Below are positions 1-64,000 of a stretch of 64,000 nt of DNA, piece after piece. Made by a program: the position numbers and the translations under genes. Each line of letters starts with the position of its first letter. The stretch's first letter is position 1. This DNA is from Limnohabitans sp. 103DPR2. GTDB taxonomy: Bacteria; Pseudomonadota; Gammaproteobacteria; Burkholderiales; Burkholderiaceae_C. The stretch spans positions 434,001 through 498,000 of the forward strand of contig NZ_CP011834.1 of NCBI RefSeq assembly GCF_001412575.1, in the 5' to 3' direction. Under the pieces are notes generated by a model. The model was not told where the DNA came from, searched no databases, and was given only the letters and a program-made list of their open reading frames with translations.

Positions 1-1348
1 ACCAACGTTGTTGCTCGGCTTTCTTGTAGGTGTTCTTTTTCCATTGGGTGCTTGGCAAGACGCCGCGCACTTCACCTGGTAAATCGATGCCTGTGATTTG
101 ACCAAAACCCAAAGGCTTCATGAAGTCGTGAATGGCATCCACGCCCATGGTATTGGCCAATGAGTAGTAGTACACATTGCTGGACAACACAATGGAGCGA
201 ACCATGTCAACAGGCCCAAGGCCTGTATCGCCGTGGCTTCGAAAGGTGTGACCGCCGTAGTTCCACGAGCCTTGGTCGTTGATGATTTCGCTGGCGCTGC
301 GTTTGCCTGTTTCGAGTGCCGCTAAGGCCATGAAGGGTTTGTAGGTGGACCCCGGTGGGTAAGTGCCGCGAATGGCCCGGTTCAGCAGAGGCTTGTCGAT
401 CGACTCACTCAAGGCTTTCCAGCTTTCACTGTCGATGCCATCGACAAATAAATTGGGATCGAAGGTGGGCTTGCTGACGAAGGCTAAAACTTCGCCGGTG
501 CGTGGGTCCATGGCCACCAAAGCACCGCGACGATCGCCGAACAAGTCTTCCACCATCTTTTGCAATTTGATGTCGAGTGACAGCACCACGTTTTGGCCAG
601 GCGTGGCGGGTCTGCTGGCCAGTCGCCGCACGGCTTTGCCGCCTGCCGAGGTTTCGACTTCTTGCACACCGGTGATGCCATGCAGTTCTCGCTCGTAGCG
701 TTGTTCTACGCCTAACTTGCCGATGTATTGGGTACCGCGGTAGTTGCCTTCGTCATCGCTCTCTTCAATTTGTTCTTTTTCTTTTTGGTTGATGCGGCCG
801 ATGTAGCCCACCACGTGGCTGGCCAAATGACCATAGGGGTAGTTGCGGAACAAACGCGCTTTGATTTCAACACCCGGAAAGCGGTAATGCTGCGCAGAGA
901 ACTTGGCCACTTCTTCTTCTGTGAGACGTGAACGAATGGGCAGTGAGTCAAAGTTCTTAGACTCTTCTCGCATGCGTTTGAAGCGACGACGATCGCGCAG
1001 TGGGATGTCGATGATTTCAGACAAACTGTCGATGGTGGCTTCGAGGTCCTTCACGCGTGAAGGTGTGATTTCGAGTGTGTAGGCCGAGTAGTTGTTGGCC
1101 AACACAACGCCATTGCGGTCCATGATCGTGCCGCGATTGGGCACTGTGGGCAAGATGGCGGTGCGATTGTTTTCTGCTTGCTCTAACAAGTCTTCGTGCC
1201 GAATGACTTGCAAATAAAACAGGCGGATGCCCAACAAAGCAAAACACAAAAGCACCACGCCTTGCAGCACCATCACGCGCGTTTGAAATTTGAAAATCTC
1301 AAACTCGGTGTTGCGCAACTCGCTTAACGAGGGCAGGTGCAGCGCCAT
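1..1348 (-). CDS. mrdA: Penicillin-binding protein 2 (transpeptidase), C-terminus outside window
   Basis: This is the elongasome transpeptidase that crosslinks lateral-wall peptidoglycan together with RodA and MreBCD in the inner membrane. The translation starts MALHLPSLSELRN, followed by a single membrane segment at about residues 24-45. A dimerisation domain and the transpeptidase domain follow. The active-site motif STYK has its serine near residue 334, close to Ser330 of E. coli PBP2, and an SSN motif lies near residue 389. The gene begins 3 nt after the mreD stop, so it is the fourth gene of the mreBCD operon. About 449 residues are visible. The KTG motif and the stop lie beyond the window edge, and rodA probably follows. 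Confidence 0.95.
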   Translation of the reverse strand, partial: MALHLPSLSELRNTEFEIFKFQTRVMVLQGVVLLCFALLGIRLFYLQVIRHEDLLEQAENNRTAILPTVPNRGTIMDRNGVVLANNYSAYTLEITPSRVKDLEATIDSLSEIIDIPLRDRRRFKRMREESKNFDSLPIRSRLTEEEVAKFSAQHYRFPGVEIKARLFRNYPYGHLASHVVGYIGRINQKEKEQIEESDDEGNYRGTQYIGKLGVEQRYERELHGITGVQEVETSAGGKAVRRLASRPATPGQNVVLSLDIKLQKMVEDLFGDRRGALVAMDPRTGEVLAFVSKPTFDPNLFVDGIDSESWKALSESIDKPLLNRAIRGTYPPGSTYKPFMALAALETGKRSASEIINDQGSWNYGGHTFRSHGDTGLGPVDMVRSIVLSSNVYYYSLANTMGVDAIHDFMKPLGFGQITGIDLPGEVRGVLPSTQWKKNTYKKAEQQRW

Positions 1349-1351
1349 GAT

Positions 1352-1873
1352 TTAGATCGGGCGATTGGCGTCAGGATCGTGCGCCCGACGCTGTGGTGCC
1401 AGCAAAATAAAGTTGGCTGCCGGCCACAACAAGGTTTCCAAGATGGGCGAGAGCAGCAATGGCCAACCTGGAAAATCATTCCCCGTCGTGAGGCGAATGA
1501 CCCATCCAGTGGCTTCTGCCAAGAAAAGGAAAGGAATGATTTGGATCATTTGTTCTTTGATGGGAAACCACAGAAGTCGCCGATGCAAAGTGAAAGCGCA
1601 GTAACTCAAGATGGCATACGTGAGTGCATGTTGCCCCATCAGGGAAGACTGCTGCACATCGGTCCAAAGGCCCAAGCAAAAAGCAATGCCAATGCCAACA
1701 CGTCGAGGTTGATGGATGCCCCAGAAGAAGATGCAGACTGCCAACAGGTCTGGCAACCAAATGGCTTGTGTCAAACCCAACAGCATGTTCAACACCAAAC
1801 AGACCAACAGACTGAGGCCAATGAACCAAGGACTGACGGGCAACAACAGGGCCTCACGACGCGACATGATCAT
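1352..1873 (-). CDS. mreD: Rod shape-determining protein MreD
   Basis: MreD is a small integral membrane partner of MreC in the elongasome. The 173-residue product is hydrophobic throughout, with about five predicted membrane segments, which matches the family (about 160-175 residues). The first codon overlaps the mreC stop in an ATGA arrangement, pointing to translational coupling. A second in-frame ATG two codons later (MSRREALLLP) is an equally possible start. Sequence identity in this family is low, so the call rests on size, hydrophobicity and its position between mreC and mrdA. Confidence 0.93.
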   Translation of the reverse strand: MIMSRREALLLPVSPWFIGLSLLVCLVLNMLLGLTQAIWLPDLLAVCIFFWGIHQPRRVGIGIAFCLGLWTDVQQSSLMGQHALTYAILSYCAFTLHRRLLWFPIKEQMIQIIPFLFLAEATGWVIRLTTGNDFPGWPLLLSPILETLLWPAANFILLAPQRRAHDPDANRPI

Positions 1874-2751
1874 GGTGTTTTGCCTTTTGTCGCTGCCTGA
1901 GCGCCAATGGGTTGCAAGATCAGCACATGCCGACCTTTCATGTCAGCCAAAGGCTTGGCATGAATGCGTGCGAAAGAGATGTCAACGCGCCTTTCGATGT
2001 GCGAGATGCGAGCCACTTGCAGGCCGGCTGGGTACACGCCATCGATGCCGCTGGTGGTGAGCAAGTCGCCTTCTTTGACGTCAGCCCCGGCAGGCACAAA
2101 TTTAAGTTCGATTTGTGGAATGCCGCCCAAGATATCGCCGCTGGCAATGTTGCGTGCACCTGTTCGGCTGTTGAGCACAGGGATGCTTTGATCGCGGTCT
2201 GTGAGCAAAGTCACTTCGGCAGACAAGGGGTACACGCGAGTGACCTGACCCACAACGCCTCCGGTGTCGACGACGGGAGAACCTAGCGCCACATCTTTGA
2301 GTTGCCCTTTGTCAATCACGATGCGTTGGTTGTAGGGGTCGGGCACATCAAACAAAACTTCAGCCACTTGCGAGGGTGTGGCCACACTGCTTTGGAGTCC
2401 CATCAGCTGACGAAGGTTTTGGTTTTCAAGTTGCAACTGCTCAACTTGTTGGGCACGCAAAGATTGCAGCAAGACTTGCGACTGGGCCAGCTTCAATTTT
2501 TGTTGCGCATCGTCCAAGCTTTCAAAGTGCTTGCTGACAGATGACAAGGCTTGCCCAGGTTGCAGCACCAACCACTGAACGGGCAGGACCAAGGTGGCAA
2601 GGCCGGCGCGAATGGGTTTGGTGAATTGAAGTTGTTTGTCGCCAAACATCAGCACCACAGACAAGGCGCCGAAAAAAATCAGTTTGGTCAGGGGCGCGAA
2701 CCCCACCCTGAAGAAAGGTGGGGGGCTGCGGTCAAGAGACTCCAGCGCCAT
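1870..2751 (-). CDS. mreC: Rod shape-determining protein MreC
   Basis: MreC is a bitopic inner-membrane protein whose periplasmic part scaffolds PBP2 and activates the elongasome. The 293-residue product has a short cytoplasmic N-terminus and a membrane segment at about residues 20-40. A coiled coil at about 65-115, rich in Gln, Leu and Glu, leads into the paired beta-barrel domain containing VVDTGGVVGQVTRV and LLTTSGIDGVYPAGL, which are typical of MreC. The length is normal. It lies 14 bp after mreB and overlaps mreD by 4 bp. Confidence 0.96.
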   Translation of the reverse strand: MALESLDRSPPPFFRVGFAPLTKLIFFGALSVVLMFGDKQLQFTKPIRAGLATLVLPVQWLVLQPGQALSSVSKHFESLDDAQQKLKLAQSQVLLQSLRAQQVEQLQLENQNLRQLMGLQSSVATPSQVAEVLFDVPDPYNQRIVIDKGQLKDVALGSPVVDTGGVVGQVTRVYPLSAEVTLLTDRDQSIPVLNSRTGARNIASGDILGGIPQIELKFVPAGADVKEGDLLTTSGIDGVYPAGLQVARISHIERRVDISFARIHAKPLADMKGRHVLILQPIGAQAATKGKTP

Positions 2752-2765
2752 GCGATGCGCCAGTG

Positions 2766-3842
<1,077 letters not shown>

Positions 3843-3899
3843 TCAACTGCGGTTTGGGGGGCATGAAAGGGAAAAATTTGTGGGCTTGAACAGGCTTTT

Positions 3900-3929
3900 T
3901 TGGAGAGCCTGCAGCGAACGCACGATAAT
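3900..3929 (+). promoter_or_regulatory. Possible sigma70 promoter for gatCAB
   Basis: The 207-bp region between mreB and gatC must hold two divergent promoters. On the plus strand TTGGAG (3900-3905) and GATAAT (3924-3929) are separated by 18 bp and match the sigma70 consensus at 4 of 6 and 5 of 6 positions. This would leave a leader of about 80 nt before gatC. A short inverted repeat CAGGCT/AGCCTG (3891-3911) overlaps the -35 element. No convincing minus-strand promoter for mreB was found. Confidence 0.25.
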
Positions 3930-4016
3930 AACCGATCGCTTGAAAAAAAACGCGAATTGAGGCCCCAAATTTGAGGGCTTCAACGCCCATCAAGAGCCCG
4001 TAAAGAGTTAATTTTT

Positions 4017-4316
4017 ATGTCATTGACTGCCCAAGATATTGACCGCATTGCCAATTTGGCCCGGTTAGAGCTGCCACCCGAGGAGGGCCAACGCATGTTG
4101 GACCAAATCAACGGCTTTTTCACCATCGTGGAAGCCATGCGTGCGGTCGACACCACCGGTGTTCAACCCTTGCCACACCCCATTGCCACCATCCAAGAGG
4201 TGGCCTTGCGCCTGCGGGACGACGTGGCCAGTGAGCCCAATCAGCGAGAGGCCAACCAACAAAGCGCCCCCGCTGTCGAGCGCGGTTTGTTTTTGGTTCC
4301 CAAAGTGATCGAGTAA
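4017..4316 (+). CDS. gatC: Aspartyl/glutamyl-tRNA amidotransferase subunit C
   Basis: GatC is the small stabilising subunit of the GatCAB amidotransferase, which converts Glu-tRNA(Gln) and Asp-tRNA(Asn) to the correct amidated forms. The 99-residue product has the family signature: the N-terminal [16 protein letters not shown] helix region, [22 protein letters not shown] in the middle, and a C-terminal LFLVPKVIE. It is the first gene of gatCAB, with gatA beginning 9 nt after its stop. Length and gene order match the family. Confidence 0.97.
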
Positions 4317-4325
4317 GGGGACGCC

Positions 4326-5801
4326 ATGACCACATTGCATGATTTAACCGTTGCCGCCCTGGCCGCCGACCTTCGCGCTAAAAAAGTCAGCGCCGCCGAG
4401 CTTGCGCAGCACTTTCTGGCGCGCAGCCAAGCCGATACTTCGGGTTCTTTTTTAAGCCTCAATGCAGAAGCCACGCTGGCGCAAGCCAAAGTGGCGGACG
4501 CTCAATTGGCTGCTGGAACAGCCGGCCCTTTGGCCGGTGTGCCTATGGCGCACAAAGACATTTTTGTCACCACCGACTTCCCCACCACGGCCGGCTCCAA
4601 GATGCTGGAGGGCTATCGCTCGCCGTTTGACGCCACCGTGGTGCGTAAATTGGGCGTGCAAGAAGGCGGCGCCGGCATGGTGAATGTGGGCAAGCTCAAT
4701 TGCGATGAATTCGCCATGGGTTCGTCCAATGAGAACTCAGCTTACAAATCCGTCACCAATCCTTGGGACACAAAGCGTGTACCCGGCGGATCGTCGGGTG
4801 GCAGTGCGGCAGCAGTGGCGGCGCGCTTGGTGCCTGCTGCAACGGGCACTGACACCGGGGGTTCAATTCGCCAACCCTCTAGCTTTTGCGGTATCACGGG
4901 CATCAAGCCCACTTACGGCCGCGCATCACGTTACGGCATGATTGCCTATGCGTCGAGCTTGGACCAAGCTGGCCCTATGGCGCGTACGGCAGAAGACTGC
5001 GCATTGATGTTGTCTGCCATGTGCGGCCCCGACTTAGACCGCGACTCCACATCCTTGGATGTGCCCGCAGAAAACTTTGCGCGCGATTTGAATGCCTCCA
5101 TCGATGGCTTGCGCATTGGCATTCCCAAAGAATTTTTTGGTGAAGGTTTGGGGCCTGGCGTTCGCGCAGCAGTCGACGCTGCGTTGAAAGAATACGAAAA
5201 GCTGGGCGCCAAGTTGGTTCCGATCAGCTTGCCTCGCACAGAACTTTCTATTCCTGTGTACTACATCATTGCGCCTGCTGAGGCGTCGAGCAATTTGAGT
5301 CGTTTTGATGGCGTGAAGTTTGGCCATCGCACCAAGGACTACACCGACCTCGTGTCGATGTACAAGCGCTCGCGTGCTGAAGGTTTTGGCGAAGAAGTGA
5401 AGCGTCGCATCATGACCGGCGCGTATGTGTTGTCGCACGGCTACTACGATGCGTACTATCTGCAAGCGCAAAAAATTCGCCGCATGATTGCCGATGACTT
5501 TCAGCAAGCTTTCAAAGTTTGCGACGTCATTGCGGGTCCTGTCGCACCCACAGTAGCTTGGAAGTTGGGTGAAAAAGCCGACGATCCTGTGGCCAATTAT
5601 TTGGCCGACATCTTTACCTTGCCAGCATCGCTGGCAGGCTTGCCTGGCATGAGCGTGCCAGCAGGATTTGGCGAAGAGGGCATGCCTGTGGGCTTGCAAC
5701 TGATTGGCAATTATTTCAAAGAAGCACAGTTGCTCAATGCCGCACACCGTTTGCAGCAGGCCACTGACTTTCACCTCCGTCAACCAGGAGGCGCAAAATG
5801 A
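4326..5801 (+). CDS. gatA: Aspartyl/glutamyl-tRNA amidotransferase subunit A
   Basis: GatA is the glutaminase that releases ammonia for tRNA-dependent transamidation. The 491-residue protein has the amidase-signature Ser-cisSer-Lys triad: Lys77 in AHKDIF, Ser156 in GGSSGGS, and nucleophile Ser180 in [11 protein letters not shown]. The spacing agrees with known GatA proteins. A C-terminal [16 protein letters not shown] block is also typical. The stop overlaps the gatB start by 4 bp (ATGA), consistent with stoichiometric coupled translation. Confidence 0.98.
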
Positions 5802-7255
5802 GCACGAAACAAAAAACGCTGTTGGTCCAAGGCTACGAAGTGGTCATTGGCTTTGAAACCCACGCCCAACTTTCGACACAAAGCAAAATTTTCAGCCGTG
5901 CGCCCATTGCGTTTGGTGCAGAGCCCAACACGCAAGCGTGTGCGGTGGACTTGGCCTTGCCTGGTACGCTGCCCGTTATGAACAAAGGCGCGGTGGCGCG
6001 TGCCATCGAATTTGGCTTGGCCGTTGGATCGCACATTGCAGAAGAAAGTATTTTTGCGCGCAAAAATTACTTCTACCCAGATTTGCCTAAGGGTTATCAA
6101 ATCAGCCAATTTGAAATTCCCGTGGTGCAAGGCGGCGAGGTGTCGTTCTTTGTGGGCGATGAGAAAAAAACCGTTCGCTTGGTTCGCGCGCATTTGGAGG
6201 AAGACGCCGGCAAATCTTTGCACGAAGACTTCATTGGCCAGAGTGGCATTGACCTGAATCGCGCAGGTACACCTCTCTTGGAAATTGTGACCGAGCCCGA
6301 CATTCGCTCTAGCGAAGAAGCGGTGGCCTATGCCAAAGAGCTGCACAAAATTGTGACCTGGATTGGCATTTGCGATGGCAACATGCAAGAGGGCAGTTTC
6401 CGTTGCGATGCCAACGTGTCGGTGCGCAAGCCTGGCGCCCCTTTAGGCACTCGCCGCGAAATTAAAAACTTGAACAGCTTCAAGTTCATGCAGCAAGCCA
6501 TCGACTTTGAAGTGCGCTGGCAAATTGAGCAAATTGAAGACGGCTTTGAAATTCAACAAGCCACGGTGCTGTTCGATCCGGATACGGGCGAAACACGCGC
6601 CATGCGAACCAAAGAAGATGCGGCCGATTACCGTTACTTCCCCGATCCCGATCTGCCACCGCTGGTCATTGGCCGTGATTGGGTCGCGCGTGTTCAATCC
6701 GAGATGACAGAGCTGCCTCGTGTGATGGCGGCACGATTTGTGGCCGACTACGGTTTGCCAGAGTACGATGCCACCACGCTGACGCAAAGCAAAGCCATGG
6801 CGGCTTACTTTGAAGCTGCGGCCAAGGCTTGTGGACAAGCCAAGTTGGTCAGTAACTGGGTGATGGGTGAAGTGTCACGTCGCTTGAATGCCAGCGAAGT
6901 GGGCATTGAGCAAGCGCCTGTGAGCGCGGCGCAACTGGCCGCCATGATTGGCCGCATTGCCGACAGCACCATCAGCAACAGTGCTGCGAAGCAAGTGTTT
7001 GATGCATTGTGGACTGAGGGCGGCGAAGTGGACGCCATCATCGAGGCCAAAGGCCTGAAGCAGATGAACGACACCGGCGCCTTGGAAGCCATCATTGACG
7101 AAGTGCTTGCGGCTAATCCGAAGAATGTTGAAGAGTTCAAAGCGGGCAACAGCAAAGCCTTGAATGGTTTGGTCGGCCCCATCATGAAGGCCAGCAAAGG
7201 CAAGGCCAACCCAGCTCAAGTGAATGAGCTTTTGTTGAAGAAGCTACAGGCTTAA
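5798..7255 (+). CDS. gatB: Aspartyl/glutamyl-tRNA amidotransferase subunit B
   Basis: GatB is the kinase/transamidase subunit that phosphorylates the tRNA-bound Glu or Asp and transfers ammonia to it. The 485-residue product begins with the family-typical [14 protein letters not shown] region. It continues through [14 protein letters not shown] and the [19 protein letters not shown] motif of the catalytic cradle domain. The C-terminal helical and YqeY-like tail ends [16 protein letters not shown], used for tRNA binding. It is the last gene of the operon and is followed 8 nt later by a terminator hairpin. Confidence 0.98.
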
Positions 7256-7263
7256 GGAGAATT

Positions 7264-7291
7264 GCGCTTCAAGCTCAGCTGAAGCGCTTTT
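7264..7291 (+). terminator. Rho-independent terminator after gatB
   Basis: A perfect 8-bp stem, GCGCTTCA (7264-7271) with TGAAGCGC (7280-7287), closes an 8-nt loop and is followed by TTTT. It lies in the 44-bp gap between the convergent gatB and pyrE genes. In the pyrE direction the hairpin is present but no T-run follows, so it may act only weakly there. The same octamer pair recurs between ubiA and proC. Confidence 0.7.
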
Positions 7292-7299
7292 CTGAAGCG

Positions 7300-8004
7300 T
7301 TAAACGCCGTAACGATCGCGATAGGCTTGTACCTTGGGCAGGTGCTGGCCCATCTCGTTACCGCTTTGTGTCGACAAATAAGCGAGCAAGTCGGACAACT
7401 GCGCAATGCAGCACACATCCATGCCCAAGGTGTTGCGCACATATTGCACGGCGCTGTGTGGCACAGCTTTCACCGAACCATCGGCTTGAACTTCGGTGGC
7501 CATTTCTTGTCGGTCCAAAGCAATGGCGATGGCGTGCGCAGTGGCGCCGGCTTTTTTGATCAGCTCAATCGACTCGCGCGCAGCAGTGCCTGCGCTCATC
7601 ACGTCGTCCACAATCAACACGCGGCCTTTGAGGGGGGCGCCCACCAAGGTGCCCCCTTCGCCGTGGTCTTTGGCTTCTTTGCGGTTGTACGCAAAAGGCA
7701 CGTTTTTGCCCAAGCGCGCCAATTCAATCGACACAGCCGCACCCAAAGGAATGCCTTTGTAAGCGGGTCCAAAAATCATGTCGAATTCGATCTCGCTGGC
7801 AACCAAAGCTTTTGCATAGAATTGAGCGAGTTTTCCGAGTTTGGCGCCATCGTCAAACAAGCCTGCGTTGAAGAAATAAGGGCTCATGCGGCCGGCTTTG
7901 GTTTTGAACTCACCAAATCTCAGCACGCCAGCATCGACGGAAAATTGAACAAACTCTTGCGCCAAGGCCGCTGTGTCGGTTGGGGGTGTGTGTCCAGTCA
8001 CCAT
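7300..8004 (-). CDS. pyrE: Orotate phosphoribosyltransferase
   Basis: PyrE makes orotidine 5'-phosphate from orotate and PRPP in de novo pyrimidine synthesis. The product has the PRPP-binding loop VLIVDDVMSAGTA near residue 125 and the family segments GRMSPYFFNAGLFDDG and FDMIFGPAYKGIPLG. The start MVTGHTPPTD gives 234 residues and has an AAGGA Shine-Dalgarno 8 nt upstream. A longer reading from 8067 would run into the divergent exonuclease III gene and lacks homology-like sequence. The ATG overlaps the first bases of the opposite-strand gene region (see findings). Confidence 0.95.
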   Translation of the reverse strand: MVTGHTPPTDTAALAQEFVQFSVDAGVLRFGEFKTKAGRMSPYFFNAGLFDDGAKLGKLAQFYAKALVASEIEFDMIFGPAYKGIPLGAAVSIELARLGKNVPFAYNRKEAKDHGEGGTLVGAPLKGRVLIVDDVMSAGTAARESIELIKKAGATAHAIAIALDRQEMATEVQADGSVKAVPHSAVQYVRNTLGMDVCCIAQLSDLLAYLSTQSGNEMGQHLPKVQAYRDRYGV

Positions 8005-8014
8005 GGGGAAATCC

Positions 8015-8806
8015 TTGTTTAAATTAACCAGCTTGAACTTGAACGGCATCCGTTCTGCGGCCACCAAAGGGGTGGAGGCGTGGATTGCTCAAAACAATCC
8101 CGATTGTATTTGCGTGCAAGAGGTTAAAGCACAAGCGCCCGATGTGGCAGGCAAATTTGAGACCTTGGCAGGGCTGAAGGGGCATTTTCACTTCGCTGAG
8201 AAAAAGGGTTACTCGGGCGTAGCGGTTTACAGCAAACACGAGCCCAGCGAGGTGGTGGTGGGCATGGGTTGTGAGGAGTTTGATGCAGAAGGCCGTTTTG
8301 TGGAGTTGCGCTTTGACACGCCCAAGCGCAAGCTGTCGATCGTCAGCGCTTATTTCCCCAGTGGCTCATCGGGACCTGAGCGGCAAGAAGCCAAGTTTCG
8401 TTTCTTGGACCACATGGGCCCCCACCTCAAGTCTTTGGGCGCGCAGCGTGAATTCATTGTGTGCAGTGATGTGAACATTGCGCATCAACAAGCCGATTTG
8501 AAGAATTGGAAAAGCAACCAAAAGAACAGCGGTTTTTTGCCAGAAGAGCGAGCGTGGATGACGCACATGACCACGGAAGGTCCCTTGGTGGATGTGTATC
8601 GACGCTTGTATCCTGACACGACGGATGAGTGCTACACCTGGTGGAGCAACCGTGGGCAAGCGTATGCCAAGAATGTGGGCTGGCGTTTGGATTACCACTT
8701 GGCTACGGCCGCGTTGGCAGAAGGCGCCACCAAGGCTCACATTTACAAAGAGACGCGCTTCAGCGATCACGCGCCTTTGACCATTGATTACAACTGGTCG
8801 CTTTGA
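8015..8806 (+). CDS. xth: Exodeoxyribonuclease III / AP endonuclease
   Basis: This class II AP endonuclease nicks 5' of abasic sites in base-excision repair. The product has the ExoIII-family catalytic blocks in order: LTSLNLNGIRSA, CICVQEVKA (metal-binding Glu), CSDVNIAH (Asp-x-Asn), GWRLDYHLA, and the C-terminal FSDHAPLTIDY. I chose the TTG start at 8015 (FKLTSLNLNG follows) because GGGGA lies 5 nt upstream of it and family members begin at this point. An ATG at 8003 is in frame but has no ribosome-binding site. The length is 263 residues from the TTG start, normal for the family. Confidence 0.93.
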   Translation: MFKLTSLNLNGIRSAATKGVEAWIAQNNPDCICVQEVKAQAPDVAGKFETLAGLKGHFHFAEKKGYSGVAVYSKHEPSEVVVGMGCEEFDAEGRFVELRFDTPKRKLSIVSAYFPSGSSGPERQEAKFRFLDHMGPHLKSLGAQREFIVCSDVNIAHQQADLKNWKSNQKNSGFLPEERAWMTHMTTEGPLVDVYRRLYPDTTDECYTWWSNRGQAYAKNVGWRLDYHLATAALAEGATKAHIYKETRFSDHAPLTIDYNWSL

Positions 8807-8815
8807 AACTGAAGT

Positions 8816-9559
8816 TCAGTCTCGCAAGTAGGTGAGCATTCTGCCTTTGTAGGCTGCTTCGGTTTCGGTGGCTGAAATGTCGAGAACTTCTTCACGCAAG
8901 CTAAAGCCTTGTGCCGCCATGTTTCGGTGAAAGTGCGCACGGTTGCCTCGATTCGGGTCGACCACCCAAACTTCTGCATGGTCTTCAAGGTGCTCGTTGA
9001 TGTAATGCGCCAGGTCGCCTTGCTCGTCGCGTTCGTACAAAATATCGCTGCCAATGATCAAGTCGAACCTGCTGTTGACTTTGGGATCTTGGTGCTGTTC
9101 ACTGTGCTGGCCCCAGTGGCCATGCTGATAATTCATCGGGCTGAGCTTGTTCAGTCGCAAGTTTTCGCGCAGAAACTCACCGGCCAAGGGGTGACAATCG
9201 GAAGCGGTAATGTTGGCGCCGCGGCGATGGCCCACCAAGCTGGACAAAGCCAAACCACAACCAATTTCTAAGATTCGTTCATGGGTGCTGACAGGTCGAA
9301 GGGCCAAGCGTTCGGCCAAGCGCGAACCGGATGGCCACAGCAAACCAAACAAAGACCAAAACGCAGAGGAGATGCCAAGTGCCAGTGCAGCGTCTTCAGG
9401 GTCGTAAAACTGTTGCTTGTCCAACAAGGAGCGAACGAGCAAATTGGGTACACCGTGCACGGCGATGGACTCTTGCTTGGTCAGATAGCCGGGTGCACTA
9501 GCGGGTGGCAGCGAGTCCATTGCGCCTGCATCAGCAGGCATCGAAGAGGTGTGTGTCAC
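8816..9559 (-). CDS. Class I SAM-dependent methyltransferase
   Basis: The 247-residue protein has a Rossmann-type SAM-binding motif I, ILEIGCGLALSSLVGHRRGA, near residue 93, followed by ITASDCHPLA (motif II). A later FDLIIGSDILYERD resembles the post-I/IV region of the METTL21/Hpm1-like family 16 methyltransferases, which often modify protein lysine or histidine. The substrate cannot be read from the sequence. It lies 51 bp downstream of the peptidase-ABC transporter on the same strand, so read-through from that operon is possible. It could also be an unrelated chromosomal gene next to the exonuclease III gene, with which it converges. Confidence 0.8.
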   Translation of the reverse strand: MTHTSSMPADAGAMDSLPPASAPGYLTKQESIAVHGVPNLLVRSLLDKQQFYDPEDAALALGISSAFWSLFGLLWPSGSRLAERLALRPVSTHERILEIGCGLALSSLVGHRRGANITASDCHPLAGEFLRENLRLNKLSPMNYQHGHWGQHSEQHQDPKVNSRFDLIIGSDILYERDEQGDLAHYINEHLEDHAEVWVVDPNRGNRAHFHRNMAAQGFSLREEVLDISATETEAAYKGRMLTYLRD

Positions 9560-9610
9560 ATAGGCAATCGGACAGCCACGGAGTGGAGCTGGTTTGCTGG
9601 ATCTTACGCT

Positions 9611-11704
9611 TCATTCGTTCAAGTCGCTAAAGTCGCTAAAGTCGATTTGTCGGTCTGCGCGGGCAATGGTCTCGGGCCGATGGGCGATGACAATGCGCGT
9701 GAGTTGCAGTTGCGACAGCGTTTGTGAAACCGCTTGTTCGTTGTGCATGTCCAAATGGCTGGTGGCTTCGTCCAAAGCCAATACGGTGGGTTGTCCATAA
9801 AGCGCGCGCGCCAGCAAGAGCCGCTGCTTTTGCCCACCGCTCAAGCCCGAGCCTAACTCCCCAATGAGGGTGTGATACGCCATCGGCATGCGCATGATGT
9901 CGTGGTGAATTTCTGCCAATTGCGCACAGCGTTCAATGGTGGGCTGATGCGGCGCTTGATCAAAGAAAGCAATGTTGTCGGCAATGCTGCCGGTCAGCAG
10001 TGCATCTTCTTGCATGACCACGCCGATTTTGCGGCGTACATTGGACAAGCCCAATTGTTGAACGGGTACGCCACCATACAAAACGATACCGTGGGTGGGA
10101 GCCATAAGTCCCAACATGATCTTGAGCAAGCTGGTTTTGCCGCAACCACTGGCGCCTGTGATGGCCACATGCTCGCCAGCTTGAATGCACAGGTTGAGAT
10201 TCTGAAAGAGCCAGGGCTCGGTGTCGGTGTAACGAAACGAAACATTGCGAAGTTCAAGGCTGGCTGACAGATGGGCCAAATCGTTGACAGGCAAGTTGCC
10301 CTTTGGTGTGTCTTGTTCGGGGGGCGTCAGCACAATGTCGGCCAATCGGTCGCGATGCAAGTTGAGCATCTTGAGTTCGATGCCTTGGTTGATGAGGGCG
10401 CTGACGCGTCCAGTGAATTGCATTTTGTAACTGATGAACGCCAACAGCATGCCAACGGTCAAAACCGAATTGCCGGAGTTCTGTGCTTGTGAGGCCAAAA
10501 TGATTTTGGCGCCTAACCAAAACACACACAAATTTTCCAAACCAAAAATAAGCGTGCGGGCGGCGTTGAAGCCCATGTTGAGTTTGGCTGTCTGAAAATC
10601 ACGGTTCATGACTTCCACCATCAGACTTTGCCAACGCGTTCGACGCTCGTTCTCACGCGCAAACAATTTGAGGGGTGTCATGGCCCGCAGTGTTTCGATG
10701 AAGTGACTTTGCTCTTGACCTGCCAAGACCAAACGTTCGGACGCAGCATGTCGGAAGGGGGCGTAACTGATCCATCGGACGATGGCGTACAAGGCGGAGG
10801 CTGCCATCACCACCCAAGTGAGCGTAGGTGAATAAATGAACATCATGACCAAGGCCGCAATGGCCATCAAGCCGTCGAGCAAAGACTCGAGCGTGGTTTG
10901 GGTCAGTGTTCTTTGAATGTCGTGCACAGCGCCAAAGCGGGAAGCAATATCACCCAGATGGCGCTGCGCAAACCAATCGGCTGGCAACTTGAGCAAATGC
11001 GCAAACACATTGCTCAGCCACTGAATGGACACGGTTTGGCTGAGCACCATGACCCACCAGCTTCGGGCCAAAGAAAGCGCGGATTGAATGAGAAGAATGA
11101 GAGCAAAGCCTGCCACCAAAACCGACAGCAATTCGTGGTCGCCAGATGTCAAGACATCGTCGACCACCGCTTGGTTGAACAGGGGCATGAAGATGGCGAA
11201 GAGTTCGAGAACAAATGCCAATGCCAGTATTTGCGCAGCTGATTTGCCAAACCCTCGAATGTTGCCAGTCAGTTGCGACAAAGGAAACGATTTGGCAACA
11301 GGCTTTGTTTTGAATTGCGCCTGCGGCGTAAGTTCTAGCGCAACACCCGTGAAGTGTTGCGAGGCTGTTGCCAAGCTGATGTTTCGCAGACCAAGTGCTG
11401 GGTCGAGCAAGGTAACTTGCTGTCCCTTGATTTTTTGCAGGACTACAAAGTGGTTCAAGTCCCAATGCAAGATGCAAGGCGTGGCCAGTTGGTGAAGCTC
11501 CTCTAACTCTAAACGAACAGGTCTGGCGTTGAAACCCAAGACTTGACTTTGGTCGATGAGTTGTTTGAGATTGGCGCCCTTCAGGGTCTGAGGAAACTTG
11601 TGCCGCAAATCCATGAGTCGCCAATGCTGGCCGTGTGCATTGGCAATCATGCACAAGCAAGCCAAGCCGCATTCGGCGTTTTGCAGTTGCAGAACCGGAT
11701 TCAA
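9611..11704 (-). CDS. C39 peptidase-containing ABC transporter (double-glycine peptide maturation and export)
   Basis: This single polypeptide should cleave a Gly-Gly leader and export the mature peptide. Residues 1-130 form a C39 cysteine peptidase with Cys12 in NAECGLACL, His in LNHFVVLQ near residue 98, and Asp in LLDPALG near 114, so the triad is intact. An ABC type-1 membrane domain occupies about 165-440. The ATPase domain has Walker A GASGCGKTS, signature LSGGQKQR, Walker B VLALDEATSHLD, and H-loop IVIAHRPET. The start is a TTG that places Cys12 correctly; no ATG lies upstream in frame before a stop. The ribosome-binding site is weak. The length (697) is normal for the family. The C-terminus carries a short 9-bp DNA repeat encoding DFSDFSD. 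Confidence 0.95.
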   Translation of the reverse strand: MNPVLQLQNAECGLACLCMIANAHGQHWRLMDLRHKFPQTLKGANLKQLIDQSQVLGFNARPVRLELEELHQLATPCILHWDLNHFVVLQKIKGQQVTLLDPALGLRNISLATASQHFTGVALELTPQAQFKTKPVAKSFPLSQLTGNIRGFGKSAAQILALAFVLELFAIFMPLFNQAVVDDVLTSGDHELLSVLVAGFALILLIQSALSLARSWWVMVLSQTVSIQWLSNVFAHLLKLPADWFAQRHLGDIASRFGAVHDIQRTLTQTTLESLLDGLMAIAALVMMFIYSPTLTWVVMAASALYAIVRWISYAPFRHAASERLVLAGQEQSHFIETLRAMTPLKLFARENERRTRWQSLMVEVMNRDFQTAKLNMGFNAARTLIFGLENLCVFWLGAKIILASQAQNSGNSVLTVGMLLAFISYKMQFTGRVSALINQGIELKMLNLHRDRLADIVLTPPEQDTPKGNLPVNDLAHLSASLELRNVSFRYTDTEPWLFQNLNLCIQAGEHVAITGASGCGKTSLLKIMLGLMAPTHGIVLYGGVPVQQLGLSNVRRKIGVVMQEDALLTGSIADNIAFFDQAPHQPTIERCAQLAEIHHDIMRMPMAYHTLIGELGSGLSGGQKQRLLLARALYGQPTVLALDEATSHLDMHNEQAVSQTLSQLQLTRIVIAHRPETIARADRQIDFSDFSDLNE

Positions 11705-11731
11705 GTGAAAGCTGCTTTGTGATGAAGAACG

Positions 11732-11762
11732 AGTGCCTGCATAAGGAAGTTACGCAGGCACT
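11732..11762 (-). promoter_or_regulatory. Intercistronic stem-loop between precursor and exporter genes
   Basis: A perfect 9-bp stem, AGTGCCTGC with GCAGGCACT, closes a 13-nt loop. On the minus-strand transcript it begins 11 nt after the precursor stop codon and ends 27 nt before the TTG start of the exporter. No U-run follows, so it is more likely an RNA-stabilising or partially attenuating hairpin than a full terminator. Such a structure would keep precursor mRNA more abundant than exporter mRNA. The function is inference; the pairing is seen directly. Confidence 0.55.
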
Positions 11763-11773
11763 GCATGCCAAGC

Positions 11774-11986
11774 TTATCGGAGGCAAATGCCGTTGGTGTA
11801 GTCGCCCATGGGGTTGTATCCGCCTGTATCTACTGAGCCGTAGCTGGAGGGGTCGAACTCAACTTTTGAGCCGAACTCTACCAAAGTAACTAAATCTGAA
11901 AATGCACTGATTGCTCTAATGGCCCATGTCGTCGCAATGCCTCCACCTTGCACTTCATTCAATTCATCTATGTTCAAACTTCTCAT
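11774..11986 (-). CDS. Double-glycine leader peptide precursor (bacteriocin/microcin-like)
   Basis: The 70-residue product begins MRSLNIDELNEVQGG, a short class II bacteriocin-type leader with hydrophobic residues at Leu4, Ile6/Leu9 and Val12 and the cleavage dipeptide Gly14-Gly15. The predicted core is 55 residues, 16-70. Its first half is hydrophobic (ATTWAIRAISAFSDLVTLVE). The second half is rich in Gly, Tyr, Asp and Ser and ends YTNGICLR with a single cysteine. The core has six acidic and three Lys/Arg residues, so it is anionic. AGGAG sits 6 nt before the ATG and overlaps the end of the CPBP gene. The neighbouring C39-ABC exporter and HlyD protein strongly support secretion. I recognise no specific family for the core. 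Confidence 0.85.
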   Translation of the reverse strand: MRSLNIDELNEVQGGGIATTWAIRAISAFSDLVTLVEFGSKVEFDPSSYGSVDTGGYNPMGDYTNGICLR

Positions 11987-11987
11987 T

Positions 11988-12527
11988 TCACTCTCCTGGT
12001 TGTGCTGAAAAAATCGTTTCAGCGGCGATGTCTGGTTCGAAAAAAGAGGCAACAAGCAAAGTGCTTGCATTGACTGCTGCATGTATGACGCTTGAAAGTA
12101 ACAAGGCTTTGTGTGTTCCCAATTCCAATTTGTGCAAGTCGTACTGTTTTAAAAAAATATAAAAATATGCGTAGAGCGTCAAAACTCTGAAGAGAACAGG
12201 CAACGGATATTCTTTGGGAGTGATGAAGTGAAGTGCTGTGAGCAATGACGGGGCTAATAAAAACATGACCTTGCGGTTGAATAACTTTTCAAAAACGGCT
12301 GCTGACCCAATTAATAAAAGATTTTCGAAATAAGGTGCAATGAGCAGGCTGATGAAAATGATCTTTCCAATGGACATTGAGTCTGTGCCATCGGCTTCAT
12401 AGTCGACATTGCAAAATAAAAGTATCAGTGACAAATAGATGACCTGGAAGACAACAAGGCCCACAGTGACATCGATAAAGCCATGTCGATTGAGATGCGA
12501 AGCCCTGATTTTTTGAACGATGTTCAT
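11988..12527 (-). CDS. CPBP (Rce1/Abi)-family intramembrane protease homologue, candidate immunity protein
   Basis: The 179-residue protein is very hydrophobic, with about five membrane segments. It keeps the Rce1-type active-site pattern: Glu68 in PYFENLLL, His100 in LLTALHF, and His149 and Asn153 in SSVIHAAVN. The spacing is close to that of MmRce1 (E140, H173, H227, N231). The second Glu and the Arg of the usual EExxxR motif are replaced by Asn69 and Ile73. Homologues next to class II bacteriocin genes such as plantaricin loci act as self-immunity proteins (established for lactic acid bacteria). Its position just before the precursor supports that role here. The ATG overlaps the hlyD stop (ATGA). 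A start at 12581 would add residues lying inside hlyD and is unlikely. The gene is visibly AT-rich. Confidence 0.75.
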   Translation of the reverse strand: MNIVQKIRASHLNRHGFIDVTVGLVVFQVIYLSLILLFCNVDYEADGTDSMSIGKIIFISLLIAPYFENLLLIGSAAVFEKLFNRKVMFLLAPSLLTALHFITPKEYPLPVLFRVLTLYAYFYIFLKQYDLHKLELGTHKALLLSSVIHAAVNASTLLVASFFEPDIAAETIFSAQPGE

Positions 12528-13831
12528 GATGTTTGTTGCCGTGCGTGAATGGCCAGAAGTGGCTCGAAAATCCATTCCCAAATGCCTCGAACATCGTGAA
12601 TGACATCGGCTTCGAGGGTCATGCCGGGGCGAAGCAAGTGTTGTTCGCCAAACGCCACAACATGCTGTGATGCCAAGGCCACTTGAATTCGGTAGAGCGG
12701 TTCATTGCTTTGGGTAGAAGCCAGCAGTGCATTGCCTTGGCCATGCGGCAAGTCTTGGGGGGCGATGGGCGTGCCGCTGATTTTGACCACACGACCTTTG
12801 GCCAAGCCAAATTTTTGATACGGATAGGCGGCAAGTCGCAACCAAACTTCTTGCCCAGGCTGAATGAAGCCGGCTGTGCGCGTGGGTGCAAACAGCGCTG
12901 CGATCAGTGGCGCGTGGGCTTGAAGTTGTGGGGCTTGGGGTTCCGTTTGGGGCACCAAACTGGCGATGGTTTGACCCGCTTGAATCACTGCGCCCAAGGG
13001 CAAATGGAGCGTGCTGATTTGCCCCGCTTGTGGCGCCAACACGCTGCTGGTTTTGCGCAATTGATTTTCGGCCGTTTCTTGATCGAGGCTGGCCAGGCTG
13101 CGATCGACTTGGAGCAGGTCGATGGCCCCTTGTTTTTGCAGGCTGTTCAATTCGGCTTGAGCTGCGCGGTGTTCTCGCGTGAGTGCTGTGCCATTGCGCT
13201 GTGTATTTTCTAAGCGGGATTGCAGGTCGATGAGTTCTTCTTGTTTGTTTTGCGCCTGGATGTCGGAAACAAAACCCTCGTGGGCCATTTGTTCAAAGCG
13301 GCGCCATGTTTTGTGCGCCAACTCGACTCGGCGTTTGGCAAGGGCTTGCTCTTGGGTGGCTTGCTCGGACTCGAGTGACAAGGAGCGAACGCGCTCGGTC
13401 ATGTGCAAGAGGCGCTGTGCGTGCTGAGACTGGCGAGAGGCGCGCTCTGACAGCAAGGTGGTGCGGCGCTGTGCCAAATGAGAGGCCAGCAATGCTGAGG
13501 CGCTGCCCTCGGGTGTGGCTTTGTCGGTGTTGATGACAAACAGCGTTTGGCCTTGTTGAACCCACTCGCCTTCTTGCACGGTTTGCGACAGCAAAACCCC
13601 CGCGGTGGGAGCGCTCAATTCGAGCGTGCCCATTTGTGCCATGAGGATGCCCGGCACACGCACTTTGCGTGCAACTTTGCCCCAAGCGCCAAATGCCACC
13701 AGGGCACCTGCAAGGGCCAGAGCGACACCTGCGATCAGGCTAAAACGCGGATGGTGTGCCAAGTGAATGCCGCCTAGCCAAGAAGCTTGCTTGGCTTGGG
13801 TGACTTGGCGGCGAAAAAGTGGGGTGTGCAT
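12524..13831 (-). CDS. HlyD-family membrane fusion protein (peptide secretion adaptor)
   Basis: The 435-residue protein has an inner-membrane anchor at about residues 30-52 after a basic N-terminus. A lipoyl/barrel-sandwich half follows near 75-110 (LSAPTAGVLLSQTVQEGEWV), then a long coiled-coil hairpin at about 115-245, the second lipoyl half (VLAPQAGQISTLHLPLGAVI), and a beta-barrel with PGQEVWLRLAAYP. This is the CvaA/HlyD plan that links an inner-membrane ABC exporter to a TolC-type channel. No outer-membrane gene lies in the window. It is the first gene of the operon and overlaps the next gene by 4 bp. The ATG is preceded after only 3 nt by AAGGA, which lies inside a hairpin. Confidence 0.93.
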   Translation of the reverse strand: MHTPLFRRQVTQAKQASWLGGIHLAHHPRFSLIAGVALALAGALVAFGAWGKVARKVRVPGILMAQMGTLELSAPTAGVLLSQTVQEGEWVQQGQTLFVINTDKATPEGSASALLASHLAQRRTTLLSERASRQSQHAQRLLHMTERVRSLSLESEQATQEQALAKRRVELAHKTWRRFEQMAHEGFVSDIQAQNKQEELIDLQSRLENTQRNGTALTREHRAAQAELNSLQKQGAIDLLQVDRSLASLDQETAENQLRKTSSVLAPQAGQISTLHLPLGAVIQAGQTIASLVPQTEPQAPQLQAHAPLIAALFAPTRTAGFIQPGQEVWLRLAAYPYQKFGLAKGRVVKISGTPIAPQDLPHGQGNALLASTQSNEPLYRIQVALASQHVVAFGEQHLLRPGMTLEADVIHDVRGIWEWIFEPLLAIHARQQTS

Positions 13832-13853
13832 GGGTCCTTGAAAGAAAGAACCC
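13832..13853 (-). promoter_or_regulatory. Hairpin sequestering the hlyD Shine-Dalgarno
   Basis: On the minus-strand transcript GGGUUCUU (complement of 13846-13853) can pair with AAGGACCC (complement of 13832-13839) over 8 bp, including one G-U wobble, around a 6-nt loop. The 3' arm contains the AAGGA Shine-Dalgarno and ends directly at the ATG. Pairing would therefore block translation of the first gene of the peptide operon. No convincing promoter could be placed in the remaining 80 bp up to the divergent hydrolase gene, apart from a weak TATTGT -10-like element. The regulatory role is inference. Confidence 0.4.
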
Positions 13854-13932
13854 TCACAATACGCATTTGCGATGTTTTGGTGTTTGCATTGACTTGCAAA
13901 ATCACCGACTTGAAACCGATTGAAATTTCACC

Positions 13933-14571
13933 ATGCTTCAGTACCAAACCGTTCCTGTCACGCCTTTTCAGCAAAACTGTTCTTTGATTTGGGATGACCA
14001 AACACGTCAAGCGGCTGTGATTGATCCAGGCGGTGATTTGGATTTGATCTTGGCCGAAGTGGCCAAGCACCAACTCAAGTTAGAGCAAATTTGGCTGACG
14101 CATGCCCACATTGACCATGCGGGTGGCACAGCGGTATTGGCGCGCAATTTGAACTTGCCGATCGTGGGGCCCCACCCTGGCGATCAGTTTTGGATTGACC
14201 GTTTGTCAGACCAAGGCCGGATGTTTCAGTTCCCAGATGCTGAAGTGTTCACCCCCACACGTTGGCTGCAAGATGGCGACACCGTTCATTTGGGCGCCTA
14301 CACCTTGAACGTGCGTCACTGTCCTGGCCACACACCTGGCCATGTGGTGTTTTACTCGCCCGACATCAAGCGTGCCTTCGTGGGTGATGTGTTGTTTGCG
14401 GGCAGCATTGGCCGTACTGATTTTCCGCAGGGCGATCACGACACGTTGATAGCCAGTATCACGCAGCGCTTGTGGCCTATGGGCGACGACACGGTGTTCA
14501 TACCGGGTCACGGCCCCGAAAGTACCTTTGGCCGAGAACGCGTCAGCAACCCTTATGTGGGCGGCACCTGA
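13933..14571 (+). CDS. MBL-fold metallo-hydrolase, type II glyoxalase-like (GloC/YcbL family)
   Basis: The 212-residue enzyme has the metal-binding motif THAHIDHAGG near residue 56, the later His in HCPGHTPGHVVFY near 134, the bridging Asp in AFVGDVLFAGSIGRTD, and a final His in FIPGHGPEST. This is the binuclear-zinc glyoxalase II fold without the substrate-binding C-terminal helical domain, as in the short YcbL/GloC proteins. It probably hydrolyses S-lactoylglutathione or another thioester. It is divergent from the peptide operon and convergent with the M48 protease gene. Confidence 0.88.
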   Translation: MLQYQTVPVTPFQQNCSLIWDDQTRQAAVIDPGGDLDLILAEVAKHQLKLEQIWLTHAHIDHAGGTAVLARNLNLPIVGPHPGDQFWIDRLSDQGRMFQFPDAEVFTPTRWLQDGDTVHLGAYTLNVRHCPGHTPGHVVFYSPDIKRAFVGDVLFAGSIGRTDFPQGDHDTLIASITQRLWPMGDDTVFIPGHGPESTFGRERVSNPYVGGT

Positions 14572-14581
14572 GACATCGCTG

Positions 14582-15493
14582 TCAGTTGAGCTGAGTACCC
14601 GCCGGATTTTGGCGAGCCTGTTCATACAAGTGCGCCACCTTGGGCAAATTGGCCTCTAACTCTTGAATGCGATTGTTGCCGCTGGGGTGCGTTGACAAGA
14701 AACTGGGTTGACCTTTGCCGCCGCCAGTGGCGCCCAACATTTTTTTCCAAAGCTGCACACTGGCTTCGGGCTTGAAGCCACCGCGTGCAGCAATTTCCAA
14801 ACCGACCAAGTCGGCTTCTGTTTCATCGTCGCGGCTGTATTTCAGGGTGAGCAATTGCGTGCCGACGTTGGCGGCCACATCCCCCAGTTGACCTAAGCCC
14901 AACAATTGCGAGGCTACCGACAAACCCATACTGGTGGCTTTGGATTTGGCCAAGCGCTCACGTGCGTGTTCGCGCAAGGCATGTGCCATTTCGTGGCCCA
15001 TGATCATGGCCACTTCATCGTCGTTCAATTGCAGTTGGTCCAAGATGCCTGTGTAAAAGGCAATTTTGCCGCCAGGCATGCACCATGCATTGAGTTGTTT
15101 GCTGCCAATCAAGTTGACTTCCCATTTCCATTTGCGGGCATCGGGGTTCCACTGTGAGGTGAAAGGAATCAGTCGATTGGCAATGGCACGCAAGCGTTTG
15201 AGTTGGGGGTAGTCATCTGGCGCCAAAGCGCCTTTGCTGTTGGCCTCGCTCAGGGTTTGGCGGTATTGCTGCCGGGCAGATTGCTCAAGTGATTCGGCGG
15301 GAATCAACTTTCGCATGCTGGAGGACTGCCCCACATCCACCTGTGCTTGCGCATCGGCATGAACCAATGCGGCCAGTCCCAAGCCTGCACCCCAGTGGTT
15401 TAAAAAACCACGTCGCGATGAAGCGCCTGGCAAGGCCTCTAAAGGCGCTACAGGATGCGAAATGTTTGAATGAGAAAAACAACGCCAACACAT
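14582..15493 (-). CDS. M48-family zinc metalloprotease with Tat-type signal
   Basis: This is a probable periplasmic zinc endopeptidase. The N-terminal region has a twin-arginine motif, SRRGFL, near residue 27, then a hydrophobic stretch (GAGLGLAALVHA) and an Ala-x-Ala-like site. The catalytic HEMAH near residue 157 sits in MIMGHEMAHALREHARER, and the third ligand Glu is in DDETEADLVGLEIA. This is the BepA/LoiP-like M48C arrangement without TPR repeats; the length is 303 residues. The first 25 residues are Cys- and His-rich and may include a start called too early, but the Tat signal lies inside any reading. Confidence 0.88.
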   Translation of the reverse strand: MCWRCFSHSNISHPVAPLEALPGASSRRGFLNHWGAGLGLAALVHADAQAQVDVGQSSSMRKLIPAESLEQSARQQYRQTLSEANSKGALAPDDYPQLKRLRAIANRLIPFTSQWNPDARKWKWEVNLIGSKQLNAWCMPGGKIAFYTGILDQLQLNDDEVAMIMGHEMAHALREHARERLAKSKATSMGLSVASQLLGLGQLGDVAANVGTQLLTLKYSRDDETEADLVGLEIAARGGFKPEASVQLWKKMLGATGGGKGQPSFLSTHPSGNNRIQELEANLPKVAHLYEQARQNPAGTQLN

Positions 15494-15573
15494 TTTTCAA
15501 TCATAGTGCCGTAAGCCAAGAATTCAAGGCGCTTTTCTTGAGAAATCTGGGCGCAGGCTTGGATAATGAGAGC

Positions 15574-16899
15574 ATGACCGAAAAGACACCCCCTGCTTCC
15601 TTTTCTTGGCTTGCCTCTTGGCGCATTTATTTACAGCCTGCCAGCTTGCGCATGCTGCTGCTGGGTTTTGCAGCCGGCTTGCCCTTGCTCCTGGTCTTGG
15701 GCACCTTGAGTTTCAGACTGCGCGAAGCGGGCATTGACCGCAGCACCATAGGGTATTTGAGTTGGGTGGGTCTGGCCTATGGCTTCAAGTGGGTTTGGGC
15801 GCCGCTGGTTGATCGTTTGCCCATTCCATTTTTCACGCATCGCCTGGGGCGTCGCCGCAGTTGGTTGTTGTTGTCACAAAGCATGGTGATGATCGGCTTG
15901 GTTGGCATGGCCATCAGCGACCCTTCGCAAACTTTGGGTCCTGTGGTGTGGTGTGCTTTGTTGGTCGCTTTCGGTTCTGCCACGCAAGACATTGCCTTGG
16001 ATGCATTTCGCATTGAGTCCGCGGACCCAAAGCAGCAAGCCGCATTGGCAGCCAGTTACCAAACGGGCTATCGCTTGGCCATGATCTGGGCGGGCGCCGG
16101 GGTGCTGTGGGTGGCGGCTTGGGTGCAAGGAGACAACGCAACAGGCTATGTGCATGCTGCTTGGCAAGCGGCTTATTTGGTGATGGCGGCCAGCATGTCG
16201 GTGGGATGCATCACGGTGTTGATGTCCAAAGAGCCTGTTCCTGCAGAATTACCACCCGCTAGAAATGTCAAAGAATGGTTGCAGGGTGCTTTGATTGCAC
16301 CCTTTGCAGACTTTCTGAAACGCTACAAATGGCAGGCCGTGTTGATTTTGAGTTTGATTGCGGTCTACCGCATCAGTGACGTGGTGATGGGCATCATGGC
16401 GAATCCTTTTTATGTGGACATGGGTTACACCAAAGCCGAAGTGGCCACCGTGACCAAAGTCTATGGCGTGCTCATGACTTTGTTGGGCGCCTTCATTGGC
16501 GGCGTGATGGCGCTGCGCTGGGGTGTGATGCGCATCTTGATGTTGGGTGCGGTGCTGAGTGCGCTAAGCAATTTGTTGTTTGCATGGCTCAGTGGCTACG
16601 GCCATGATGTGAACGCCTTGATTGCCGTCGTGTCCGCAGACAATTTGGCCAGCGGCATTGCCTCTGCTGCATTCATTGCGTACTTGTCTTCACTGACCAA
16701 CGTGCAATATTCGGCCACGCAATACGCCTTGCTCAGCTCCATGATGTTGCTCTTGCCTAAATTCATTGCTGGCTTTTCGGGTGATTATGTGAATGCGCAT
16801 GGCTATGCAGATTTCTTCACAGCCACCGCTTGGTTGGGTTTGCCGGTATTGGTTCTGGTGGGCTTGGCGTGGCACTATCAGCCTAGCGCCCAAGACTGA
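15574..16899 (+). CDS. ampG: AmpG-like MFS permease (muropeptide transporter family)
   Basis: The 441-residue protein has 12-14 predicted membrane segments and the AmpG-type opening SWRIYLQPASLRMLLLGFAAGLPLLL. It also has the GYLSWVGLAYGFKWVWAPLVDR segment and ATQDIALDAFRIE, which are characteristic of AmpG permeases importing GlcNAc-anhydroMurNAc peptides for wall recycling. The start MTEKTPPASF at 15574 was chosen because upstream in-frame sequence overlaps the divergent protease gene. A short TGAG lies upstream. It is followed by a two-component system, but with a 92-bp gap, so shared transcription is uncertain. Confidence 0.85.
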   Translation: MTEKTPPASFSWLASWRIYLQPASLRMLLLGFAAGLPLLLVLGTLSFRLREAGIDRSTIGYLSWVGLAYGFKWVWAPLVDRLPIPFFTHRLGRRRSWLLLSQSMVMIGLVGMAISDPSQTLGPVVWCALLVAFGSATQDIALDAFRIESADPKQQAALAASYQTGYRLAMIWAGAGVLWVAAWVQGDNATGYVHAAWQAAYLVMAASMSVGCITVLMSKEPVPAELPPARNVKEWLQGALIAPFADFLKRYKWQAVLILSLIAVYRISDVVMGIMANPFYVDMGYTKAEVATVTKVYGVLMTLLGAFIGGVMALRWGVMRILMLGAVLSALSNLLFAWLSGYGHDVNALIAVVSADNLASGIASAAFIAYLSSLTNVQYSATQYALLSSMMLLLPKFIAGFSGDYVNAHGYADFFTATAWLGLPVLVLVGLAWHYQPSAQD

Positions 16900-16991
16900 T
16901 TTACCTAACTTTACGAGGCATTCAACAGATGCCGATGCAATTGCGCTTTGGCAGGTGCATCATGGTGGTGTAAGCAAGCTTGACTAAAAGT

Positions 16992-17696
16992 ATGACGCCG
17001 CAATTGTTGATGATTGAAGACGATGAACGCCTGGCCAAGATGGTGGGAGATTACCTGCGTCAGTCAGGTTTTGGTTTTGCACATGCAGCAGACGGCACCC
17101 ATGGCTTGGCGGCAGTGCAAAAGACGTCCCCTGATTTGGTCATTTTGGACCTGATGCTGCCCGACATGGATGGCTTGCAAGTGTGTCAAAAAATTCGCGG
17201 CCTCAGTGGCGCGCATGCGCAAACACCGGTGCTCATGCTCACCGCCAAAGGCGATCCCATGGACCGCATCATTGGCTTGGAACTGGGCGCTGACGATTAC
17301 TTGCCAAAACCCTTTGAGCCCCGAGAACTCTTGGCGCGCATTCGCGCCATCTTGCGCCGCAAAACCGATGCAGGATCTGGCAGCCACACGCGCATGCAAT
17401 TTGGCAGCTTGGAAATTGACCGCGATGCACGCACAGTCAGCGTCAACGGGCAAGCGTGCGACCTCACTTCGTATCAATTCGATTTGTTGGTGGCCATGGC
17501 GGAGCGCGCCGGACGCGTGCTCACCCGCGATCAAATCATGGAAGCAGTGCGGGGCCGTGAACTCGAAGCCTTTGACCGCTCGATTGATGTTCACATGGGC
17601 CGCATCCGCATGGCCATCGAAAAAGATCACAAAGTTCCCGAGCGAATTTTGACGGTGCGCGGCGTGGGCTATGTTTTTGCCAAACAACAAAAATAA
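16992..17696 (+). CDS. OmpR-family response regulator
   Basis: The 234-residue protein has a receiver domain with acidic pocket Glu9-Asp10-Asp11 and phospho-acceptor Asp53 in VILDLMLPD. Conserved Thr (LMLTAKGD) and Lys (DDYLPKPFEP) follow. A winged-helix domain with LTSYQFDLLVAMAERAGRVL and DVHMGRIRMAIE resembles RstA/CpxR-type regulators. I chose the ATG at 16992; a TTG four codons earlier is possible. The kinase gene follows after 7 nt, so the two form a cognate pair. Targets are unknown. Confidence 0.92.
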   Translation: MTPQLLMIEDDERLAKMVGDYLRQSGFGFAHAADGTHGLAAVQKTSPDLVILDLMLPDMDGLQVCQKIRGLSGAHAQTPVLMLTAKGDPMDRIIGLELGADDYLPKPFEPRELLARIRAILRRKTDAGSGSHTRMQFGSLEIDRDARTVSVNGQACDLTSYQFDLLVAMAERAGRVLTRDQIMEAVRGRELEAFDRSIDVHMGRIRMAIEKDHKVPERILTVRGVGYVFAKQQK

Positions 17697-17703
17697 GCCG
17701 CGC

Positions 17704-18981
17704 ATGAATTGGATCGCTTCCATCTCAAAACATTTGTACTTGCGGATTTGGTTGGCCGTGGTGCTGGGTGTGGCCGTGTTGATGTTGGTGGTGGGTTGGG
17801 CTTGGAGTTTGTCGGTTGAGCACGTGGCCCACAATGGACCGCAAGGTGTGCGCGAGTTGCAAGTGCGCAATGACAAAGGCGAATTGATCACGGCCGTGCC
17901 CGGCCAATTGCAACGTGGCGTGGGTGTGAATTTTGAGGTGACCTTGCCCGATGGCCAAACCTTGAATTTGTTGCTGCCACGTCGCCCGCCTGCTGCGGGT
18001 CAAACGCCAGGCCTCGGTGCAGACGGTGGCGGGGCCATGGGCATGGGCAACGGCCCTCGTGATCTGTCGCCTTGGTGGGCGCGGCCGCCTTATGGTTTTG
18101 TCTGGATGTTGGTGTTGGTCGGTTTGGCTGTGGCCATTGGCGTGTATCCCATTGTGCGCAAGTTGACGCAGCGTTTGGAGTCATTGCAGCAGGGTGTACA
18201 GCGCTGGGGTGAGGGCGACTTGACGGTGCGCATGCCAGAGCAAGGTCAAGACGAAGTGGCCGATTTGTCCAAACGTTTCAATGCAGCAGCCGAACGCATT
18301 CAGCACTTGATGAGTTCGCAGCAAAGTTTGTTGAACTCGCAAAGATCTTTGTTGGCCAACGCCTCGCATGAGCTTCGTTCGCCGTTGACGCGCATCCGCA
18401 TGGGCTTGGAGTTCTTGGGCGCCGACAACAGCAACGGTGCCAAACAAGAAATCGCGCGCAACATTGCTGAGCTTGATCAGTTGATCGACGAGATATTGTT
18501 GGCCAGTCGTTTGGATGCGCAAGAAGCCGATTTGGGCACCGTTGAAGCAGTGGATTTGATGGGCTTGTGTGCAGAAGAGTGCGCGCGCGTGGGCGCGGTG
18601 TTGGAGGTTCAAACGGGTGTGCAGTCCCTTGAGATGCACGGGGTGGTGAAGTTGATGCGACGCCTGATTCGCAATTTGCTCGAGAACGCCGGCCGCTATG
18701 GCGCCATCAACGGCCCTGAAGATGTGCACGTGATGGCTGCTGTGACCGACCACGAAGTGGTCTTGACGGTGAGCGATCGGGGGCCAGGTGTACCGCATGC
18801 CTTTCGCCAGAAAATTTTTGAACCCTTCTTTCGTTTGCCTGGCGCCAGCGAAAAAGCCGGCAGTGTGGGCTTGGGCTTGTCTTTGGTGAAGTCAATTGCA
18901 GAGCGTCACCATGGTCAGGTGACCTGTGAAGACCGCGAAGGAGGCGGGGCTAGTTTTGTGGTGCGTTTGCCCAAGCTTTGA
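17704..18981 (+). CDS. Two-component sensor histidine kinase
   Basis: The 425-residue kinase has two membrane segments, at about residues 14-36 and 132-152, flanking a periplasmic domain. A HAMP region follows with VRKLTQRLESLQQGVQRWGE. The HisKA box NASHELRSPLTRIR carries the phospho-His near residue 222. HATPase motifs NLLENAGRYG, DRGPGVP and GLGLSLVKSIAERHHG complete the core. The last part of the periplasmic loop is unusually rich in Pro, Gly and Met (PAAGQTPGLGADGGG, GMGNGPRDLSPWW). The start at MNWIASISKH leaves 7 nt to the regulator gene; an earlier in-frame ATG lies inside that gene. Confidence 0.92.
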   Translation: MNWIASISKHLYLRIWLAVVLGVAVLMLVVGWAWSLSVEHVAHNGPQGVRELQVRNDKGELITAVPGQLQRGVGVNFEVTLPDGQTLNLLLPRRPPAAGQTPGLGADGGGAMGMGNGPRDLSPWWARPPYGFVWMLVLVGLAVAIGVYPIVRKLTQRLESLQQGVQRWGEGDLTVRMPEQGQDEVADLSKRFNAAAERIQHLMSSQQSLLNSQRSLLANASHELRSPLTRIRMGLEFLGADNSNGAKQEIARNIAELDQLIDEILLASRLDAQEADLGTVEAVDLMGLCAEECARVGAVLEVQTGVQSLEMHGVVKLMRRLIRNLLENAGRYGAINGPEDVHVMAAVTDHEVVLTVSDRGPGVPHAFRQKIFEPFFRLPGASEKAGSVGLGLSLVKSIAERHHGQVTCEDREGGGASFVVRLPKL

Positions 18982-19037
18982 AGGCTTGCTTTCGTGCAGC
19001 TTGAAATACCCATTCAAGCGCTCTAGGGTCTGCTGAC

Positions 19038-19832
19038 TTAAGCGCGGCCCACGTTGTTGGTGAGATGGTCTTTGTCGTAGTGCAAGGCTGCGTAGCGAAA
19101 GAATGCTTCCAAGGCCACGAACAAACAATACAAAAAGCCAGCGCCGCCGCACAGAAATCCCAAGCGGAAAACATACAAGCGAACAAACATCGACAGGCCA
19201 GAAGCCAGACCGCGCACCACGCCACCGCGCTTGCCTGCTTGTGCACGTTTGCTGGCGCCCAGCATGACGTACTGCGTGAGTTTTTCCAAACTGCCACGAA
19301 CGGTTTCGCGCGAGTGATGCAGCAGCTTGGCTGAAATCACCTTGCGGGGCACTGGGTTTGCAGGGTTTTCGTTGTGCAAGATGGCTTGCTCGTGCACTGC
19401 GCCGACATATTCCTTGAGCATGTCGCGTCGGAACAAGCGCTCGACTTTGGAGCGCGAAATGTAATATGTCAACTCATGCCCGTAGGCCACCATGCGCCAT
19501 TGAATCTGCCAGACGGCTTGTGCGTTGGATTGCACAATGGCTTGGAGTTCTTTTTGGAAGGCCGGCGTGATGAGTTCGTCGGCGTCCAAGAAAAAAATGT
19601 AATCGCACTTGGCATGTGCAATGAGGCGATTGCGCTGAACGGCGAAGCCTTGCCAATCGGGGTATTCAAAGACTTCGGCACCCGCTTGGCGGGACAAGGC
19701 CACCGTGTTGTCGGTGCTGCCACTGTCAACCACCAGCACTTGTTCCGCAAACGCAGCGCTGGCCAAACAGGCTTCGATGCGGTGCGCCTCGTTTTTGGTC
19801 AGGACCGCAATGGTCAGCGTAGGCACCGCCAT
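19038..19832 (-). CDS. Family 2 glycosyltransferase, WaaE/KdtX-like
   Basis: The 264-residue protein has a GT-A fold: TIAVLTKNEAHRIEACL at the N-terminus, VVDSGSTDNTV for nucleotide-sugar binding near residue 35, and the DxD-type metal site FFLDADEL near 85. The segment RLFRRDMLKEYVGAVHEQ is typical of WaaE-like lipopolysaccharide-core glucosyltransferases. One or two hydrophobic C-terminal segments suggest membrane association. The start MAVPTLTIAVL follows a 16-bp gap after the zinc-finger gene, so it is third in the ilvE operon. The acceptor is not determined. Confidence 0.88.
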   Translation of the reverse strand: MAVPTLTIAVLTKNEAHRIEACLASAAFAEQVLVVDSGSTDNTVALSRQAGAEVFEYPDWQGFAVQRNRLIAHAKCDYIFFLDADELITPAFQKELQAIVQSNAQAVWQIQWRMVAYGHELTYYISRSKVERLFRRDMLKEYVGAVHEQAILHNENPANPVPRKVISAKLLHHSRETVRGSLEKLTQYVMLGASKRAQAGKRGGVVRGLASGLSMFVRLYVFRLGFLCGGAGFLYCLFVALEAFFRYAALHYDKDHLTNNVGRA

Positions 19833-19848
19833 GGTCACCAGACGAAGA

Positions 19849-20052
19849 TCAGTGGCCGTGGCCGACTGTTTCGCCTGCTTTGAGTTGGTACACCGTGCCG
19901 CAATAGGGGCACTTGGCATGGCCTTCGCGGGCCACGTCTAAGTAAACCTTGGGATGGGTGTTCCAAATTTTCATGTCAGCTTTGGGGCTGGGGCAAAAGA
20001 CACCACCTTGGGGGTTCAAGTCTTTGGCCAGAAGTTCAACAGCTTGGCTCAT
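19849..20052 (-). CDS. CHCC-type zinc-finger protein (NDUFS6-like domain)
   Basis: This 67-residue protein ends with HAKCPYCGTVYQLKAGE, and an earlier GVFCPSP gives a Cys-x(n)-His-x(n)-Cys-x2-Cys pattern. That is the zf-CHCC domain also found in mitochondrial complex I subunit NDUFS6. The bacterial role is not established; a zinc-binding accessory function is likely from the ligands. It sits 20 bp after ilvE and 16 bp before the glycosyltransferase, on the same strand. Confidence 0.85.
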   Translation of the reverse strand: MSQAVELLAKDLNPQGGVFCPSPKADMKIWNTHPKVYLDVAREGHAKCPYCGTVYQLKAGETVGHGH

Positions 20053-20072
20053 GATCTGTTTCTTTTTGAGAA

Positions 20073-21011
20073 TTAAACCGCAGTCAACCAGTGTGCGTAT
20101 TTGGGGTTCTTGCCATTCACGATGTCAAAGAACGCCGTCTGGATTTTTTCAGTGATAGGGCCGCGGCTGCCAGCACCAATTTCAATGCGGTCGAGTTCGC
20201 GAATGGGCGTGACTTCAGCGGCAGTGCCAGTGAAGAATGCTTCGTCGCAAATATAAACTTCATCGCGCGTGATGCGCTTTTGCACAATCTCGAGGCCCAA
20301 ATCTTTGGCAATGTGGAACACAGTGTTGCGTGTGATGCCGTTCAAAGCACCGGCAGACAAGTCGGGCGTGTAGATCACACCGTCTTTGATCACGAACAAG
20401 TTTTCGCCCGCGCCTTCGGACACAAAGCCAGAAGTGTCGAGCAACAAAGCTTCGTCGTAACCCTCGTCGGTGGCTTCCATGTTGGCCAAAATGGAGTTGG
20501 TGTAGTTGCTGACCGCTTTGGCCTGCGTCATGGTGATGTTCACGTGATGGCGTGTGAAGCTAGAAGTTTTGACGCGAATGCCGCGCTTCATGCCTTCTTC
20601 GCCCAGGTAAGCGCCCCAAGTCCATGCCGCCACCATCAGGTGAATGGTGTTGCCTTTAGGGCTGACGCCCAACTTTTGCGAGCCAATCCAAGTCAAAGGA
20701 CGGATGTAGCCGCTTTCCAAATGGTTCTCGCGAACCACTGCTTTTTGGGCTTCATTCACTTCTTCTTTGGTGAAGGGCAACTTCATGCGCAAAATTTTGG
20801 CGCTGTTGAAGAGGCGGTCGGTGTGCTCTTGCAAACGGAAAATGGCCGTGCCATTGACTGTTTTGTAGGCGCGAACGCCTTCGAAGGCACCGCAGCCGTA
20901 GTGCAGCGTGTGGGTCAAAACGTGGATCTTGGCGTCGCGCCACTCGACCATCTTGCCGTCCATCCAGATTTTGCCGTCACGGTCTTCCATTGAGGGGGTT
21001 GCGGTGCTCAT
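20073..21011 (-). CDS. ilvE: Branched-chain amino acid aminotransferase
   Basis: IlvE is a fold-type IV PLP enzyme that transfers amino groups between glutamate and Leu, Ile or Val. The 312-residue product has the LHYGCGAFEGVRAY segment and the Schiff-base Lys165 in QAKAVSNYTNSI. It also has YDEALLLDTSGFVSEGAGENLF and the late FFTGTAAEVTPI motif that binds the cofactor phosphate. The start MSTATPSMED is preceded by CAAAGGACAA, a good ribosome-binding site. It leads a three-gene minus-strand operon. Confidence 0.96.
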   Translation of the reverse strand: MSTATPSMEDRDGKIWMDGKMVEWRDAKIHVLTHTLHYGCGAFEGVRAYKTVNGTAIFRLQEHTDRLFNSAKILRMKLPFTKEEVNEAQKAVVRENHLESGYIRPLTWIGSQKLGVSPKGNTIHLMVAAWTWGAYLGEEGMKRGIRVKTSSFTRHHVNITMTQAKAVSNYTNSILANMEATDEGYDEALLLDTSGFVSEGAGENLFVIKDGVIYTPDLSAGALNGITRNTVFHIAKDLGLEIVQKRITRDEVYICDEAFFTGTAAEVTPIRELDRIEIGAGSRGPITEKIQTAFFDIVNGKNPKYAHWLTAV

Positions 21012-21035
21012 TGTTTGTCCTTTGTTGCCAGGTTC

Positions 21036-21060
21036 GCAAAAGCCTCATTTTACGAGGCTT
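21036..21060 (-). terminator. Terminator-like hairpin after the radA operon
   Basis: In the minus-strand direction AAGCCTC pairs with GAGGCTT over 7 bp around the loop GTAAAAT, and the 3' arm runs into TTTG, giving a short T-tract. It lies between the 21089-21556 gene and ilvE, both on the minus strand, so it probably ends the radA transcript before the ilvE promoter. The rest of the 77-bp gap shows no other clear element. Confidence 0.5.
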
Positions 21061-21088
21061 ATGCGGTCATTTTGACTTGCTGCGCTGA

Positions 21089-21556
21089 TTAGCTTGTTGC
21101 TTGGGTTTCGCGTGTTGCGGCTGCTATGGGTTCTGACGTGGGGTCTGCCGTGTGCCCATCCGTTTCTTCGGCGGGCCGGGTCATCTCCCATGACATTAAC
21201 TTGCCTCCCTGAAAGGTGCAGATGACATAAGAGTCGCCGGAATCGGTCCATTTGAAAATTTCGGGCTGGGCGTTGGGTTCTGACAGCCGCTCGCCCAAAG
21301 ACTTGGTCAGGGCAATGACGTGCATCAAGTTGACGCCTTTTTGGAGCTTGACGTTGAGCATGACGGCGCTACCAACATGACCCACAGGGCGATTGGCGGC
21401 GCGGCTGAGCACGGTCACCATGCGCGTGAAATGCAACAAGACCCACATCACCACGGCGCCCGTGGCAATGGCGACGCCTTGCCATTGGTACTGATGCCAT
21501 GCGCCCGCAACAAACAGGACAACCCCAATGGGGATCAAAATTTTGGAAAAGTTCAT
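21089..21556 (-). CDS. Small membrane protein of unknown function
   Basis: I do not recognise a characterised family. The 155-residue protein starts MNFSKILIPIGVVLFVAG and has two closely spaced membrane segments, at about 5-22 and 27-45. A cytoplasmic domain follows, including VGSAVMLNVKLQKGVNLMHVIAL and ending in an Ala/Thr/Glu-rich tail with a low-complexity look. Its start lies only 9 nt after the radA stop, so the two are co-transcribed. Similar proteins next to radA in Burkholderiales are usually left hypothetical. Confidence 0.75.
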   Translation of the reverse strand: MNFSKILIPIGVVLFVAGAWHQYQWQGVAIATGAVVMWVLLHFTRMVTVLSRAANRPVGHVGSAVMLNVKLQKGVNLMHVIALTKSLGERLSEPNAQPEIFKWTDSGDSYVICTFQGGKLMSWEMTRPAEETDGHTADPTSEPIAAATRETQATS

Positions 21557-21565
21557 GACCCGATC

Positions 21566-22951
21566 TTAAAGTCCGCGGACGCAGTTCATGGCGTCTTCAA
21601 TGCGGTCAACCGGATAAATGGTGAGGCCTTCAAAGTTCTTGTCGTTCTTTTTGGGCGCGTTGGCTTTGGGCACCACGGCCACGGTAAAGCCCAACTTGGC
21701 AGCCTCTTTGAGGCGCTCTTGGCCGCGGGGTGCTGGCCGTACTTCGCCTGCCAAACCGACCTCGCCAAAGGCGATAAAGCCCTTGGGCAAAGGCTTGCCA
21801 CGAAGTGATGAAGTAATCGCTAACATCACCGCCAAGTCAGCAGCAGGCTCGCTAATGCGAACACCGCCTACTGCATTGACGAACACGTCTTGGTCCATAC
21901 AGGCCACGCCGGCATGGCGGTGCAAGACGGCCAAGAGCATGGCCAAGCGGTCTCTTTCAAGGCCCACCGACAGCCTTCGCGGACTGGGTCCGCCGCTGTC
22001 AACCAGGGCTTGAATTTCGACCAGCAAAGGTCGGGTGCCTTCTAAAGTGACCATGACACAACTGCCTGCCACGGGCTCTGAATGCTGCGACAAAAAGATG
22101 GCGCTGGGGTTGGAAACGCCCTTCAGGCCTTTTTCGGTCATGGCAAAAACGCCAATTTCGTTGACGGCACCAAAGCGGTTTTTGATGGCCCGAATCAGGC
22201 GGAAGCTGCTGTGCGTGTCGCCTTCAAAATACAAAACGGTGTCGACCATGTGCTCCAAAACACGGGGTCCGGCCAGCGCGCCTTCTTTGGTGACGTGGCC
22301 CACCAACACAATGGCGGTGCCGGTGGCTTTGGCTGCGCGCGTCAGATGCGCGGCACATTCCCGGACTTGTGCCACCGAGCCTGGGGCCGAAGTGAGTTGG
22401 TCGGAATAAACCGTTTGAATGGAGTCGATGACTGCAATGTGGGGCCGCTCGCTTTGCAAAGTGGCCAGGATTTTTTCCAGTTGAATTTCGGCCAATACCT
22501 GAACCTGGCTGTGGTCCAGTCCTAGACGTCTGGAACGCAGGGCCACTTGGGCGCCACTTTCTTCGCCCGTCACATACAAAGTGTTCATGCCCTTGCGTTG
22601 CAGGGCATCGAGCGCTTGCAACAGCAAGGTGGATTTGCCGATGCCGGGATCGCCGCCAATCAAGACGACGCCGCCTTCCACCACGCCGCCGCCCAAAGCA
22701 CGGTCGAGCTCTTCGATGCCGGTGGGGCTGCGGTCGACGTCTGTGGCTTCAATGTCGCCCAGCTTGGTGAGCTCGGACGTTTTGGCCAAGGCTTGAAATT
22801 GGCTGGTGTACCGGTTTTTGGCGTTGCCACCAGCGTCGACGGTACTTTCAATGAGGGTGTTCCAAGCGCCGCACGCGGGGCACTTGCCCAGCCAGCGTGG
22901 TGTGGTGCCACCGCAATCGGTGCAGGTGAAAATGGTTTTGTCTTTGGCCAT
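21566..22951 (-). CDS. radA: DNA repair protein RadA
   Basis: RadA is a RecA-like ATPase that promotes branch migration in recombinational repair. The 461-residue product has the N-terminal C4 zinc finger (FTCTDCGGTTPRWLGKCPAC), Walker A GGDPGIGKSTLLL near residue 97, and the RadA-specific KNRFGAVNEIGVFAM near 258. A Lon-protease-like C-terminal domain includes AFGEVGLAGEVRP. Length and order of domains are normal. A 47-bp gap separates it from the upstream nitronate monooxygenase gene. Confidence 0.97.
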   Translation of the reverse strand: MAKDKTIFTCTDCGGTTPRWLGKCPACGAWNTLIESTVDAGGNAKNRYTSQFQALAKTSELTKLGDIEATDVDRSPTGIEELDRALGGGVVEGGVVLIGGDPGIGKSTLLLQALDALQRKGMNTLYVTGEESGAQVALRSRRLGLDHSQVQVLAEIQLEKILATLQSERPHIAVIDSIQTVYSDQLTSAPGSVAQVRECAAHLTRAAKATGTAIVLVGHVTKEGALAGPRVLEHMVDTVLYFEGDTHSSFRLIRAIKNRFGAVNEIGVFAMTEKGLKGVSNPSAIFLSQHSEPVAGSCVMVTLEGTRPLLVEIQALVDSGGPSPRRLSVGLERDRLAMLLAVLHRHAGVACMDQDVFVNAVGGVRISEPAADLAVMLAITSSLRGKPLPKGFIAFGEVGLAGEVRPAPRGQERLKEAAKLGFTVAVVPKANAPKKNDKNFEGLTIYPVDRIEDAMNCVRGL

Positions 22952-22998
22952 GGGTTGAGCCTAACACTCCGACGTGAACAAACGCGCAATGAACTTCA

Positions 22999-24075
22999 TC
23001 AGGACCAAGCTTGCAAGAGTTTGTGGGCAATGTCGGCAGCAGGCAAGGCTTCGCAATCGGACGCGTTTTGACCAGACCACAAAGGCGAATAGTCGCCAGA
23101 ACCCTGCGCTTCAGCGGCTGTACGCAAGGGGGCGACCGCTGCCGTGGCCAAGGGGAAATCGGGGACGTCTGGGTTGAGGGGCCCAAAGTCTTGCATGAAC
23201 TTGTTCACAATGCCGCGCGCGGGTCGGCCACTGAACAAGTTGGTCAAAGCCGTATGACGTGCGCGCTCTGACATCAAAGCTTGTCGATGCAGGGCGCTGG
23301 TGGTGGCCTCGTGGCTGGTCAAAAATGCGGTGCCAGCCTGGACCGCGCTGGCGCCGAGGCTTTGCGCCGCTTTCACGGCTGCTGCACTTGAAATGCCCCC
23401 CGCTGCAATCACAGGCACTGTCACCGCTTTAACGATTTGAGGCAACAAAGACAGGGTGCCCACTTGGGTGCTGAGATCGTTTGTGAGAAACATGCCGCGG
23501 TGGCCACCAGCTTCCAGGCCCTGCGCAATGACGGCGTCTGCGCCGTGGTGTTCAAGCCATTGGGCTTCTTGGACGGTGGTGGCGGAGGACCAAATTTGAA
23601 TGCCCCAAGCTTTGAGTTGTTGCACCCACTCGGGCTTTGGCAAACCAAAGTGGAAGCTGACCACCGCAGGTTTGAATTGGCCCATGAGCGCGAGGCTTTC
23701 TTCGCTGAAAGGCGCGCGGCCTGGCCCAGAGCCCACCGTCGCTGGGTCAATGCCGTGTGATTGGTAGGCCGGGTGGAGTTTCAGTCGCCAGGCGGCTTCT
23801 TTGTTGGGTTGCGCCTCTGGCGGTGTGTGACAAAAGAAATTGACGTTAAGAGGGAGCAGGGGGCCCCAAGTCGAATGCGACTGCGCGTCGGTTGAGATCG
23901 CCACTTGAAATGCGCTCAGCTCTTTGTGCAGTTGCTCCGCATTGAGCATGGCTGCGGGAATGCTGCCCAAACCACCCGCTTTGAAAACGGCCGCCGCCAA
24001 GGCATGGTTTTGTGATCCAGCCATGGGTGCTTGGACCAATCGGATGGCGTGGGCATCAAAAAATGAGGTGTTCAT
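22999..24075 (-). CDS. Nitronate monooxygenase (NMO/2-nitropropane dioxygenase family)
   Basis: This FMN-dependent TIM-barrel enzyme oxidises alkyl nitronates such as propionate 3-nitronate. The 358-residue product shows IRLVQAPMAGSQNHALAAAV at the N-terminus, SFHFGLPKPEWV, and the FMN-phosphate region GADAVIAQGLEAGGHRG with the catalytic His, then VIAAGGISSAAAVKAAQSLGASAVQAGTAFL. I chose the start MNTSFFDAHA over an ATG 10 codons earlier because it fits the family N-terminus. It is divergent from hpaR. Confidence 0.92.
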   Translation of the reverse strand: MNTSFFDAHAIRLVQAPMAGSQNHALAAAVFKAGGLGSIPAAMLNAEQLHKELSAFQVAISTDAQSHSTWGPLLPLNVNFFCHTPPEAQPNKEAAWRLKLHPAYQSHGIDPATVGSGPGRAPFSEESLALMGQFKPAVVSFHFGLPKPEWVQQLKAWGIQIWSSATTVQEAQWLEHHGADAVIAQGLEAGGHRGMFLTNDLSTQVGTLSLLPQIVKAVTVPVIAAGGISSAAAVKAAQSLGASAVQAGTAFLTSHEATTSALHRQALMSERARHTALTNLFSGRPARGIVNKFMQDFGPLNPDVPDFPLATAAVAPLRTAAEAQGSGDYSPLWSGQNASDCEALPAADIAHKLLQAWS

Positions 24076-24174
24076 GGCGCAATTATTCCCTGTGCGGTGG
24101 CTCATGAGACAAGCCCATGAGGCTATTTTGAGCCAAGGCGCGGGTTAACCCGATTTTGCGGCGCTTTGAAATTC

Positions 24175-24190
24175 ATTTAACATGTTAAAT
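24175..24190. promoter_or_regulatory. 16-bp perfect palindrome, candidate HpaR operator
   Basis: ATTTAACATGTTAAAT is an exact 16-bp palindrome that ends 13 bp before the hpaR ATG, in the 128-bp divergent region between the nitronate monooxygenase gene and hpaR. MarR-family repressors bind such dyads as dimers and HpaR-type regulators are known to repress the hpaG promoter. The location fits autorepression of the whole hpa operon. A possible separate effect on the divergent gene cannot be judged. Confidence 0.55.
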
Positions 24191-24203
24191 AAATTCAAAC
24201 ACC

Positions 24204-24689
24204 ATGAAACAACAAGCTTTTGTTCACCGCAATTTGCCTCGCCTGCTGCTACAAGCTCGCGAGGCGGTGATGACGCACACGCGTCCTAGCCTCCGCGAAC
24301 ATGGGCTGTCAGATCAGCAGTGGCGAGTGCTGCGAGTGCTGGGTGAGCATGCCAACAGCAAGGATGGTGCTGAAGGTGTGGAGACGGGGCGTGTGGCACG
24401 CGAAGCGTTTTTACTCGGTCCCAGTTTGACGGGTGTGCTAACGCGCATGGAGCGCGATGGGTTGATTGAGCGCAGCCGTTGTTCGCAAGATGCGCGGCGC
24501 ACAGTGGTTCGGGCCACCCCCTTGGGATTGTCCAAGGTGGCCAAATTATCGGAAGCCATTGAGGCGCATTACGCCTGGATGGAAAGCGAACTGGGCAAAC
24601 AAAAATTGGCGCAGTTGTATCAGTTGTTAGATGCCGTGATTCAGTTGGAGACGTCTCCAATGGACGAGGCGATGGAAGAAATGGAATGA
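24204..24689 (+). CDS. hpaR: MarR-family repressor of homoprotocatechuate degradation
   Basis: HpaR represses the homoprotocatechuate operon until a pathway substrate is bound. The 161-residue product aligns along its length with E. coli HpaR features: LLLQAREAVMTHTRPSLREHG, LSDQQWRVLRVLGEH, and the recognition-helix region LGPSLTGVLTRMERDGLIER, with wing SQDARRTVVRATPLG. Homology stops at an acidic tail. The stop overlaps the start of hpaG1 by 4 bp, so regulator and structural genes share one transcript. A perfect dyad lies just upstream. Confidence 0.93.
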   Translation: MKQQAFVHRNLPRLLLQAREAVMTHTRPSLREHGLSDQQWRVLRVLGEHANSKDGAEGVETGRVAREAFLLGPSLTGVLTRMERDGLIERSRCSQDARRTVVRATPLGLSKVAKLSEAIEAHYAWMESELGKQKLAQLYQLLDAVIQLETSPMDEAMEEME

Positions 24690-25351
24690 GCAAAATGAAT
24701 CCCAGCGTAAACAGTGATGCACGCTATTGGCCGCAAGGCACCGTGTACGGCGCTCTGTTGAATTTTCAGCAAGAATGGAATTTGAGAGCGCCGCAAATGC
24801 CTGAAGCGCCGCACAAAGGTGCACCCAAAGCACCCGTGCTGTTCATCAAAACCGCCAACACGTTCACAGCGTCGGGGGGCGGCATCGCAATTCCTTCAGC
24901 AGTGGCCGATGTGGACATTGGCGCCAATTTGGCTTGGGTGTTCGGCGCAGATGCCAAGCCCGTGGCGTGTGTGTTGGTGAACGATGTGTCCATTCCGCAC
25001 GAGAGCTATTACAGACCGCCGGTGAAGTTCAAATGCGTCGATGGTTTCTTGGGCGTGGGGTCCAAAGCGCTGGGCATTGCGCAGGTCAAGACCGACGCGG
25101 TGGTGCTTACCGTCAAGGTGAATGGCAAAGAGGTACAACGTGTGAACTACGCAGACACTGTGCGCAAATCACAAACTTTGCTGGCAGACATTGCTGAGTT
25201 CATGACCTTTCAAGAGGGCGATGTGTTGTTGCTCGGCAGCGACTGCTTGCCCGATGGCAAACGCCCTCGCGCCAAGGTGGGTGATGTGGTGGAAATATCG
25301 GCCGATGGTTTTGACACCTTGGTCAACACATTCGTGGGAGGTGCCGCATGA
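24686..25351 (+). CDS. hpaG1: FAH-family HpaG1 half: HHDD isomerase/OPET decarboxylase, N-terminal part
   Basis: In E. coli HpaG is one chain with two FAH-type repeats that decarboxylates 5-oxopent-3-ene-1,2,5-tricarboxylate and isomerises the product. Here the halves are separate genes. This 221-residue half has the fold but is divergent from the second half: it shows VLFIKTANTFTASGGGIAIPS, VDIGANLAWVFG and VLLLGSDCLPDGKRP in place of the usual GTPxGV. The start overlaps the hpaR stop (ATGA). A second ATG three codons later is possible. Confidence 0.9.
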   Translation: MSKMNPSVNSDARYWPQGTVYGALLNFQQEWNLRAPQMPEAPHKGAPKAPVLFIKTANTFTASGGGIAIPSAVADVDIGANLAWVFGADAKPVACVLVNDVSIPHESYYRPPVKFKCVDGFLGVGSKALGIAQVKTDAVVLTVKVNGKEVQRVNYADTVRKSQTLLADIAEFMTFQEGDVLLLGSDCLPDGKRPRAKVGDVVEISADGFDTLVNTFVGGAA

Positions 25352-26121
25352 AGCACGCACGCATTGCTTGGGCTGGCGCCATTCACGAAGCCGTTGAATC
25401 GAACGGCGAGTTGTTGCTCACGCGCAGTCCTTGGGCTGGCAAACGTTTGAAGTTTGACGAGGTGGTGTGGTTGCCGCCTTTGGCGCCTGTGCCTCAGGCC
25501 CGAACCATTTTGGCATTGGGTTTGAACTATGCAGATCACGCCAAAGAGTTGGCGTTCAAAGCGCCGGAAGAACCTTTGGTGTTTGTGAAAGGCGAGGCCT
25601 CCTTGATCGGTCACAAAGCCTTCACGCGCAGGCCACAAGACGCAACCCACATGCACTACGAATGCGAGTTGGCCGTCGTCATTGGCCGTACGGCCAAGAA
25701 CGTGAAAAAAGAAAATGCCTACGACTATGTGGGCGGCTACACCGTGGCCAACGATTACGCCATTCGTGATTATTTGGAAAACTGGTATCGCCCCAATTTC
25801 CGTGTGAAGAACCGCGACACCTGCACGCCCATTGGACCCTGGTTGGTAGACGCCAAAGACATTCACGACCAGTACGGCAGTCCTCAAAATTTAAGTTTGC
25901 AAACCACCGTGAACGGCAAGCTGACGCAAAGTGGCCACACGCGCGACATGATTTTTGATGTGCCGACTTTGATCGAGTATTTCAGTGCCTTTATGACGCT
26001 GCAACCCGGCGATTTGATTTTGACGGGCACACCCGATGGTGTGGTGAATTGCAATGTGGGCGATGTGATCGTGACCAGCATTGAAGGTGTGGGCGAGTTG
26101 ATCAACACCTTGGGTGAGTGA
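25348..26121 (+). CDS. hpaG2: FAH-family HpaG2 half: decarboxylase/isomerase, C-terminal part
   Basis: This 257-residue FAH-family protein carries the metal-binding and catalytic features of the HpaG C-terminal half: ILALGLNYADHAKEL, LVFVKGEASLIGH, the acidic ligands in HMHYECELAVVIGR, GYTVANDYAIRDYLENWYRP, and LILTGTPDGVVN near the end. It should act with HpaG1 to convert the C8 triacid into the C7 keto diacid used by HpaH. The start overlaps the hpaG1 stop by 4 bp, which favours co-translation of both halves into a heteromer. Confidence 0.93.
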   Translation: MKHARIAWAGAIHEAVESNGELLLTRSPWAGKRLKFDEVVWLPPLAPVPQARTILALGLNYADHAKELAFKAPEEPLVFVKGEASLIGHKAFTRRPQDATHMHYECELAVVIGRTAKNVKKENAYDYVGGYTVANDYAIRDYLENWYRPNFRVKNRDTCTPIGPWLVDAKDIHDQYGSPQNLSLQTTVNGKLTQSGHTRDMIFDVPTLIEYFSAFMTLQPGDLILTGTPDGVVNCNVGDVIVTSIEGVGELINTLGE

Positions 26122-26160
26122 TTCATCTGCCAGCGAAGACATGAACAGAGGAAACAAGAA

Positions 26161-27630
26161 ATGCGCATTGACCATTTGATTGACGGCAAAGCCGTTGCCA
26201 GCTCACAAACATTTGAAACCCGCGACCCTGCCACGCAAGAAGTGCTGGCCGAAGTGTCTTCGGGCGGTACCGATGAAGTGAACCAAGCTGTGGCGTCGGC
26301 TAAAGCCGCTTTTCCAAAATGGGCAGGCACACCCGCTGCAGAGCGCGCCAAGATCATGCGCAAGTTAGGCGAACTGATCACCAAGCATGTGCCTCAGATT
26401 GCAGAAACAGAAACACGTGATTGCGGTCAAACCATTTCGCAAACGGGCAAGCAACTTGTACCGCGCGCTGCCGATAATTTTTCTTACTTTGCCGAAATGT
26501 GCACGCGCGTGGATGGCCACACCTATCCCACGCCCACCCATTTGAACTACACCTTGTTTCACCCCGTCGGTGTTTGCGCGTTGATCAGTCCTTGGAATGT
26601 GCCCTTCATGACTGCTACTTGGAAAGTGGCACCTTGCTTGGCCTTTGGCAACACCGCTGTGTTGAAGATGAGCGAGTTGTCGCCAATGTCAGCCGCACGT
26701 TTGGGTGAATTGGCTTTGGAAGCAGGTGTGCCACCTGGCGTCTTGAACTTGGTGCACGGTTATGGCCGTGATGCGGGCGAGCCCTTGGTGTCGCACCCTG
26801 ATGTGCGCGCCATTTCTTTCACGGGTTCTACCGCCACAGGCAATCGCATAGTGCAAAGTGCGGGCCTGAAAAAATTCAGCATGGAGCTCGGCGGTAAATC
26901 ACCGTTCGTGATTTTTGAAGACGCCGATTTGCCGCGCGCCTTGGACGCCGCGGTGTTCATGATCTTCAGCAACAACGGTGAACGATGCACGGCAGGTAGT
27001 CGCATCTTGGTACAGCAAAGCATCTATGCCGACTTCGTGCAAAAGTTCACAGAGCGCGCTAAGCGCATTTCAGTGGGCGATCCCTTGGACGAGAACACCA
27101 TTGTGGGCCCCATGATCAGCCAAGCGCATTTGGCCAAAGTCAAAAGTTACATTGAGTTGGGTCCTAAAGAAGGTGCCACGATGTTGTGCGGTGGTTTAGA
27201 CAAGCCCTCCTATGCGGCGGATTTACCAGACCGCGTGAAGAACGGTAACTTTGTGTGGCCCACGGTGTTTGCCGATGTCGACAACCGCATGAAGATTGCG
27301 CAAGACGAAATCTTTGGCCCTGTGGCCTGCATCATTCCCTTCCGCGACGAAGCGCACGCCATTGAATTGGCCAACGACATTCAATATGGCTTGTCCAGTT
27401 ATGTGTGGACCGAAAACATTGGCCGCGCACACCGCGTGGCGGCTGCGGTAGAGGCGGGCATGTGTTTTGTGAACAGCCAAAACGTGCGCGACTTGCGTCA
27501 ACCCTTTGGTGGCACCAAGGCCAGCGGCACAGGTCGCGAAGGTGGCACTTGGAGTTACGAAGTTTTTTGCGAACCTAAAAACGTGGCGGTGTCGATGGGC
27601 TCGCATCACATTCCACATTGGGGAGTCTGA
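26161..27630 (+). CDS. hpaE: 5-carboxymethyl-2-hydroxymuconate semialdehyde dehydrogenase
   Basis: HpaE is an NAD-dependent aldehyde dehydrogenase that oxidises the ring-cleavage semialdehyde to the acid. The 489-residue product has the ALDH landmarks: PWNVPFMTATWKVAPCLAFGNT, ISFTGSTATGNRI, the general-base region MELGGKSPFVIFEDAD with its Glu, and the nucleophilic Cys in NNGERCTAGSRI near residue 280. EIFGPVACIIPF follows. GAGGAA lies about 9 nt before the ATG. It is the third catabolic gene of the hpa operon. Confidence 0.95.
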   Translation: MRIDHLIDGKAVASSQTFETRDPATQEVLAEVSSGGTDEVNQAVASAKAAFPKWAGTPAAERAKIMRKLGELITKHVPQIAETETRDCGQTISQTGKQLVPRAADNFSYFAEMCTRVDGHTYPTPTHLNYTLFHPVGVCALISPWNVPFMTATWKVAPCLAFGNTAVLKMSELSPMSAARLGELALEAGVPPGVLNLVHGYGRDAGEPLVSHPDVRAISFTGSTATGNRIVQSAGLKKFSMELGGKSPFVIFEDADLPRALDAAVFMIFSNNGERCTAGSRILVQQSIYADFVQKFTERAKRISVGDPLDENTIVGPMISQAHLAKVKSYIELGPKEGATMLCGGLDKPSYAADLPDRVKNGNFVWPTVFADVDNRMKIAQDEIFGPVACIIPFRDEAHAIELANDIQYGLSSYVWTENIGRAHRVAAAVEAGMCFVNSQNVRDLRQPFGGTKASGTGREGGTWSYEVFCEPKNVAVSMGSHHIPHWGV

Positions 27631-27632
27631 AC

Positions 27633-28580
27633 ATGGGACAAGTTTCACTCGCTGCCAAAATCACGCACGTGCCGTCCATGTATTTGAGCGAGTTGGACGG
27701 TCCGCAAAAAGGCACACGGCAAGCCGCCATTGACGGACATCACGAAATTGACCGGCGTTGCCGTGAGTTGGGTGTCGACACCATTGTGGTGTTTGACACG
27801 CACTGGTTGGTGAACTCGGCGTACCACCTGAACAATGCCGCGCATTTCAAAGGAAACTACACCAGCAACGAGTTACCTCACTTCATCAGCAACATGCCGT
27901 ATGAGTACGATGGCAATCCAGCGCTGGGCCATATCTTGGCCAAGGCCTGCAATGAAGCGGGCGTGACCACTCTGGCGCATGAGCACACCAGCTTGGCGTT
28001 GGAATACGGCACGCTGGTGCCTATGCGCTACATGAACACCGACCGCCACTACAAAGTGATTTCGGTGTCGGCGCTCTGCATGGTGCACTCCTTGGCCGAA
28101 AGCGCCCAATTGGGTTGGGCCATGCGCCGTGCCGTAGAGCAACATTACGACGGCAAGGTGGCTTTCTTTGCCAGCGGCTCTTTGTCGCACCGTTTTGCAC
28201 AAAATGGTTTGGCACCCGAGTACGCCAACAAAATCTGGAGTCCGTTTTTAGAGCAGTTAGACCACAGCGTGGTTGAGATGTGGCAGCGTGGCGATTGGAA
28301 AACTTTCTGTGCCATGCTGCCCGAGTACGCCGCCAAAGGCCATGGCGAAGGTTTCATGCACGACACCGCCATGTTGCTGGGTTTGTTGGGCTGGGATCAA
28401 TACCAAGGCAAAGCGGAAGTGGTCACGCCTTACTTTCCCAGTTCGGGTACTGGACAAATCAACGTGGTGTTTCCTGTGACCGATGTTTTGGACGAAGCAG
28501 GGCATGCGGTCACCAGCCTGAACCTCAAAACCTTGAAAGATCCCTCTGCCGTTTATGCCGCAGGGGCCAGCCGTTTGTAA
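27633..28580 (+). CDS. hpaD: 3,4-dihydroxyphenylacetate 2,3-dioxygenase
   Basis: HpaD is the extradiol ring-cleavage enzyme that opens homoprotocatechuate. The 315-residue product belongs to the LigB-like (class III) extradiol family: metal-ligand candidates are His in KITHVPSMYL, His in VVFDTHWLVN, and Glu in the HEHTSLALEYGTLVP region. FFASGSLSHRF follows. The start MGQVSLAAKI lies 2 nt after the hpaE stop with GGGAG upstream; an earlier in-frame ATG lies within hpaE. It is not the vicinal-oxygen-chelate type of homoprotocatechuate dioxygenase found in some other bacteria. Confidence 0.94.
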   Translation: MGQVSLAAKITHVPSMYLSELDGPQKGTRQAAIDGHHEIDRRCRELGVDTIVVFDTHWLVNSAYHLNNAAHFKGNYTSNELPHFISNMPYEYDGNPALGHILAKACNEAGVTTLAHEHTSLALEYGTLVPMRYMNTDRHYKVISVSALCMVHSLAESAQLGWAMRRAVEQHYDGKVAFFASGSLSHRFAQNGLAPEYANKIWSPFLEQLDHSVVEMWQRGDWKTFCAMLPEYAAKGHGEGFMHDTAMLLGLLGWDQYQGKAEVVTPYFPSSGTGQINVVFPVTDVLDEAGHAVTSLNLKTLKDPSAVYAAGASRL

Positions 28581-28600
28581 TTCATTTCGAAAGTTGTCAC

Positions 28601-29056
28601 ATGCCGCATTTGGTGATTCTTTATACAGGCCAGTTGGATGCTGAAACCAACATGAAAGTCTTGTGCCGTGATTTGGCCGATGCCATGCTGACGGTGGTGG
28701 ACGAAGCTGGCAAGCAAGTTTTTCCCACTGGCGGTACGCGCGTGTTGGCCTATCCTGCGCCGCACTATGCCGTAGCCGATGGTGGTACGGCGGGCCGCAA
28801 GGCCGCGCAGTTTGACAACAACCCGCATGGCGGCTCGGAAGATTATGCGTTTGTGTATTTGAATGTGCGCATGGGCAAAGGGCGCAGCGATGCCACGCAA
28901 AAACGTGCAGGCGACACCTTGGTTGAGGTCACCCAAAAACACTTCGCCGATCTCTTTGCTAAACGTCACATCGGCATCACCCTGCAAATTGATGTAGGCC
29001 CCGAAGTGTTTGACAACAAGCACAGCAACATCCATCCTTTGTTTGCGTCCCTTTGA
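28601..29056 (+). CDS. hpaF: 5-carboxymethyl-2-hydroxymuconate delta-isomerase
   Basis: HpaF is a small tautomerase-superfamily isomerase acting after HpaE. The 151-residue product starts MPHLVILYTGQLD; after removal of Met it exposes the N-terminal Pro used as catalytic base in this superfamily. ADAMLTVVDEAGKQVFPTGG and YAFVYLNVRMGKGRS are family-like. It is about 25 residues longer than E. coli HpaF. It begins 20 bp after hpaD. Other in-frame starts further upstream fall inside hpaD and would mask the Pro. Confidence 0.9.
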   Translation: MPHLVILYTGQLDAETNMKVLCRDLADAMLTVVDEAGKQVFPTGGTRVLAYPAPHYAVADGGTAGRKAAQFDNNPHGGSEDYAFVYLNVRMGKGRSDATQKRAGDTLVEVTQKHFADLFAKRHIGITLQIDVGPEVFDNKHSNIHPLFASL

Positions 29057-29065
29057 AAGAAACGC

Positions 29066-29881
29066 ATGTTTGATTCCCAACGCATTGCAGAACTGGCTGC
29101 CGAATTGCAGGAAGCGCAAGCCACGCGCAAGCAAGTTGAGCACTTTTCCAAACGCTTTCCTGGCATGACCATTGAAGACGGTTACCGTGTGAGCCGCGCC
29201 TGGGTGGCTTTGCAATTGGCCCAAGGCCGTCAAGTGATTGGTCACAAAATTGGCCTTACCTCGCGAGCTATGCAGCAGGCCAGCCAAATCGATGAACCTG
29301 ATTACGGCACGCTGCTCGACAACATGCTGTATACCTGCACGCCTGGTCAAACGCTAGACATTGCCTACACCGACTTTGTGGTGCCGCGTGTCGAAGTGGA
29401 GTTGGCCTTTGTCTTGAAAAATGATTTGCAAGGCCCCAACGTCACTGTTGATGAGGTGTTGGCGGCCACCGAGTACGTCACGCCTGCCATTGAAATCATC
29501 GATTCACGCATTGAGCAATTTGATCGTCACACCAAAGTGATGCGCAAAGTGTTTGACACCATCAGCGACAACGCGGCCAATGCCGGCATTGTGGTGGGTG
29601 CAGAAAAAGTCGATCCCTTCACCACCAACTTGCCATGGTGCGGCGCCATTCTCAAACTCAATGGCGTGGTGGAAGAAACAGGTTTGGCAGCCGGCGTACA
29701 AGGTCACCCCGCAGTGGGCATTGCATGGTTGGCCAATAAGTTGGCACCCTGGGGTGAGCATTTAAAAGCTGGCCAGATTGTGTTGGCCGGCTCCTTTACC
29801 AAACCGGTGCCTGCCAAAGTGGGTGATGTGTTCGACGCAGACTACGGCCCTTTAGGTCGTTTGCAATTTAAATTCAACTGA
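29066..29881 (+). CDS. hpaH: 2-oxo-hepta-4-ene-1,7-dioate hydratase
   Basis: HpaH adds water across the double bond of the C7 keto diacid. The 271-residue product belongs to the MhpD-like FAH-fold hydratases, with [13 protein letters not shown], the metal site region [12 protein letters not shown], and [33 protein letters not shown] closes the protein. It starts 9 nt after hpaF and is followed by hpaI after 10 nt, the same order as in the E. coli hpa operon. Confidence 0.94.
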
Positions 29882-29891
29882 AAGAAGCCAC

Positions 29892-30707
29892 ATGAAAACT
29901 CCTGTCAATCGTTTCAAAAAAGCCATCACAGAAAAGCACGCGCAAATTGGTTTGTGGGTGGGTTTGGCCAGCAGTTACAGTGCAGAAATTTGCGCCATGG
30001 CGGGCTTCGACTGGTTACTGATCGATGGCGAACATGCGCCTAATAATTTACAAAGTATTCAGCAGCAACTTCAGACCATCGCTGCTTATCCAGTGAACAA
30101 CGCCATTGCGCGTGTTCCAGTGGGCGATGCCGCTTTGATCAAACAGTATTTAGATTTGGGCGCGGAAACATTGCTGATTCCCATGGTGGACACACCCGAG
30201 CAAGCCGCGCACTTGGTTCAAGCCATGCGTTATCCGCAAAATGATGGCAAGGGCGGCATCCGCGGTATGGGGGGTGCACGTGCTTCACGCTGGGGCATGT
30301 TTCCCAACTACACCAAAGAGGCCAATGAACAAGTTTGCTTGTTGGTGCAGGCCGAAACACGTGAAGCTTTGAAAAACTTGGACGCCATTGCCAACACACC
30401 TGGTGTGGATGGTGTCTTCATTGGTCCCGCCGATTTATCTGCTTCTTTGGGCCATGTGGGTGATCCCAATCACCCAGAAGTACAAGCGGCCATTGAAGAT
30501 GCGATTGCACGCATTTTGAAAGCTGGCAAAGCGCCAGGCATTTTGACATCCGATGAGGCGCAAGCGAAACACTACTTGGCGCTGGGTGCTTTGTTTGTGG
30601 CCGTGGGTTTGGACACGCAAATCTTGGTACGCCAAACAGCCGCACTCGCGAAAAAATTCAAACCCAATGCCGGCATTGAGTTGCCCGCGTCCGGCCAGGT
30701 GTATTGA
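29892..30707 (+). CDS. hpaI: 4-hydroxy-2-oxoheptanedioate aldolase
   Basis: HpaI is a class II (metal-dependent) retro-aldolase that yields pyruvate and succinic semialdehyde, the last step of the pathway. The 271-residue product has [35 protein letters not shown] with the catalytic His, and [21 protein letters not shown]. The metal-binding Glu lies in [11 protein letters not shown] and the Asp in [14 protein letters not shown]. Length and motifs match the HpcH/HpaI family. It is the end of the canonical hpa gene set. Confidence 0.95.
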
Positions 30708-30709
30708 TC

Positions 30710-31519
30710 ATGCTGACGCATCAACTGCCAACGGTTCGCTCTTTGCAGCATGAAGTGCACCCCAAAGAATGGGAAGCGCGTGTGCAATTGGCGGCGTGCT
30801 ACCGCGTCTTTGCTTTTTTGGGCTGGACTGAGATGATTTACAACCACATCACCTTGCGCTTGCCGCAAGAAGTGAGTGGTGCCGAAAAACATTTCCTGAT
30901 CAATCCCTTTGGTTTGCATTACAGCGAAGTCACTGCCAGCAACTTGGTCAAGATTGACCTCAAGGGCAAAGCCTTGGATGGTTCGCCCTACCCCGTCAAT
31001 CCTGCCGGCTTTACGGTGCATGCGGCCATCCACGACAGCTTGCCCGGTGCCCATTGCGTCATGCACACGCACACCACCGCAGGTGTGTCGGTGGCGTGTT
31101 TGAAAGACGGTTTGCAACAAACCAATTTTTACACCGCGCAACTTCACGACATGATTGCGTACCATGACTTTGAAGGCATCACCATCCACGCCGATGAAGC
31201 ACCGCGCTTGCTCAAAAGCATTGGCAACAAGCAGGCGGTGATTTTGCGCAACCATGGCTTGCTGTCATGGGGTGCCACACTGCCGCAAACCTTTGCCATT
31301 TTGTGGACCCTGCAACGTGCCTGCGAAATTCAATTGGCCACCTTCAGCATGGGAGGTGCACAAGCGGTCATTCCTGTGAGTGAAGACATTGCTGCCAAAT
31401 GCACACGCGATGCTTTGCAATTCAACCCCAACCATGGTGCTGGCACCGATGTGCTCGATGCCTTGATCCGACAAGTCGATCGCAGCATCGTTCGCCCTGA
31501 AGAAAGTTACCGTTTATGA
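30710..31519 (+). CDS. Class II aldolase/adducin-family protein
   Basis: The 269-residue protein has the zinc-binding pattern of fuculose aldolase-like enzymes: HTHTTAGVSV near residue 115 and a third His in ILRNHGLLSWG near 180. The N-terminal WTEMIYNHITLRLP is typical of the adducin subgroup. Its substrate is unknown. Being 2 nt after hpaI and overlapping the next gene, it is part of the hpa transcript, and a role in handling an aldehyde or hydroxy acid from this pathway is plausible. The ATG at 30710 was chosen; a TTG two codons earlier overlaps the hpaI stop. Confidence 0.85.
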   Translation: MLTHQLPTVRSLQHEVHPKEWEARVQLAACYRVFAFLGWTEMIYNHITLRLPQEVSGAEKHFLINPFGLHYSEVTASNLVKIDLKGKALDGSPYPVNPAGFTVHAAIHDSLPGAHCVMHTHTTAGVSVACLKDGLQQTNFYTAQLHDMIAYHDFEGITIHADEAPRLLKSIGNKQAVILRNHGLLSWGATLPQTFAILWTLQRACEIQLATFSMGGAQAVIPVSEDIAAKCTRDALQFNPNHGAGTDVLDALIRQVDRSIVRPEESYRL

Positions 31520-32514
31520 AAGTTTGCATTTATGGCGCTGGTGCCATTGGCGGTTGGATCGGCGTGCACTTGGCGCAAACAGGGCACGAGGTGAGTGTGG
31601 TGGCGCGAGGTGCCACGCTTGAAGCCTTGCAGAAGAATGGACTTCAGTGTGTTCAAACGCAAGCGGCAGAGGCGCGTATCAAAGCTGATGTCAAAGTGTC
31701 TGCCAACCCCGCAGATTTAGGCCCACAAGATTTGGTGATCGTTGCCGTGAAAGCGCCCGCCATGGCGGACGTGGCCAAGGGGATTGCGCCCTTGCTAGGT
31801 CCCAACACGATGGTGATGACGGCCATGAATGGTGTCCCTTGGTGGTTCTTTCAAGGTTTTGGTGGCAAGTTGCAAGGCACGACGCTGAGTACCATTGACC
31901 CGGAAGGCCGCATTGCCAAAGCCATTCCCGCCCACCACGTGGTGGGCTGTGTGGTGCATGCCAGTTGTTCCCTCGATGCACCCGGCGTGGTGCGGCATCA
32001 CTTCGGTCAAGGTTTGATTTTGGGTGAACCTGCCGATCAACACGGCCAGGTGAGTGCGCGCGTGCAGCAATTGGTCGCTGATTTGAGCGCTGCAGGGTTC
32101 AATGCCAGCGCCTCCGCCCAAATTCAAAAAGACGTTTGGTACAAGCTTTGGGGCAACATGACCGTCAACCCCATCAGCGCCATCACGGGCGCCACCACCG
32201 ACCTCATTTTGAAAGACGATTTGGTGCGTGATTTTGTCTCGAAGGTGATGCTGGAGGCCAAAGCCATCGGCGAAAAAATAGGCATTCCCATTGCCCAAAC
32301 CCCCGAGGACCGGCATGCGGTCACGCTGAAGTTGGGTGCGTTCAAAACATCCATGTTGCAAGACGTCGAAGCCGGTAAAACGGTGGAGCTTGATGCGTTG
32401 GTCAGTGGCGTGCGCGAGTTGGGTCAATTGACGCAAGTCAGCACCCCTTACACCGATGCGTTGTTGGGTCTCAGTCGCCTGCATGCCAGCGTTCGCGGCC
32501 TGTACCCGACATAA
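31516..32514 (+). CDS. 2-dehydropantoate 2-reductase-family oxidoreductase (PanE/ApbA-like)
   Basis: The 332-residue protein starts with a dinucleotide-binding fold, KVCIYGAGAIGGWIGVHLAQ, followed by the NADP-preferring VVARGATLEALQKNGL. It then has VIVAVKAPAM, TAMNGVPWWFF, and the C-terminal helical domain with KLWGNMTVNPISAITGAT containing the catalytic Lys-like position. The usual pantothenate partners are absent and the gene overlaps the class II aldolase by 4 bp. It probably reduces a 2-oxo acid, possibly one connected with aromatic catabolism, rather than serving in pantothenate synthesis; that is inference. Confidence 0.82.
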   Translation: MKVCIYGAGAIGGWIGVHLAQTGHEVSVVARGATLEALQKNGLQCVQTQAAEARIKADVKVSANPADLGPQDLVIVAVKAPAMADVAKGIAPLLGPNTMVMTAMNGVPWWFFQGFGGKLQGTTLSTIDPEGRIAKAIPAHHVVGCVVHASCSLDAPGVVRHHFGQGLILGEPADQHGQVSARVQQLVADLSAAGFNASASAQIQKDVWYKLWGNMTVNPISAITGATTDLILKDDLVRDFVSKVMLEAKAIGEKIGIPIAQTPEDRHAVTLKLGAFKTSMLQDVEAGKTVELDALVSGVRELGQLTQVSTPYTDALLGLSRLHASVRGLYPT

Positions 32515-32521
32515 TGACCCC

Positions 32522-33427
32522 ATGACTGAAAAATCCAAAGCACTGTCGATCACGGCATTTGCCACCTTGTTGTTGGTGGCCTTCATGATGGGCGCCAACC
32601 ATGTGGCCGCGCGCTTTGCGTTCAACCATGGCGTGGACGTGATCACCGCAGTGAGCTTCCGAAGTGCGGTCACGGCTTTGGTGGTCGGTTTGATTTTGTG
32701 GCAACAAAAAGTCCAAATTCAAATTCAGCCGCATCACAAAAAATACTTGCCGCTCATCGGTCTGATCATTGCGGTTCAGAGCGTGTGCTTGTATTCATCG
32801 GTGGCCCGATTGCCTGTGGCCCTGGCCTTGTTGGCGTTCAACACATACCCTTTGTCGACCGCATTTTGGGCGCGCGTCCTTTACAAACACCAACCCGAAA
32901 AAGCGGTGCTCTGGAGTATGCCCATCATTTTGGTGGGCCTGGCGTTGGCGCTGGATGTGATGGGTGCGGCCTCTGGTTTGGGCGCATCTGAGCATTGGGC
33001 GCAAATTGGCAGTGGCGTGGCGTTTGCACTGGCGGCTTCAGCCACCTTTGGCTTGGCACTGGTCTACACCCAACACGAAACCGTCGGCTTGGATGGCCGC
33101 GTGCGCACCTTCTCTTCCATGTCCTTGGTGGGTGTGTTGGCCGTGGCGGTGGCGGTCAGCCAAGGCGGTTTTCATTTGCCCAACGCACCTGCAGGTTGGT
33201 GGGGTTTGGGCATGCTGACCTTTTTGTACGGCACTGCCTTCACCATTTTGTTCACGGTACTGCCTCGATTGGGCGTGGTGGGCAACTCGGCCATCATGAA
33301 TGTGGAGCCCGTGTTTGCGTTGACCTTGGCTTGGGCCTTGCTGGATCAAGCGATTGCGCCTATTCAGTTGGTGGGTGCGGCTTTGGTGGTGGGCGCCGTG
33401 ATGTGGTTGGGACTGCGCAAGCGCTAA
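32522..33427 (+). CDS. EamA/DMT-family transporter
   Basis: The 301-residue membrane protein has about ten predicted segments arranged as two EamA repeats. The first contains LLLVAFMMGANHVAARFAF and LARLPVALALLAFNTYPL; the second ends MNVEPVFALTLAWALLD. This is the drug/metabolite transporter superfamily, usually exporters of metabolites or amino acids. The start MTEKSKALSI lies 7 nt after the reductase stop, so it may be the last gene of the hpa transcript. The substrate is unknown. No terminator is evident in the 46 bp before the convergent rsmI. Confidence 0.87.
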   Translation: MTEKSKALSITAFATLLLVAFMMGANHVAARFAFNHGVDVITAVSFRSAVTALVVGLILWQQKVQIQIQPHHKKYLPLIGLIIAVQSVCLYSSVARLPVALALLAFNTYPLSTAFWARVLYKHQPEKAVLWSMPIILVGLALALDVMGAASGLGASEHWAQIGSGVAFALAASATFGLALVYTQHETVGLDGRVRTFSSMSLVGVLAVAVAVSQGGFHLPNAPAGWWGLGMLTFLYGTAFTILFTVLPRLGVVGNSAIMNVEPVFALTLAWALLDQAIAPIQLVGAALVVGAVMWLGLRKR

Positions 33428-33473
33428 GCTTTCAAGCAGCAGGCTTTGGATTCAGCGGGCCGTGCAACATCGT

Positions 33474-34397
33474 TTAATCCTGGCCTTTTTTCAAACTCAG
33501 TGCGGTGTCGTAAACCACGTTTTTAGAAGTGCCGGTGATGTCGCTGGTCAGTTTGACGGCCGTCTTCAGCGGCAGCTCGGTCAACAGCAATTTCAGTGTG
33601 CGCAAACTGTCGGCATCCAAGGCCTCGCTGGCGTCTTGCGTAGGCTTGTCCAAAGCGTGAACCACCAGCGCAAACTCACCGCGCACATGATCGGCTTTTT
33701 CTGCAAACCAGGCGGGCAGTTGATGTGCAGGCAATGTGTGCACTGTTTCAAATTGTTTGGTGAGTTCACGTCCCACAGTGATCAAGCGTGAGCCCAATTG
33801 AGACAAGGCTTGGGCCAAGGCTTCAATGCGATGCGGCGCTTCAAGCAAGACCACAGCGCGCGATTCCCCCATCAGGGTGTCAATGGCGCGTTGGCGTTCG
33901 GTGGCTTTGGAAGACAAAAAGCCAGTGAACACAAAGCCGCCTTCGCCTGTCATGCCCGAGGCACTGAGCAGGGCCGTGACGCTGCTGGCGCCAGGCAAAG
34001 GCATCACTCTGTAACCGGCAGCCGCAACGGCAGCGACCAAGCGCGCACCAGGGTCGCTGATGGCCGGCGTGCCGGCATCGCTGACATAGGCCACACGTTG
34101 GCCTTGCGCCAAACGTGCAATGACTTGCGCAGCAGCTTCCGCTTCGTTGTGTTGGTGCACAGCCAGCAGTTGTGAGTTGCTGCGATCTAAACCATAGGCG
34201 CGCAACATTTGCTGGGTGTGGCGCGTGTCTTCACAGGCCAGGGTGTCAGCCCTTTCAATGACATACAAAGCACGCAAAGTGATGTCGGCCAGATTGCCAA
34301 TGGGGGTGGCCACCACATACAGTGTGCTGGCGGGGTGGTTTTGAGGACCCACTGCTTCGCGGGCTACTTGGAAGGCGTGGCTGTAAATCGACGTCAA
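33474..34397 (-). CDS. rsmI: 16S rRNA (cytidine1402-2'-O)-methyltransferase
   Basis: RsmI methylates the ribose of C1402 in the ribosomal P site. The 307-residue product has the tetrapyrrole-methylase fold signature: TLYVVATPIGNLADITLRAL, ACEDTRHTQQML, AYVSDAGTPAISDPGARLV, and the SAM-site segment LPGASSVTALLSASGM. FTGFLSSKATERQ and AVVLLEAPHRI follow. Length is normal. It is divergent from yraN, 32 bp apart, whereas in E. coli rsmI (yraL) lies in the same cluster but separated by lpoA. Confidence 0.96.
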   Translation of the reverse strand: MTSIYSHAFQVAREAVGPQNHPASTLYVVATPIGNLADITLRALYVIERADTLACEDTRHTQQMLRAYGLDRSNSQLLAVHQHNEAEAAAQVIARLAQGQRVAYVSDAGTPAISDPGARLVAAVAAAGYRVMPLPGASSVTALLSASGMTGEGGFVFTGFLSSKATERQRAIDTLMGESRAVVLLEAPHRIEALAQALSQLGSRLITVGRELTKQFETVHTLPAHQLPAWFAEKADHVRGEFALVVHALDKPTQDASEALDADSLRTLKLLLTELPLKTAVKLTSDITGTSKNVVYDTALSLKKGQD

Positions 34398-34429
34398 TGG
34401 GTTTCCTTGGTCCTACAAATCAAAGCAGT

Positions 34430-34810
34430 ATGCAAACCCGCTTCAAGCAAACCACCAAACAATCTGGCGATGCTGCAGAAGATGCGGCACTTCACTTTTT
34501 ACAACATCAGGGCTTGCGCTTGCTGCAACGCAATTATCGAACGCCTGGCAGGGGTGGCGGCGAAATTGACCTCATTTTGCAAGAATCTGACAGCACCTTG
34601 GTGTTTGTTGAGGTTCGAAAGCGTTCGCAGCGCCAATTTGGCGGGGCGCTGGGCAGTGTCAGTCGCGCCAAACAAAGGCGCATTGTCTTTGCGGCGCGGT
34701 ATTTTTTGTGGCGCTGGCAGCAACTGCCGCCCACCCGTTTCGATGTGATTGCCTGGGAGCCCGATGGCCTCATTTGGCAGAAGGCTGCATTTGAGGCCGG
34801 CACTTGGTAA
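34430..34810 (+). CDS. yraN: YraN/UPF0102-family nuclease-fold protein
   Basis: The 126-residue protein belongs to the UPF0102 family with a PD-(D/E)xK-like fold: GDAAEDAALHFLQHQGLRLL at the N-terminus, then GGGEIDLIL with the acidic pair and VFVEVRKRSQ as the E-x-K-type motif (here Arg-Lys). A late RFDVIAW segment completes the core. The biochemical role is not firmly established. I took the ATG at 34430 (MQTRFKQTTK); a longer reading crosses the rsmI start. It is followed after 42 nt by the SIS-domain gene. Confidence 0.9.
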   Translation: MQTRFKQTTKQSGDAAEDAALHFLQHQGLRLLQRNYRTPGRGGGEIDLILQESDSTLVFVEVRKRSQRQFGGALGSVSRAKQRRIVFAARYFLWRWQQLPPTRFDVIAWEPDGLIWQKAAFEAGTW

Positions 34811-34852
34811 ATGGCTGGCGGTGCCGCATGGGCTGGGGGTATCATCCAGTGC

Positions 34853-35431
34853 ATGCTAGACCTGCGAATTCAGCAACATTTCATCGACAGTGCCGACCTG
34901 CAATACCAGGCCGCCGAAACCTTGGCCAAACCCTTGGATGCGGGCGTCCAGGCGCTCATGGCCTGCGTCACCAGTGGTGGCAAGGTGATGGTTTGCGGCG
35001 AGGGCAGTGCAGCCGCTTTGGCACAGTACTTTGCCAGCTTGTTCGTGGGTGGCTTTGAACGCGAGCGTCCCGAACTGGCGGCCATCGCTTTGCGCCACGA
35101 AGGCTTGGGCGATCCCGCCTATGCCGGCTTGGCGCGACAAGTCCGCGCATTGGGCCAAGCGGGTGATGTGCTGTTGCTGCTCACCGCCAATGGCGAAGAA
35201 GAAGGTTTGTTGCGCGCTTTGCATGCAGCCCACGAACGCGACATGACCGTCATTGCCCTCACAGGCAAAGGCGGCGGTGCTGTGGCCAAGGCCTTGCGCG
35301 AGACCGATGTGCACGTAGGCATCCCCCATGACCGTGCTGCCCGCATTCGCGAAGTCCAACAACTGGCTTTGCATTGCCTGTGCGATGGTGTGGACGCCCA
35401 ACTCATGGGTGACCAAGACACCTTGTCCTAA
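34853..35431 (+). CDS. diaA: SIS-domain protein, DiaA/GmhA-like
   Basis: The protein is 192 residues from the start MLDLRIQQHFIDSADLQYQA. It has a SIS phosphosugar-binding fold: VTSGGKVMVCGEGSAAALA, ASLFVGGFERERPELAAIAL, and DVLLLLTANGEEEGLLRALHAA. DVHVGIPHDRAARIREVQQLALH is typical of DiaA, which regulates replication initiation through DnaA. GmhA (phosphoheptose isomerase) is the other option. The yraN-diaA-dolP gene order seen in E. coli favours DiaA. An earlier in-frame ATG (34811) directly after yraN is less family-like. Confidence 0.85.
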   Translation: MLDLRIQQHFIDSADLQYQAAETLAKPLDAGVQALMACVTSGGKVMVCGEGSAAALAQYFASLFVGGFERERPELAAIALRHEGLGDPAYAGLARQVRALGQAGDVLLLLTANGEEEGLLRALHAAHERDMTVIALTGKGGGAVAKALRETDVHVGIPHDRAARIREVQQLALHCLCDGVDAQLMGDQDTLS

Positions 35432-35452
35432 TCACCTTCCAAACTGGCGCAA

Positions 35453-35481
35453 TTCACATTCTGTCTGCACCCGATTAAAAT
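35453..35481 (+). promoter_or_regulatory. Sigma70-like promoter for dolP
   Basis: TTCACA (35453-35458) and TAAAAT (35476-35481) are separated by exactly 17 bp and each matches the consensus in 5 of 6 positions. They lie in the 78-bp gap before dolP, leaving a leader of about 20 nt that contains AAGGA eight nt before the GTG start. In E. coli dolP is under sigmaE; I see no GAACTT-type sigmaE element here. Confidence 0.55.
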
Positions 35482-35509
35482 ATTTCAAGACTCTCTAAGG
35501 ATTACTCAA

Positions 35510-36160
35510 GTGAAACTCAATCTCAAACGTTGGATGTTGTCTGGTTTGGCCGTCGGTGCCGTCATCTCCAGTTTGTCGGCCTGCGCACCTTTGGTGGTGG
35601 GCAGCGCAGTGATGAGTGGCATGGTGGCCATTGACCGCCGCACCGCCGGTATTCAATTGGAAGACGAAGGCATCGAGTTGCGCACGGCGCAAGGTTTGCG
35701 ACAAAACCTCAGCGATGCAGCGCACGTCAATGTCACCAGCTACAACCGCATGGTGCTCTTGACGGGTGAAGTCAGCTCTGCCGCCGAGAAAGAGCGCGCT
35801 GAGCGCTTGGCCAAGAGCCAAGAAAACGTGTCGTCCGTGGTGAATGACTTGGCCATTGAACCTGCCAGCTCGCTCACACAGCGCTCTAAGGACGCCATCA
35901 CCACAGGCCAAATCAAAGCCTTGTTGGTGGATGCCAAAGATCTGCAATCCAACGCCTTCAAAGTGGTCACCGAGCGCGGCATTGTTTACTTGATGGGACG
36001 CGTCACGGCCCGCGAAGCACAGCGTGCCTCTGAAATTGCACGCAGCGGCAGCGTCAATGGCGTGGTCAAGGTGGTGCGCGTGTTTGAAACCATCACGGAA
36101 GAAGAACTCAAGCGCATCAGCGCACAACCCTTGTCGCCGCAAGCGCAACCCAAAATTTAA
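35510..36160 (+). CDS. dolP: BON-domain outer-membrane lipoprotein DolP (YraP)
   Basis: DolP is a lipoprotein that supports outer-membrane integrity and septal amidase activation. The 216-residue precursor has a signal with lipobox LSAC (Cys25) after a basic, hydrophobic N-terminus. Two BON domains follow: about 70-125 (VNVTSYNRMVLLTGEVSS, then ENVSSVVNDLAIEP) and 150-200 (SNAFKVVTERGIVYLMGRVT). The start codon is GTG with AAGGA upstream. A Pro/Gln-rich tail ends the protein. A bidirectional terminator follows. Confidence 0.93.
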   Translation: MKLNLKRWMLSGLAVGAVISSLSACAPLVVGSAVMSGMVAIDRRTAGIQLEDEGIELRTAQGLRQNLSDAAHVNVTSYNRMVLLTGEVSSAAEKERAERLAKSQENVSSVVNDLAIEPASSLTQRSKDAITTGQIKALLVDAKDLQSNAFKVVTERGIVYLMGRVTAREAQRASEIARSGSVNGVVKVVRVFETITEEELKRISAQPLSPQAQPKI

Positions 36161-36190
36161 TTGCCGCGCAAAGTACAGCAAGACCAAGCA

Positions 36191-36220
36191 AAAGGGCTCT
36201 GAATTTCAGAGCCCTTTTTT
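36191..36220. terminator. Bidirectional rho-independent terminator
   Basis: AAAGGGCTCTGA pairs with TCAGAGCCCTTT in a 12-bp stem around a 3-nt loop. On the plus strand the 3' arm runs into a tract of seven or more T. On the minus strand the arm ends in TTTT. It lies between the convergent dolP and hydroxyacid dehydrogenase genes and should end both transcripts. This is the clearest terminator in the window. Confidence 0.9.
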
Positions 36221-36242
36221 TCTCTGTCATGCAGAGCGTTGC

Positions 36243-37157
36243 TTACTTCAAGCGTTTGATCAAGCTGGAAGTGTCCCAGCGCTTGCCGCCCATTTGCTGC
36301 ACGTCGGCATAGAACTGGTCCACCAAGGCCGTGACGGGCAAGCGCGCGCCATTGCGCTTGGCTTCGTCCATCACCAGACCTAAGTCTTTGCGCATCCAAT
36401 CGACGGCAAAACCAAAGTCAAACTTGTCGGCCACCATGGTCTTGCCGCGGTTGTCCATTTGCCAGCTTTGTGCAGCACCTTTGCCAATCACGTCCAGCAC
36501 CAGGTTCATGTCGAGGCCGGCCTTTTGGCCAAAGGCAACCGCTTCCGACAAGCCTTGCACCAAGCCCGCAATGCAAACTTGGTTGACCATCTTGGTCAAT
36601 TGGCCGGCGCCAGACTCACCCATCAGGGTGTAGGCACGAGAGAAGGCCATGGCAGCAGGCTTGGTGAGTTCGAAGATGGCGGCATCACCGCCGCACATCA
36701 CGGTCAGCAAACCGTTTTGCGCACCGCCTTGACCACCCGACACGGGCGCATCGATGAAGTTCAGACCTTGTGCTTTGGCGGCCGCATACAGTTCACGTGC
36801 CACATTGGCAGAGGCCGTGGTGTGGTCCACAAAAATGGCGCCTTTTTTCATGCCTGCAAAAGCGCCGTCAGGTCCCAAAACCACAGCGCGCAAATCGTCG
36901 TCATTGCCCACGCAGCAAAAAACGATGTCGGCGTTTTTCACGGCTTCACGGGGCGTGGGTGCATGGGCTGGCTGACGTGAGTCGGCAAACTCTTGGCACC
37001 AAGCGGCTGCTTTGGCTTCGCTGCGGTTGTAAACCGTGACCGCGTGACCTGCACGTGCCAAGTGACCTGCCATGGGATAACCCATGACGCCAAGGCCCAA
37101 AAAGGCCACATGTTGTGAAGGTGCGGGTTCGTAGGTTTTGGCGTTCAAGCTGCTCAT
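36243..37157 (-). CDS. NAD(P)-dependent beta-hydroxyacid dehydrogenase (3-hydroxyisobutyrate dehydrogenase family)
   Basis: The 304-residue protein has the Rossmann motif VAFLGLGVMGYPMAGHLARAG, the substrate-site FIDAPVSGGQGGAQNGLLTVM, and the catalytic Lys in GAGQLTKMVNQVCIAG near residue 183. Together these define the 3-HIBADH/GarR/tartronate-semialdehyde reductase family. DFGFAVDWMRKDLGL is also conserved. The exact substrate cannot be decided. I chose the start MSSLNAKTYE; an ATG eight codons upstream is also in frame. Confidence 0.88.
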   Translation of the reverse strand: MSSLNAKTYEPAPSQHVAFLGLGVMGYPMAGHLARAGHAVTVYNRSEAKAAAWCQEFADSRQPAHAPTPREAVKNADIVFCCVGNDDDLRAVVLGPDGAFAGMKKGAIFVDHTTASANVARELYAAAKAQGLNFIDAPVSGGQGGAQNGLLTVMCGGDAAIFELTKPAAMAFSRAYTLMGESGAGQLTKMVNQVCIAGLVQGLSEAVAFGQKAGLDMNLVLDVIGKGAAQSWQMDNRGKTMVADKFDFGFAVDWMRKDLGLVMDEAKRNGARLPVTALVDQFYADVQQMGGKRWDTSSLIKRLK

Positions 37158-37213
37158 GATGGGTTCAGTGTTGGGTTTCAAAAGAAGGGTGAATCAAAAA
37201 ATGAAGACAGGGC

Positions 37214-38374
37214 TTAATCTTTGAAGCCGTGATTGTCCACCAGTTTTGAGTTTTGCGGGTATTTGCGCAGCAAGGCCAGCGTCTGCTGGCTGATCTCTTG
37301 GTTTTGATACAAAGCTTGCAAACTTTGGTCCAGCGTTTGCATGCCCACTGCGTGGCCGGTTTGCAAAAGGGCATACAGCTGGCTCACTTTGCCCTCTCGC
37401 ACCAGGTTGCGCACGGCCGGGGTGGCCACCATGATTTCATGTGCAGCCACACGACCCAAACCTGAGCGGTGGGGACACAGCGTTTGGGTGAGCACCGCCA
37501 CCAAACTTTCTGCAAACAAGGCACGCACCCCTTCTCTTTCCTGCGAGGGAAAGGCATCGACCAGTCGGTCAACGGCTTGCGGCGCACTGGCAGTATGCAA
37601 GGTGGCCAGTACCAAGTGGCCGGTTTCGGCCGCTGTCAGTGCCAGTTTGATGGTGCGGCTGTCACGCAACTCGCCGACCAACAGCACATCGGGATCCTCG
37701 CGCAGGGCCGCACGCAAGCCCGACTCAAAGTCGGGTGTGTCGCGTCCAACCTCACGCTGGTGCACCAAGCTGTTGTGAGAGGTGTGAATGAACTCAATCG
37801 GGTCTTCCAAGGTCACGATGTGAACTTGGCGCTCGGTGTTGATGTGATGCAGCAAGGCCGCCAGCAAGGTGGACTTGCCGCTGCCTGTGGGACCCGTGAA
37901 AAGCAACAAGCCATGGCGCTGCAGGGCCCAATGGGCAACACACGCTGGGGCATTCAAATGCTTGAGCTGGGGCATCTCATTGGGTATCAGGCGCAGCGCC
38001 AGTGCAGGCCCGCGCGCTTGCTCAAATGCATTGACACGAAAGCGTCCTAGCTCAGGCAAGCTGACGGCAAAGTCGACGTTGTTGAGCGCGGCGCTAGGGT
38101 GCAAATTGGAGCTTGTGTCTAAACCCTGGGCATGCATCAAGGCGGTGCGAATGTCGTGCACATCTTGGGCACATAACACGCGCGACATGTCGGGACGGTA
38201 CATGCTGTGCGAGGTGCAAGAAACCGATACGCGCTGCAGTTGGCCATCGATGCGCAGCCAAGCAGACTCGCCGGTTGACCAGTGAACATCGGAGGCGCCC
38301 ACGCTTCTTGCCAAGCGCAGCAGCGTGGGCCATGCGTTTCCTTGCGCTGCTGAGATTTGGTAAGCTTGTTGCAT
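37214..38374 (-). CDS. PilT/PilU-type twitching-motility ATPase
   Basis: This is a hexameric retraction ATPase of type IV pili. The 386-residue protein has Walker A TGPTGSGKSTLLAAL, Asp-box VTLEDPIEFIH, and Walker B EDPDVLLVGELRDSRTI. The His-box GHLVLATLHTASAP and the PilT-type C-terminal VRNLVREGKVSQLYALLQTG are also present. Compared with PilT it has an altered N-terminal PAS-like part with a Cys- and Met-containing insertion near residues 50-90, so it may be a paralogue. Its ATG and that of yggS share bases on opposite strands. No other pilus gene is nearby. Confidence 0.9.
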   Translation of the reverse strand: MQQAYQISAAQGNAWPTLLRLARSVGASDVHWSTGESAWLRIDGQLQRVSVSCTSHSMYRPDMSRVLCAQDVHDIRTALMHAQGLDTSSNLHPSAALNNVDFAVSLPELGRFRVNAFEQARGPALALRLIPNEMPQLKHLNAPACVAHWALQRHGLLLFTGPTGSGKSTLLAALLHHINTERQVHIVTLEDPIEFIHTSHNSLVHQREVGRDTPDFESGLRAALREDPDVLLVGELRDSRTIKLALTAAETGHLVLATLHTASAPQAVDRLVDAFPSQEREGVRALFAESLVAVLTQTLCPHRSGLGRVAAHEIMVATPAVRNLVREGKVSQLYALLQTGHAVGMQTLDQSLQALYQNQEISQQTLALLRKYPQNSKLVDNHGFKD

Positions 38375-39056
38375 GAGCACTTCAGTTTCAGTCAATCTCG
38401 CCCAAGTGCGCAAGCGAATTGAGCTTGCATGCCTTTCGGCAGAACGTCCCGCCAATGCGGTCCATTTGTTGGCTGTGTCCAAGACCATGCCTGCGCAAGC
38501 AGTGCGCGAGGCTTATGCCGCTGGGCAAGTCGCGTTTGGTGAAAACTACATTCAAGAGGGCGTCGACAAGATCGCCTCATTGACAGATTTGCCTTTAGAG
38601 TGGCATTGCATTGGCCCCATTCAAAGCAACAAAAGCAAGTTGGTGGCCGAAAACTTTGCGTGGGTCCACAGCATCGATCGATTGAAAATTGCAGAGCGTT
38701 TGTCTGCTCAGCGACCTGTCAACTTGCCTCCGCTTCAAGTTTGTTTGCAAGTGAATGTCGATGGCGGCAGCAACAAATCTGGCGTGACACCCAGCGAGCT
38801 GTTGGCATTGGCGCAAGCGGTCGCGAAATTGCCAAACCTGCAGTTGCGCGGCATCATGACCATTCCTGAACCTGCAGAAAACGAAGCGGCTGCTCGCGCC
38901 GTCCACCATCAAGCCAAAGATTTGTTCGACAGTTTGCAAGCTGCTGGTTTGAGCGTCGACACCCTGTCCATGGGCATGACCGGTGATCTTGAGGCGGCCA
39001 TTGCCGAAGGCAGTACCTGCGTGCGAGTGGGCACCGCCATTTTTGGACAGCGCTGA
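38373..39056 (+). CDS. yggS: YggS-family PLP homeostasis protein
   Basis: YggS (PLPBP) is a single-domain alanine-racemase-fold protein that binds PLP and maintains vitamin B6 and amino-acid balance. The 227-residue product has the PLP Lys37 in HLLAVSKTMPAQAVREAY, GENYIQEGVDKI, WHCIGPIQSNKSK, and the phosphate-binding end MGMTGDLEAAIAEGSTCVRVGTAIFG. Length is normal. Divergence from a pilT-like gene is a common arrangement (for example in Pseudomonas). Confidence 0.95.
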   Translation: MSTSVSVNLAQVRKRIELACLSAERPANAVHLLAVSKTMPAQAVREAYAAGQVAFGENYIQEGVDKIASLTDLPLEWHCIGPIQSNKSKLVAENFAWVHSIDRLKIAERLSAQRPVNLPPLQVCLQVNVDGGSNKSGVTPSELLALAQAVAKLPNLQLRGIMTIPEPAENEAAARAVHHQAKDLFDSLQAAGLSVDTLSMGMTGDLEAAIAEGSTCVRVGTAIFGQR

Positions 39057-39104
39057 AATCAAAGCCCAGCGCTAAGGGCTGGGCTGCTGGTGTGTCACGG
39101 TTTG

Positions 39105-40598
39105 TTAAAACCGCGGCAAATCAGGGTGCGAAATTTGTCCGCCGCGAACCAACATCTTGCCGTATTCAGCACAACGGTTCAGTGTTGGAATGACTTTGCC
39201 GGGGTTGAGCAAACTCAAAGGGTCAAAGGCTTTTTTCACTGCAAACATTTGTGCGTTTTCTTCTGCAGAAAACTGCACGCACATGCTGTTGAGTTTTTCA
39301 ATGCCCACACCATGTTCCCCCGTGACAGTGCCGCCCATGGCCACACTGGTTTCCAAAATGTCGGCGCCAAACAATTCGCAGCGGTGCATTTGGTCGGGGT
39401 CGTTGGCATCGAACAAAATGAGCGGATGCAAATTGCCATCACCCGCGTGAAAGACGTTGGCGCAGCGCAGTTGGTATTTCTTTTCCATCTCTGCAATGGC
39501 CAACAAAATGTCGGCCAGTCGTTTGCGCGGAATGGTGGAGTCCATGCACATGTAATCGGGGCTGATGCGGCCCGAAGCTGGGAAGGCATTTTTGCGACCG
39601 CTCCAAAAACGCAAGCGCTCGGCTTCGTCTTTGCTCACGGCAATGGCGGTGGCGCCGCAGCCGCGCAGCACGTCGCTCATGCGGCCAATCTCTTCTTCAA
39701 CTTCTTCGGGCGTGCCATCGCTTTCGCACAGCAAAATGGCTTCGGCATTCAGGTCGTAGCCTGCGTGCACAAAATCTTCGACCGCTGCTGTCATGGGTTT
39801 GTCCATCATTTCCAGTCCTGCTGGAATGATGCCGGCGGCAATCACTGCCGCCACCGCATCACCCGCTTTGCGAATGTCGTCAAAGCTGGCCATGATGCAG
39901 CGTGCGAGTTGCGGCTTGGGCACCAACTTGACGGTGACTTCGGTGGTGATGGCCAGCATGCCTTCGCTGCCGACCAACACCGACAACAAATCAAAACCCG
40001 TGGTGTCCAAAGCATCGCTGCCAAAGGTGATGGGTTCGCCTTCAATGGTGAAGCCTCTGACTTTGAGCACGTTGTGCAAGGTGAGACCGTATTTCAGGCA
40101 GTGCACACCGCCCGAGTTTTCGGCCACATTGCCACCAATGGTGCAGGCAATTTGACTGGAGGGATCGGGGGCGTAATACAAACCATGCGGCGCGGCGGCT
40201 TCTGAGATGGCCAAGTTGCGCACGCCGCATTGAACCACCGCCGTGCGCGACACCGCATCCACTTTGACAATTTGGTTGAACTTGGCCATGGACAAGGTCA
40301 CGCCCATTTTGTGGGGCATGGCGCCGCCCGACAAACCCGTGCCAGCGCCCCGCGCCACCACGGGCACAGCCAAGGCGTGGCAGGCCTTGAGCACAGCTTG
40401 CACTTGCGCTTCGGTTTCCGGTAAAGCCACAACCAAGGGGCGCTCACGGTAAGCTGTGAGGCCATCGCACTCAAACGGCACGGTGTCTTCTAGCGTGTAC
40501 AGCAAGGCATGCTGGGGCAGAGCGTCACGCAGCGCAGCCACCACTTGCGCCTGGCGATCTGCGCGGGACAAAGCATCGATGTTGGTGAGTGCGTTCAT
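39105..40598 (-). CDS. glcD: FAD-linked oxidase, glycolate oxidase subunit GlcD / D-lactate dehydrogenase type
   Basis: The 497-residue protein has a PCMH-type FAD domain: PLVVALPETEAQVQAVLKAC, PVVARGAGTGLSGGAMP, and IGGNVAENSGGVHCLKYG. The C-terminal cap has HAGDGNLHPLILFDANDPDQ and GTVTGEHGVGIEKLNSM, characteristic of GlcD and related D-2-hydroxyacid oxidases. GlcE and GlcF do not follow here, so it may be a stand-alone D-lactate or D-2-hydroxyglutarate dehydrogenase. It converges with yggS across a GC-rich inverted repeat without a T-run. Confidence 0.9.
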   Translation of the reverse strand: MNALTNIDALSRADRQAQVVAALRDALPQHALLYTLEDTVPFECDGLTAYRERPLVVALPETEAQVQAVLKACHALAVPVVARGAGTGLSGGAMPHKMGVTLSMAKFNQIVKVDAVSRTAVVQCGVRNLAISEAAAPHGLYYAPDPSSQIACTIGGNVAENSGGVHCLKYGLTLHNVLKVRGFTIEGEPITFGSDALDTTGFDLLSVLVGSEGMLAITTEVTVKLVPKPQLARCIMASFDDIRKAGDAVAAVIAAGIIPAGLEMMDKPMTAAVEDFVHAGYDLNAEAILLCESDGTPEEVEEEIGRMSDVLRGCGATAIAVSKDEAERLRFWSGRKNAFPASGRISPDYMCMDSTIPRKRLADILLAIAEMEKKYQLRCANVFHAGDGNLHPLILFDANDPDQMHRCELFGADILETSVAMGGTVTGEHGVGIEKLNSMCVQFSAEENAQMFAVKKAFDPLSLLNPGKVIPTLNRCAEYGKMLVRGGQISHPDLPRF

Positions 40599-40644
40599 GA
40601 GAAAGCTTTCAAGCGCAATGGGTCAATGACAAAGGCAATCGGAC

Positions 40645-41493
40645 TTATTTGAAGATGACGGTTTTGTGGCCGTTGAGCAGCACACGGTGTTCGCTGTGCC
40701 ATTTGACAGCACGCGCCAACACTTGGCTTTCGGTGTCGCGGCCTTGCGTGGTAAGGTCTTCCACCGTTTTGGAGTGGTCCACACGCGCCACGTCTTGCTC
40801 AATGATCGGGCCTTCGTCCAAGTCGGCTGTGACGTAGTGTGCGGTGGCGCCAATCAGTTTGACACCGCGATCATGCGCTTGGTAATAAGGCTTGGCGCCT
40901 TTGAAGCTGGGCAAGAACGAGTGGTGAATGTTGATGGCGCGGCCCGACAGCTTGCGGCACAGTTCGTCCGACAAAATTTGCATGTAGCGCGCCAACACCA
41001 CCAGTTCTGCGCCTTCAGACTGAATGATCTCGTACTGTTTGGCTTCTGCCTCGGCTTTGTTGGCGGCCGTGACGGGAATGTGGTGGAAAGGTACGTTGTA
41101 GCTGGCCGCCAATTGGTAAAACTCGCGGTGGTTGCTGACAATGGCGCGAATGTCGATGGGCAGCAAACCGCTTTTCCAACGGAACAGCAAATCGTTCAGG
41201 CAGTGGCCTTCTTTGCTGACCAAAATGACGGTGCGCATGGGCTGCGTGGTGCTGTGCAAATTCCAAGTCATTTGGAAGGGCGTTGCAAAGCTGCTCAGTT
41301 GGGTGCGCAAGTCGGCTTCTGCCACTTGGTCACAGGCAAATTGCACGCGCATGAAAAACAGACCCGTGTCGTGGTCGTTGTATTGCGCGGCTTCTTCAAT
41401 GTTGCCGCCGCGTTCCAGCAAAAAGCCAGAGACAGCGTGCACGATGCCCGTTCTGTCGGGGCAAGAGAGCGTGAGAATAAATGCGTGATTCAT
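40645..41493 (-). CDS. purU: Formyltetrahydrofolate deformylase
   Basis: PurU hydrolyses 10-formyl-THF to formate and THF, supplying formate for PurT and balancing one-carbon pools. The 282-residue product has an N-terminal ACT domain (ILTLSCPDRTGIVHAVSGFL) and a formyltransferase domain with the catalytic region INIHHSFLPSFKGAKPY and GATAHYVTADLDEGPIIEQD. I chose the ATG giving MNHAFILTLS; another ATG three codons upstream (41502) is equally possible. It is divergent from the aminotransferase gene. Confidence 0.94.
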   Translation of the reverse strand: MNHAFILTLSCPDRTGIVHAVSGFLLERGGNIEEAAQYNDHDTGLFFMRVQFACDQVAEADLRTQLSSFATPFQMTWNLHSTTQPMRTVILVSKEGHCLNDLLFRWKSGLLPIDIRAIVSNHREFYQLAASYNVPFHHIPVTAANKAEAEAKQYEIIQSEGAELVVLARYMQILSDELCRKLSGRAINIHHSFLPSFKGAKPYYQAHDRGVKLIGATAHYVTADLDEGPIIEQDVARVDHSKTVEDLTTQGRDTESQVLARAVKWHSEHRVLLNGHKTVIFK

Positions 41494-41603
41494 GGGCGAC
41501 ATTGTCGCAGGGACGCGGCCACTTTGCCAAAACTCGGGCTTTGGCGGGTTTACACTGGCCACTTGATGAATTTTTAGCCCTATTGGGGCGGCGAGGTGAT
41601 CAC

Positions 41604-42965
41604 ATGTCTTCTCCACAAAGTCAGCATCCAGCCGGCAGCACGGCCTTCAACATGGACCATCAGTGGTTGCCCTTCACGGCCAATCGCCATTTCAAGCAAG
41701 AACCGCGCATTTTTGTGGCGGCCGAGGGCATGCACTTCACCACCCACGATGGCCGCCAGGTGGTCGATGGCATTTCCAGTTTGTGGTGCGTGGGCGCCGG
41801 TCACAACCGCAGACCCATTGCCGAGGCCATCAAGAAGCAACTTGACACCCTGGACTACGCCACCGCCTTCCAAATCAGCAACGACCAGGCCTTTGAAGCG
41901 GCCCAAATGATTGCCGACTTGTGCCCTGGTGACTTGAACAAAGTGCTGTTTTGCAATTCAGGCTCAGAGGCTGCTGACACCGCTTTGAAAGTGGCCTTGG
42001 CCTATCACCGTGCCCGTGGCGAAGGCCATCGCAACGTGTTCATTGGCCGCGAAAAGGGCTATCACGGCGTCAACTTTGGCGGCATGAGCGTGGGGGGCTT
42101 GCCCGCCAACCGCAAAGTCTATGGCGCGCAGTTGTTGCCCCGCGTGGACCACATGCGTTTCATCCATGACCCGGTTAACCACGCCTACATTCACAATGAA
42201 GAGCCTGTGTGGCAAGAAGATCCCTTGCTGGAATTGGAAGGCCGCATCTTGGCCCTGCACGATCCCAGCAACGTGGCGGCCATCATTGTGGAACCCGTGG
42301 CCGGGTCGGCGGGTTGGTACCTGCCACCCAAGGGCTACCTCAAGCGCCTGCGTGAAATTTGCGACAAGCACGGCATCTTGCTGATTTTTGACGAAGTGAT
42401 CACGGGCTTTGGCCGCATGGGAACCAACTTTGGTGCCGACTACTACGGCGTGGTACCCGACATGCTCAACTTCGCCAAATGCGTCACCAACGGTGTCATT
42501 CCTTTGGGCGGCGTGGTGTGCCGTGACTTCATTTACGACGCCATGATGAATTCCGGCGCGCCCGATTACGCCATCGAGTTTTTCCACGGCTACACCTACT
42601 CAGGTCACCCTGTGTCGTGTGCTGCGGCCATTGCCACATTGAAATTGCTGAAAGAAGAAAACCTGTTTGCACGTGCGGGCCAAATGGGTCCCGTGTTGGG
42701 CGATGCCATGCACAGCGCTTTCAAAGGCTTGCCCAATGTCATTGGCATTCGCAGCTTGGGCTTGGCCGGCGCAGTGGAGTTGGCTTCCATTCCGGGTGCC
42801 CCAGGCAAACGCGCTTATGACATCTTCTTGGATTGTTTCCACAAAGGGGTCTTGGTTCGATCTGCTGGCGAGAACCTGGTGCTTTGCCCGCCCTACATTG
42901 TGGAAAAAGAGCACATCGACAAGATGGTCAACACCTTGGCTGACAGCATTCGCCAACATGCTTGA
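41604..42965 (+). CDS. Class III aminotransferase (omega-amino acid:pyruvate transaminase type)
   Basis: The 453-residue PLP enzyme has VVDGISSLWCVGAGHNRRPI, LFCNSGSEAADTALKVAL, and the aromatic stack EKGYHGVNFGG. The cofactor Asp lies in LLIFDEVITGFGRMG, and the Schiff-base Lys is expected in NFAKCVTNGVIPLGGV near residue 292. The MDHQWLPFTANRHFK opening and overall length match beta-alanine:pyruvate transaminases. GAGGTG lies 6 nt before the chosen ATG. The substrate (beta-alanine, taurine or another omega-amine) remains inference. Confidence 0.92.
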   Translation: MSSPQSQHPAGSTAFNMDHQWLPFTANRHFKQEPRIFVAAEGMHFTTHDGRQVVDGISSLWCVGAGHNRRPIAEAIKKQLDTLDYATAFQISNDQAFEAAQMIADLCPGDLNKVLFCNSGSEAADTALKVALAYHRARGEGHRNVFIGREKGYHGVNFGGMSVGGLPANRKVYGAQLLPRVDHMRFIHDPVNHAYIHNEEPVWQEDPLLELEGRILALHDPSNVAAIIVEPVAGSAGWYLPPKGYLKRLREICDKHGILLIFDEVITGFGRMGTNFGADYYGVVPDMLNFAKCVTNGVIPLGGVVCRDFIYDAMMNSGAPDYAIEFFHGYTYSGHPVSCAAAIATLKLLKEENLFARAGQMGPVLGDAMHSAFKGLPNVIGIRSLGLAGAVELASIPGAPGKRAYDIFLDCFHKGVLVRSAGENLVLCPPYIVEKEHIDKMVNTLADSIRQHA

Positions 42966-43015
42966 GGGCTTGAAGGAACGCACAACACCCGCTGGTTGTT
43001 GGGGGTGAGTGTTTC

Positions 43016-44110
43016 TTGCGCCCCTTAGCTTACTTTTCCCAAATAGCCCTGACCCTGCTGGTTGCAGTGGCCTCAGCGCTGCTGTGTGTTTGGTTGCGCA
43101 CGCCCATTCCTTGGATGTTGGGGCCCTTGTTGGGCGTGGCTGCTTTTTCCATTGCTGGAACGCCCATGCGCAGTTCTGGCTATTTGCGCAATGTGGGCCA
43201 GTGGGTCATTGGTGCGGCTTTGGGTTTGTACTTCACTGCTGAAGTGGGGCAACTGGTGGTGGGTTTGTGGTGGGCCATTGTGCTGGGCATCCTGTGGGCC
43301 TTGGCCATGGGGTACGGCTTTGGTTTGTGGTTGCAACATCGAAGTGCCGCAGATTTGCCCGAGTTGTCTGCCCGCGATTTGCGCGCCACCACCTATTTTG
43401 CAGGCGCCATTGGCGGTGCCTCTGAGATGGCCTTGTTGGCCGATCGCAACCGCGCCAGGACCGACTTGGTCGCTGCTTCGCACAGCTTGCGTTTGGTCTT
43501 GGTGGTGGTCTGTTTGCCATTTGGCATGCAGTGGTTTCAGTCGCACTGGGGTTTGCATGTCAACAGCAGTTTGTTGCCCGGACCGCGTTTGCTCCAATGG
43601 CCCGGTATCTTTTATTTAGCCCTGGCCACTGGTGCTGGGGCTTTGCTGATGCAGGCACTCAAACGCAACAACCCTTGGTTCATGGGGCCCTTGCTTGTGG
43701 CCATGGGCCTCACGCTGAATGGCGTTCAGTGGACCGCCGTGTCGTCTGAAATGTCCAACATGGCACAGCTCTTCATTGGCATCAGTTTGGGTGTTCGCTT
43801 CAAGCGAGAGTTTGTGCGCACGGCACCCAAATGGTTGTTGTCAGTGGCCATCGGCACGCTGGGCATGATTTTCGCGTCTGTGGTGTTTGGCTGGGCCTTG
43901 GCATGGGGCACAGGTTTGCATCCAGCCACCCTGATCTTGGGAACCTCGCCTGGCGGCATTGCCGAAATGGCCATCACGGCCAAGGTGCTGGAGTTGGGCG
44001 CACCGGTGGTGACCGCTTTTCAGGTGTGCCGTTTGATTGCCGTGTTGTTGATCGTGGCGCCGCTGTACAAGTGGGTGGCAGTGCCAGAGCAAACCGAGCG
44101 GACTGATTGA
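43016..44110 (+). CDS. AbrB-family (duplicated) membrane protein, putative transporter
   Basis: The 364-residue membrane protein has two similar halves of about five segments each. Each half holds a TPIPWMLGPLLGVAAF / NNPWFMGPLLVAMGL motif and a later GGASEMALLADR / GTSPGGIAEMAITAKV motif. This is the AbrB-type membrane family, historically misnamed ammonia monooxygenase or transcriptional regulator. Its transport substrate is unknown. The start is TTG with GGTGAG 6 nt upstream; no ATG is available in frame nearby. Confidence 0.85.
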   Translation: MRPLAYFSQIALTLLVAVASALLCVWLRTPIPWMLGPLLGVAAFSIAGTPMRSSGYLRNVGQWVIGAALGLYFTAEVGQLVVGLWWAIVLGILWALAMGYGFGLWLQHRSAADLPELSARDLRATTYFAGAIGGASEMALLADRNRARTDLVAASHSLRLVLVVVCLPFGMQWFQSHWGLHVNSSLLPGPRLLQWPGIFYLALATGAGALLMQALKRNNPWFMGPLLVAMGLTLNGVQWTAVSSEMSNMAQLFIGISLGVRFKREFVRTAPKWLLSVAIGTLGMIFASVVFGWALAWGTGLHPATLILGTSPGGIAEMAITAKVLELGAPVVTAFQVCRLIAVLLIVAPLYKWVAVPEQTERTD

Positions 44111-44138
44111 ACGCAGTGAGCTGAAGCCAAGTGCTGAA

Positions 44139-44420
44139 TCAGTGAACCACCACAGGCTGTTGGGCCAAGCCTGTGTATTTTTCCAAAGTGTCTTCGACTT
44201 CTTCTTGGGTGGGCGTGTTTTGTTGCCAAGCCTGAATGTGCATCTGGAACATCTCTGCCCAAGAGCCATCCAAGTAGACTTCTTTGCCCGAACGTTTGTC
44301 GACAATTTCAAAGCCGTGTCGCTCAAGCACAGGGGCTTTGGGCGTTGTGCTTTCTTCACCTGTGTCGTTGGCCAACACATGCATGACGGCAAAAGATTCG
44401 GATTCGTACAACAAGTTCAT
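44139..44420 (-). CDS. DUF3567-family small protein
   Basis: The 93-residue protein, MNLLYESESFAVMHVLAND, matches the DUF3567 family that is largely confined to Burkholderiales. The middle part, FEIVDKRSGKEVYLDGSWAE, is followed by an acidic helical C-terminus. It has no membrane segment or known catalytic motif and its function is unknown. It is convergent with the AbrB-family gene (28-bp gap). A short inverted repeat TTGAAA/TTTCAA lies in the 73-bp region upstream. Confidence 0.85.
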   Translation of the reverse strand: MNLLYESESFAVMHVLANDTGEESTTPKAPVLERHGFEIVDKRSGKEVYLDGSWAEMFQMHIQAWQQNTPTQEEVEDTLEKYTGLAQQPVVVH

Positions 44421-44493
44421 GGTGACATTCTGTCTTAAGTCGGTCCCAAATAGATAGGGGCATTGAAATTATTTTCAAGCCCTGTTGCGTGAC

Positions 44494-45636
44494 TTAATCG
44501 GGCAGAGCGGCCAGGGCTTCTGAGCTGCGCATTTCCATGTCAATGAAATTGCCAGAGGTTTGTGTGATTTTGATGCGCGCAGGCAAACCGCCTTTGGCTT
44601 TGGCCAGCCACATCTCTATTTGACTGTCGAATTTGCCGCGGGGCAAACACACCCAGCGCTGGGTTTCCAGTCGGTCGCCGTTGACGTCGATGAACTCATC
44701 GGCTTTGTAGGTGAGGGTCCAATTGACGGCGTCTCGTGCCGTGGCTGTTTGAACGTTCAATTCGGCACCGGGTGCAAAGCTTTGCGCCGACACAGTGGCC
44801 GCCATTTGAATAAACAAGCTCACTTGGTCTTGGGCCCCAGGCAGCAAAGGGGCGCTGGGCAGATTGCCGCTGAAGCTGATCTTTTGGGTGTCGGTCTCAA
44901 AATGCGCTGCACGCTCGCCGCGCCAACTGTCTGAGTAGCGGGTAGGGGCCAAACCGTTTTCGGAGAGCTGGCCCACACTGCGCCAGACGCGACTGCCCAC
45001 CAAAAAAGCTTTGACACGCAACTCTGCTTCGTAGGCTTTCGGCAAAGCCGTCCCCGCTTTGGCTTGCCATTTGAGTGAGCCCGATGCGTGATAGTTGAGG
45101 CCACGCTCTTGCCCTGTCAATTTGTAATTGATTTGCGTGTTGTCTGGAAAGTTGCCCACCTTGGCCACCAGTGCCGATGCGTTGGGCGATGCTGGTTTGA
45201 TCGTTGGCTCAGCCAGGGTGACGGTGGGCGGCTCCGTGATGTCTTTGGGGGTGGCGATGCCGGTGGGCAATTCGGCTGGGTTGTCGGCTGGGTTGTCGGG
45301 TGGGTTGTCGGGTGGCGTGGGCAGTGCAGCCGATGCCACGGCTTGCATGCCTGCGTCTTGCGACTGTTGCGAATGCGGCATGGCCTCGCGTGCGGGCGCT
45401 CGCGGTACGGGGCGAGCGACTGGAGGCGCTGGCACGGCTGAGTCCAACTTGGGTTGGGCCATCTCAGTGCTGAGCACGCGTGTTTGCAAGGGCCCCAATT
45501 TTTGCGAATCAGGCTGCAAGTGCCACATGTTGGACCCTGATGAAACCAGCAAGACAAAGTGCAACGCAGCCACCCCAACACCCAAAGCCAGCAAATGCTG
45601 GCGCTTTGGCAGGGTGCTTGAAATGGCGACGGTCAT
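44494..45636 (-). CDS. DUF3108-domain periplasmic protein with N-terminal anchor
   Basis: The 380-residue protein has a membrane anchor at about residues 14-34 (LLALGVGVAALHFVLLVSS). A Pro/Ala-rich linker at about 60-150 follows, then a DUF3108 domain at 165-375 (INYKLTGQERGLNYHASGSL, and RWVCLPRGKFDSQIEMWLAK). DUF3108 proteins are predicted beta-rich envelope proteins of unknown function. The linker contains a short tandem repeat DNP unit. Its upstream region of 168 bp is shared with a divergent FAH-family gene. Confidence 0.85.
   Translation of the reverse strand: MTVAISSTLPKRQHLLALGVGVAALHFVLLVSSGSNMWHLQPDSQKLGPLQTRVLSTEMAQPKLDSAVPAPPVARPVPRAPAREAMPHSQQSQDAGMQAVASAALPTPPDNPPDNPADNPAELPTGIATPKDITEPPTVTLAEPTIKPASPNASALVAKVGNFPDNTQINYKLTGQERGLNYHASGSLKWQAKAGTALPKAYEAELRVKAFLVGSRVWRSVGQLSENGLAPTRYSDSWRGERAAHFETDTQKISFSGNLPSAPLLPGAQDQVSLFIQMAATVSAQSFAPGAELNVQTATARDAVNWTLTYKADEFIDVNGDRLETQRWVCLPRGKFDSQIEMWLAKAKGGLPARIKITQTSGNFIDMEMRSSEALAALPD
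45274..45309. repeat. Three tandem 12-bp repeats inside the DUF3108 gene
   Basis: Three copies of a 12-bp unit, GGCTGGGTTGTC twice and GGGTGGGTTGTC once, lie head to tail and continue as a partial fourth copy. On the coding strand they give PPDNPPDNPADNPAELP in the periplasmic linker. Being in frame and a multiple of three, copy-number changes would alter only linker length. Confidence 0.85.
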
Positions 45637-45804
45637 GTCAAAGGGGCATGGGTAGCAGTTAGGGAAATGGAGGGGTTTCTTAAATTTTAGGGCCGTGCAG
45701 ATTGGTTAAACTGAAGTGTGGCTTTGAATCCATTGCAAATGTTGCAAAGTGCTCCCAAACTGCCCTTGAAGCCAGCCCACTGAACATCAATTTCGAGACT
45801 CAAC

Positions 45805-46815
45805 ATGAAATTAGCGACATACAAAGACGGATCCCGTGACGGTCAACTGGTGGTGGTATCCCGCGACCTCAGCACAGCCCATTATGCGACGGGCATTGCC
45901 CAGCGCTTGCAGCAAGTCTTAGACGATTGGAATTTCCTAGCCCCCCAGCTGGAGGACCTTTATCAAACGCTCAATTCTGGGAAAGCGCGCCACGCGTTTC
46001 CCTTCGATCCCAAACAGTGCATGGCACCCCTTCCGCGCGCTTATCAGTGGGCCGACGGCTCTGCGTACTTGAATCACGTGGAATTGGTTCGTGCTTCTCG
46101 CAGCTCTGAAGTGCCGCAGAGTTTTTACAGTGACCCCCTCATGTACCAAGGTGGCAGCGATGATTTCATCGGCCCTTGCGATCCAGTGGTGTGCCGCGAT
46201 GAAGCTTTTGGCATCGATTTCGAAGCCGAAATTGCCGTGATCACGGGCGACGTGCCCATGGGCGTCACGCCCGAAAACGCGTTGGATGGCATTCGCTTGG
46301 TCATGCTGGCCAACGACGTCAGCTTGCGCAACCTCATTCCCAACGAGTTGGCCAAAGGTTTTGGTTTCTTCCAAAGCAAACCTGCAACAGCCTTCAGCCC
46401 AGTGGCCGTGACCTTGGACGAGTTGGGTGATGCATGGGACCAGGGGCGCATCAACCTGACCATGCAATCCACTTGGAATGGTCGCAAAGTTGGCATGTGC
46501 GAAGCTGGCCCCGAAATGACTTTCCACTTTGGTCAATTGATTGCGCACATTGGCAAAACACGCAATGTGCGAGCGGGCTCCATTGTGGGCAGCGGCACGG
46601 TCAGCAACAAAAGCGTCGATGTCAATGGCAAGCCTGAGTGGGCCAAAGGTTACAGCTGTATCGCTGAAAAGCGCGCCATCGAAACCATATTAGATGGCAA
46701 GCCCAGCACCGAGTTCATGAAATTTGGCGACACCATTCGCATCGAGATGAAAGGTGCCGATGGTCAAAGCGTGTTTGGCGCCATTGACCAGCAAATTACG
46801 CCGCTCACGCCTTGA
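45805..46815 (+). CDS. Fumarylacetoacetate hydrolase-family protein
   Basis: The 336-residue protein belongs to the FAH superfamily and resembles the bacterial two-domain form. It has MKLATYKDGSRDGQLVVVSRD at the N-terminus and MYQGGSDDFIGPCDPV. The metal-ligand region FGIDFEAEIAVITGDVPMG follows, then ANDVSLRNLIPNELAKGFGFFQSKP and IVGSGTVSNKSV. It may hydrolyse fumarylacetoacetate or a related diketo acid. No tyrosine-catabolism genes are adjacent. It is divergent from the DUF3108 gene. Confidence 0.9.
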   Translation: MKLATYKDGSRDGQLVVVSRDLSTAHYATGIAQRLQQVLDDWNFLAPQLEDLYQTLNSGKARHAFPFDPKQCMAPLPRAYQWADGSAYLNHVELVRASRSSEVPQSFYSDPLMYQGGSDDFIGPCDPVVCRDEAFGIDFEAEIAVITGDVPMGVTPENALDGIRLVMLANDVSLRNLIPNELAKGFGFFQSKPATAFSPVAVTLDELGDAWDQGRINLTMQSTWNGRKVGMCEAGPEMTFHFGQLIAHIGKTRNVRAGSIVGSGTVSNKSVDVNGKPEWAKGYSCIAEKRAIETILDGKPSTEFMKFGDTIRIEMKGADGQSVFGAIDQQITPLTP

Positions 46816-46833
46816 GTTGCAAAGAACGACAGT

Positions 46834-46859
46834 CCTTGCTCAAAGGGTTTTGAGCAAGG
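46834..46859. terminator. Hairpin between convergent FAH and marC genes
   Basis: CCTTGCTCAAA pairs perfectly with TTTGAGCAAGG over 11 bp around the loop GGGT. The stem overlaps the last codons of marC and lies 18 bp beyond the FAH stop. No T-run follows on either strand, so it may be a weak terminator or a 3'-end stabiliser. Confidence 0.5.
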
Positions 46860-47433
46860 CTTTCAAACCTTGGATGAACATCTCAATCGAGATGGCCACC
46901 AAGATCAAACCCATCAGGCGCTCAAATGCACTGACCACGCTGTCGCCAACCAAACGTTGCAAGCGTTCAGCCAGCAACAAGACCACCGCACACACCAGCA
47001 TGGTGACACTCAGGGCACCAACCCATTCAAGTCTTCTATCCGGCGCTTGACTGACCAGCAACAGCACAGTGGCCAAGGCAGAAGGTCCTGCCAAAGCTGG
47101 AATGGCCAGTGGCACGATGAGTGGCTCGCGCGTGGGCAAGCTGTTGACGCGATCAGTGGGTGGAAAGATCATTCGCAGGGCAATCAAAAACAGCACCACT
47201 GCGCCTGCAATTTGCAGGGACACATCACTCAGGTTCATGGCCTTCAGAAAGGACTGACCCACAAACATGAAGGCGAGCAAGATGCAAAAAGCGATGAACA
47301 CTTCGCGCACAATGACGCGCGCCCGCCTCTCTGGCGGCACTGCCTTGAGGCTGTTCACAAACACAGGAATATTGCCAAGAGGATCGGTGATCAGCAGCAA
47401 CAAAATGGTGGCCGAAGCAAAAGTGTGGGTCAT
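46840..47433 (-). CDS. MarC-family integral membrane protein
   Basis: The 197-residue protein has six predicted membrane segments. It carries the family signature LLITDPLGNIPVFVNSLKAVP near the N-terminus, VPLAIPALAGPSALATVLLL in the middle, and RLMGLILVAISIEMFIQGLK at the end. MarC proteins were once linked to antibiotic resistance but this was later disputed; their role is unknown. The last codons form part of a stem-loop shared with the convergent FAH gene. Confidence 0.92.
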   Translation of the reverse strand: MTHTFASATILLLLITDPLGNIPVFVNSLKAVPPERRARVIVREVFIAFCILLAFMFVGQSFLKAMNLSDVSLQIAGAVVLFLIALRMIFPPTDRVNSLPTREPLIVPLAIPALAGPSALATVLLLVSQAPDRRLEWVGALSVTMLVCAVVLLLAERLQRLVGDSVVSAFERLMGLILVAISIEMFIQGLKALLKTL

Positions 47434-47503
47434 CGTCTACTCACAAGAACAATGACCCAAGCATAGCAGTGCGCAGCCGAGGCGGCGATAAGCGACAGGT
47501 GAC

Positions 47504-47878
47504 TTAGATCTGTGTTGGATCTGCCGCCATGGCGTCAAACTTTTTAAAGTACTGGCGTGCCATGGCCACCAACTGCGCATCCGTGGGGTGGTCGCTGGCA
47601 ATGCTGCCCACGACGATTTGGGACAGTGCAGCAGCGTGTTGCACGTACCAGTCTTTGAACTGTTGACGCGTGAGGCCAGGGCCGGTGAGCAAGACCTCGT
47701 GGCAGTCTTTGACAGCCTTGGCGATGTTAGCAAAGTAGGCGCTCATGTCCGTTGATTTGCCTTGGTGTTTGTGTTGCGATTTGGAATGAATGCGCTGGGT
47801 CGTCGCATGGTCGCGGTCAAAAAATGCAATGTGGGCTTCTTGATGGTCAAGCCATACGACCGCGTGAAATGTAATCAC
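47504..47878 (-). CDS. eRF1-domain-like (baeRF-type) small protein
   Basis: The 124-residue protein starts with HAVVWLDHQEAHIAFFDRD, the opening of small proteins usually named translational machinery proteins, with an archaeo-eukaryotic release-factor-like middle domain. HEVLLTGPGLTRQQFKDWY and a short helical tail follow. The GGQ motif of true release factors is absent. The function is not established. It lies 24 bp after the DksA-like gene on the same strand, suggesting one transcript. Confidence 0.75.
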   Translation of the reverse strand: MITFHAVVWLDHQEAHIAFFDRDHATTQRIHSKSQHKHQGKSTDMSAYFANIAKAVKDCHEVLLTGPGLTRQQFKDWYVQHAAALSQIVVGSIASDHPTDAQLVAMARQYFKKFDAMAADPTQI

Positions 47879-47902
47879 AGATAACTCCTTGAAGTGAATG
47901 AA

Positions 47903-48289
47903 TCAATGTAAAGCCGCATTAGGGCCTGCCAATTTTTCTGCGCCAGCTTGGCATTCAATGCAGCGCATGGCCGCAGGGAATGCCAGCAATCGTGTGATGG
48001 GGATTTCCACTTCACAGTCTTGACAAATTCCGTAGGTGCCTTTGGTGATGCGGCCGAGTGCATCTTCAATGGCCTCGAGCTCGGCTACATTGTGTTCTTG
48101 CATGGCAAAAGCCGTGTCACGTTCGGTCATGTTTTGTGCATGCGATTGTTCGGCCGCAGACAACTGGGCTGAAGCCGCTTCTGCGCGGCCACTCAAGCCG
48201 CCTCGCTCTTGCTTGATTTTTTCAAGCAACTGAACTTTTTGAGCCAGCAACAGCTGCCGAAGAGATTCTTTTTGAAGATCGTTTTTCAT
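47903..48289 (-). CDS. TraR/DksA-family C4 zinc-finger protein
   Basis: The 128-residue protein has a predicted coiled-coil N-terminus (about 1-85) and a C4 zinc finger with CQDC near residue 88 and CIEC near 109, in ITKGTYGICQDCEVEIPITRLLAFPAAMRC. DksA-type proteins enter the RNA polymerase secondary channel. The coiled-coil tip lacks a clear DxxDxA motif, so activity may differ from DksA. I chose the second ATG at 48289 because AGGA lies 7 nt upstream of it but only 1 nt from the first ATG (48295). Confidence 0.88.
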   Translation of the reverse strand: MKNDLQKESLRQLLLAQKVQLLEKIKQERGGLSGRAEAASAQLSAAEQSHAQNMTERDTAFAMQEHNVAELEAIEDALGRITKGTYGICQDCEVEIPITRLLAFPAAMRCIECQAGAEKLAGPNAALH

Positions 48290-48398
48290 GACCATTTCCT
48301 AATGAAGGCAGGAGGCTTTGCGGTTTTGCGCCTGCTGACCACCTTGAGATCATCGTAGGCAGACTGAAGCGGGGTGGTATTGATGCACGTCATGAAAG

Positions 48399-48414
48399 CA
48401 TTCAAGCTTGAATG
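48399..48414. promoter_or_regulatory. 16-bp perfect palindrome upstream of crotonase gene
   Basis: CATTCAAGCTTGAATG is an exact 16-bp palindrome within the 180-bp divergent region between the DksA-like and crotonase genes. It lies 55 bp before the crotonase start. TATAAA (48435-48440 region) lies between it and the ATG, so it could be an upstream operator or activator site. The binding protein is unknown. Confidence 0.4.
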
Positions 48415-48469
48415 ACTTCCGAGGACAATACAGATGCTATAAATTGACACCCATTCATCAGGAGACCCT

Positions 48470-49288
48470 ATGACGCAGGCCGTTGACTACAGCAGATACC
48501 AAACCCTTCGCATCACCCGCAGAGGTGTCAACGGTGGCGTGTTGGACATTCAAATGAAAGCCGACGGCCCAGGCGGCAATGGCAAATTGCCCACGGCTGG
48601 GCACGACGGACATTGGGAGTTGGCCGAAATTTGGCGCGATGTGTCGCGCGATGACACCGTGCGTGCAGCGGTGCTCCGCGGTGAAGGACTGGGCTTCTCG
48701 GGTGGCGGCGACTTAAAGTTGGTCGAAGACATGGCGCGTGATTTTGATGTTCGTAGTCGCGTCTGGAAAGAGGCACGCGATTTGGTCTACAACGTGATCA
48801 ATTGTGACAAGCCCATTGTCAGTGCCATGCACGGCCCTGCGGTCGGCGCTGGTTTGGTAGCGGGCTTGTTGGCCGACATTTCAATTGCCACCAAGACGGC
48901 CAAAATTGTGGATGGCCACACGCGCTTGGGCGTGGCTGCAGGTGACCATGCGGCCATCATTTGGCCTTTGCTCTGTGGCATGGCCAAGGCCAAATACTAT
49001 TTGTTGTTGTGCGAGCCGGTCAGTGGTGAAGAAGCCGAGCGCATGGGCTTGGTGTCGTTGGCAGTGGAAGAGGCAGAGTTGCTTTCCAAAGCCTACGAAG
49101 TGGCCGACAGATTGGCCTCAGGCAGTCAAACGGCCATTCGGTGGACCAAGTATGCTTTGAACAATTGGTTACGCCAAGCAGGTCCAACGTTCGACGCTTC
49201 ATTGGCCTTGGAGTTCATGGGCTTTGCAGGACCCGATGTCCAAGAAGGGGTGGCCAGCTTGCGTGCTCGCCGCCCACCCAAGTATTAA
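48470..49288 (+). CDS. Enoyl-CoA hydratase/isomerase-family protein
   Basis: The 272-residue crotonase-fold protein has oxyanion-hole segments [20 protein letters not shown] near residue 66 and [21 protein letters not shown] near 120. The usual Glu in the second catalytic region is replaced in [17 protein letters not shown], so the reaction may be an isomerisation or thioester hydrolysis rather than hydration. CAGGAG stands 5 nt before the ATG. No fatty-acid genes are adjacent, and the specific substrate is unknown. Confidence 0.87.
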
Positions 49289-49310
49289 GGTTCAGCTTCG
49301 AAGCCATGTT

Positions 49311-49961
49311 TCAGGGCTTGCTTGTCATGCGCGCCATGAAGAGCTCGTTGCTTGCTTTGCGATCAGCATGCACGCGTTGCATGCTGGGTCTTTCTGCCCA
49401 CATCTTCATGTAGGCTTTGACGGGCAAGTCCGCCAAGAAGTCACGGCCATAGATGGTTTTGGTGGCGGCCGTGATCACTGGCAAGTGAACAGCAGCGGTG
49501 CAGTCGGCCAAGGTCATTTCTGCGCCGGCAATGAAAGGCTTGAACTGCGCCAAGGTGGCAAAGGCCGCCACGTTTTTCTCAAGCTGCGCACCAATTTTTT
49601 CTTTGGTGGCATCGCTGACCTTGCCGCCAAAGAAAGCCTCTGGATACAAATTGCGCGCAAGCAATTCCAAGTGCAAGTCCAAGAACGTCATCAACTCGCG
49701 CACTTTGGCAGCAGCAAAGGGGTCTTGGGGCATCAAGGGGTGGGCGGGATAGGCTTGCTCGATGTATTCCACCATCACAGTCGATTCGCACAGGTTGCCG
49801 TGTTCTGTTTTCAAATAAGGCACTTTGCCCAACGGACTGCCCAATGGGTCTGTTTCGCCCACCCAAACCAACTCTTCTTCAAAGGCCACGCCCTTTTCAA
49901 GCAGCGCCAATTTAACTTTGTTGTGATAGTTGCTGGCGCCAAAGCCGCAGAGTTTCAGCAT
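49311..49961 (-). CDS. Glutathione S-transferase-family protein
   Basis: The 216-residue protein has a thioredoxin-like N-terminal domain, KLCGFGASNYHNKVKLALLEKG, with GKVPYLKTEHGNLCESTVMVEYIE as the glutathione-binding cis-Pro and Glu-Ser segment. An all-helical C-terminal domain follows with MTLADCTAAVHLPV. The start MLKLCGFGAS has GGAG about 8 nt upstream; earlier ATGs in frame lack one. It converges with the crotonase gene. Confidence 0.9.
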   Translation of the reverse strand: MLKLCGFGASNYHNKVKLALLEKGVAFEEELVWVGETDPLGSPLGKVPYLKTEHGNLCESTVMVEYIEQAYPAHPLMPQDPFAAAKVRELMTFLDLHLELLARNLYPEAFFGGKVSDATKEKIGAQLEKNVAAFATLAQFKPFIAGAEMTLADCTAAVHLPVITAATKTIYGRDFLADLPVKAYMKMWAERPSMQRVHADRKASNELFMARMTSKP

Positions 49962-50074
49962 GTCGTGTCTCCTCATTAGAAAGCGCAAGCTTATGCGCTG
50001 CGCTGACGATTTGGCGTCTCCAAGTTGACGCGATTTGGCGATGCGTTAAGCTTATACCCAAGACCTTTCTCTAG

Positions 50075-50096
50075 GAGCGACCCATGAGCGACCCAT
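50075..50096. repeat. 11-bp tandem duplication spanning the phaM start codon
   Basis: GAGCGACCCAT occurs twice head to tail. The first copy begins within the Shine-Dalgarno AGGAG and ends in the AT of the ATG; the second gives codons 2-4. Only one copy yields an ATG followed by a good ribosome-binding site, so the duplication may have set the present start. Confidence 0.9.
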
Positions 50097-50704
50097 CTGC
50101 CTTCGGATTTGGAAAATTTGTACCTGGTTTTGATTTTTTACAAAACCTGGGGCAAGCGGCCAACCCTGGTGCGACAGGCTCGCCCCAAGGCATGCCCAAC
50201 ATGGCCAGTTGGGTCGCACCCACACTGAACATCGAAGAGTTGGACAAACGTATTCAAGAACTCAAAACAGTTCAGTTTTGGTTAGAGCAAAACACCAACG
50301 CACTCAAGGCCACCATTCAAGCCTTGGAAGTTCAAAAGATGACCTTGTCCACATTGCAAGGCATGAATGTCAACATGGCCGATTTGGCCAAGGCCTTCAC
50401 TGCCAAAATGCCAGATCTGAATCCAGTCAAAGACACGGCAACAAGCCAAGCAGCAACAAGCGCCGCTGAAGGGGCGACAGAAGCTTCTGCAGAAGCCCCC
50501 GAAAAACCAGCGGTCGATCCCATGCAATGGTGGGGCTCGCTGACGCAGCAATTTCAAAACATCGCAGCGGCGGCTGTCAAGGACGTTGCGGCAAAGGCCA
50601 TGAAAGATGCGCCTAAACCAGTGCGAAAGAAAACAGCCGCCAAAAAAGCACGCCCTTCTCGCGCTAAAAATGCGGGTGCTGCCGCACCATCAAGCGCCAT
50701 CTAA
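50084..50704 (+). CDS. phaM: PhaM-family polyhydroxyalkanoate granule protein
   Basis: PhaM binds PHA granules and DNA, activates PHA synthase and helps distribute granules at division (known from Cupriavidus necator). The 206-residue product has the family N-terminus FGFGKFVPGFDFLQNLG and APTLNIEELDKRIQELKTVQ, followed by a coiled coil to about residue 95. An Ala/Thr/Glu linker leads to MQWWGSLTQQFQNIA, and a Lys/Ala-rich histone-like tail (KTAAKKARPSRAK) can bind DNA. PHA synthesis genes are not in the window. Confidence 0.9.
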   Translation: MSDPSAFGFGKFVPGFDFLQNLGQAANPGATGSPQGMPNMASWVAPTLNIEELDKRIQELKTVQFWLEQNTNALKATIQALEVQKMTLSTLQGMNVNMADLAKAFTAKMPDLNPVKDTATSQAATSAAEGATEASAEAPEKPAVDPMQWWGSLTQQFQNIAAAAVKDVAAKAMKDAPKPVRKKTAAKKARPSRAKNAGAAAPSSAI

Positions 50705-50717
50705 GATCACCCACCTC

Positions 50718-52019
50718 ATGAGTTTGTTTCCCTTTGGCCACGCCACGCATCCGCAGTGGCAAATGGCAGCTGGCCTGGTCATCGCGCAAGTGCGCGCGCA
50801 AATGACCTTGCCTGGCCACGCAAGCAAGCCCCGCCTGGGCCTGCTCTACATCACCGACCATTACGCCAACGAAGCGCAAGCCATCTTGGCGCACCTGCGG
50901 CACGAGTTGCCCATGGTCAAAGATTGGGCCGGTACCGTGGGGGTGGGTGTGGCGGCCAACAATGCAGAATATTTTGACGAGCCTGGCATGGCTTTGATGT
51001 TGTGCGATGTGCCCGCGGCGCATTACCGCGTGTTTTCTGGTGCACAAGCCTTGCCTGCCGATTTTGTGGCGCAGAGTGCGTTGGTCCATGCCGATCCGCA
51101 AACGCCCGACTTGGCTGAATTGATTGCCGAAATGGCGGGTCGTACCCAGTCTGGTTATTTGTTTGGGGGCCTCACAGCCAGTCGCAAACAAAATGTTCAA
51201 TTTGCTTGGCAAGCGCCCTACGATGCCTCTTCAAATACTTTTCAAGAGACCTTCGATTCATCGCCCTCCCACGACTTGAGCAACGGCGTTTTGACTGGTG
51301 GACTCAGTGGCGTCGCCTGGTCGCCCGATGTGCAAATCTTGTCGCGCGTGACGCAGGGCTGCGCACCGCTTGGCAAAGAACGCGAAATCACAGAAGCCCA
51401 AGGCAATGTGATTTACCAACTCGATGGTCTGCCTGCACTTGATGTGTTGCTGGAAGATTTGCAAGTGTCTTTGAGCGATCCGCAAAAAGCATTGCCTGCA
51501 GTGCGCGCAACCTTGGTGGGCCTCACCTCAGCGGGGCAACGCGCCATTGGCAGAACGGGCAGTTTGGGTGCGGATGTGCGCGTTCGCCACATCATTGGCC
51601 TCGACCCCGCACGCAAAGGCATTGCCATTGCTGAGCATGTGGAAGCGGGCGAACGTTTGGCGTTTTGCCAAATGAGTTTGCAAGCGGCCAAGGCCGATCT
51701 GCGCAGAATTTGCGCAGAGATCAGAGAAGAGCTAGAGCCTGAAACTTTGAGCATGGAAACAGCACACGCTTTGGCGGCCAGTAAGGCCGAAGCAGCGCCA
51801 CATCCTGCACGGCGCATTGCTGGTGCGGTGTATGTCAGTTGTTCAGGTCGCGGGGGTCCGCACTTTGGCGGCGATAGTGCCGAGTTGCAATGGGTGCGTC
51901 ACGCATTGGGCGACGTGCCCTTGGTGGGCTTCTTTGCAAGCGGTGAAATTGCCCATCACCATCTGTATGGCTACACCGGTGTGTTAACTGTTTTCACCAC
52001 ACCGGCTGAAGCCACTTAA
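50718..52019 (+). CDS. FIST-domain sensory protein
   Basis: The 433-residue protein has a FIST N domain at about 30-240 (PRLGLLYITDHYANEAQAIL, and AGRTQSGYLFGGLTASR) and a FIST C domain at about 250-420 (GAVYVSCSGRGGPHFGGDSAE, and VPLVGFFASGEIAHHHLYGY). FIST domains are thought to bind small ligands, perhaps amino acids, and can be linked to signalling modules. Here no kinase or cyclase domain is fused. The start MSLFPFGHATHP follows 13 nt after phaM; an earlier in-frame ATG lies within phaM. Confidence 0.9.
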   Translation: MSLFPFGHATHPQWQMAAGLVIAQVRAQMTLPGHASKPRLGLLYITDHYANEAQAILAHLRHELPMVKDWAGTVGVGVAANNAEYFDEPGMALMLCDVPAAHYRVFSGAQALPADFVAQSALVHADPQTPDLAELIAEMAGRTQSGYLFGGLTASRKQNVQFAWQAPYDASSNTFQETFDSSPSHDLSNGVLTGGLSGVAWSPDVQILSRVTQGCAPLGKEREITEAQGNVIYQLDGLPALDVLLEDLQVSLSDPQKALPAVRATLVGLTSAGQRAIGRTGSLGADVRVRHIIGLDPARKGIAIAEHVEAGERLAFCQMSLQAAKADLRRICAEIREELEPETLSMETAHALAASKAEAAPHPARRIAGAVYVSCSGRGGPHFGGDSAELQWVRHALGDVPLVGFFASGEIAHHHLYGYTGVLTVFTTPAEAT

Positions 52020-52039
52020 ACGCAGTTTTTGTAGCAGCC

Positions 52040-53215
<1,176 letters not shown>

Positions 53216-53280
53216 TCATTCTAAGTAAGTGTTGTCAAAGATGGCGCAAATTGCGCACTAGGCGCGCACCTGAGGATCGA

Positions 53281-54393
53281 TCAAGCGGCGCGCGTGAGCA
53301 GCATGGCATCGCCATAACTGAAAAAACGGTAGCGTTGTTCAATGGCATGGGCATAAAGTGCCATCACACGGTCGTAACCGGCGAGGGCGCTGACCAACAT
53401 CATCAAGGTGCTTTTGGGCAAATGAAAATTGGTGATGAGACAGTCCACCCATTGAAACTCAAAACCTGGGGTGATGAAGATTTGCGTGTCGCCTTGGGCT
53501 TGACCGGATTTGGCCCAAGACTCCAAGGTGCGCACGGAGGTGGTGCCCACGGCCCACACCTTGCCGCCCCGTGCGCGGCAGTCGTGCAAAGCTTGTTGGG
53601 TGCTTTCTGGCACGTCATACCATTCGCTGTGCATCGTGTGTTCCGCGATGTTTTCAGTTTTGACCGGCTGAAATGTGCCTGCGCCGACGTGCAAAGTGAC
53701 GCTGGCCGTTTGCACGCCCATGGTTTTCAGTTGCACTAACAAGGCATCGTCAAAGTGCAAGGCTGCCGTAGGTGCTGCAACGGCACCAGGGTTGCGAGCA
53801 AACACGGTTTGATAGCGACGTTCGTCTTCTGCAATGTCCGCTTCGCTGCCGCTGCCATCGTAGGGCCGCTCGATGTAGGGCGGCAGTGGCACGTGGCCGT
53901 ATTGGGCCATCAACGAATGCGGTTCATCGCTCAGTGAAAAACAAAACAGCGCGCCCTTTTCGTCGGGCCAGCGACCCGTCAGCGTAGCGGTGAACCCCGG
54001 GGCTCCCGACTTGGCATCTCGGCCCATGTACAGAACACCGCCAAGTGGCGGCTTTTTGCTGACCTTCATGTGCGCCACCACTTGGTGACCCGGCAGCACC
54101 CGTTCAATCAAAAGCTCCACTTTGCCGCCTGTGGACTTTTCACCAAAGATGCGGGCTTTGATCACCTGGGTGTCGTTGAACACCAGCAAGTCGCCTGGCT
54201 GCATCAGGCTGGGCAAGTCTTTGAAGATGCGGTTGGCGGGCTGAATACCACGCCCGTCCAACAATTTGGAGTGGCTTCGCTCGGCAACAGGGTGCTGGGC
54301 AATGAGGTCTGGGGGGAGGTGAAAATCAAAATCGCTCAAACTGAACTGGCGCTGGGCGTCGTTTGAAGCGGTCAAAGGCAAAGAAGCGGTCAT
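53281..54393 (-). CDS. queA: S-adenosylmethionine:tRNA ribosyltransferase-isomerase
   Basis: QueA transfers and isomerises the ribosyl group of SAM onto preQ1-tRNA to make epoxyqueuosine. The 370-residue product has [59 protein letters not shown], and the late [19 protein letters not shown], all typical of the family. I chose the ATG giving [10 protein letters not shown]; an ATG ten codons earlier has no clear ribosome-binding site. Confidence 0.95.
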
Positions 54394-54502
54394 GTGCTTG
54401 AGGGCCGGACAGGCCCGTTCCAAGTAAAAAAATAGATTGTCCCACGACTCAAAGAGGTAGATACTGAAACCCTAGCCCCTTGGGGATGGGGTCAATGTGC
54501 CA

Positions 54503-54521
54503 TGAATGTAAATAACATTCA
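54503..54521. promoter_or_regulatory. Inverted repeat upstream of HTH regulator gene
   Basis: TGAATGT and ACATTCA form a 7-bp dyad separated by AAATA, inside an AT-rich part of the 184-bp divergent region between queA and the HTH gene. It lies 56 bp before that gene's ATG, a common place for an autoregulatory operator. The wider region also holds several GGGG/CCCC stretches but no recognisable promoter. Confidence 0.4.
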
Positions 54522-54577
54522 AGAAAGTAAATATCCAAATTCACTTTCAGGCAGACCCCAGACAGTACCTTAGGGGA

Positions 54578-54991
54578 ATGCCAACCGTACCAGAATCTCA
54601 ACAGTTTGCTGATCGCTTGCGCAGTGCGTTGGAGAGTTCGGGGGTGCGTGCGTCCCCAACGGTGGTCGCCAACGCGTTCAACCTCCGCTACCACGGCCGC
54701 AGCATCACCCCCCACACCGCCCGAAATTGGTTGCTTGGCAAAGTCATGCCCACGCAGGACAAGCTTCGCGTGTTGGCCGATTGGTTGCAAGTCAGTCCAG
54801 ACGAGCTGCGTTTTGGCCGTGCACCTGGCAAAACTTACGTCTTTGAAATGGACTCGGGCCCCATCGAAATGGGCCTGGCCGATCGCGAGATGGTCGACCG
54901 TTACCTGTCCTTGTCCCCAGAAGAACGCAAGACCATCCGAGACGTTGTGTCTGCCTTTGTCATGGCGCAAGCCGCAAAATCCCTGCCCTGA
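54578..54991 (+). CDS. XRE-like helix-turn-helix regulator
   Basis: The 137-residue protein starts MPTVPESQQFADRLRSALESS. It has an HTH domain (about 8-75) with ASPTVVANAFNLRYHGRSIT, the recognition-helix part TPHTARNWLLGKVMPTQDKL, and LADWLQVSPDELRFG. The C-terminal half is acidic and ends with a helical segment after LSPEERKTIRDVVSAFV. It is the type of small regulator common in Burkholderiales and its targets are unknown. It is followed after 59 bp by recG. Confidence 0.85.
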   Translation: MPTVPESQQFADRLRSALESSGVRASPTVVANAFNLRYHGRSITPHTARNWLLGKVMPTQDKLRVLADWLQVSPDELRFGRAPGKTYVFEMDSGPIEMGLADREMVDRYLSLSPEERKTIRDVVSAFVMAQAAKSLP

Positions 54992-55050
54992 AAGCCATTT
55001 GATCGAGTGGTCGCGCGTGCTTTGCGGCAAGCTCACGGCACAATGGCGGC

Positions 55051-57129
55051 ATGGTTGCCCCTTCCGCATCGTCACCGCCCAAACCCTTGTCTGCGCCGCA
55101 AAAAGCGATGCGCAAAATGGGTTTGGTGCGCGACATCGATTTGGCCCTGCACATACCTTTGCGCTACGAAGACGAAACGCGCATCGTCAAATTGAACGAG
55201 GCCCGCGAGGGTGATTCGGTTCAAATCGAAGCCACTGTCACCGCCTCCGAAGTGCAACTGCGTCCCCGCAGGCAATTGCTGGTGACCGTTGACGATGGCA
55301 CAGACACCTGTGTGTTGCGGTTTTTCAGCTTCTACCCCGCGCAGCAAAAAGCACTGGCTGTGGGTCAAGTGATCCGCGCCAGGGGTGAAATTCGCGGGGG
55401 CTTTTTGGGCCTGACCATGATGCATCCGGCCTTCAAGTCGGCCACGGGCGAATTGCCTTCTGCCTTGACGCCGGTCTATCCCACCTCGGCAGGATTGCCA
55501 CAGGCCTACCTTCGTCGGGCCATTGCAGGCGCTTTGTCGCGGGCCGATTTGTCGGAGTCTTTACCGCCTTCCTTGGCCTGGCCCCAAGCACCGCGCGGAC
55601 AAGCCATGCACAGCTTGAGGCAGGCACTCACTTACCTACATCACCCCGCAGCTGATGCTTCCATTGCCGCATTAGAAGACCGTAGCCACCCGGCCTGGCA
55701 GCGCCTCAAAGCCGAAGAATTGTTGGCGCAGCAGCTCTCTCAGCACATGGCCAAACAAGAACGAGACCGCCTTCGCGCGCCTGCCTTGAAAGCCAAAAAG
55801 GGGGGCTGGCACGACCAACTTCAAGCCGCTTTGCCTTTTCAGTTGACCGCTGCGCAACAACGCGTTGGCGAAGAAATCGCCCAAGATTTGGCCCGTCCTG
55901 TCCCTATGCACCGTTTGCTTCAGGGGGATGTGGGCGCAGGCAAAACCGTGGTGGCCGCTCTGGCGGCCATGTTGGCCATTGACGCCGGTTGGCAATGCGC
56001 ACTGATGGCACCTACCGAAATTTTGGCGCAGCAACATTTCGCCAAGTTGGTGGGATGGCTGGCCCCTTTGGGCGTGCAAGTGGCTTGGCTCACCGGCAGT
56101 CAAAAGAAAAAAGAACGCAACGAAATGCTGGCCTTGATTGAATCAGGCCAAGCAGCCTTGGTGGTCGGTACCCATGCCGTCATTCAAGAGCAAGTGAAAT
56201 TCAAAAACTTGGCCTTGGCGGTGATCGATGAGCAGCATCGCTTTGGCGTGGCGCAGCGCTTGGCGCTGCGCGACAAGATGCAAGAAGAGGGCATGGAGCC
56301 CCACCTGCTGATGATGACGGCCACGCCGATTCCGCGCACCCTGGCCATGAGTTACTACGCTGACCTGGAGGTCTCGGTCATTGATGAGTTGCCGCCAGGC
56401 CGCACACCTGTGGTGACCAAGGTGATCTCGGACAGCCGACGCGATGAAGTGATTGGCCGCATTGGGGCGCAATTGGCCGAAGGTCGGCAGGTGTATTGGG
56501 TCTGCCCCCTCATTGAAGAGAGCGAAGCACTTGACCTGACCAATGCCACCGCCACGCACGAAGAGTTGTCTGCCGTCTTGCCAGGGGTCACGGTGGGTCT
56601 CTTGCATTCGCGCATGTCGGTGACAGAGAAACGCGATGTGATGGCGCAATTCACGCAAGGCAGCATGGGCGTCTTGGTCAGCACCACCGTCATTGAGGTG
56701 GGCGTGGATGTGCCCAACGCCTCCCTGATGGTGATTGAACATGCCGAACGATTTGGCCTCAGTCAACTGCACCAATTGCGCGGCCGAGTAGGCCGTGGCG
56801 CGGCAGCGTCGGCTTGTGTTTTGTTGTACGGCACACCAGACGGCGGTCGTTTGAGTGAAACGGCGCGTGAGCGTTTGCGCGCCATGGTCGACACCAACGA
56901 TGGCTTTGAAATTGCCCGCCGCGATTTGGAAATTCGGGGACCGGGCGAATTTTTAGGGGCCAGGCAATCGGGCGCACCCCTGTTGCGTTTCGCCGATTTG
57001 GCCACCGATGAAGACTTGTTGGTCTGGGCACGGCAAATTGCGCCTATGCTCTTGGCAAAATACCCCGAGATGGCCGAGCGTCACATTGCACGCTGGCTGG
57101 GTGGAAAATCTGAGTTTTTGAAAGCTTGA
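55051..57129 (+). CDS. recG: ATP-dependent DNA helicase RecG
   Basis: RecG remodels stalled replication forks and branched DNA. The 692-residue product has the wedge/OB domain in the N-terminal third (DSVQIEATVTASEVQLRPRR) and Walker A RLLQGDVGAGKTVVAALAA near residue 300. The DEQH-type motif VIDEQHRFGVAQRLALR, the TATPIPRTLAMSYYADL motif, and HQLRGRVGRGAAAS with the C-terminal TRG-type motif complete the helicase. Length is typical. oxyR follows after 9 nt. Confidence 0.97.
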   Translation: MVAPSASSPPKPLSAPQKAMRKMGLVRDIDLALHIPLRYEDETRIVKLNEAREGDSVQIEATVTASEVQLRPRRQLLVTVDDGTDTCVLRFFSFYPAQQKALAVGQVIRARGEIRGGFLGLTMMHPAFKSATGELPSALTPVYPTSAGLPQAYLRRAIAGALSRADLSESLPPSLAWPQAPRGQAMHSLRQALTYLHHPAADASIAALEDRSHPAWQRLKAEELLAQQLSQHMAKQERDRLRAPALKAKKGGWHDQLQAALPFQLTAAQQRVGEEIAQDLARPVPMHRLLQGDVGAGKTVVAALAAMLAIDAGWQCALMAPTEILAQQHFAKLVGWLAPLGVQVAWLTGSQKKKERNEMLALIESGQAALVVGTHAVIQEQVKFKNLALAVIDEQHRFGVAQRLALRDKMQEEGMEPHLLMMTATPIPRTLAMSYYADLEVSVIDELPPGRTPVVTKVISDSRRDEVIGRIGAQLAEGRQVYWVCPLIEESEALDLTNATATHEELSAVLPGVTVGLLHSRMSVTEKRDVMAQFTQGSMGVLVSTTVIEVGVDVPNASLMVIEHAERFGLSQLHQLRGRVGRGAAASACVLLYGTPDGGRLSETARERLRAMVDTNDGFEIARRDLEIRGPGEFLGARQSGAPLLRFADLATDEDLLVWARQIAPMLLAKYPEMAERHIARWLGGKSEFLKA

Positions 57130-57138
57130 GACATTGGC

Positions 57139-58104
57139 ATGACCCTGACAGAGCTGAAATACATTGTGGCGGTGGCGCGTGAACGGCACTTTGGCAAAGC
57201 GGCCGACGCCTGCTTTGTGTCGCAGCCCACTTTGTCGGTGGCCATCAAAAAATTAGAAGAAGAGCTCGACGTCAAATTGTTTGAGCGCAACGCCAACGAA
57301 GTCAGTGTGACGCCCTTGGGTGAAGAGATCATTCAACACGCGCAACGAGTGCTTGAGCAGGCAGCCGAAATCAAAGAGATTGCCAAGCGCGGCAAAGATC
57401 CTTTGGCAGGGCCTTTGCGTCTGGGCGTGATCTACACCATTGGCCCGTATTTGTTGCCCGACTTGATGAAGCAATCGATGCGCAAAACGCCGCAGATGCC
57501 GCTCATGTTGCATGAAAATTTCACAGTCAAGTTAATGGAAATGTTGCGCGCTGGTGAAATTGATTGCGCCATCTTGGCCGAGCCGTTTCCTGATGCGGGC
57601 ATGGCCACTGCGCCTTTGTATGACGAGCCCTTTATGGCGGCTTTGCCCTTGAAGCACCCACTGGGCAAGAAGAAGTCCATCACGGCAGAACAACTTAAAA
57701 ACGAGACCATGCTGCTGCTCGGCAGTGGTCATTGTTTCCGCGATCACGTGTTGGAAGTGTGTCCCGAGTTTGCAAGGTTCTCAAGCAACGCCGAAGGCAT
57801 TCGCAAAAGCTTTGAAGGTTCTTCATTGGAAACCATTCGGCACATGGTGGCCGCAGGCATGGGCGTCACCTTGGTGCCGCGTTTGTCGGTGCCCGAAGAG
57901 GCCATGGCCGAACAACCCAAGCGCAAAAAAAACGAAGACGCCGACATTCTTTACTTGCCCATCGTTGATGAATCAGGCGGTTTGCCGCCGACTCGCCGAG
58001 TTGTGCTCACATGGCGCAAAAGCTTCACGCGCTACGAAGCCATTGCCGCCCTTCGCAATGCCATTTACGCTTGCAAATTGCCTGGCGTCACACGGTTGTC
58101 GTGA
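57139..58104 (+). CDS. oxyR: LysR-type peroxide sensor OxyR
   Basis: OxyR activates peroxide defence after forming a disulphide. The 321-residue product has an N-terminal HTH (TLTELKYIVAVARERHFGKA, with FVSQPTLSVAIKKLE) and a periplasmic-binding-like sensor domain. Its two redox cysteines are at Cys199 and Cys208 in GSGHCFRDHVLEVC, the same numbers as in E. coli OxyR, which makes the assignment strong. It is 9 nt after recG, an arrangement known in Burkholderiales, so it is likely transcribed with recG unless an internal promoter exists. Confidence 0.96.
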   Translation: MTLTELKYIVAVARERHFGKAADACFVSQPTLSVAIKKLEEELDVKLFERNANEVSVTPLGEEIIQHAQRVLEQAAEIKEIAKRGKDPLAGPLRLGVIYTIGPYLLPDLMKQSMRKTPQMPLMLHENFTVKLMEMLRAGEIDCAILAEPFPDAGMATAPLYDEPFMAALPLKHPLGKKKSITAEQLKNETMLLLGSGHCFRDHVLEVCPEFARFSSNAEGIRKSFEGSSLETIRHMVAAGMGVTLVPRLSVPEEAMAEQPKRKKNEDADILYLPIVDESGGLPPTRRVVLTWRKSFTRYEAIAALRNAIYACKLPGVTRLS

Positions 58105-58132
58105 TGCTTTGCGCGCACCTTAGCCTCATTCT

Positions 58133-59002
58133 GTGTCAAGCCTGATGCATCAAAAACTGGCCCTCTATTTGGACTTGATTCGCTGGAATCGCCCCGCGGG
58201 TTGGTTGCTCTTGTTGTGGCCCACCTTGTCGGCGCTGTGGTTGGCGGCAGATGGTTTTCCGGGGTGGCATTTGATCGCTGTGTTCACCTTGGGCACAATT
58301 TTGATGCGCAGCGCTGGCTGTTGTTTGAACGATGTGGCCGATCGCGATTTCGATCGCCATGTGAAGCGCACCGCACAGCGCCCCGTCACCAGTGGTCGCA
58401 TCGGCGTGAAAGAGGCCTTGGCCTTGGGCGCGGTACTGGCTTTGTTGGCATTTGCTCTGGTCTTGACCTTGCGCGTTGAAACGGTGGCATGGTCCTTTGC
58501 GGCCTTGGCAGTTGCCGTCATTTACCCTTTCGCCAAACGGTTTGTGGCCATGCCGCAAGCCGTGTTGGGCGTGGCTTTCAGCTTTGGCATTCCCATGGCT
58601 TTTGCAGCTGTTACAGGTGAGGTGCCATGGCAAGCGTGGGCCTTGTTGATCGGCAATTTGTTCTGGGTGTTGGCTTACGACACTGAGTACGCTATGGTCG
58701 ATCGCGATGACGATTTGAAAATCGGCATGAAGACATCTGCCATCACATTGGGTGATTGGGATGTGCGCGCCATTATGGTTTTTTATGCCGCCTATTTGGT
58801 GGTGTGGGGCGTGTTACTCGATGCACCTCACAAACCATGGGTTCAGGCGGGCTTGGCTGCCGCTGCCGGTCAAGCCGCATGGCACTTTGTGCTCATCAAA
58901 GACCGCACCCGTGATGGCTGCTTCCAAGCGTTTCGCTTGAACCACTGGGTGGGTTTTGCTGTGTTTGCCGGATTGGCGCTCAGCAGCCTGATGGGCACTT
59001 GA
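58133..59002 (+). CDS. ubiA: 4-hydroxybenzoate polyprenyltransferase
   Basis: UbiA attaches the polyprenyl chain to 4-hydroxybenzoate in ubiquinone synthesis. The 289-residue membrane protein has two Asp-rich motifs, [20 protein letters not shown] near residue 65 and [13 protein letters not shown] near 182, and about eight membrane segments. The start is GTG ([20 protein letters not shown]) by comparison with the family; an ATG four codons later is the alternative. The stop is in one arm of a hairpin shared with proC. Confidence 0.95.
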
Positions 59003-59019
59003 AGCGCTGATGCGCTTCA
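59000..59019. terminator. Hairpin containing both stop codons of ubiA and proC
   Basis: TGAAGCGC pairs perfectly with GCGCTTCA over 8 bp around the loop TGAT. The first three bases are the ubiA stop on the plus strand and the last three are the proC stop on the minus strand. No T-run follows either arm, so termination is uncertain. The stem is the same octamer pair as in the gatB terminator. Confidence 0.5.
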
Positions 59020-59859
59020 GTCTTTGCCGAACTCATCGCCCAATTCACCAGCGCGGCGCTGCGCCGCCAACATGGCTTGAATGAAGGCCTCTTTCACTTT
59101 GGCGTCTGCCATCGAAGTGAGCGCTGCATAAGTGGTGCCCCCTTTGGATGTGACACGCTGGCGCAAAACTTCGGGCGACTCGCTGGACTGACGTGACAAG
59201 TGCGTGGCACCGCCAAAGGTCGCTTGCGCCAAATGGTAAGACTGCTCAGCCGTCAAGCCCATTTGCACACCCGCCTCGGTCATGGCTTCTAAGAAATAAA
59301 ACACGTAGGCCGGGCCCGAGCCAGACAGCGCGGTGACCACATCCAGGTCTGACTCTCGCTTGACCCACAGCCACTCGCCTGTGCTTTTCAGCACCTGCTC
59401 AATCAAGTGTTTGTCGTTCGCCGAGACGCCTTCGCGGGCAAACAAACCTGTAATGCCCTGTCCCACCAAGGCGGGTGTGTTGGGCATGCTGCGCACGATG
59501 CGGTCGGTGTTCAGCCAACGCGCAATGCTGTCACTTCGAATGCCAGCGGCCACCGACAAGTGCAAGGCTTTGCCGGTGAACTGTGAAACAGGTGCCGCGG
59601 CCTCTTTGAAGACTTGGGGTTTGACAGCCCAAATGACCAAATCGCTTTGGGCCAATGCTGCACTTGCCGCAGGCAATACCGTCACACCCCAATCACTTTG
59701 GAGTTTGGCGGCCGTGTCGGCGAACGGTTCGACCACGCAAACTTGAGATGCTGCAAGACCTTGCTTGAGAAGGCCGCCCAAGATGGCGCTGGCCATGTTG
59801 CCGCCGCCAATGAAGGCCAAGCGTGCTTGTTTGAAATCAGTGATGGGTGTGGAAGTCAT
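59017..59859 (-). CDS. proC: Pyrroline-5-carboxylate reductase
   Basis: ProC reduces P5C to proline with NAD(P)H. The 280-residue product has the Rossmann motif [51 protein letters not shown], and the family signature [22 protein letters not shown] with [14 protein letters not shown] near the C-terminus. Length is normal. It is divergent from glpK, 50 bp apart, and convergent with ubiA. Confidence 0.96.
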
Positions 59860-59909
59860 GCGCGTATTGTCTCTTTTTTGCTGCGCTTGTTTCGGTTAAT
59901 CTCGTGGCC

Positions 59910-61412
59910 ATGACTTACATCCTTGCACTTGATCAAGGCACCACCAGCTCGAGGGCGGTGCTGTTCAACCGAGAGGGCCACCCCGTGGCCACTGCGCAAC
60001 AAGAATTCACGCAGCATTTCCCCAAACCGGGTTGGGTGGAGCACGATGCCATGGAGATTTGGCGCACCCAAAAAACCGTCATGCAGGATGTGGTCAATCA
60101 AGCCGGCATCCAAGCGCAGCAGATTCAAGCCATCGGCATCACCAACCAGCGCGAAACCACGGTAGTCTGGGACCGCCGCACCGGCGTGCCCATTGCGCCT
60201 GCCATCGTGTGGCAAGACCGACGCACTGCCGCTGTGTGCGAGCGTTTCAAACAAGTTGGGAAAGCCGCAGAAATTCAGCGCAAAACAGGCTTGGTGTTGG
60301 ATGCGTATTTTTCAGCCACCAAGCTGGCTTGGTTGTTAGACCATGTGCCGGGTGCAAGACAAAAAGCCGAGCAAGGTCACTTGGCATTTGGCACCATTGA
60401 CACTTGGTTGATCTGGCACCTGACGGGTGGCCGCGTGCATGCCACCGACCCCAGCAATGCCTCGCGCACCTTGCTGTTCAATTTGCACACCCAAGCATGG
60501 GATGCCTCGCTTTTGAAGCTGTTCAATGTGCCTGCTTCTGTGTTGCCGCAGGTGCTGCCCAGCAGCGGCGTGTTGGCCCAAACCGATGCCAACTTGTTGG
60601 GCGCGCCCATCCCCATTGCCGGTGTGGCTGGCGATCAGCAAGCGGCCACTTTTGGCCAAGCGTGTTTTGCACCGGGCATGGCCAAGAACACGTATGGCAC
60701 TGGCTGCTTCATGCTCATGAACACGGGGTCTGTGCCAGTCCAAAGCCGCAACCAATTGCTCACCACCGTGGCATGGCAAGGACCGCAGACTGCGGCGCAT
60801 TCAACAGCCTATGCTTTAGAAGGTTCGGTGTTCATGGCGGGTGCAACGGTGCAATGGCTGCGTGATGGTTTGCAAATCATCGACAAAGCAAGCGATGTGG
60901 AAGCTTTGGCCGCCAGCGTGCCCAACACCGGTGATGTGCACATGGTGCCCGCGTTTGCGGGACTGGGTGCGCCCGATTGGGATGGCCAGGCCCGAGGCTT
61001 GTTGATCGGCATGACGCGTGGCACCACGCGCGCGCACATTGCCCGAGCGGCGCTAGAAGCCATTGCATGGCAAGTGGCCGATGTGTTTCAGGCCATGTCC
61101 AAAGACAGTGGCCTGGCACTGACGGAGCTGCGGGTGGACGGCGGCGCCAGTCAGAACAATTTGTTGATGCAACTGCAAGCCAATGCGCTGGGTGTGCCTG
61201 TGGTGCGATCGCGGATAACAGAAACAACAGCGTTGGGTGCTGCTTATTTGGCAGGATTGGCCACAGGCTTTTGGACCAGCGCTGAAGAAATTTCCGCGCA
61301 ATGGGCTGAAGACAAACGCTTTGTGCCGCAGATTGCATCTGCTGAACGCGAAGCGGGAATGGCCCGTTGGCGCCAAGCAGTTGCGCGATCGCGCGCTTGG
61401 GCGCAAGATTGA
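59910..61412 (+). CDS. glpK: Glycerol kinase
   Basis: GlpK phosphorylates glycerol to sn-glycerol 3-phosphate. The 500-residue product begins [20 protein letters not shown], the phosphate-binding opening of FGGY kinases. It has the glycerol-contact region [35 protein letters not shown], the second phosphate loop [15 protein letters not shown], and adenosine motif [15 protein letters not shown]. An earlier in-frame ATG at 59847 lies in proC and is unlikely. glpD follows after 19 nt. Confidence 0.97.
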
Positions 61413-61431
61413 ACTTTAAAGAAGCAGTTGA

Positions 61432-63018
61432 ATGAAGCCTTTGAAGACAGACCGAGCGCAATTGATGGCGCGCTTGGCCAGTGTGGATGAGTACGACCTG
61501 GCCATCATTGGCGGCGGCGCCACTGGCTTGGGAACCGCGGTTGATGCGGCAGTGCGCGGCCTCAAGGTTGTCCTGGTGGAAGCCCACGACTTTGCCAAAG
61601 GCACGTCATCGCGGTCCACCAAATTGATTCATGGCGGTGTGCGTTATTTGGCGCAAGGACATTTGCCCTTGGTCTGGGAGGCGCTGCACGAGCGCCAAAC
61701 ATTGTTGCGCAACGCGCCCCATTTGGCGCATGCCATGCCCTTTGTCATGCCCGCTTACCGCCGCATCGACCAATGGTTTTATGGCTTGGGCCTCAAGCTG
61801 TACGACCTGTTGGCAGGCCGCGCGGGTTTAGGGCCCACTCAATTTCTCAATCGCAACGAAACATTGCACAAAGCGCCGGGCACATTGGCCACGCATTTGG
61901 TGGGGGGCGTGCAATATTGGGATGGCCAATTTGACGATGCGCGTTTGGCTTTGGCCTTGGCGCGCACGGCAGCGGCGCATGGTGCCTTGGTCATCAATCA
62001 CATGCCTGTCACGGGCTTGCTCACCACCTTGGGCACTGGCAAAGTGTGCGGCCTCACATGCACCGATGCCGAGACGGGATTTGCGCATCACATCAAAGCG
62101 CGTTGCGTGGTCAACGCCACAGGCGTATGGGTGGACGAGATTGAAGCCATGACGCAAACCCGTGTGGCCGACACCACGCAAACCCGTGTGCCGCATGCCG
62201 TCAGCCCCAGTCAGGGCGTGCATTTGGTCGTCGATGCGTCGTTCTGGCCTGGTGAGACGGCCCTGTTGGTGCCGCGCACACAAGATGGCCGCGTGCTGTT
62301 TGCCGTGCCTTGGCAAGGCAAAGTTTTGTTGGGCACCACCGACACGCCCAAGTCATTGGTTGAATGGGAGCCGCAAGCGCTGGACTCTGAGATTGACCAA
62401 ATCTTAGAAGAAGCTGGAAAGTACTTGGCCAAGGTGCCCACGCGACATGATGTGACCAGTGTGTGGGCTGGTTTGCGGCCTTTGGCTGGCGCCCAATCCG
62501 ATGCAGGCAAGACGCCAAGCGCGACCCAAAACATCAGCCGTGAACACACCGTCAAACTGGCCACCAATGGTCTGATCAGCGTGATGGGTGGCAAATGGAC
62601 CACGTACAGGGCCATGGCGGCCGATGTGATGCAGTGCATCCGCAAGGCGCACCTCTTGTCTCTCACGGCGGAAGATGTCACGGTGCATACGTCGCTGTGG
62701 GGTGCTCAGACGCCAGCACCCGACGACCCTCTGGCCGCCTATGGCACAGATGCGCCCCTGCTCCGTGAAATGGCGGGTCATGACCATTGGCTCAGCCCCC
62801 ATGTCAGTGAAGCCATGGTTCGCTTTGCTGCGCGCTATGAATATGCACGAACCGTGGAGGACGTCTTGGCCAGGCGCAAGCGCTTGTTGTTCTTGGACGC
62901 CAAAAAGGCTGCCCAGATTGCGCCAGAGGTGGCCAGCCTGTTGGAAGCCGAAACGGGGGGTGACGCGCAATTGGCGGCCTTTATAGCCTTGGCCGAGACC
63001 TATCAAGTGCGCTCGTGA
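61432..63018 (+). CDS. glpD: Aerobic glycerol-3-phosphate dehydrogenase
   Basis: GlpD oxidises glycerol 3-phosphate to DHAP and passes electrons to quinone at the inner membrane. The 528-residue product has the FAD motif YDLAIIGGGATGLGTAVDAAV, GTSSRSTKLIHGGVRYL, and the C-terminal MGGKWTTYRAMAADV region. Near residue 245 it carries an 8-codon near-repeat, TQTRVADTTQTRV, from a 15-bp direct DNA repeat, not usual in the family. It ends the glp pair; no glpF or glpR is visible here. Confidence 0.96.
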   Translation: MKPLKTDRAQLMARLASVDEYDLAIIGGGATGLGTAVDAAVRGLKVVLVEAHDFAKGTSSRSTKLIHGGVRYLAQGHLPLVWEALHERQTLLRNAPHLAHAMPFVMPAYRRIDQWFYGLGLKLYDLLAGRAGLGPTQFLNRNETLHKAPGTLATHLVGGVQYWDGQFDDARLALALARTAAAHGALVINHMPVTGLLTTLGTGKVCGLTCTDAETGFAHHIKARCVVNATGVWVDEIEAMTQTRVADTTQTRVPHAVSPSQGVHLVVDASFWPGETALLVPRTQDGRVLFAVPWQGKVLLGTTDTPKSLVEWEPQALDSEIDQILEEAGKYLAKVPTRHDVTSVWAGLRPLAGAQSDAGKTPSATQNISREHTVKLATNGLISVMGGKWTTYRAMAADVMQCIRKAHLLSLTAEDVTVHTSLWGAQTPAPDDPLAAYGTDAPLLREMAGHDHWLSPHVSEAMVRFAARYEYARTVEDVLARRKRLLFLDAKKAAQIAPEVASLLEAETGGDAQLAAFIALAETYQVRS

Positions 63019-63082
63019 CCCCTTGTTGGGTTAAAAAATGGGTCAAAACTGGAAAATTCACAGTTTTTTGACCCCGAAAGTG

Positions 63083-63111
63083 TTGACACGGCCCAAAAAT
63101 GTTGTAACAAT
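63083..63111 (+). promoter_or_regulatory. Strong extended -10 promoter for the rplN operon
   Basis: A perfect TTGACA (63083-63088) is followed after 17 bp by AACAAT (63106-63111), preceded by an extended -10 TGT (63103-63105). The elements lie just after glpD and predict transcription near 63118, giving a leader of about 170 nt. Together they are among the best promoter matches in the window and fit a ribosomal protein operon. Confidence 0.7.
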
Positions 63112-63117
63112 CGCGGG

Positions 63118-63139
63118 CTTCGCTGTTAAAAAAGCGAAG
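63118..63139 (+). promoter_or_regulatory. 5'-end hairpin of the rplN leader
   Basis: CTTCGC pairs with GCGAAG over 6 bp around a 10-nt A-rich loop. It begins at about the predicted transcription start, so it would cap the leader and could protect the 5' end. The remainder of the 267-bp region before rplN shows no other perfect long stem. Confidence 0.4.
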
Positions 63140-63285
63140 TTATCTACCCAAACAAAAGCACTGCGAGTGGTTCGTGGTGTGGATGACGGGTCCAAGACTG
63201 ATCTTGGTGCTGTGGGCAAGCAAAGCGTCTTTCAAGACACTTCTGCAAGTTGCGGTGCACAAGGTGCAAGTTGGGAAATATTGAA

Positions 63286-63654
63286 ATGATTCAGACAGAA
63301 ACTCGGTTGGATGTTGCCGACAACACCGGCGCTAAGTCCGTCCTTTGCATCAAGGTGCTGGGCGGATCTAAACGTCGTTACGCAAGTGTTGGCGACATTA
63401 TCAAAGTGAGCATCAAAGAAGCTGCGCCCCGTGGCCGCGTCAAAAAAGGCGAGGTTTACAGTGCTGTGGTCGTTCGTACAGCCAAGGGCATTCGCCGTGG
63501 TGATGGCTCTCTCGTTAAATTCGATGGCAACGCAGCAGTTTTGCTCAATGCCAAGTTGGAGCCTATCGGCACCCGCATCTTCGGCCCAGTGACGCGCGAG
63601 CTGCGTACTGAGAAGTTCATGAAGATCGTGTCCTTGGCACCTGAAGTTCTCTAA
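63286..63654 (+). CDS. rplN: 50S ribosomal protein L14
   Basis: The 122-residue L14 begins [20 protein letters not shown] and contains [20 protein letters not shown], the L14 signature, with [20 protein letters not shown] and a C-terminal [18 protein letters not shown]. Length is exactly typical. In most bacteria rplN directly follows rpsQ; here it is preceded by glpD and its own promoter, so the S10-spc cluster is broken at this point. A leader reading frame stops in an ATGA overlap with the rplN start. Confidence 0.98.
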
Positions 63655-63663
63655 GGACCCGAC

Positions 63664-63984
63664 ATGAACAAGATTCGCAAAGGCGACGAAGTCATCGTCA
63701 TCGCCGGTCGTGACAAAGGCAAGCGTGGCACTGTGTCACTGCGTGCCGATGATTCACACCTGGTGGTTGAAGGCGTTAACCTCGTTAAGAAGCATGCCAA
63801 GCCAAACCCAATGAAGGGTACCACTGGCGGCATCATCGAAAAAACAATGCCTATTCACCAGTCCAACGTAGCCATTTTCAATGCAGCTACAGGCAAGGCT
63901 GATCGCGTGGGCATCAAGTTGTTGGCTGATGGCAAACGCGTTCGCGTTTACAAGTCCAGCGGCGAAGAAATCAAGGTGGCATAA
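63664..63984 (+). CDS. rplX: 50S ribosomal protein L24
   Basis: The 106-residue L24 opens [20 protein letters not shown], which is the KOW motif, followed by [19 protein letters not shown] and [15 protein letters not shown]. It ends in a [16 protein letters not shown] tail. It follows rplN after 9 nt and precedes rplE after 2 nt, the usual order. Confidence 0.98.
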
Positions 63985-63986
63985 AA

Positions 63987-64000
63987 ATGGCACGTCTACA
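63987..64000 (+). CDS. rplE: 50S ribosomal protein L5, first codons only
   Basis: ATG GCA CGT CTA CA opens a reading frame (Met-Ala-Arg-Leu) 2 nt after the rplX stop. Position in the operon and this N-terminus fit L5; the rest lies beyond the window. Confidence 0.85.

Follow-up and report, generated by a model that had tools for sequence, protein, structure and literature searches.

Microcin S of Escherichia coli G3/10 is encoded by the genes mcsS, mcsI, mcsA and mcsB, and its CAAX-family protein McsI has been shown to confer immunity (PMC3316575). Microcin V exemplifies the class II five-part plan, in which CvaC, Cvi, CvaB and CvaA are joined by TolC, which is encoded elsewhere on the chromosome (PMC10233263). 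This 2022 review counts 15 functionally confirmed microcins, all from Enterobacteriaceae, and describes most microcins as neutral or anionic (PMC10233263). McbABCI of Moraxella catarrhalis is outlined as a compact four-gene operon for a GG bacteriocin with cognate immunity (PMC2761928), and CAAX/Abi-family proteins of Gram-positive bacteria have been reported in bacteriocin self-immunity (PMC9298176).

The DNA analyzed here, hereafter called the window, is a stretch of 64,000 nucleotides from Limnohabitans sp. 103DPR2 (positions 434001-498000 of a single 2.95-Mb contig), and the operon that we describe in it is chromosomal. Limnohabitans is an abundant freshwater genus. Among the papers listed for Limnohabitans in combination with bacteriocin or microcin, we found none on such a system, and neither ‘Burkholderi-’ nor ‘CPBP’ has a match in the main text of a paper that applies language models to finding microcins (PMC11494933). 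The first-pass annotation of the window had proposed a compact bacteriocin- or microcin-like operon and had known of no described example with this core peptide in a freshwater-type betaproteobacterium; microcin S and the Moraxella operon are precedents for a system of this type. The Limnohabitans operon is microcin-S-like, and its kinds of parts were already known in E. coli.

A four-gene operon with class II microcin anatomy

The operon comprises four genes, all on the minus strand, in the order HlyD, CPBP-like protein, precursor and C39-ABC exporter:

12524..13831, minus strand: HlyD-type membrane fusion protein, 435 aa, first gene of the operon; Pfam HlyD_3, HlyD_D23 and Biotin_lipoyl above cut-off
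11988..12527, minus strand: CPBP/Rce1-like membrane protein, 179 aa, probable immunity protein as judged from sequence and analogy; Glu68, His100, His149 and Asn153 invariant
11774..11986, minus strand: precursor peptide, 70 aa; leader residues 1-15 at 11942-11986, core residues 16-70
9611..11704, minus strand: C39 peptidase-ABC exporter (PCAT), 697 aa, final gene of the operon; Pfam C39, ABC_membrane and ABC_tran, plus motifs

The CPBP-like gene overlaps the HlyD gene by ATGA, a single nucleotide separates its stop codon from the precursor start, and a gap of 69 nt lies between the precursor and the exporter, whose start codon is TTG. This is precisely the arrangement given in the first-pass annotation, whose adaptor and exporter assignments are likewise borne out by Pfam domains above cut-off, including a C39 match of 115 bits and the ABC membrane and ATPase domains of the exporter. 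The NCBIfam exporter and adaptor models, TIGR01843 for the adaptor among them, score far under their cut-offs. Consistent with the claim that its motifs are intact, the exporter carries Cys12, His85 and Asp101, which we take to be the motifs usually assigned as the C39 triad, together with Walker A, LSGGQ, Walker B and H-loop motifs. The one part said to be absent from the operon, the outer-membrane channel, has TolC-type candidates elsewhere in the genome (13 OEP-domain matches, 11 of them above cut-off, in six open frames). The locus exhibits the anatomy of a class II (IIa) microcin operon, with a GG precursor, an adjacent C39-ABC exporter and fusion protein, and a TolC-type gene in the genome. 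An Rfam scan of the window at gathering thresholds gave no match.

The precursor peptide

The leader of the precursor, MRSLNIDELNEVQGG, has a form typical of double-glycine leaders, and the leader model TIGR01847 scores under its cut-off (13.1 versus 15.7 bits). No Pfam or NCBIfam family, those for bacteriocins included, matches the precursor above cut-off. A database search yielded 37 precursor homologues, and the operon is present in 19 of 90 genomes of the genus. An alignment of the query with 36 of these 37 matches (P0026, of 110 aa, was left out) shows G14 and G15 to be invariant in its 37 rows. A GG or GS precursor is encoded at every one of the 19 operon loci, with GS replacing GG in two alleles (G076 and G052). 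Cleavage after Gly15 is predicted to release a core of 55 residues with an average mass of 5851.4, and the core is acidic across the 19 alleles (pI 4.1-4.9).

A low-confidence structural model of the precursor (pLDDT 59) predicts a helix at residues 15-42 and a loose, unstructured tail. The tail motif N-x-MGD-[YF] is kept in 18 of the 19 alleles, and a Cys residue follows it in 14 (it is absent in G033, G075, G060, G007 and G089). Because pN/pS is 0.54 in both core halves (18 loci), the conservation of the tail is relative, and is clearest in the end motif. No second precursor of the same family was found in the window’s own genome at E values up to 10. At the same chromosomal site in G089, two 61-aa GG precursors lie on either side of the CPBP gene (L064, 3921-4895, minus strand), and this pair is possibly a two-peptide form.

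Distribution and chromosomal site

Gene order is conserved in 18 of the 19 operon genomes, the exception being G089 with its two precursors. This conservation, together with the 37 precursor homologues, excludes a chance origin of the operon. Contig ends cut the HlyD gene in G053 and the exporter gene in G052, and the G076 exporter carries an internal stop. CPBP relatives are present in exactly the 19 operon genomes, one apiece, with none outside the operon in the 90 genus genomes (E 1e-5). In a family sample of 399 genomes from 141 genera, relatives were found in two genomes, both from Limnohabitans.

Exporter relatives at E 1e-80 are more widespread, being found in 31 of the 90 genus genomes: the 19 operon carriers, two in which contig ends cut the site (G025 and G064) and 10 with more distant exporters. 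Nine of these 10 were inspected, and none has the flanking genes of the operon, apart from a single match at 25% to the M48 gene, in G054. Three loci (L066, L067 and L068, in G009, G071 and G011) hold related exporters (71%) that are separated by other genes from an HlyD gene 1.7-4.1 kb off. L067 (467-853) and L068 (13700-13885) encode GG peptides unrelated to the precursor, and L066 carries a transposase-like gene, named by eye, at 4306-5313.

Both flanks of one chromosomal site are present in 17 of the 19 operon genomes. Empty sites were scored in the 63 genomes that have both flanking genes on a single contig. The flanking genes are less than 200 nt apart, representing an empty site, in 29 genomes, 4359-4724 nt apart in 16, all of which carry the operon, and at other distances (244 nt to 29 kb) in the remaining 18. 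One of these 18 is G026, where the 539 nt between the flanks (L139, about 1371-1911) retain exporter residues 586-690 and, from the start of the HlyD gene, 28 codons; this remnant is a deletion scar that has lost the central part of the operon. In G056, 4267 nt lie between the same two flanking genes (C270, 81627-85893), with no exporter match at 1e-80.

Divergence and exchange within the operon

The precursor and the CPBP-like protein have median pairwise identities of 0.49 and 0.58 among the 19 loci, versus 0.85 for the ABC exporter, 0.78 for HlyD and 0.81-0.96 for the flanking genes. The genome of the window (G000) and its closest relative (G079) diverge in one tract:

11867..12467, minus strand: 601-nt divergent tract that opens at codon 21 of CPBP and closes at codon 40 of the precursor, window versus G079

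The two genomes are strongly different throughout this tract, whereas its flanks are about 97% identical. The borders are sharp and lie inside both genes: the 213 nt before 12467 and the 267 nt after 11867 hold four differences each. Synonymous divergence (pS) between the two is 0.60 in the CPBP gene and 0.43 in the precursor gene, compared to 0.10-0.16 in the exporter genes and 0.10-0.19 when exporter and flanking genes are taken together. Such high synonymous divergence indicates replacement by a diverged allele, and not just rapid protein change. The sequences suggest that the front half of the peptide and the gene for its likely protector were exchanged together while the remaining operon did not move, which is the pattern expected for a toxin and its cognate immunity protein.

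Other pairs depart in part from this pattern. When G053 is compared with G076, G063 and G086, pS is 0.59-0.74 for CPBP, 0.52-0.63 for the precursor and 0.29-0.42 for ABC, and the tail (0.67-0.69) and the gap after it (0.54-0.61) also differ, which means that the downstream border in the G079 comparison does not hold for every pair. Between G060 and G052, precursor pS is 0.67 and CPBP pS is 0.37, near the ABC value of 0.35. The precursor can thus change without CPBP, and joint exchange is not universal. No exchange was seen in the close pairs G063-G033, G031-G018 and G031-G039.

Once ABC divergence is corrected for, CPBP has a partial correlation of 0.48 (0.44 without G089) with core residues 16-41 and hardly any with the leader and the tail (0.0 to 0.12). 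All of these are associations inside one locus, to which linkage contributes. The uncorrected correlation of the tail with CPBP has a rho of 0.33 (p 0.04), or 0.22 without G089. Quick trees (SH-aLRT) join G000 with G079 for ABC (100) and G079 with G048 for CPBP (98), but in an AU test a G000+G079 clade is still compatible with the CPBP data at the 0.05 level (p 0.06). A clade of G053, G076, G063, G033 and G086, a group picked after seeing the identities, is rejected by CPBP (p 1.7e-46) and by the exporter as well (p 0.022), a result that does not set CPBP apart. Measured by stretches in 18 loci (G089 left out), pN/pS is under 1 everywhere except in 13 hairpin codons, where pN and pS are both near 0.05, and positive selection is thus unsupported.

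A CPBP-like protein as the candidate immunity protein

At E values up to 1, the CPBP-like protein has no match to the CPBP profiles of Pfam (PF02517) and NCBIfam. Two unrelated Pfam models hit it under their cut-offs, and PF02517 has no match in the window’s own genome at E 0.001. The CPBP label of the first-pass annotation holds because profile-profile comparison (hhalign) matches over the domain: comparisons of the CPBP alignment with 11 of 13 PF02517 matches give 76.5-82.2%, and controls give at most 0.5%. Glu68, His100, His149 and Asn153, which presumably correspond to the Rce1 active-site residues, are invariant in 47 aligned sequences. Within the EExxxR, H and HxxxN motifs, this means that one Glu, both His and the Asn are invariant, whereas the second Glu is replaced by Asn and the Arg is not kept. 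When the CPBP alignment was searched against PDB sequences, all matches were unrelated (best E 0.25), Rce1 is absent among the 50 Foldseek matches listed for the predicted model, and tblastn of the protein against plasmids gave no match at E values up to 1.

The protease role implied by the original label fares less well than the label itself. By analogy with microcin S, and because it was exchanged jointly with the core's front half between the closest relatives, the protein is more likely an immunity protein than a peptide-processing protease. The principal alternative is that it serves as a maturation protease that trims the peptide or aids its export and co-evolves with it, with immunity encoded elsewhere. 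AgrB, which co-evolves with AgrD, offers a parallel, and the four invariant residues matching Rce1 would suit such an enzyme. Moreover, the CAAX protease SilX, encoded next to a bacteriocin in S. anginosus, seems to act in signal-peptide processing rather than immunity (PMC9298176), and so CAAX proteases in bacteriocin loci are not invariably immunity proteins. However, removal of the leader should already fall to the C39 domain, two residues of EExxxR are lost, no additional immunity candidate was seen between the HlyD and exporter genes, and the CAAX-family protein of microcin S has been shown to confer immunity (PMC3316575). We consequently regard a maturation protease as unlikely, though it is the alternative that survives best.

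RNA hairpins around the precursor gene

Two hairpins border the precursor gene:

12004..12023, minus strand: conserved hairpin GCTGAAACGATTTTTTCAGC, within the final CPBP codons and six nt ahead of the precursor AGGAG
11732..11762, minus strand: terminator-like hairpin in the precursor-exporter gap, from a pattern scan

The first has the stem-loop-stem form GCTGAAA-CGATTT-TTTCAGC. The CPBP codons that hold it (167-179) have a pS of 0.052, as against 0.46-0.72 in the other measured stretches (18 loci, without G089). The 20-mer is identical in 13 of the 19 loci, and each of the remaining six departs from it by one or two changes or, in the case of G086, by two additional T residues in the loop. 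The CPBP gene of G086 stops ahead of the element, which is still retained. Stem cells are 99.1% paired in 16 distinct rows; among the seven stem pairs, two are invariant, four have one G-U each, and one closing pair is broken (in G089). These 16 rows contain no double compensation, and hence give no covariation support. With two or fewer mismatches allowed, the 20-mer has 21 matches, of which 18 lie at the operon and three do not, spread over 20 of the 90 genomes; a reversed control has seven. Identical two-mismatch copies lie off the operon at G060:C88:7621-7640 and G086:C65:8263-8282, and in G089 the hairpin stands before the second of the two precursors. A 31-nt pattern comprising the hairpin and the RBS has no exact match in viral contigs.

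The pattern scan that located the terminator-like hairpin found 12 sites in the region versus 6.9 expected. This hairpin does covary, with double changes in five of nine stem pairs, a level reached by none of 500 shuffles (18 loci, without G089). At least six T residues occur in the ten bases past it at 10 of 18 loci, and the window has five, a weak run. The hairpins are likely to give the precursor separate expression, with partial termination before the exporter.

A model for the function of the operon

Our observations, namely the genes, their distribution and conservation, the exchange tract in one pair and the conservation of the hairpin, are in our judgment probably best explained by a chromosomal class IIa microcin-like operon with dedicated export, a flexible tail, CPBP immunity, cassette exchange and hairpin-set expression. 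The anatomy and evolution of the locus uphold the bacteriocin- or microcin-like reading of the first-pass annotation. The leader would mark the precursor for cleavage after Gly15 by the C39 domain, and the core would leave the cell via the ABC exporter, HlyD and a TolC-type channel whose gene lies outside the operon. The variable and probably helical front half of the core is likely to be the membrane-active and immunity-determining part, and the more conserved, flexible tail may serve in recognition or uptake. The peptide would kill bacteria, and the CPBP-like protein, predicted to sit in the inner membrane, would shield the producer. The CPBP-like protein and the front half of the core would swap as a single cassette among related strains, and the hairpins before and after the precursor probably set its expression apart from that of its neighbors.

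A bolder version is tentative and rather doubtful. It holds that this is a polymorphic microcin with a fixed exporter and targeting tail, a recombining cassette running from immunity to mid-toxin, mutually hostile lake types, and a new, almost unvarying RNA hairpin within the immunity gene that sets precursor output. The partial deviations of the G060-G052 and G053 pairs from the cassette pattern lower its odds slightly.

Two other functions were weighed against a microcin. The peptide might be a secreted signal with variable pherotypes instead of a toxin, as agr-like systems typically link a variable peptide to a membrane protein, and genes for a response regulator and a histidine kinase lie about 3 kb off (16980-18981). 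However, this kinase is 95% identical in G079 although the peptide cassette differs, the operon has no receptor gene, and its parts match those described for microcin S. We therefore set this improbable idea aside, the nearby kinase being invariant with respect to the peptide between the window and G079.

Neisseria gonorrhoeae is a betaproteobacterium. Its Nap peptides are portrayed as bacteriocin-like, with self-lysis and no detectable antimicrobial activity (PMC11798529), but similar programmed lysis of the producer’s own population is the least probable reading here, since a linked immunity-like gene and paired exchange better suit competition between strains.

If the operon does encode a microcin, the 19 natural alleles at one locus, along with a candidate immunity protein that retains Rce1-like residues, would make the recognition between CPBP and peptide testable. 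The same allele series could be used to test whether bacteriocin types structure free-living freshwater populations.

Comparison with known systems

McbABCI of M. catarrhalis, as described, differs from the Limnohabitans operon in its gene order (A-B-C-I), its precursor of 101 aa, and an immunity protein reported to be without significant similarity to others (PMC2761928). In contrast to the Gram-positive systems with CAAX/Abi immunity proteins, the Limnohabitans operon has a Gram-negative host and an HlyD-type adaptor. It matches the five-part plan outlined for microcin V, with the channel gene located elsewhere (PMC10233263), but the microcin V immunity protein is given as about 6.5 kDa (PMC6795089), far smaller than the 179-aa CPBP-like protein.

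The closest known system is microcin S of E. coli. As far as the gene descriptions go, both loci cluster four components: a leader-bearing class II precursor, a CAAX-family protein, an HlyD-family protein and an ABC transporter with a peptidase domain (PMC3316575). McsI and the Limnohabitans protein are likened by CAAX/CPBP family description. The genes of microcin S are listed in the order S-I-A-B and reside on a plasmid, whereas those of Limnohabitans run HlyD-CPBP-precursor-ABC at one chromosomal site. Finally, the Limnohabitans core is anionic, whereas microcin S is named among the exceptions to the neutral or anionic rule (PMC10233263).
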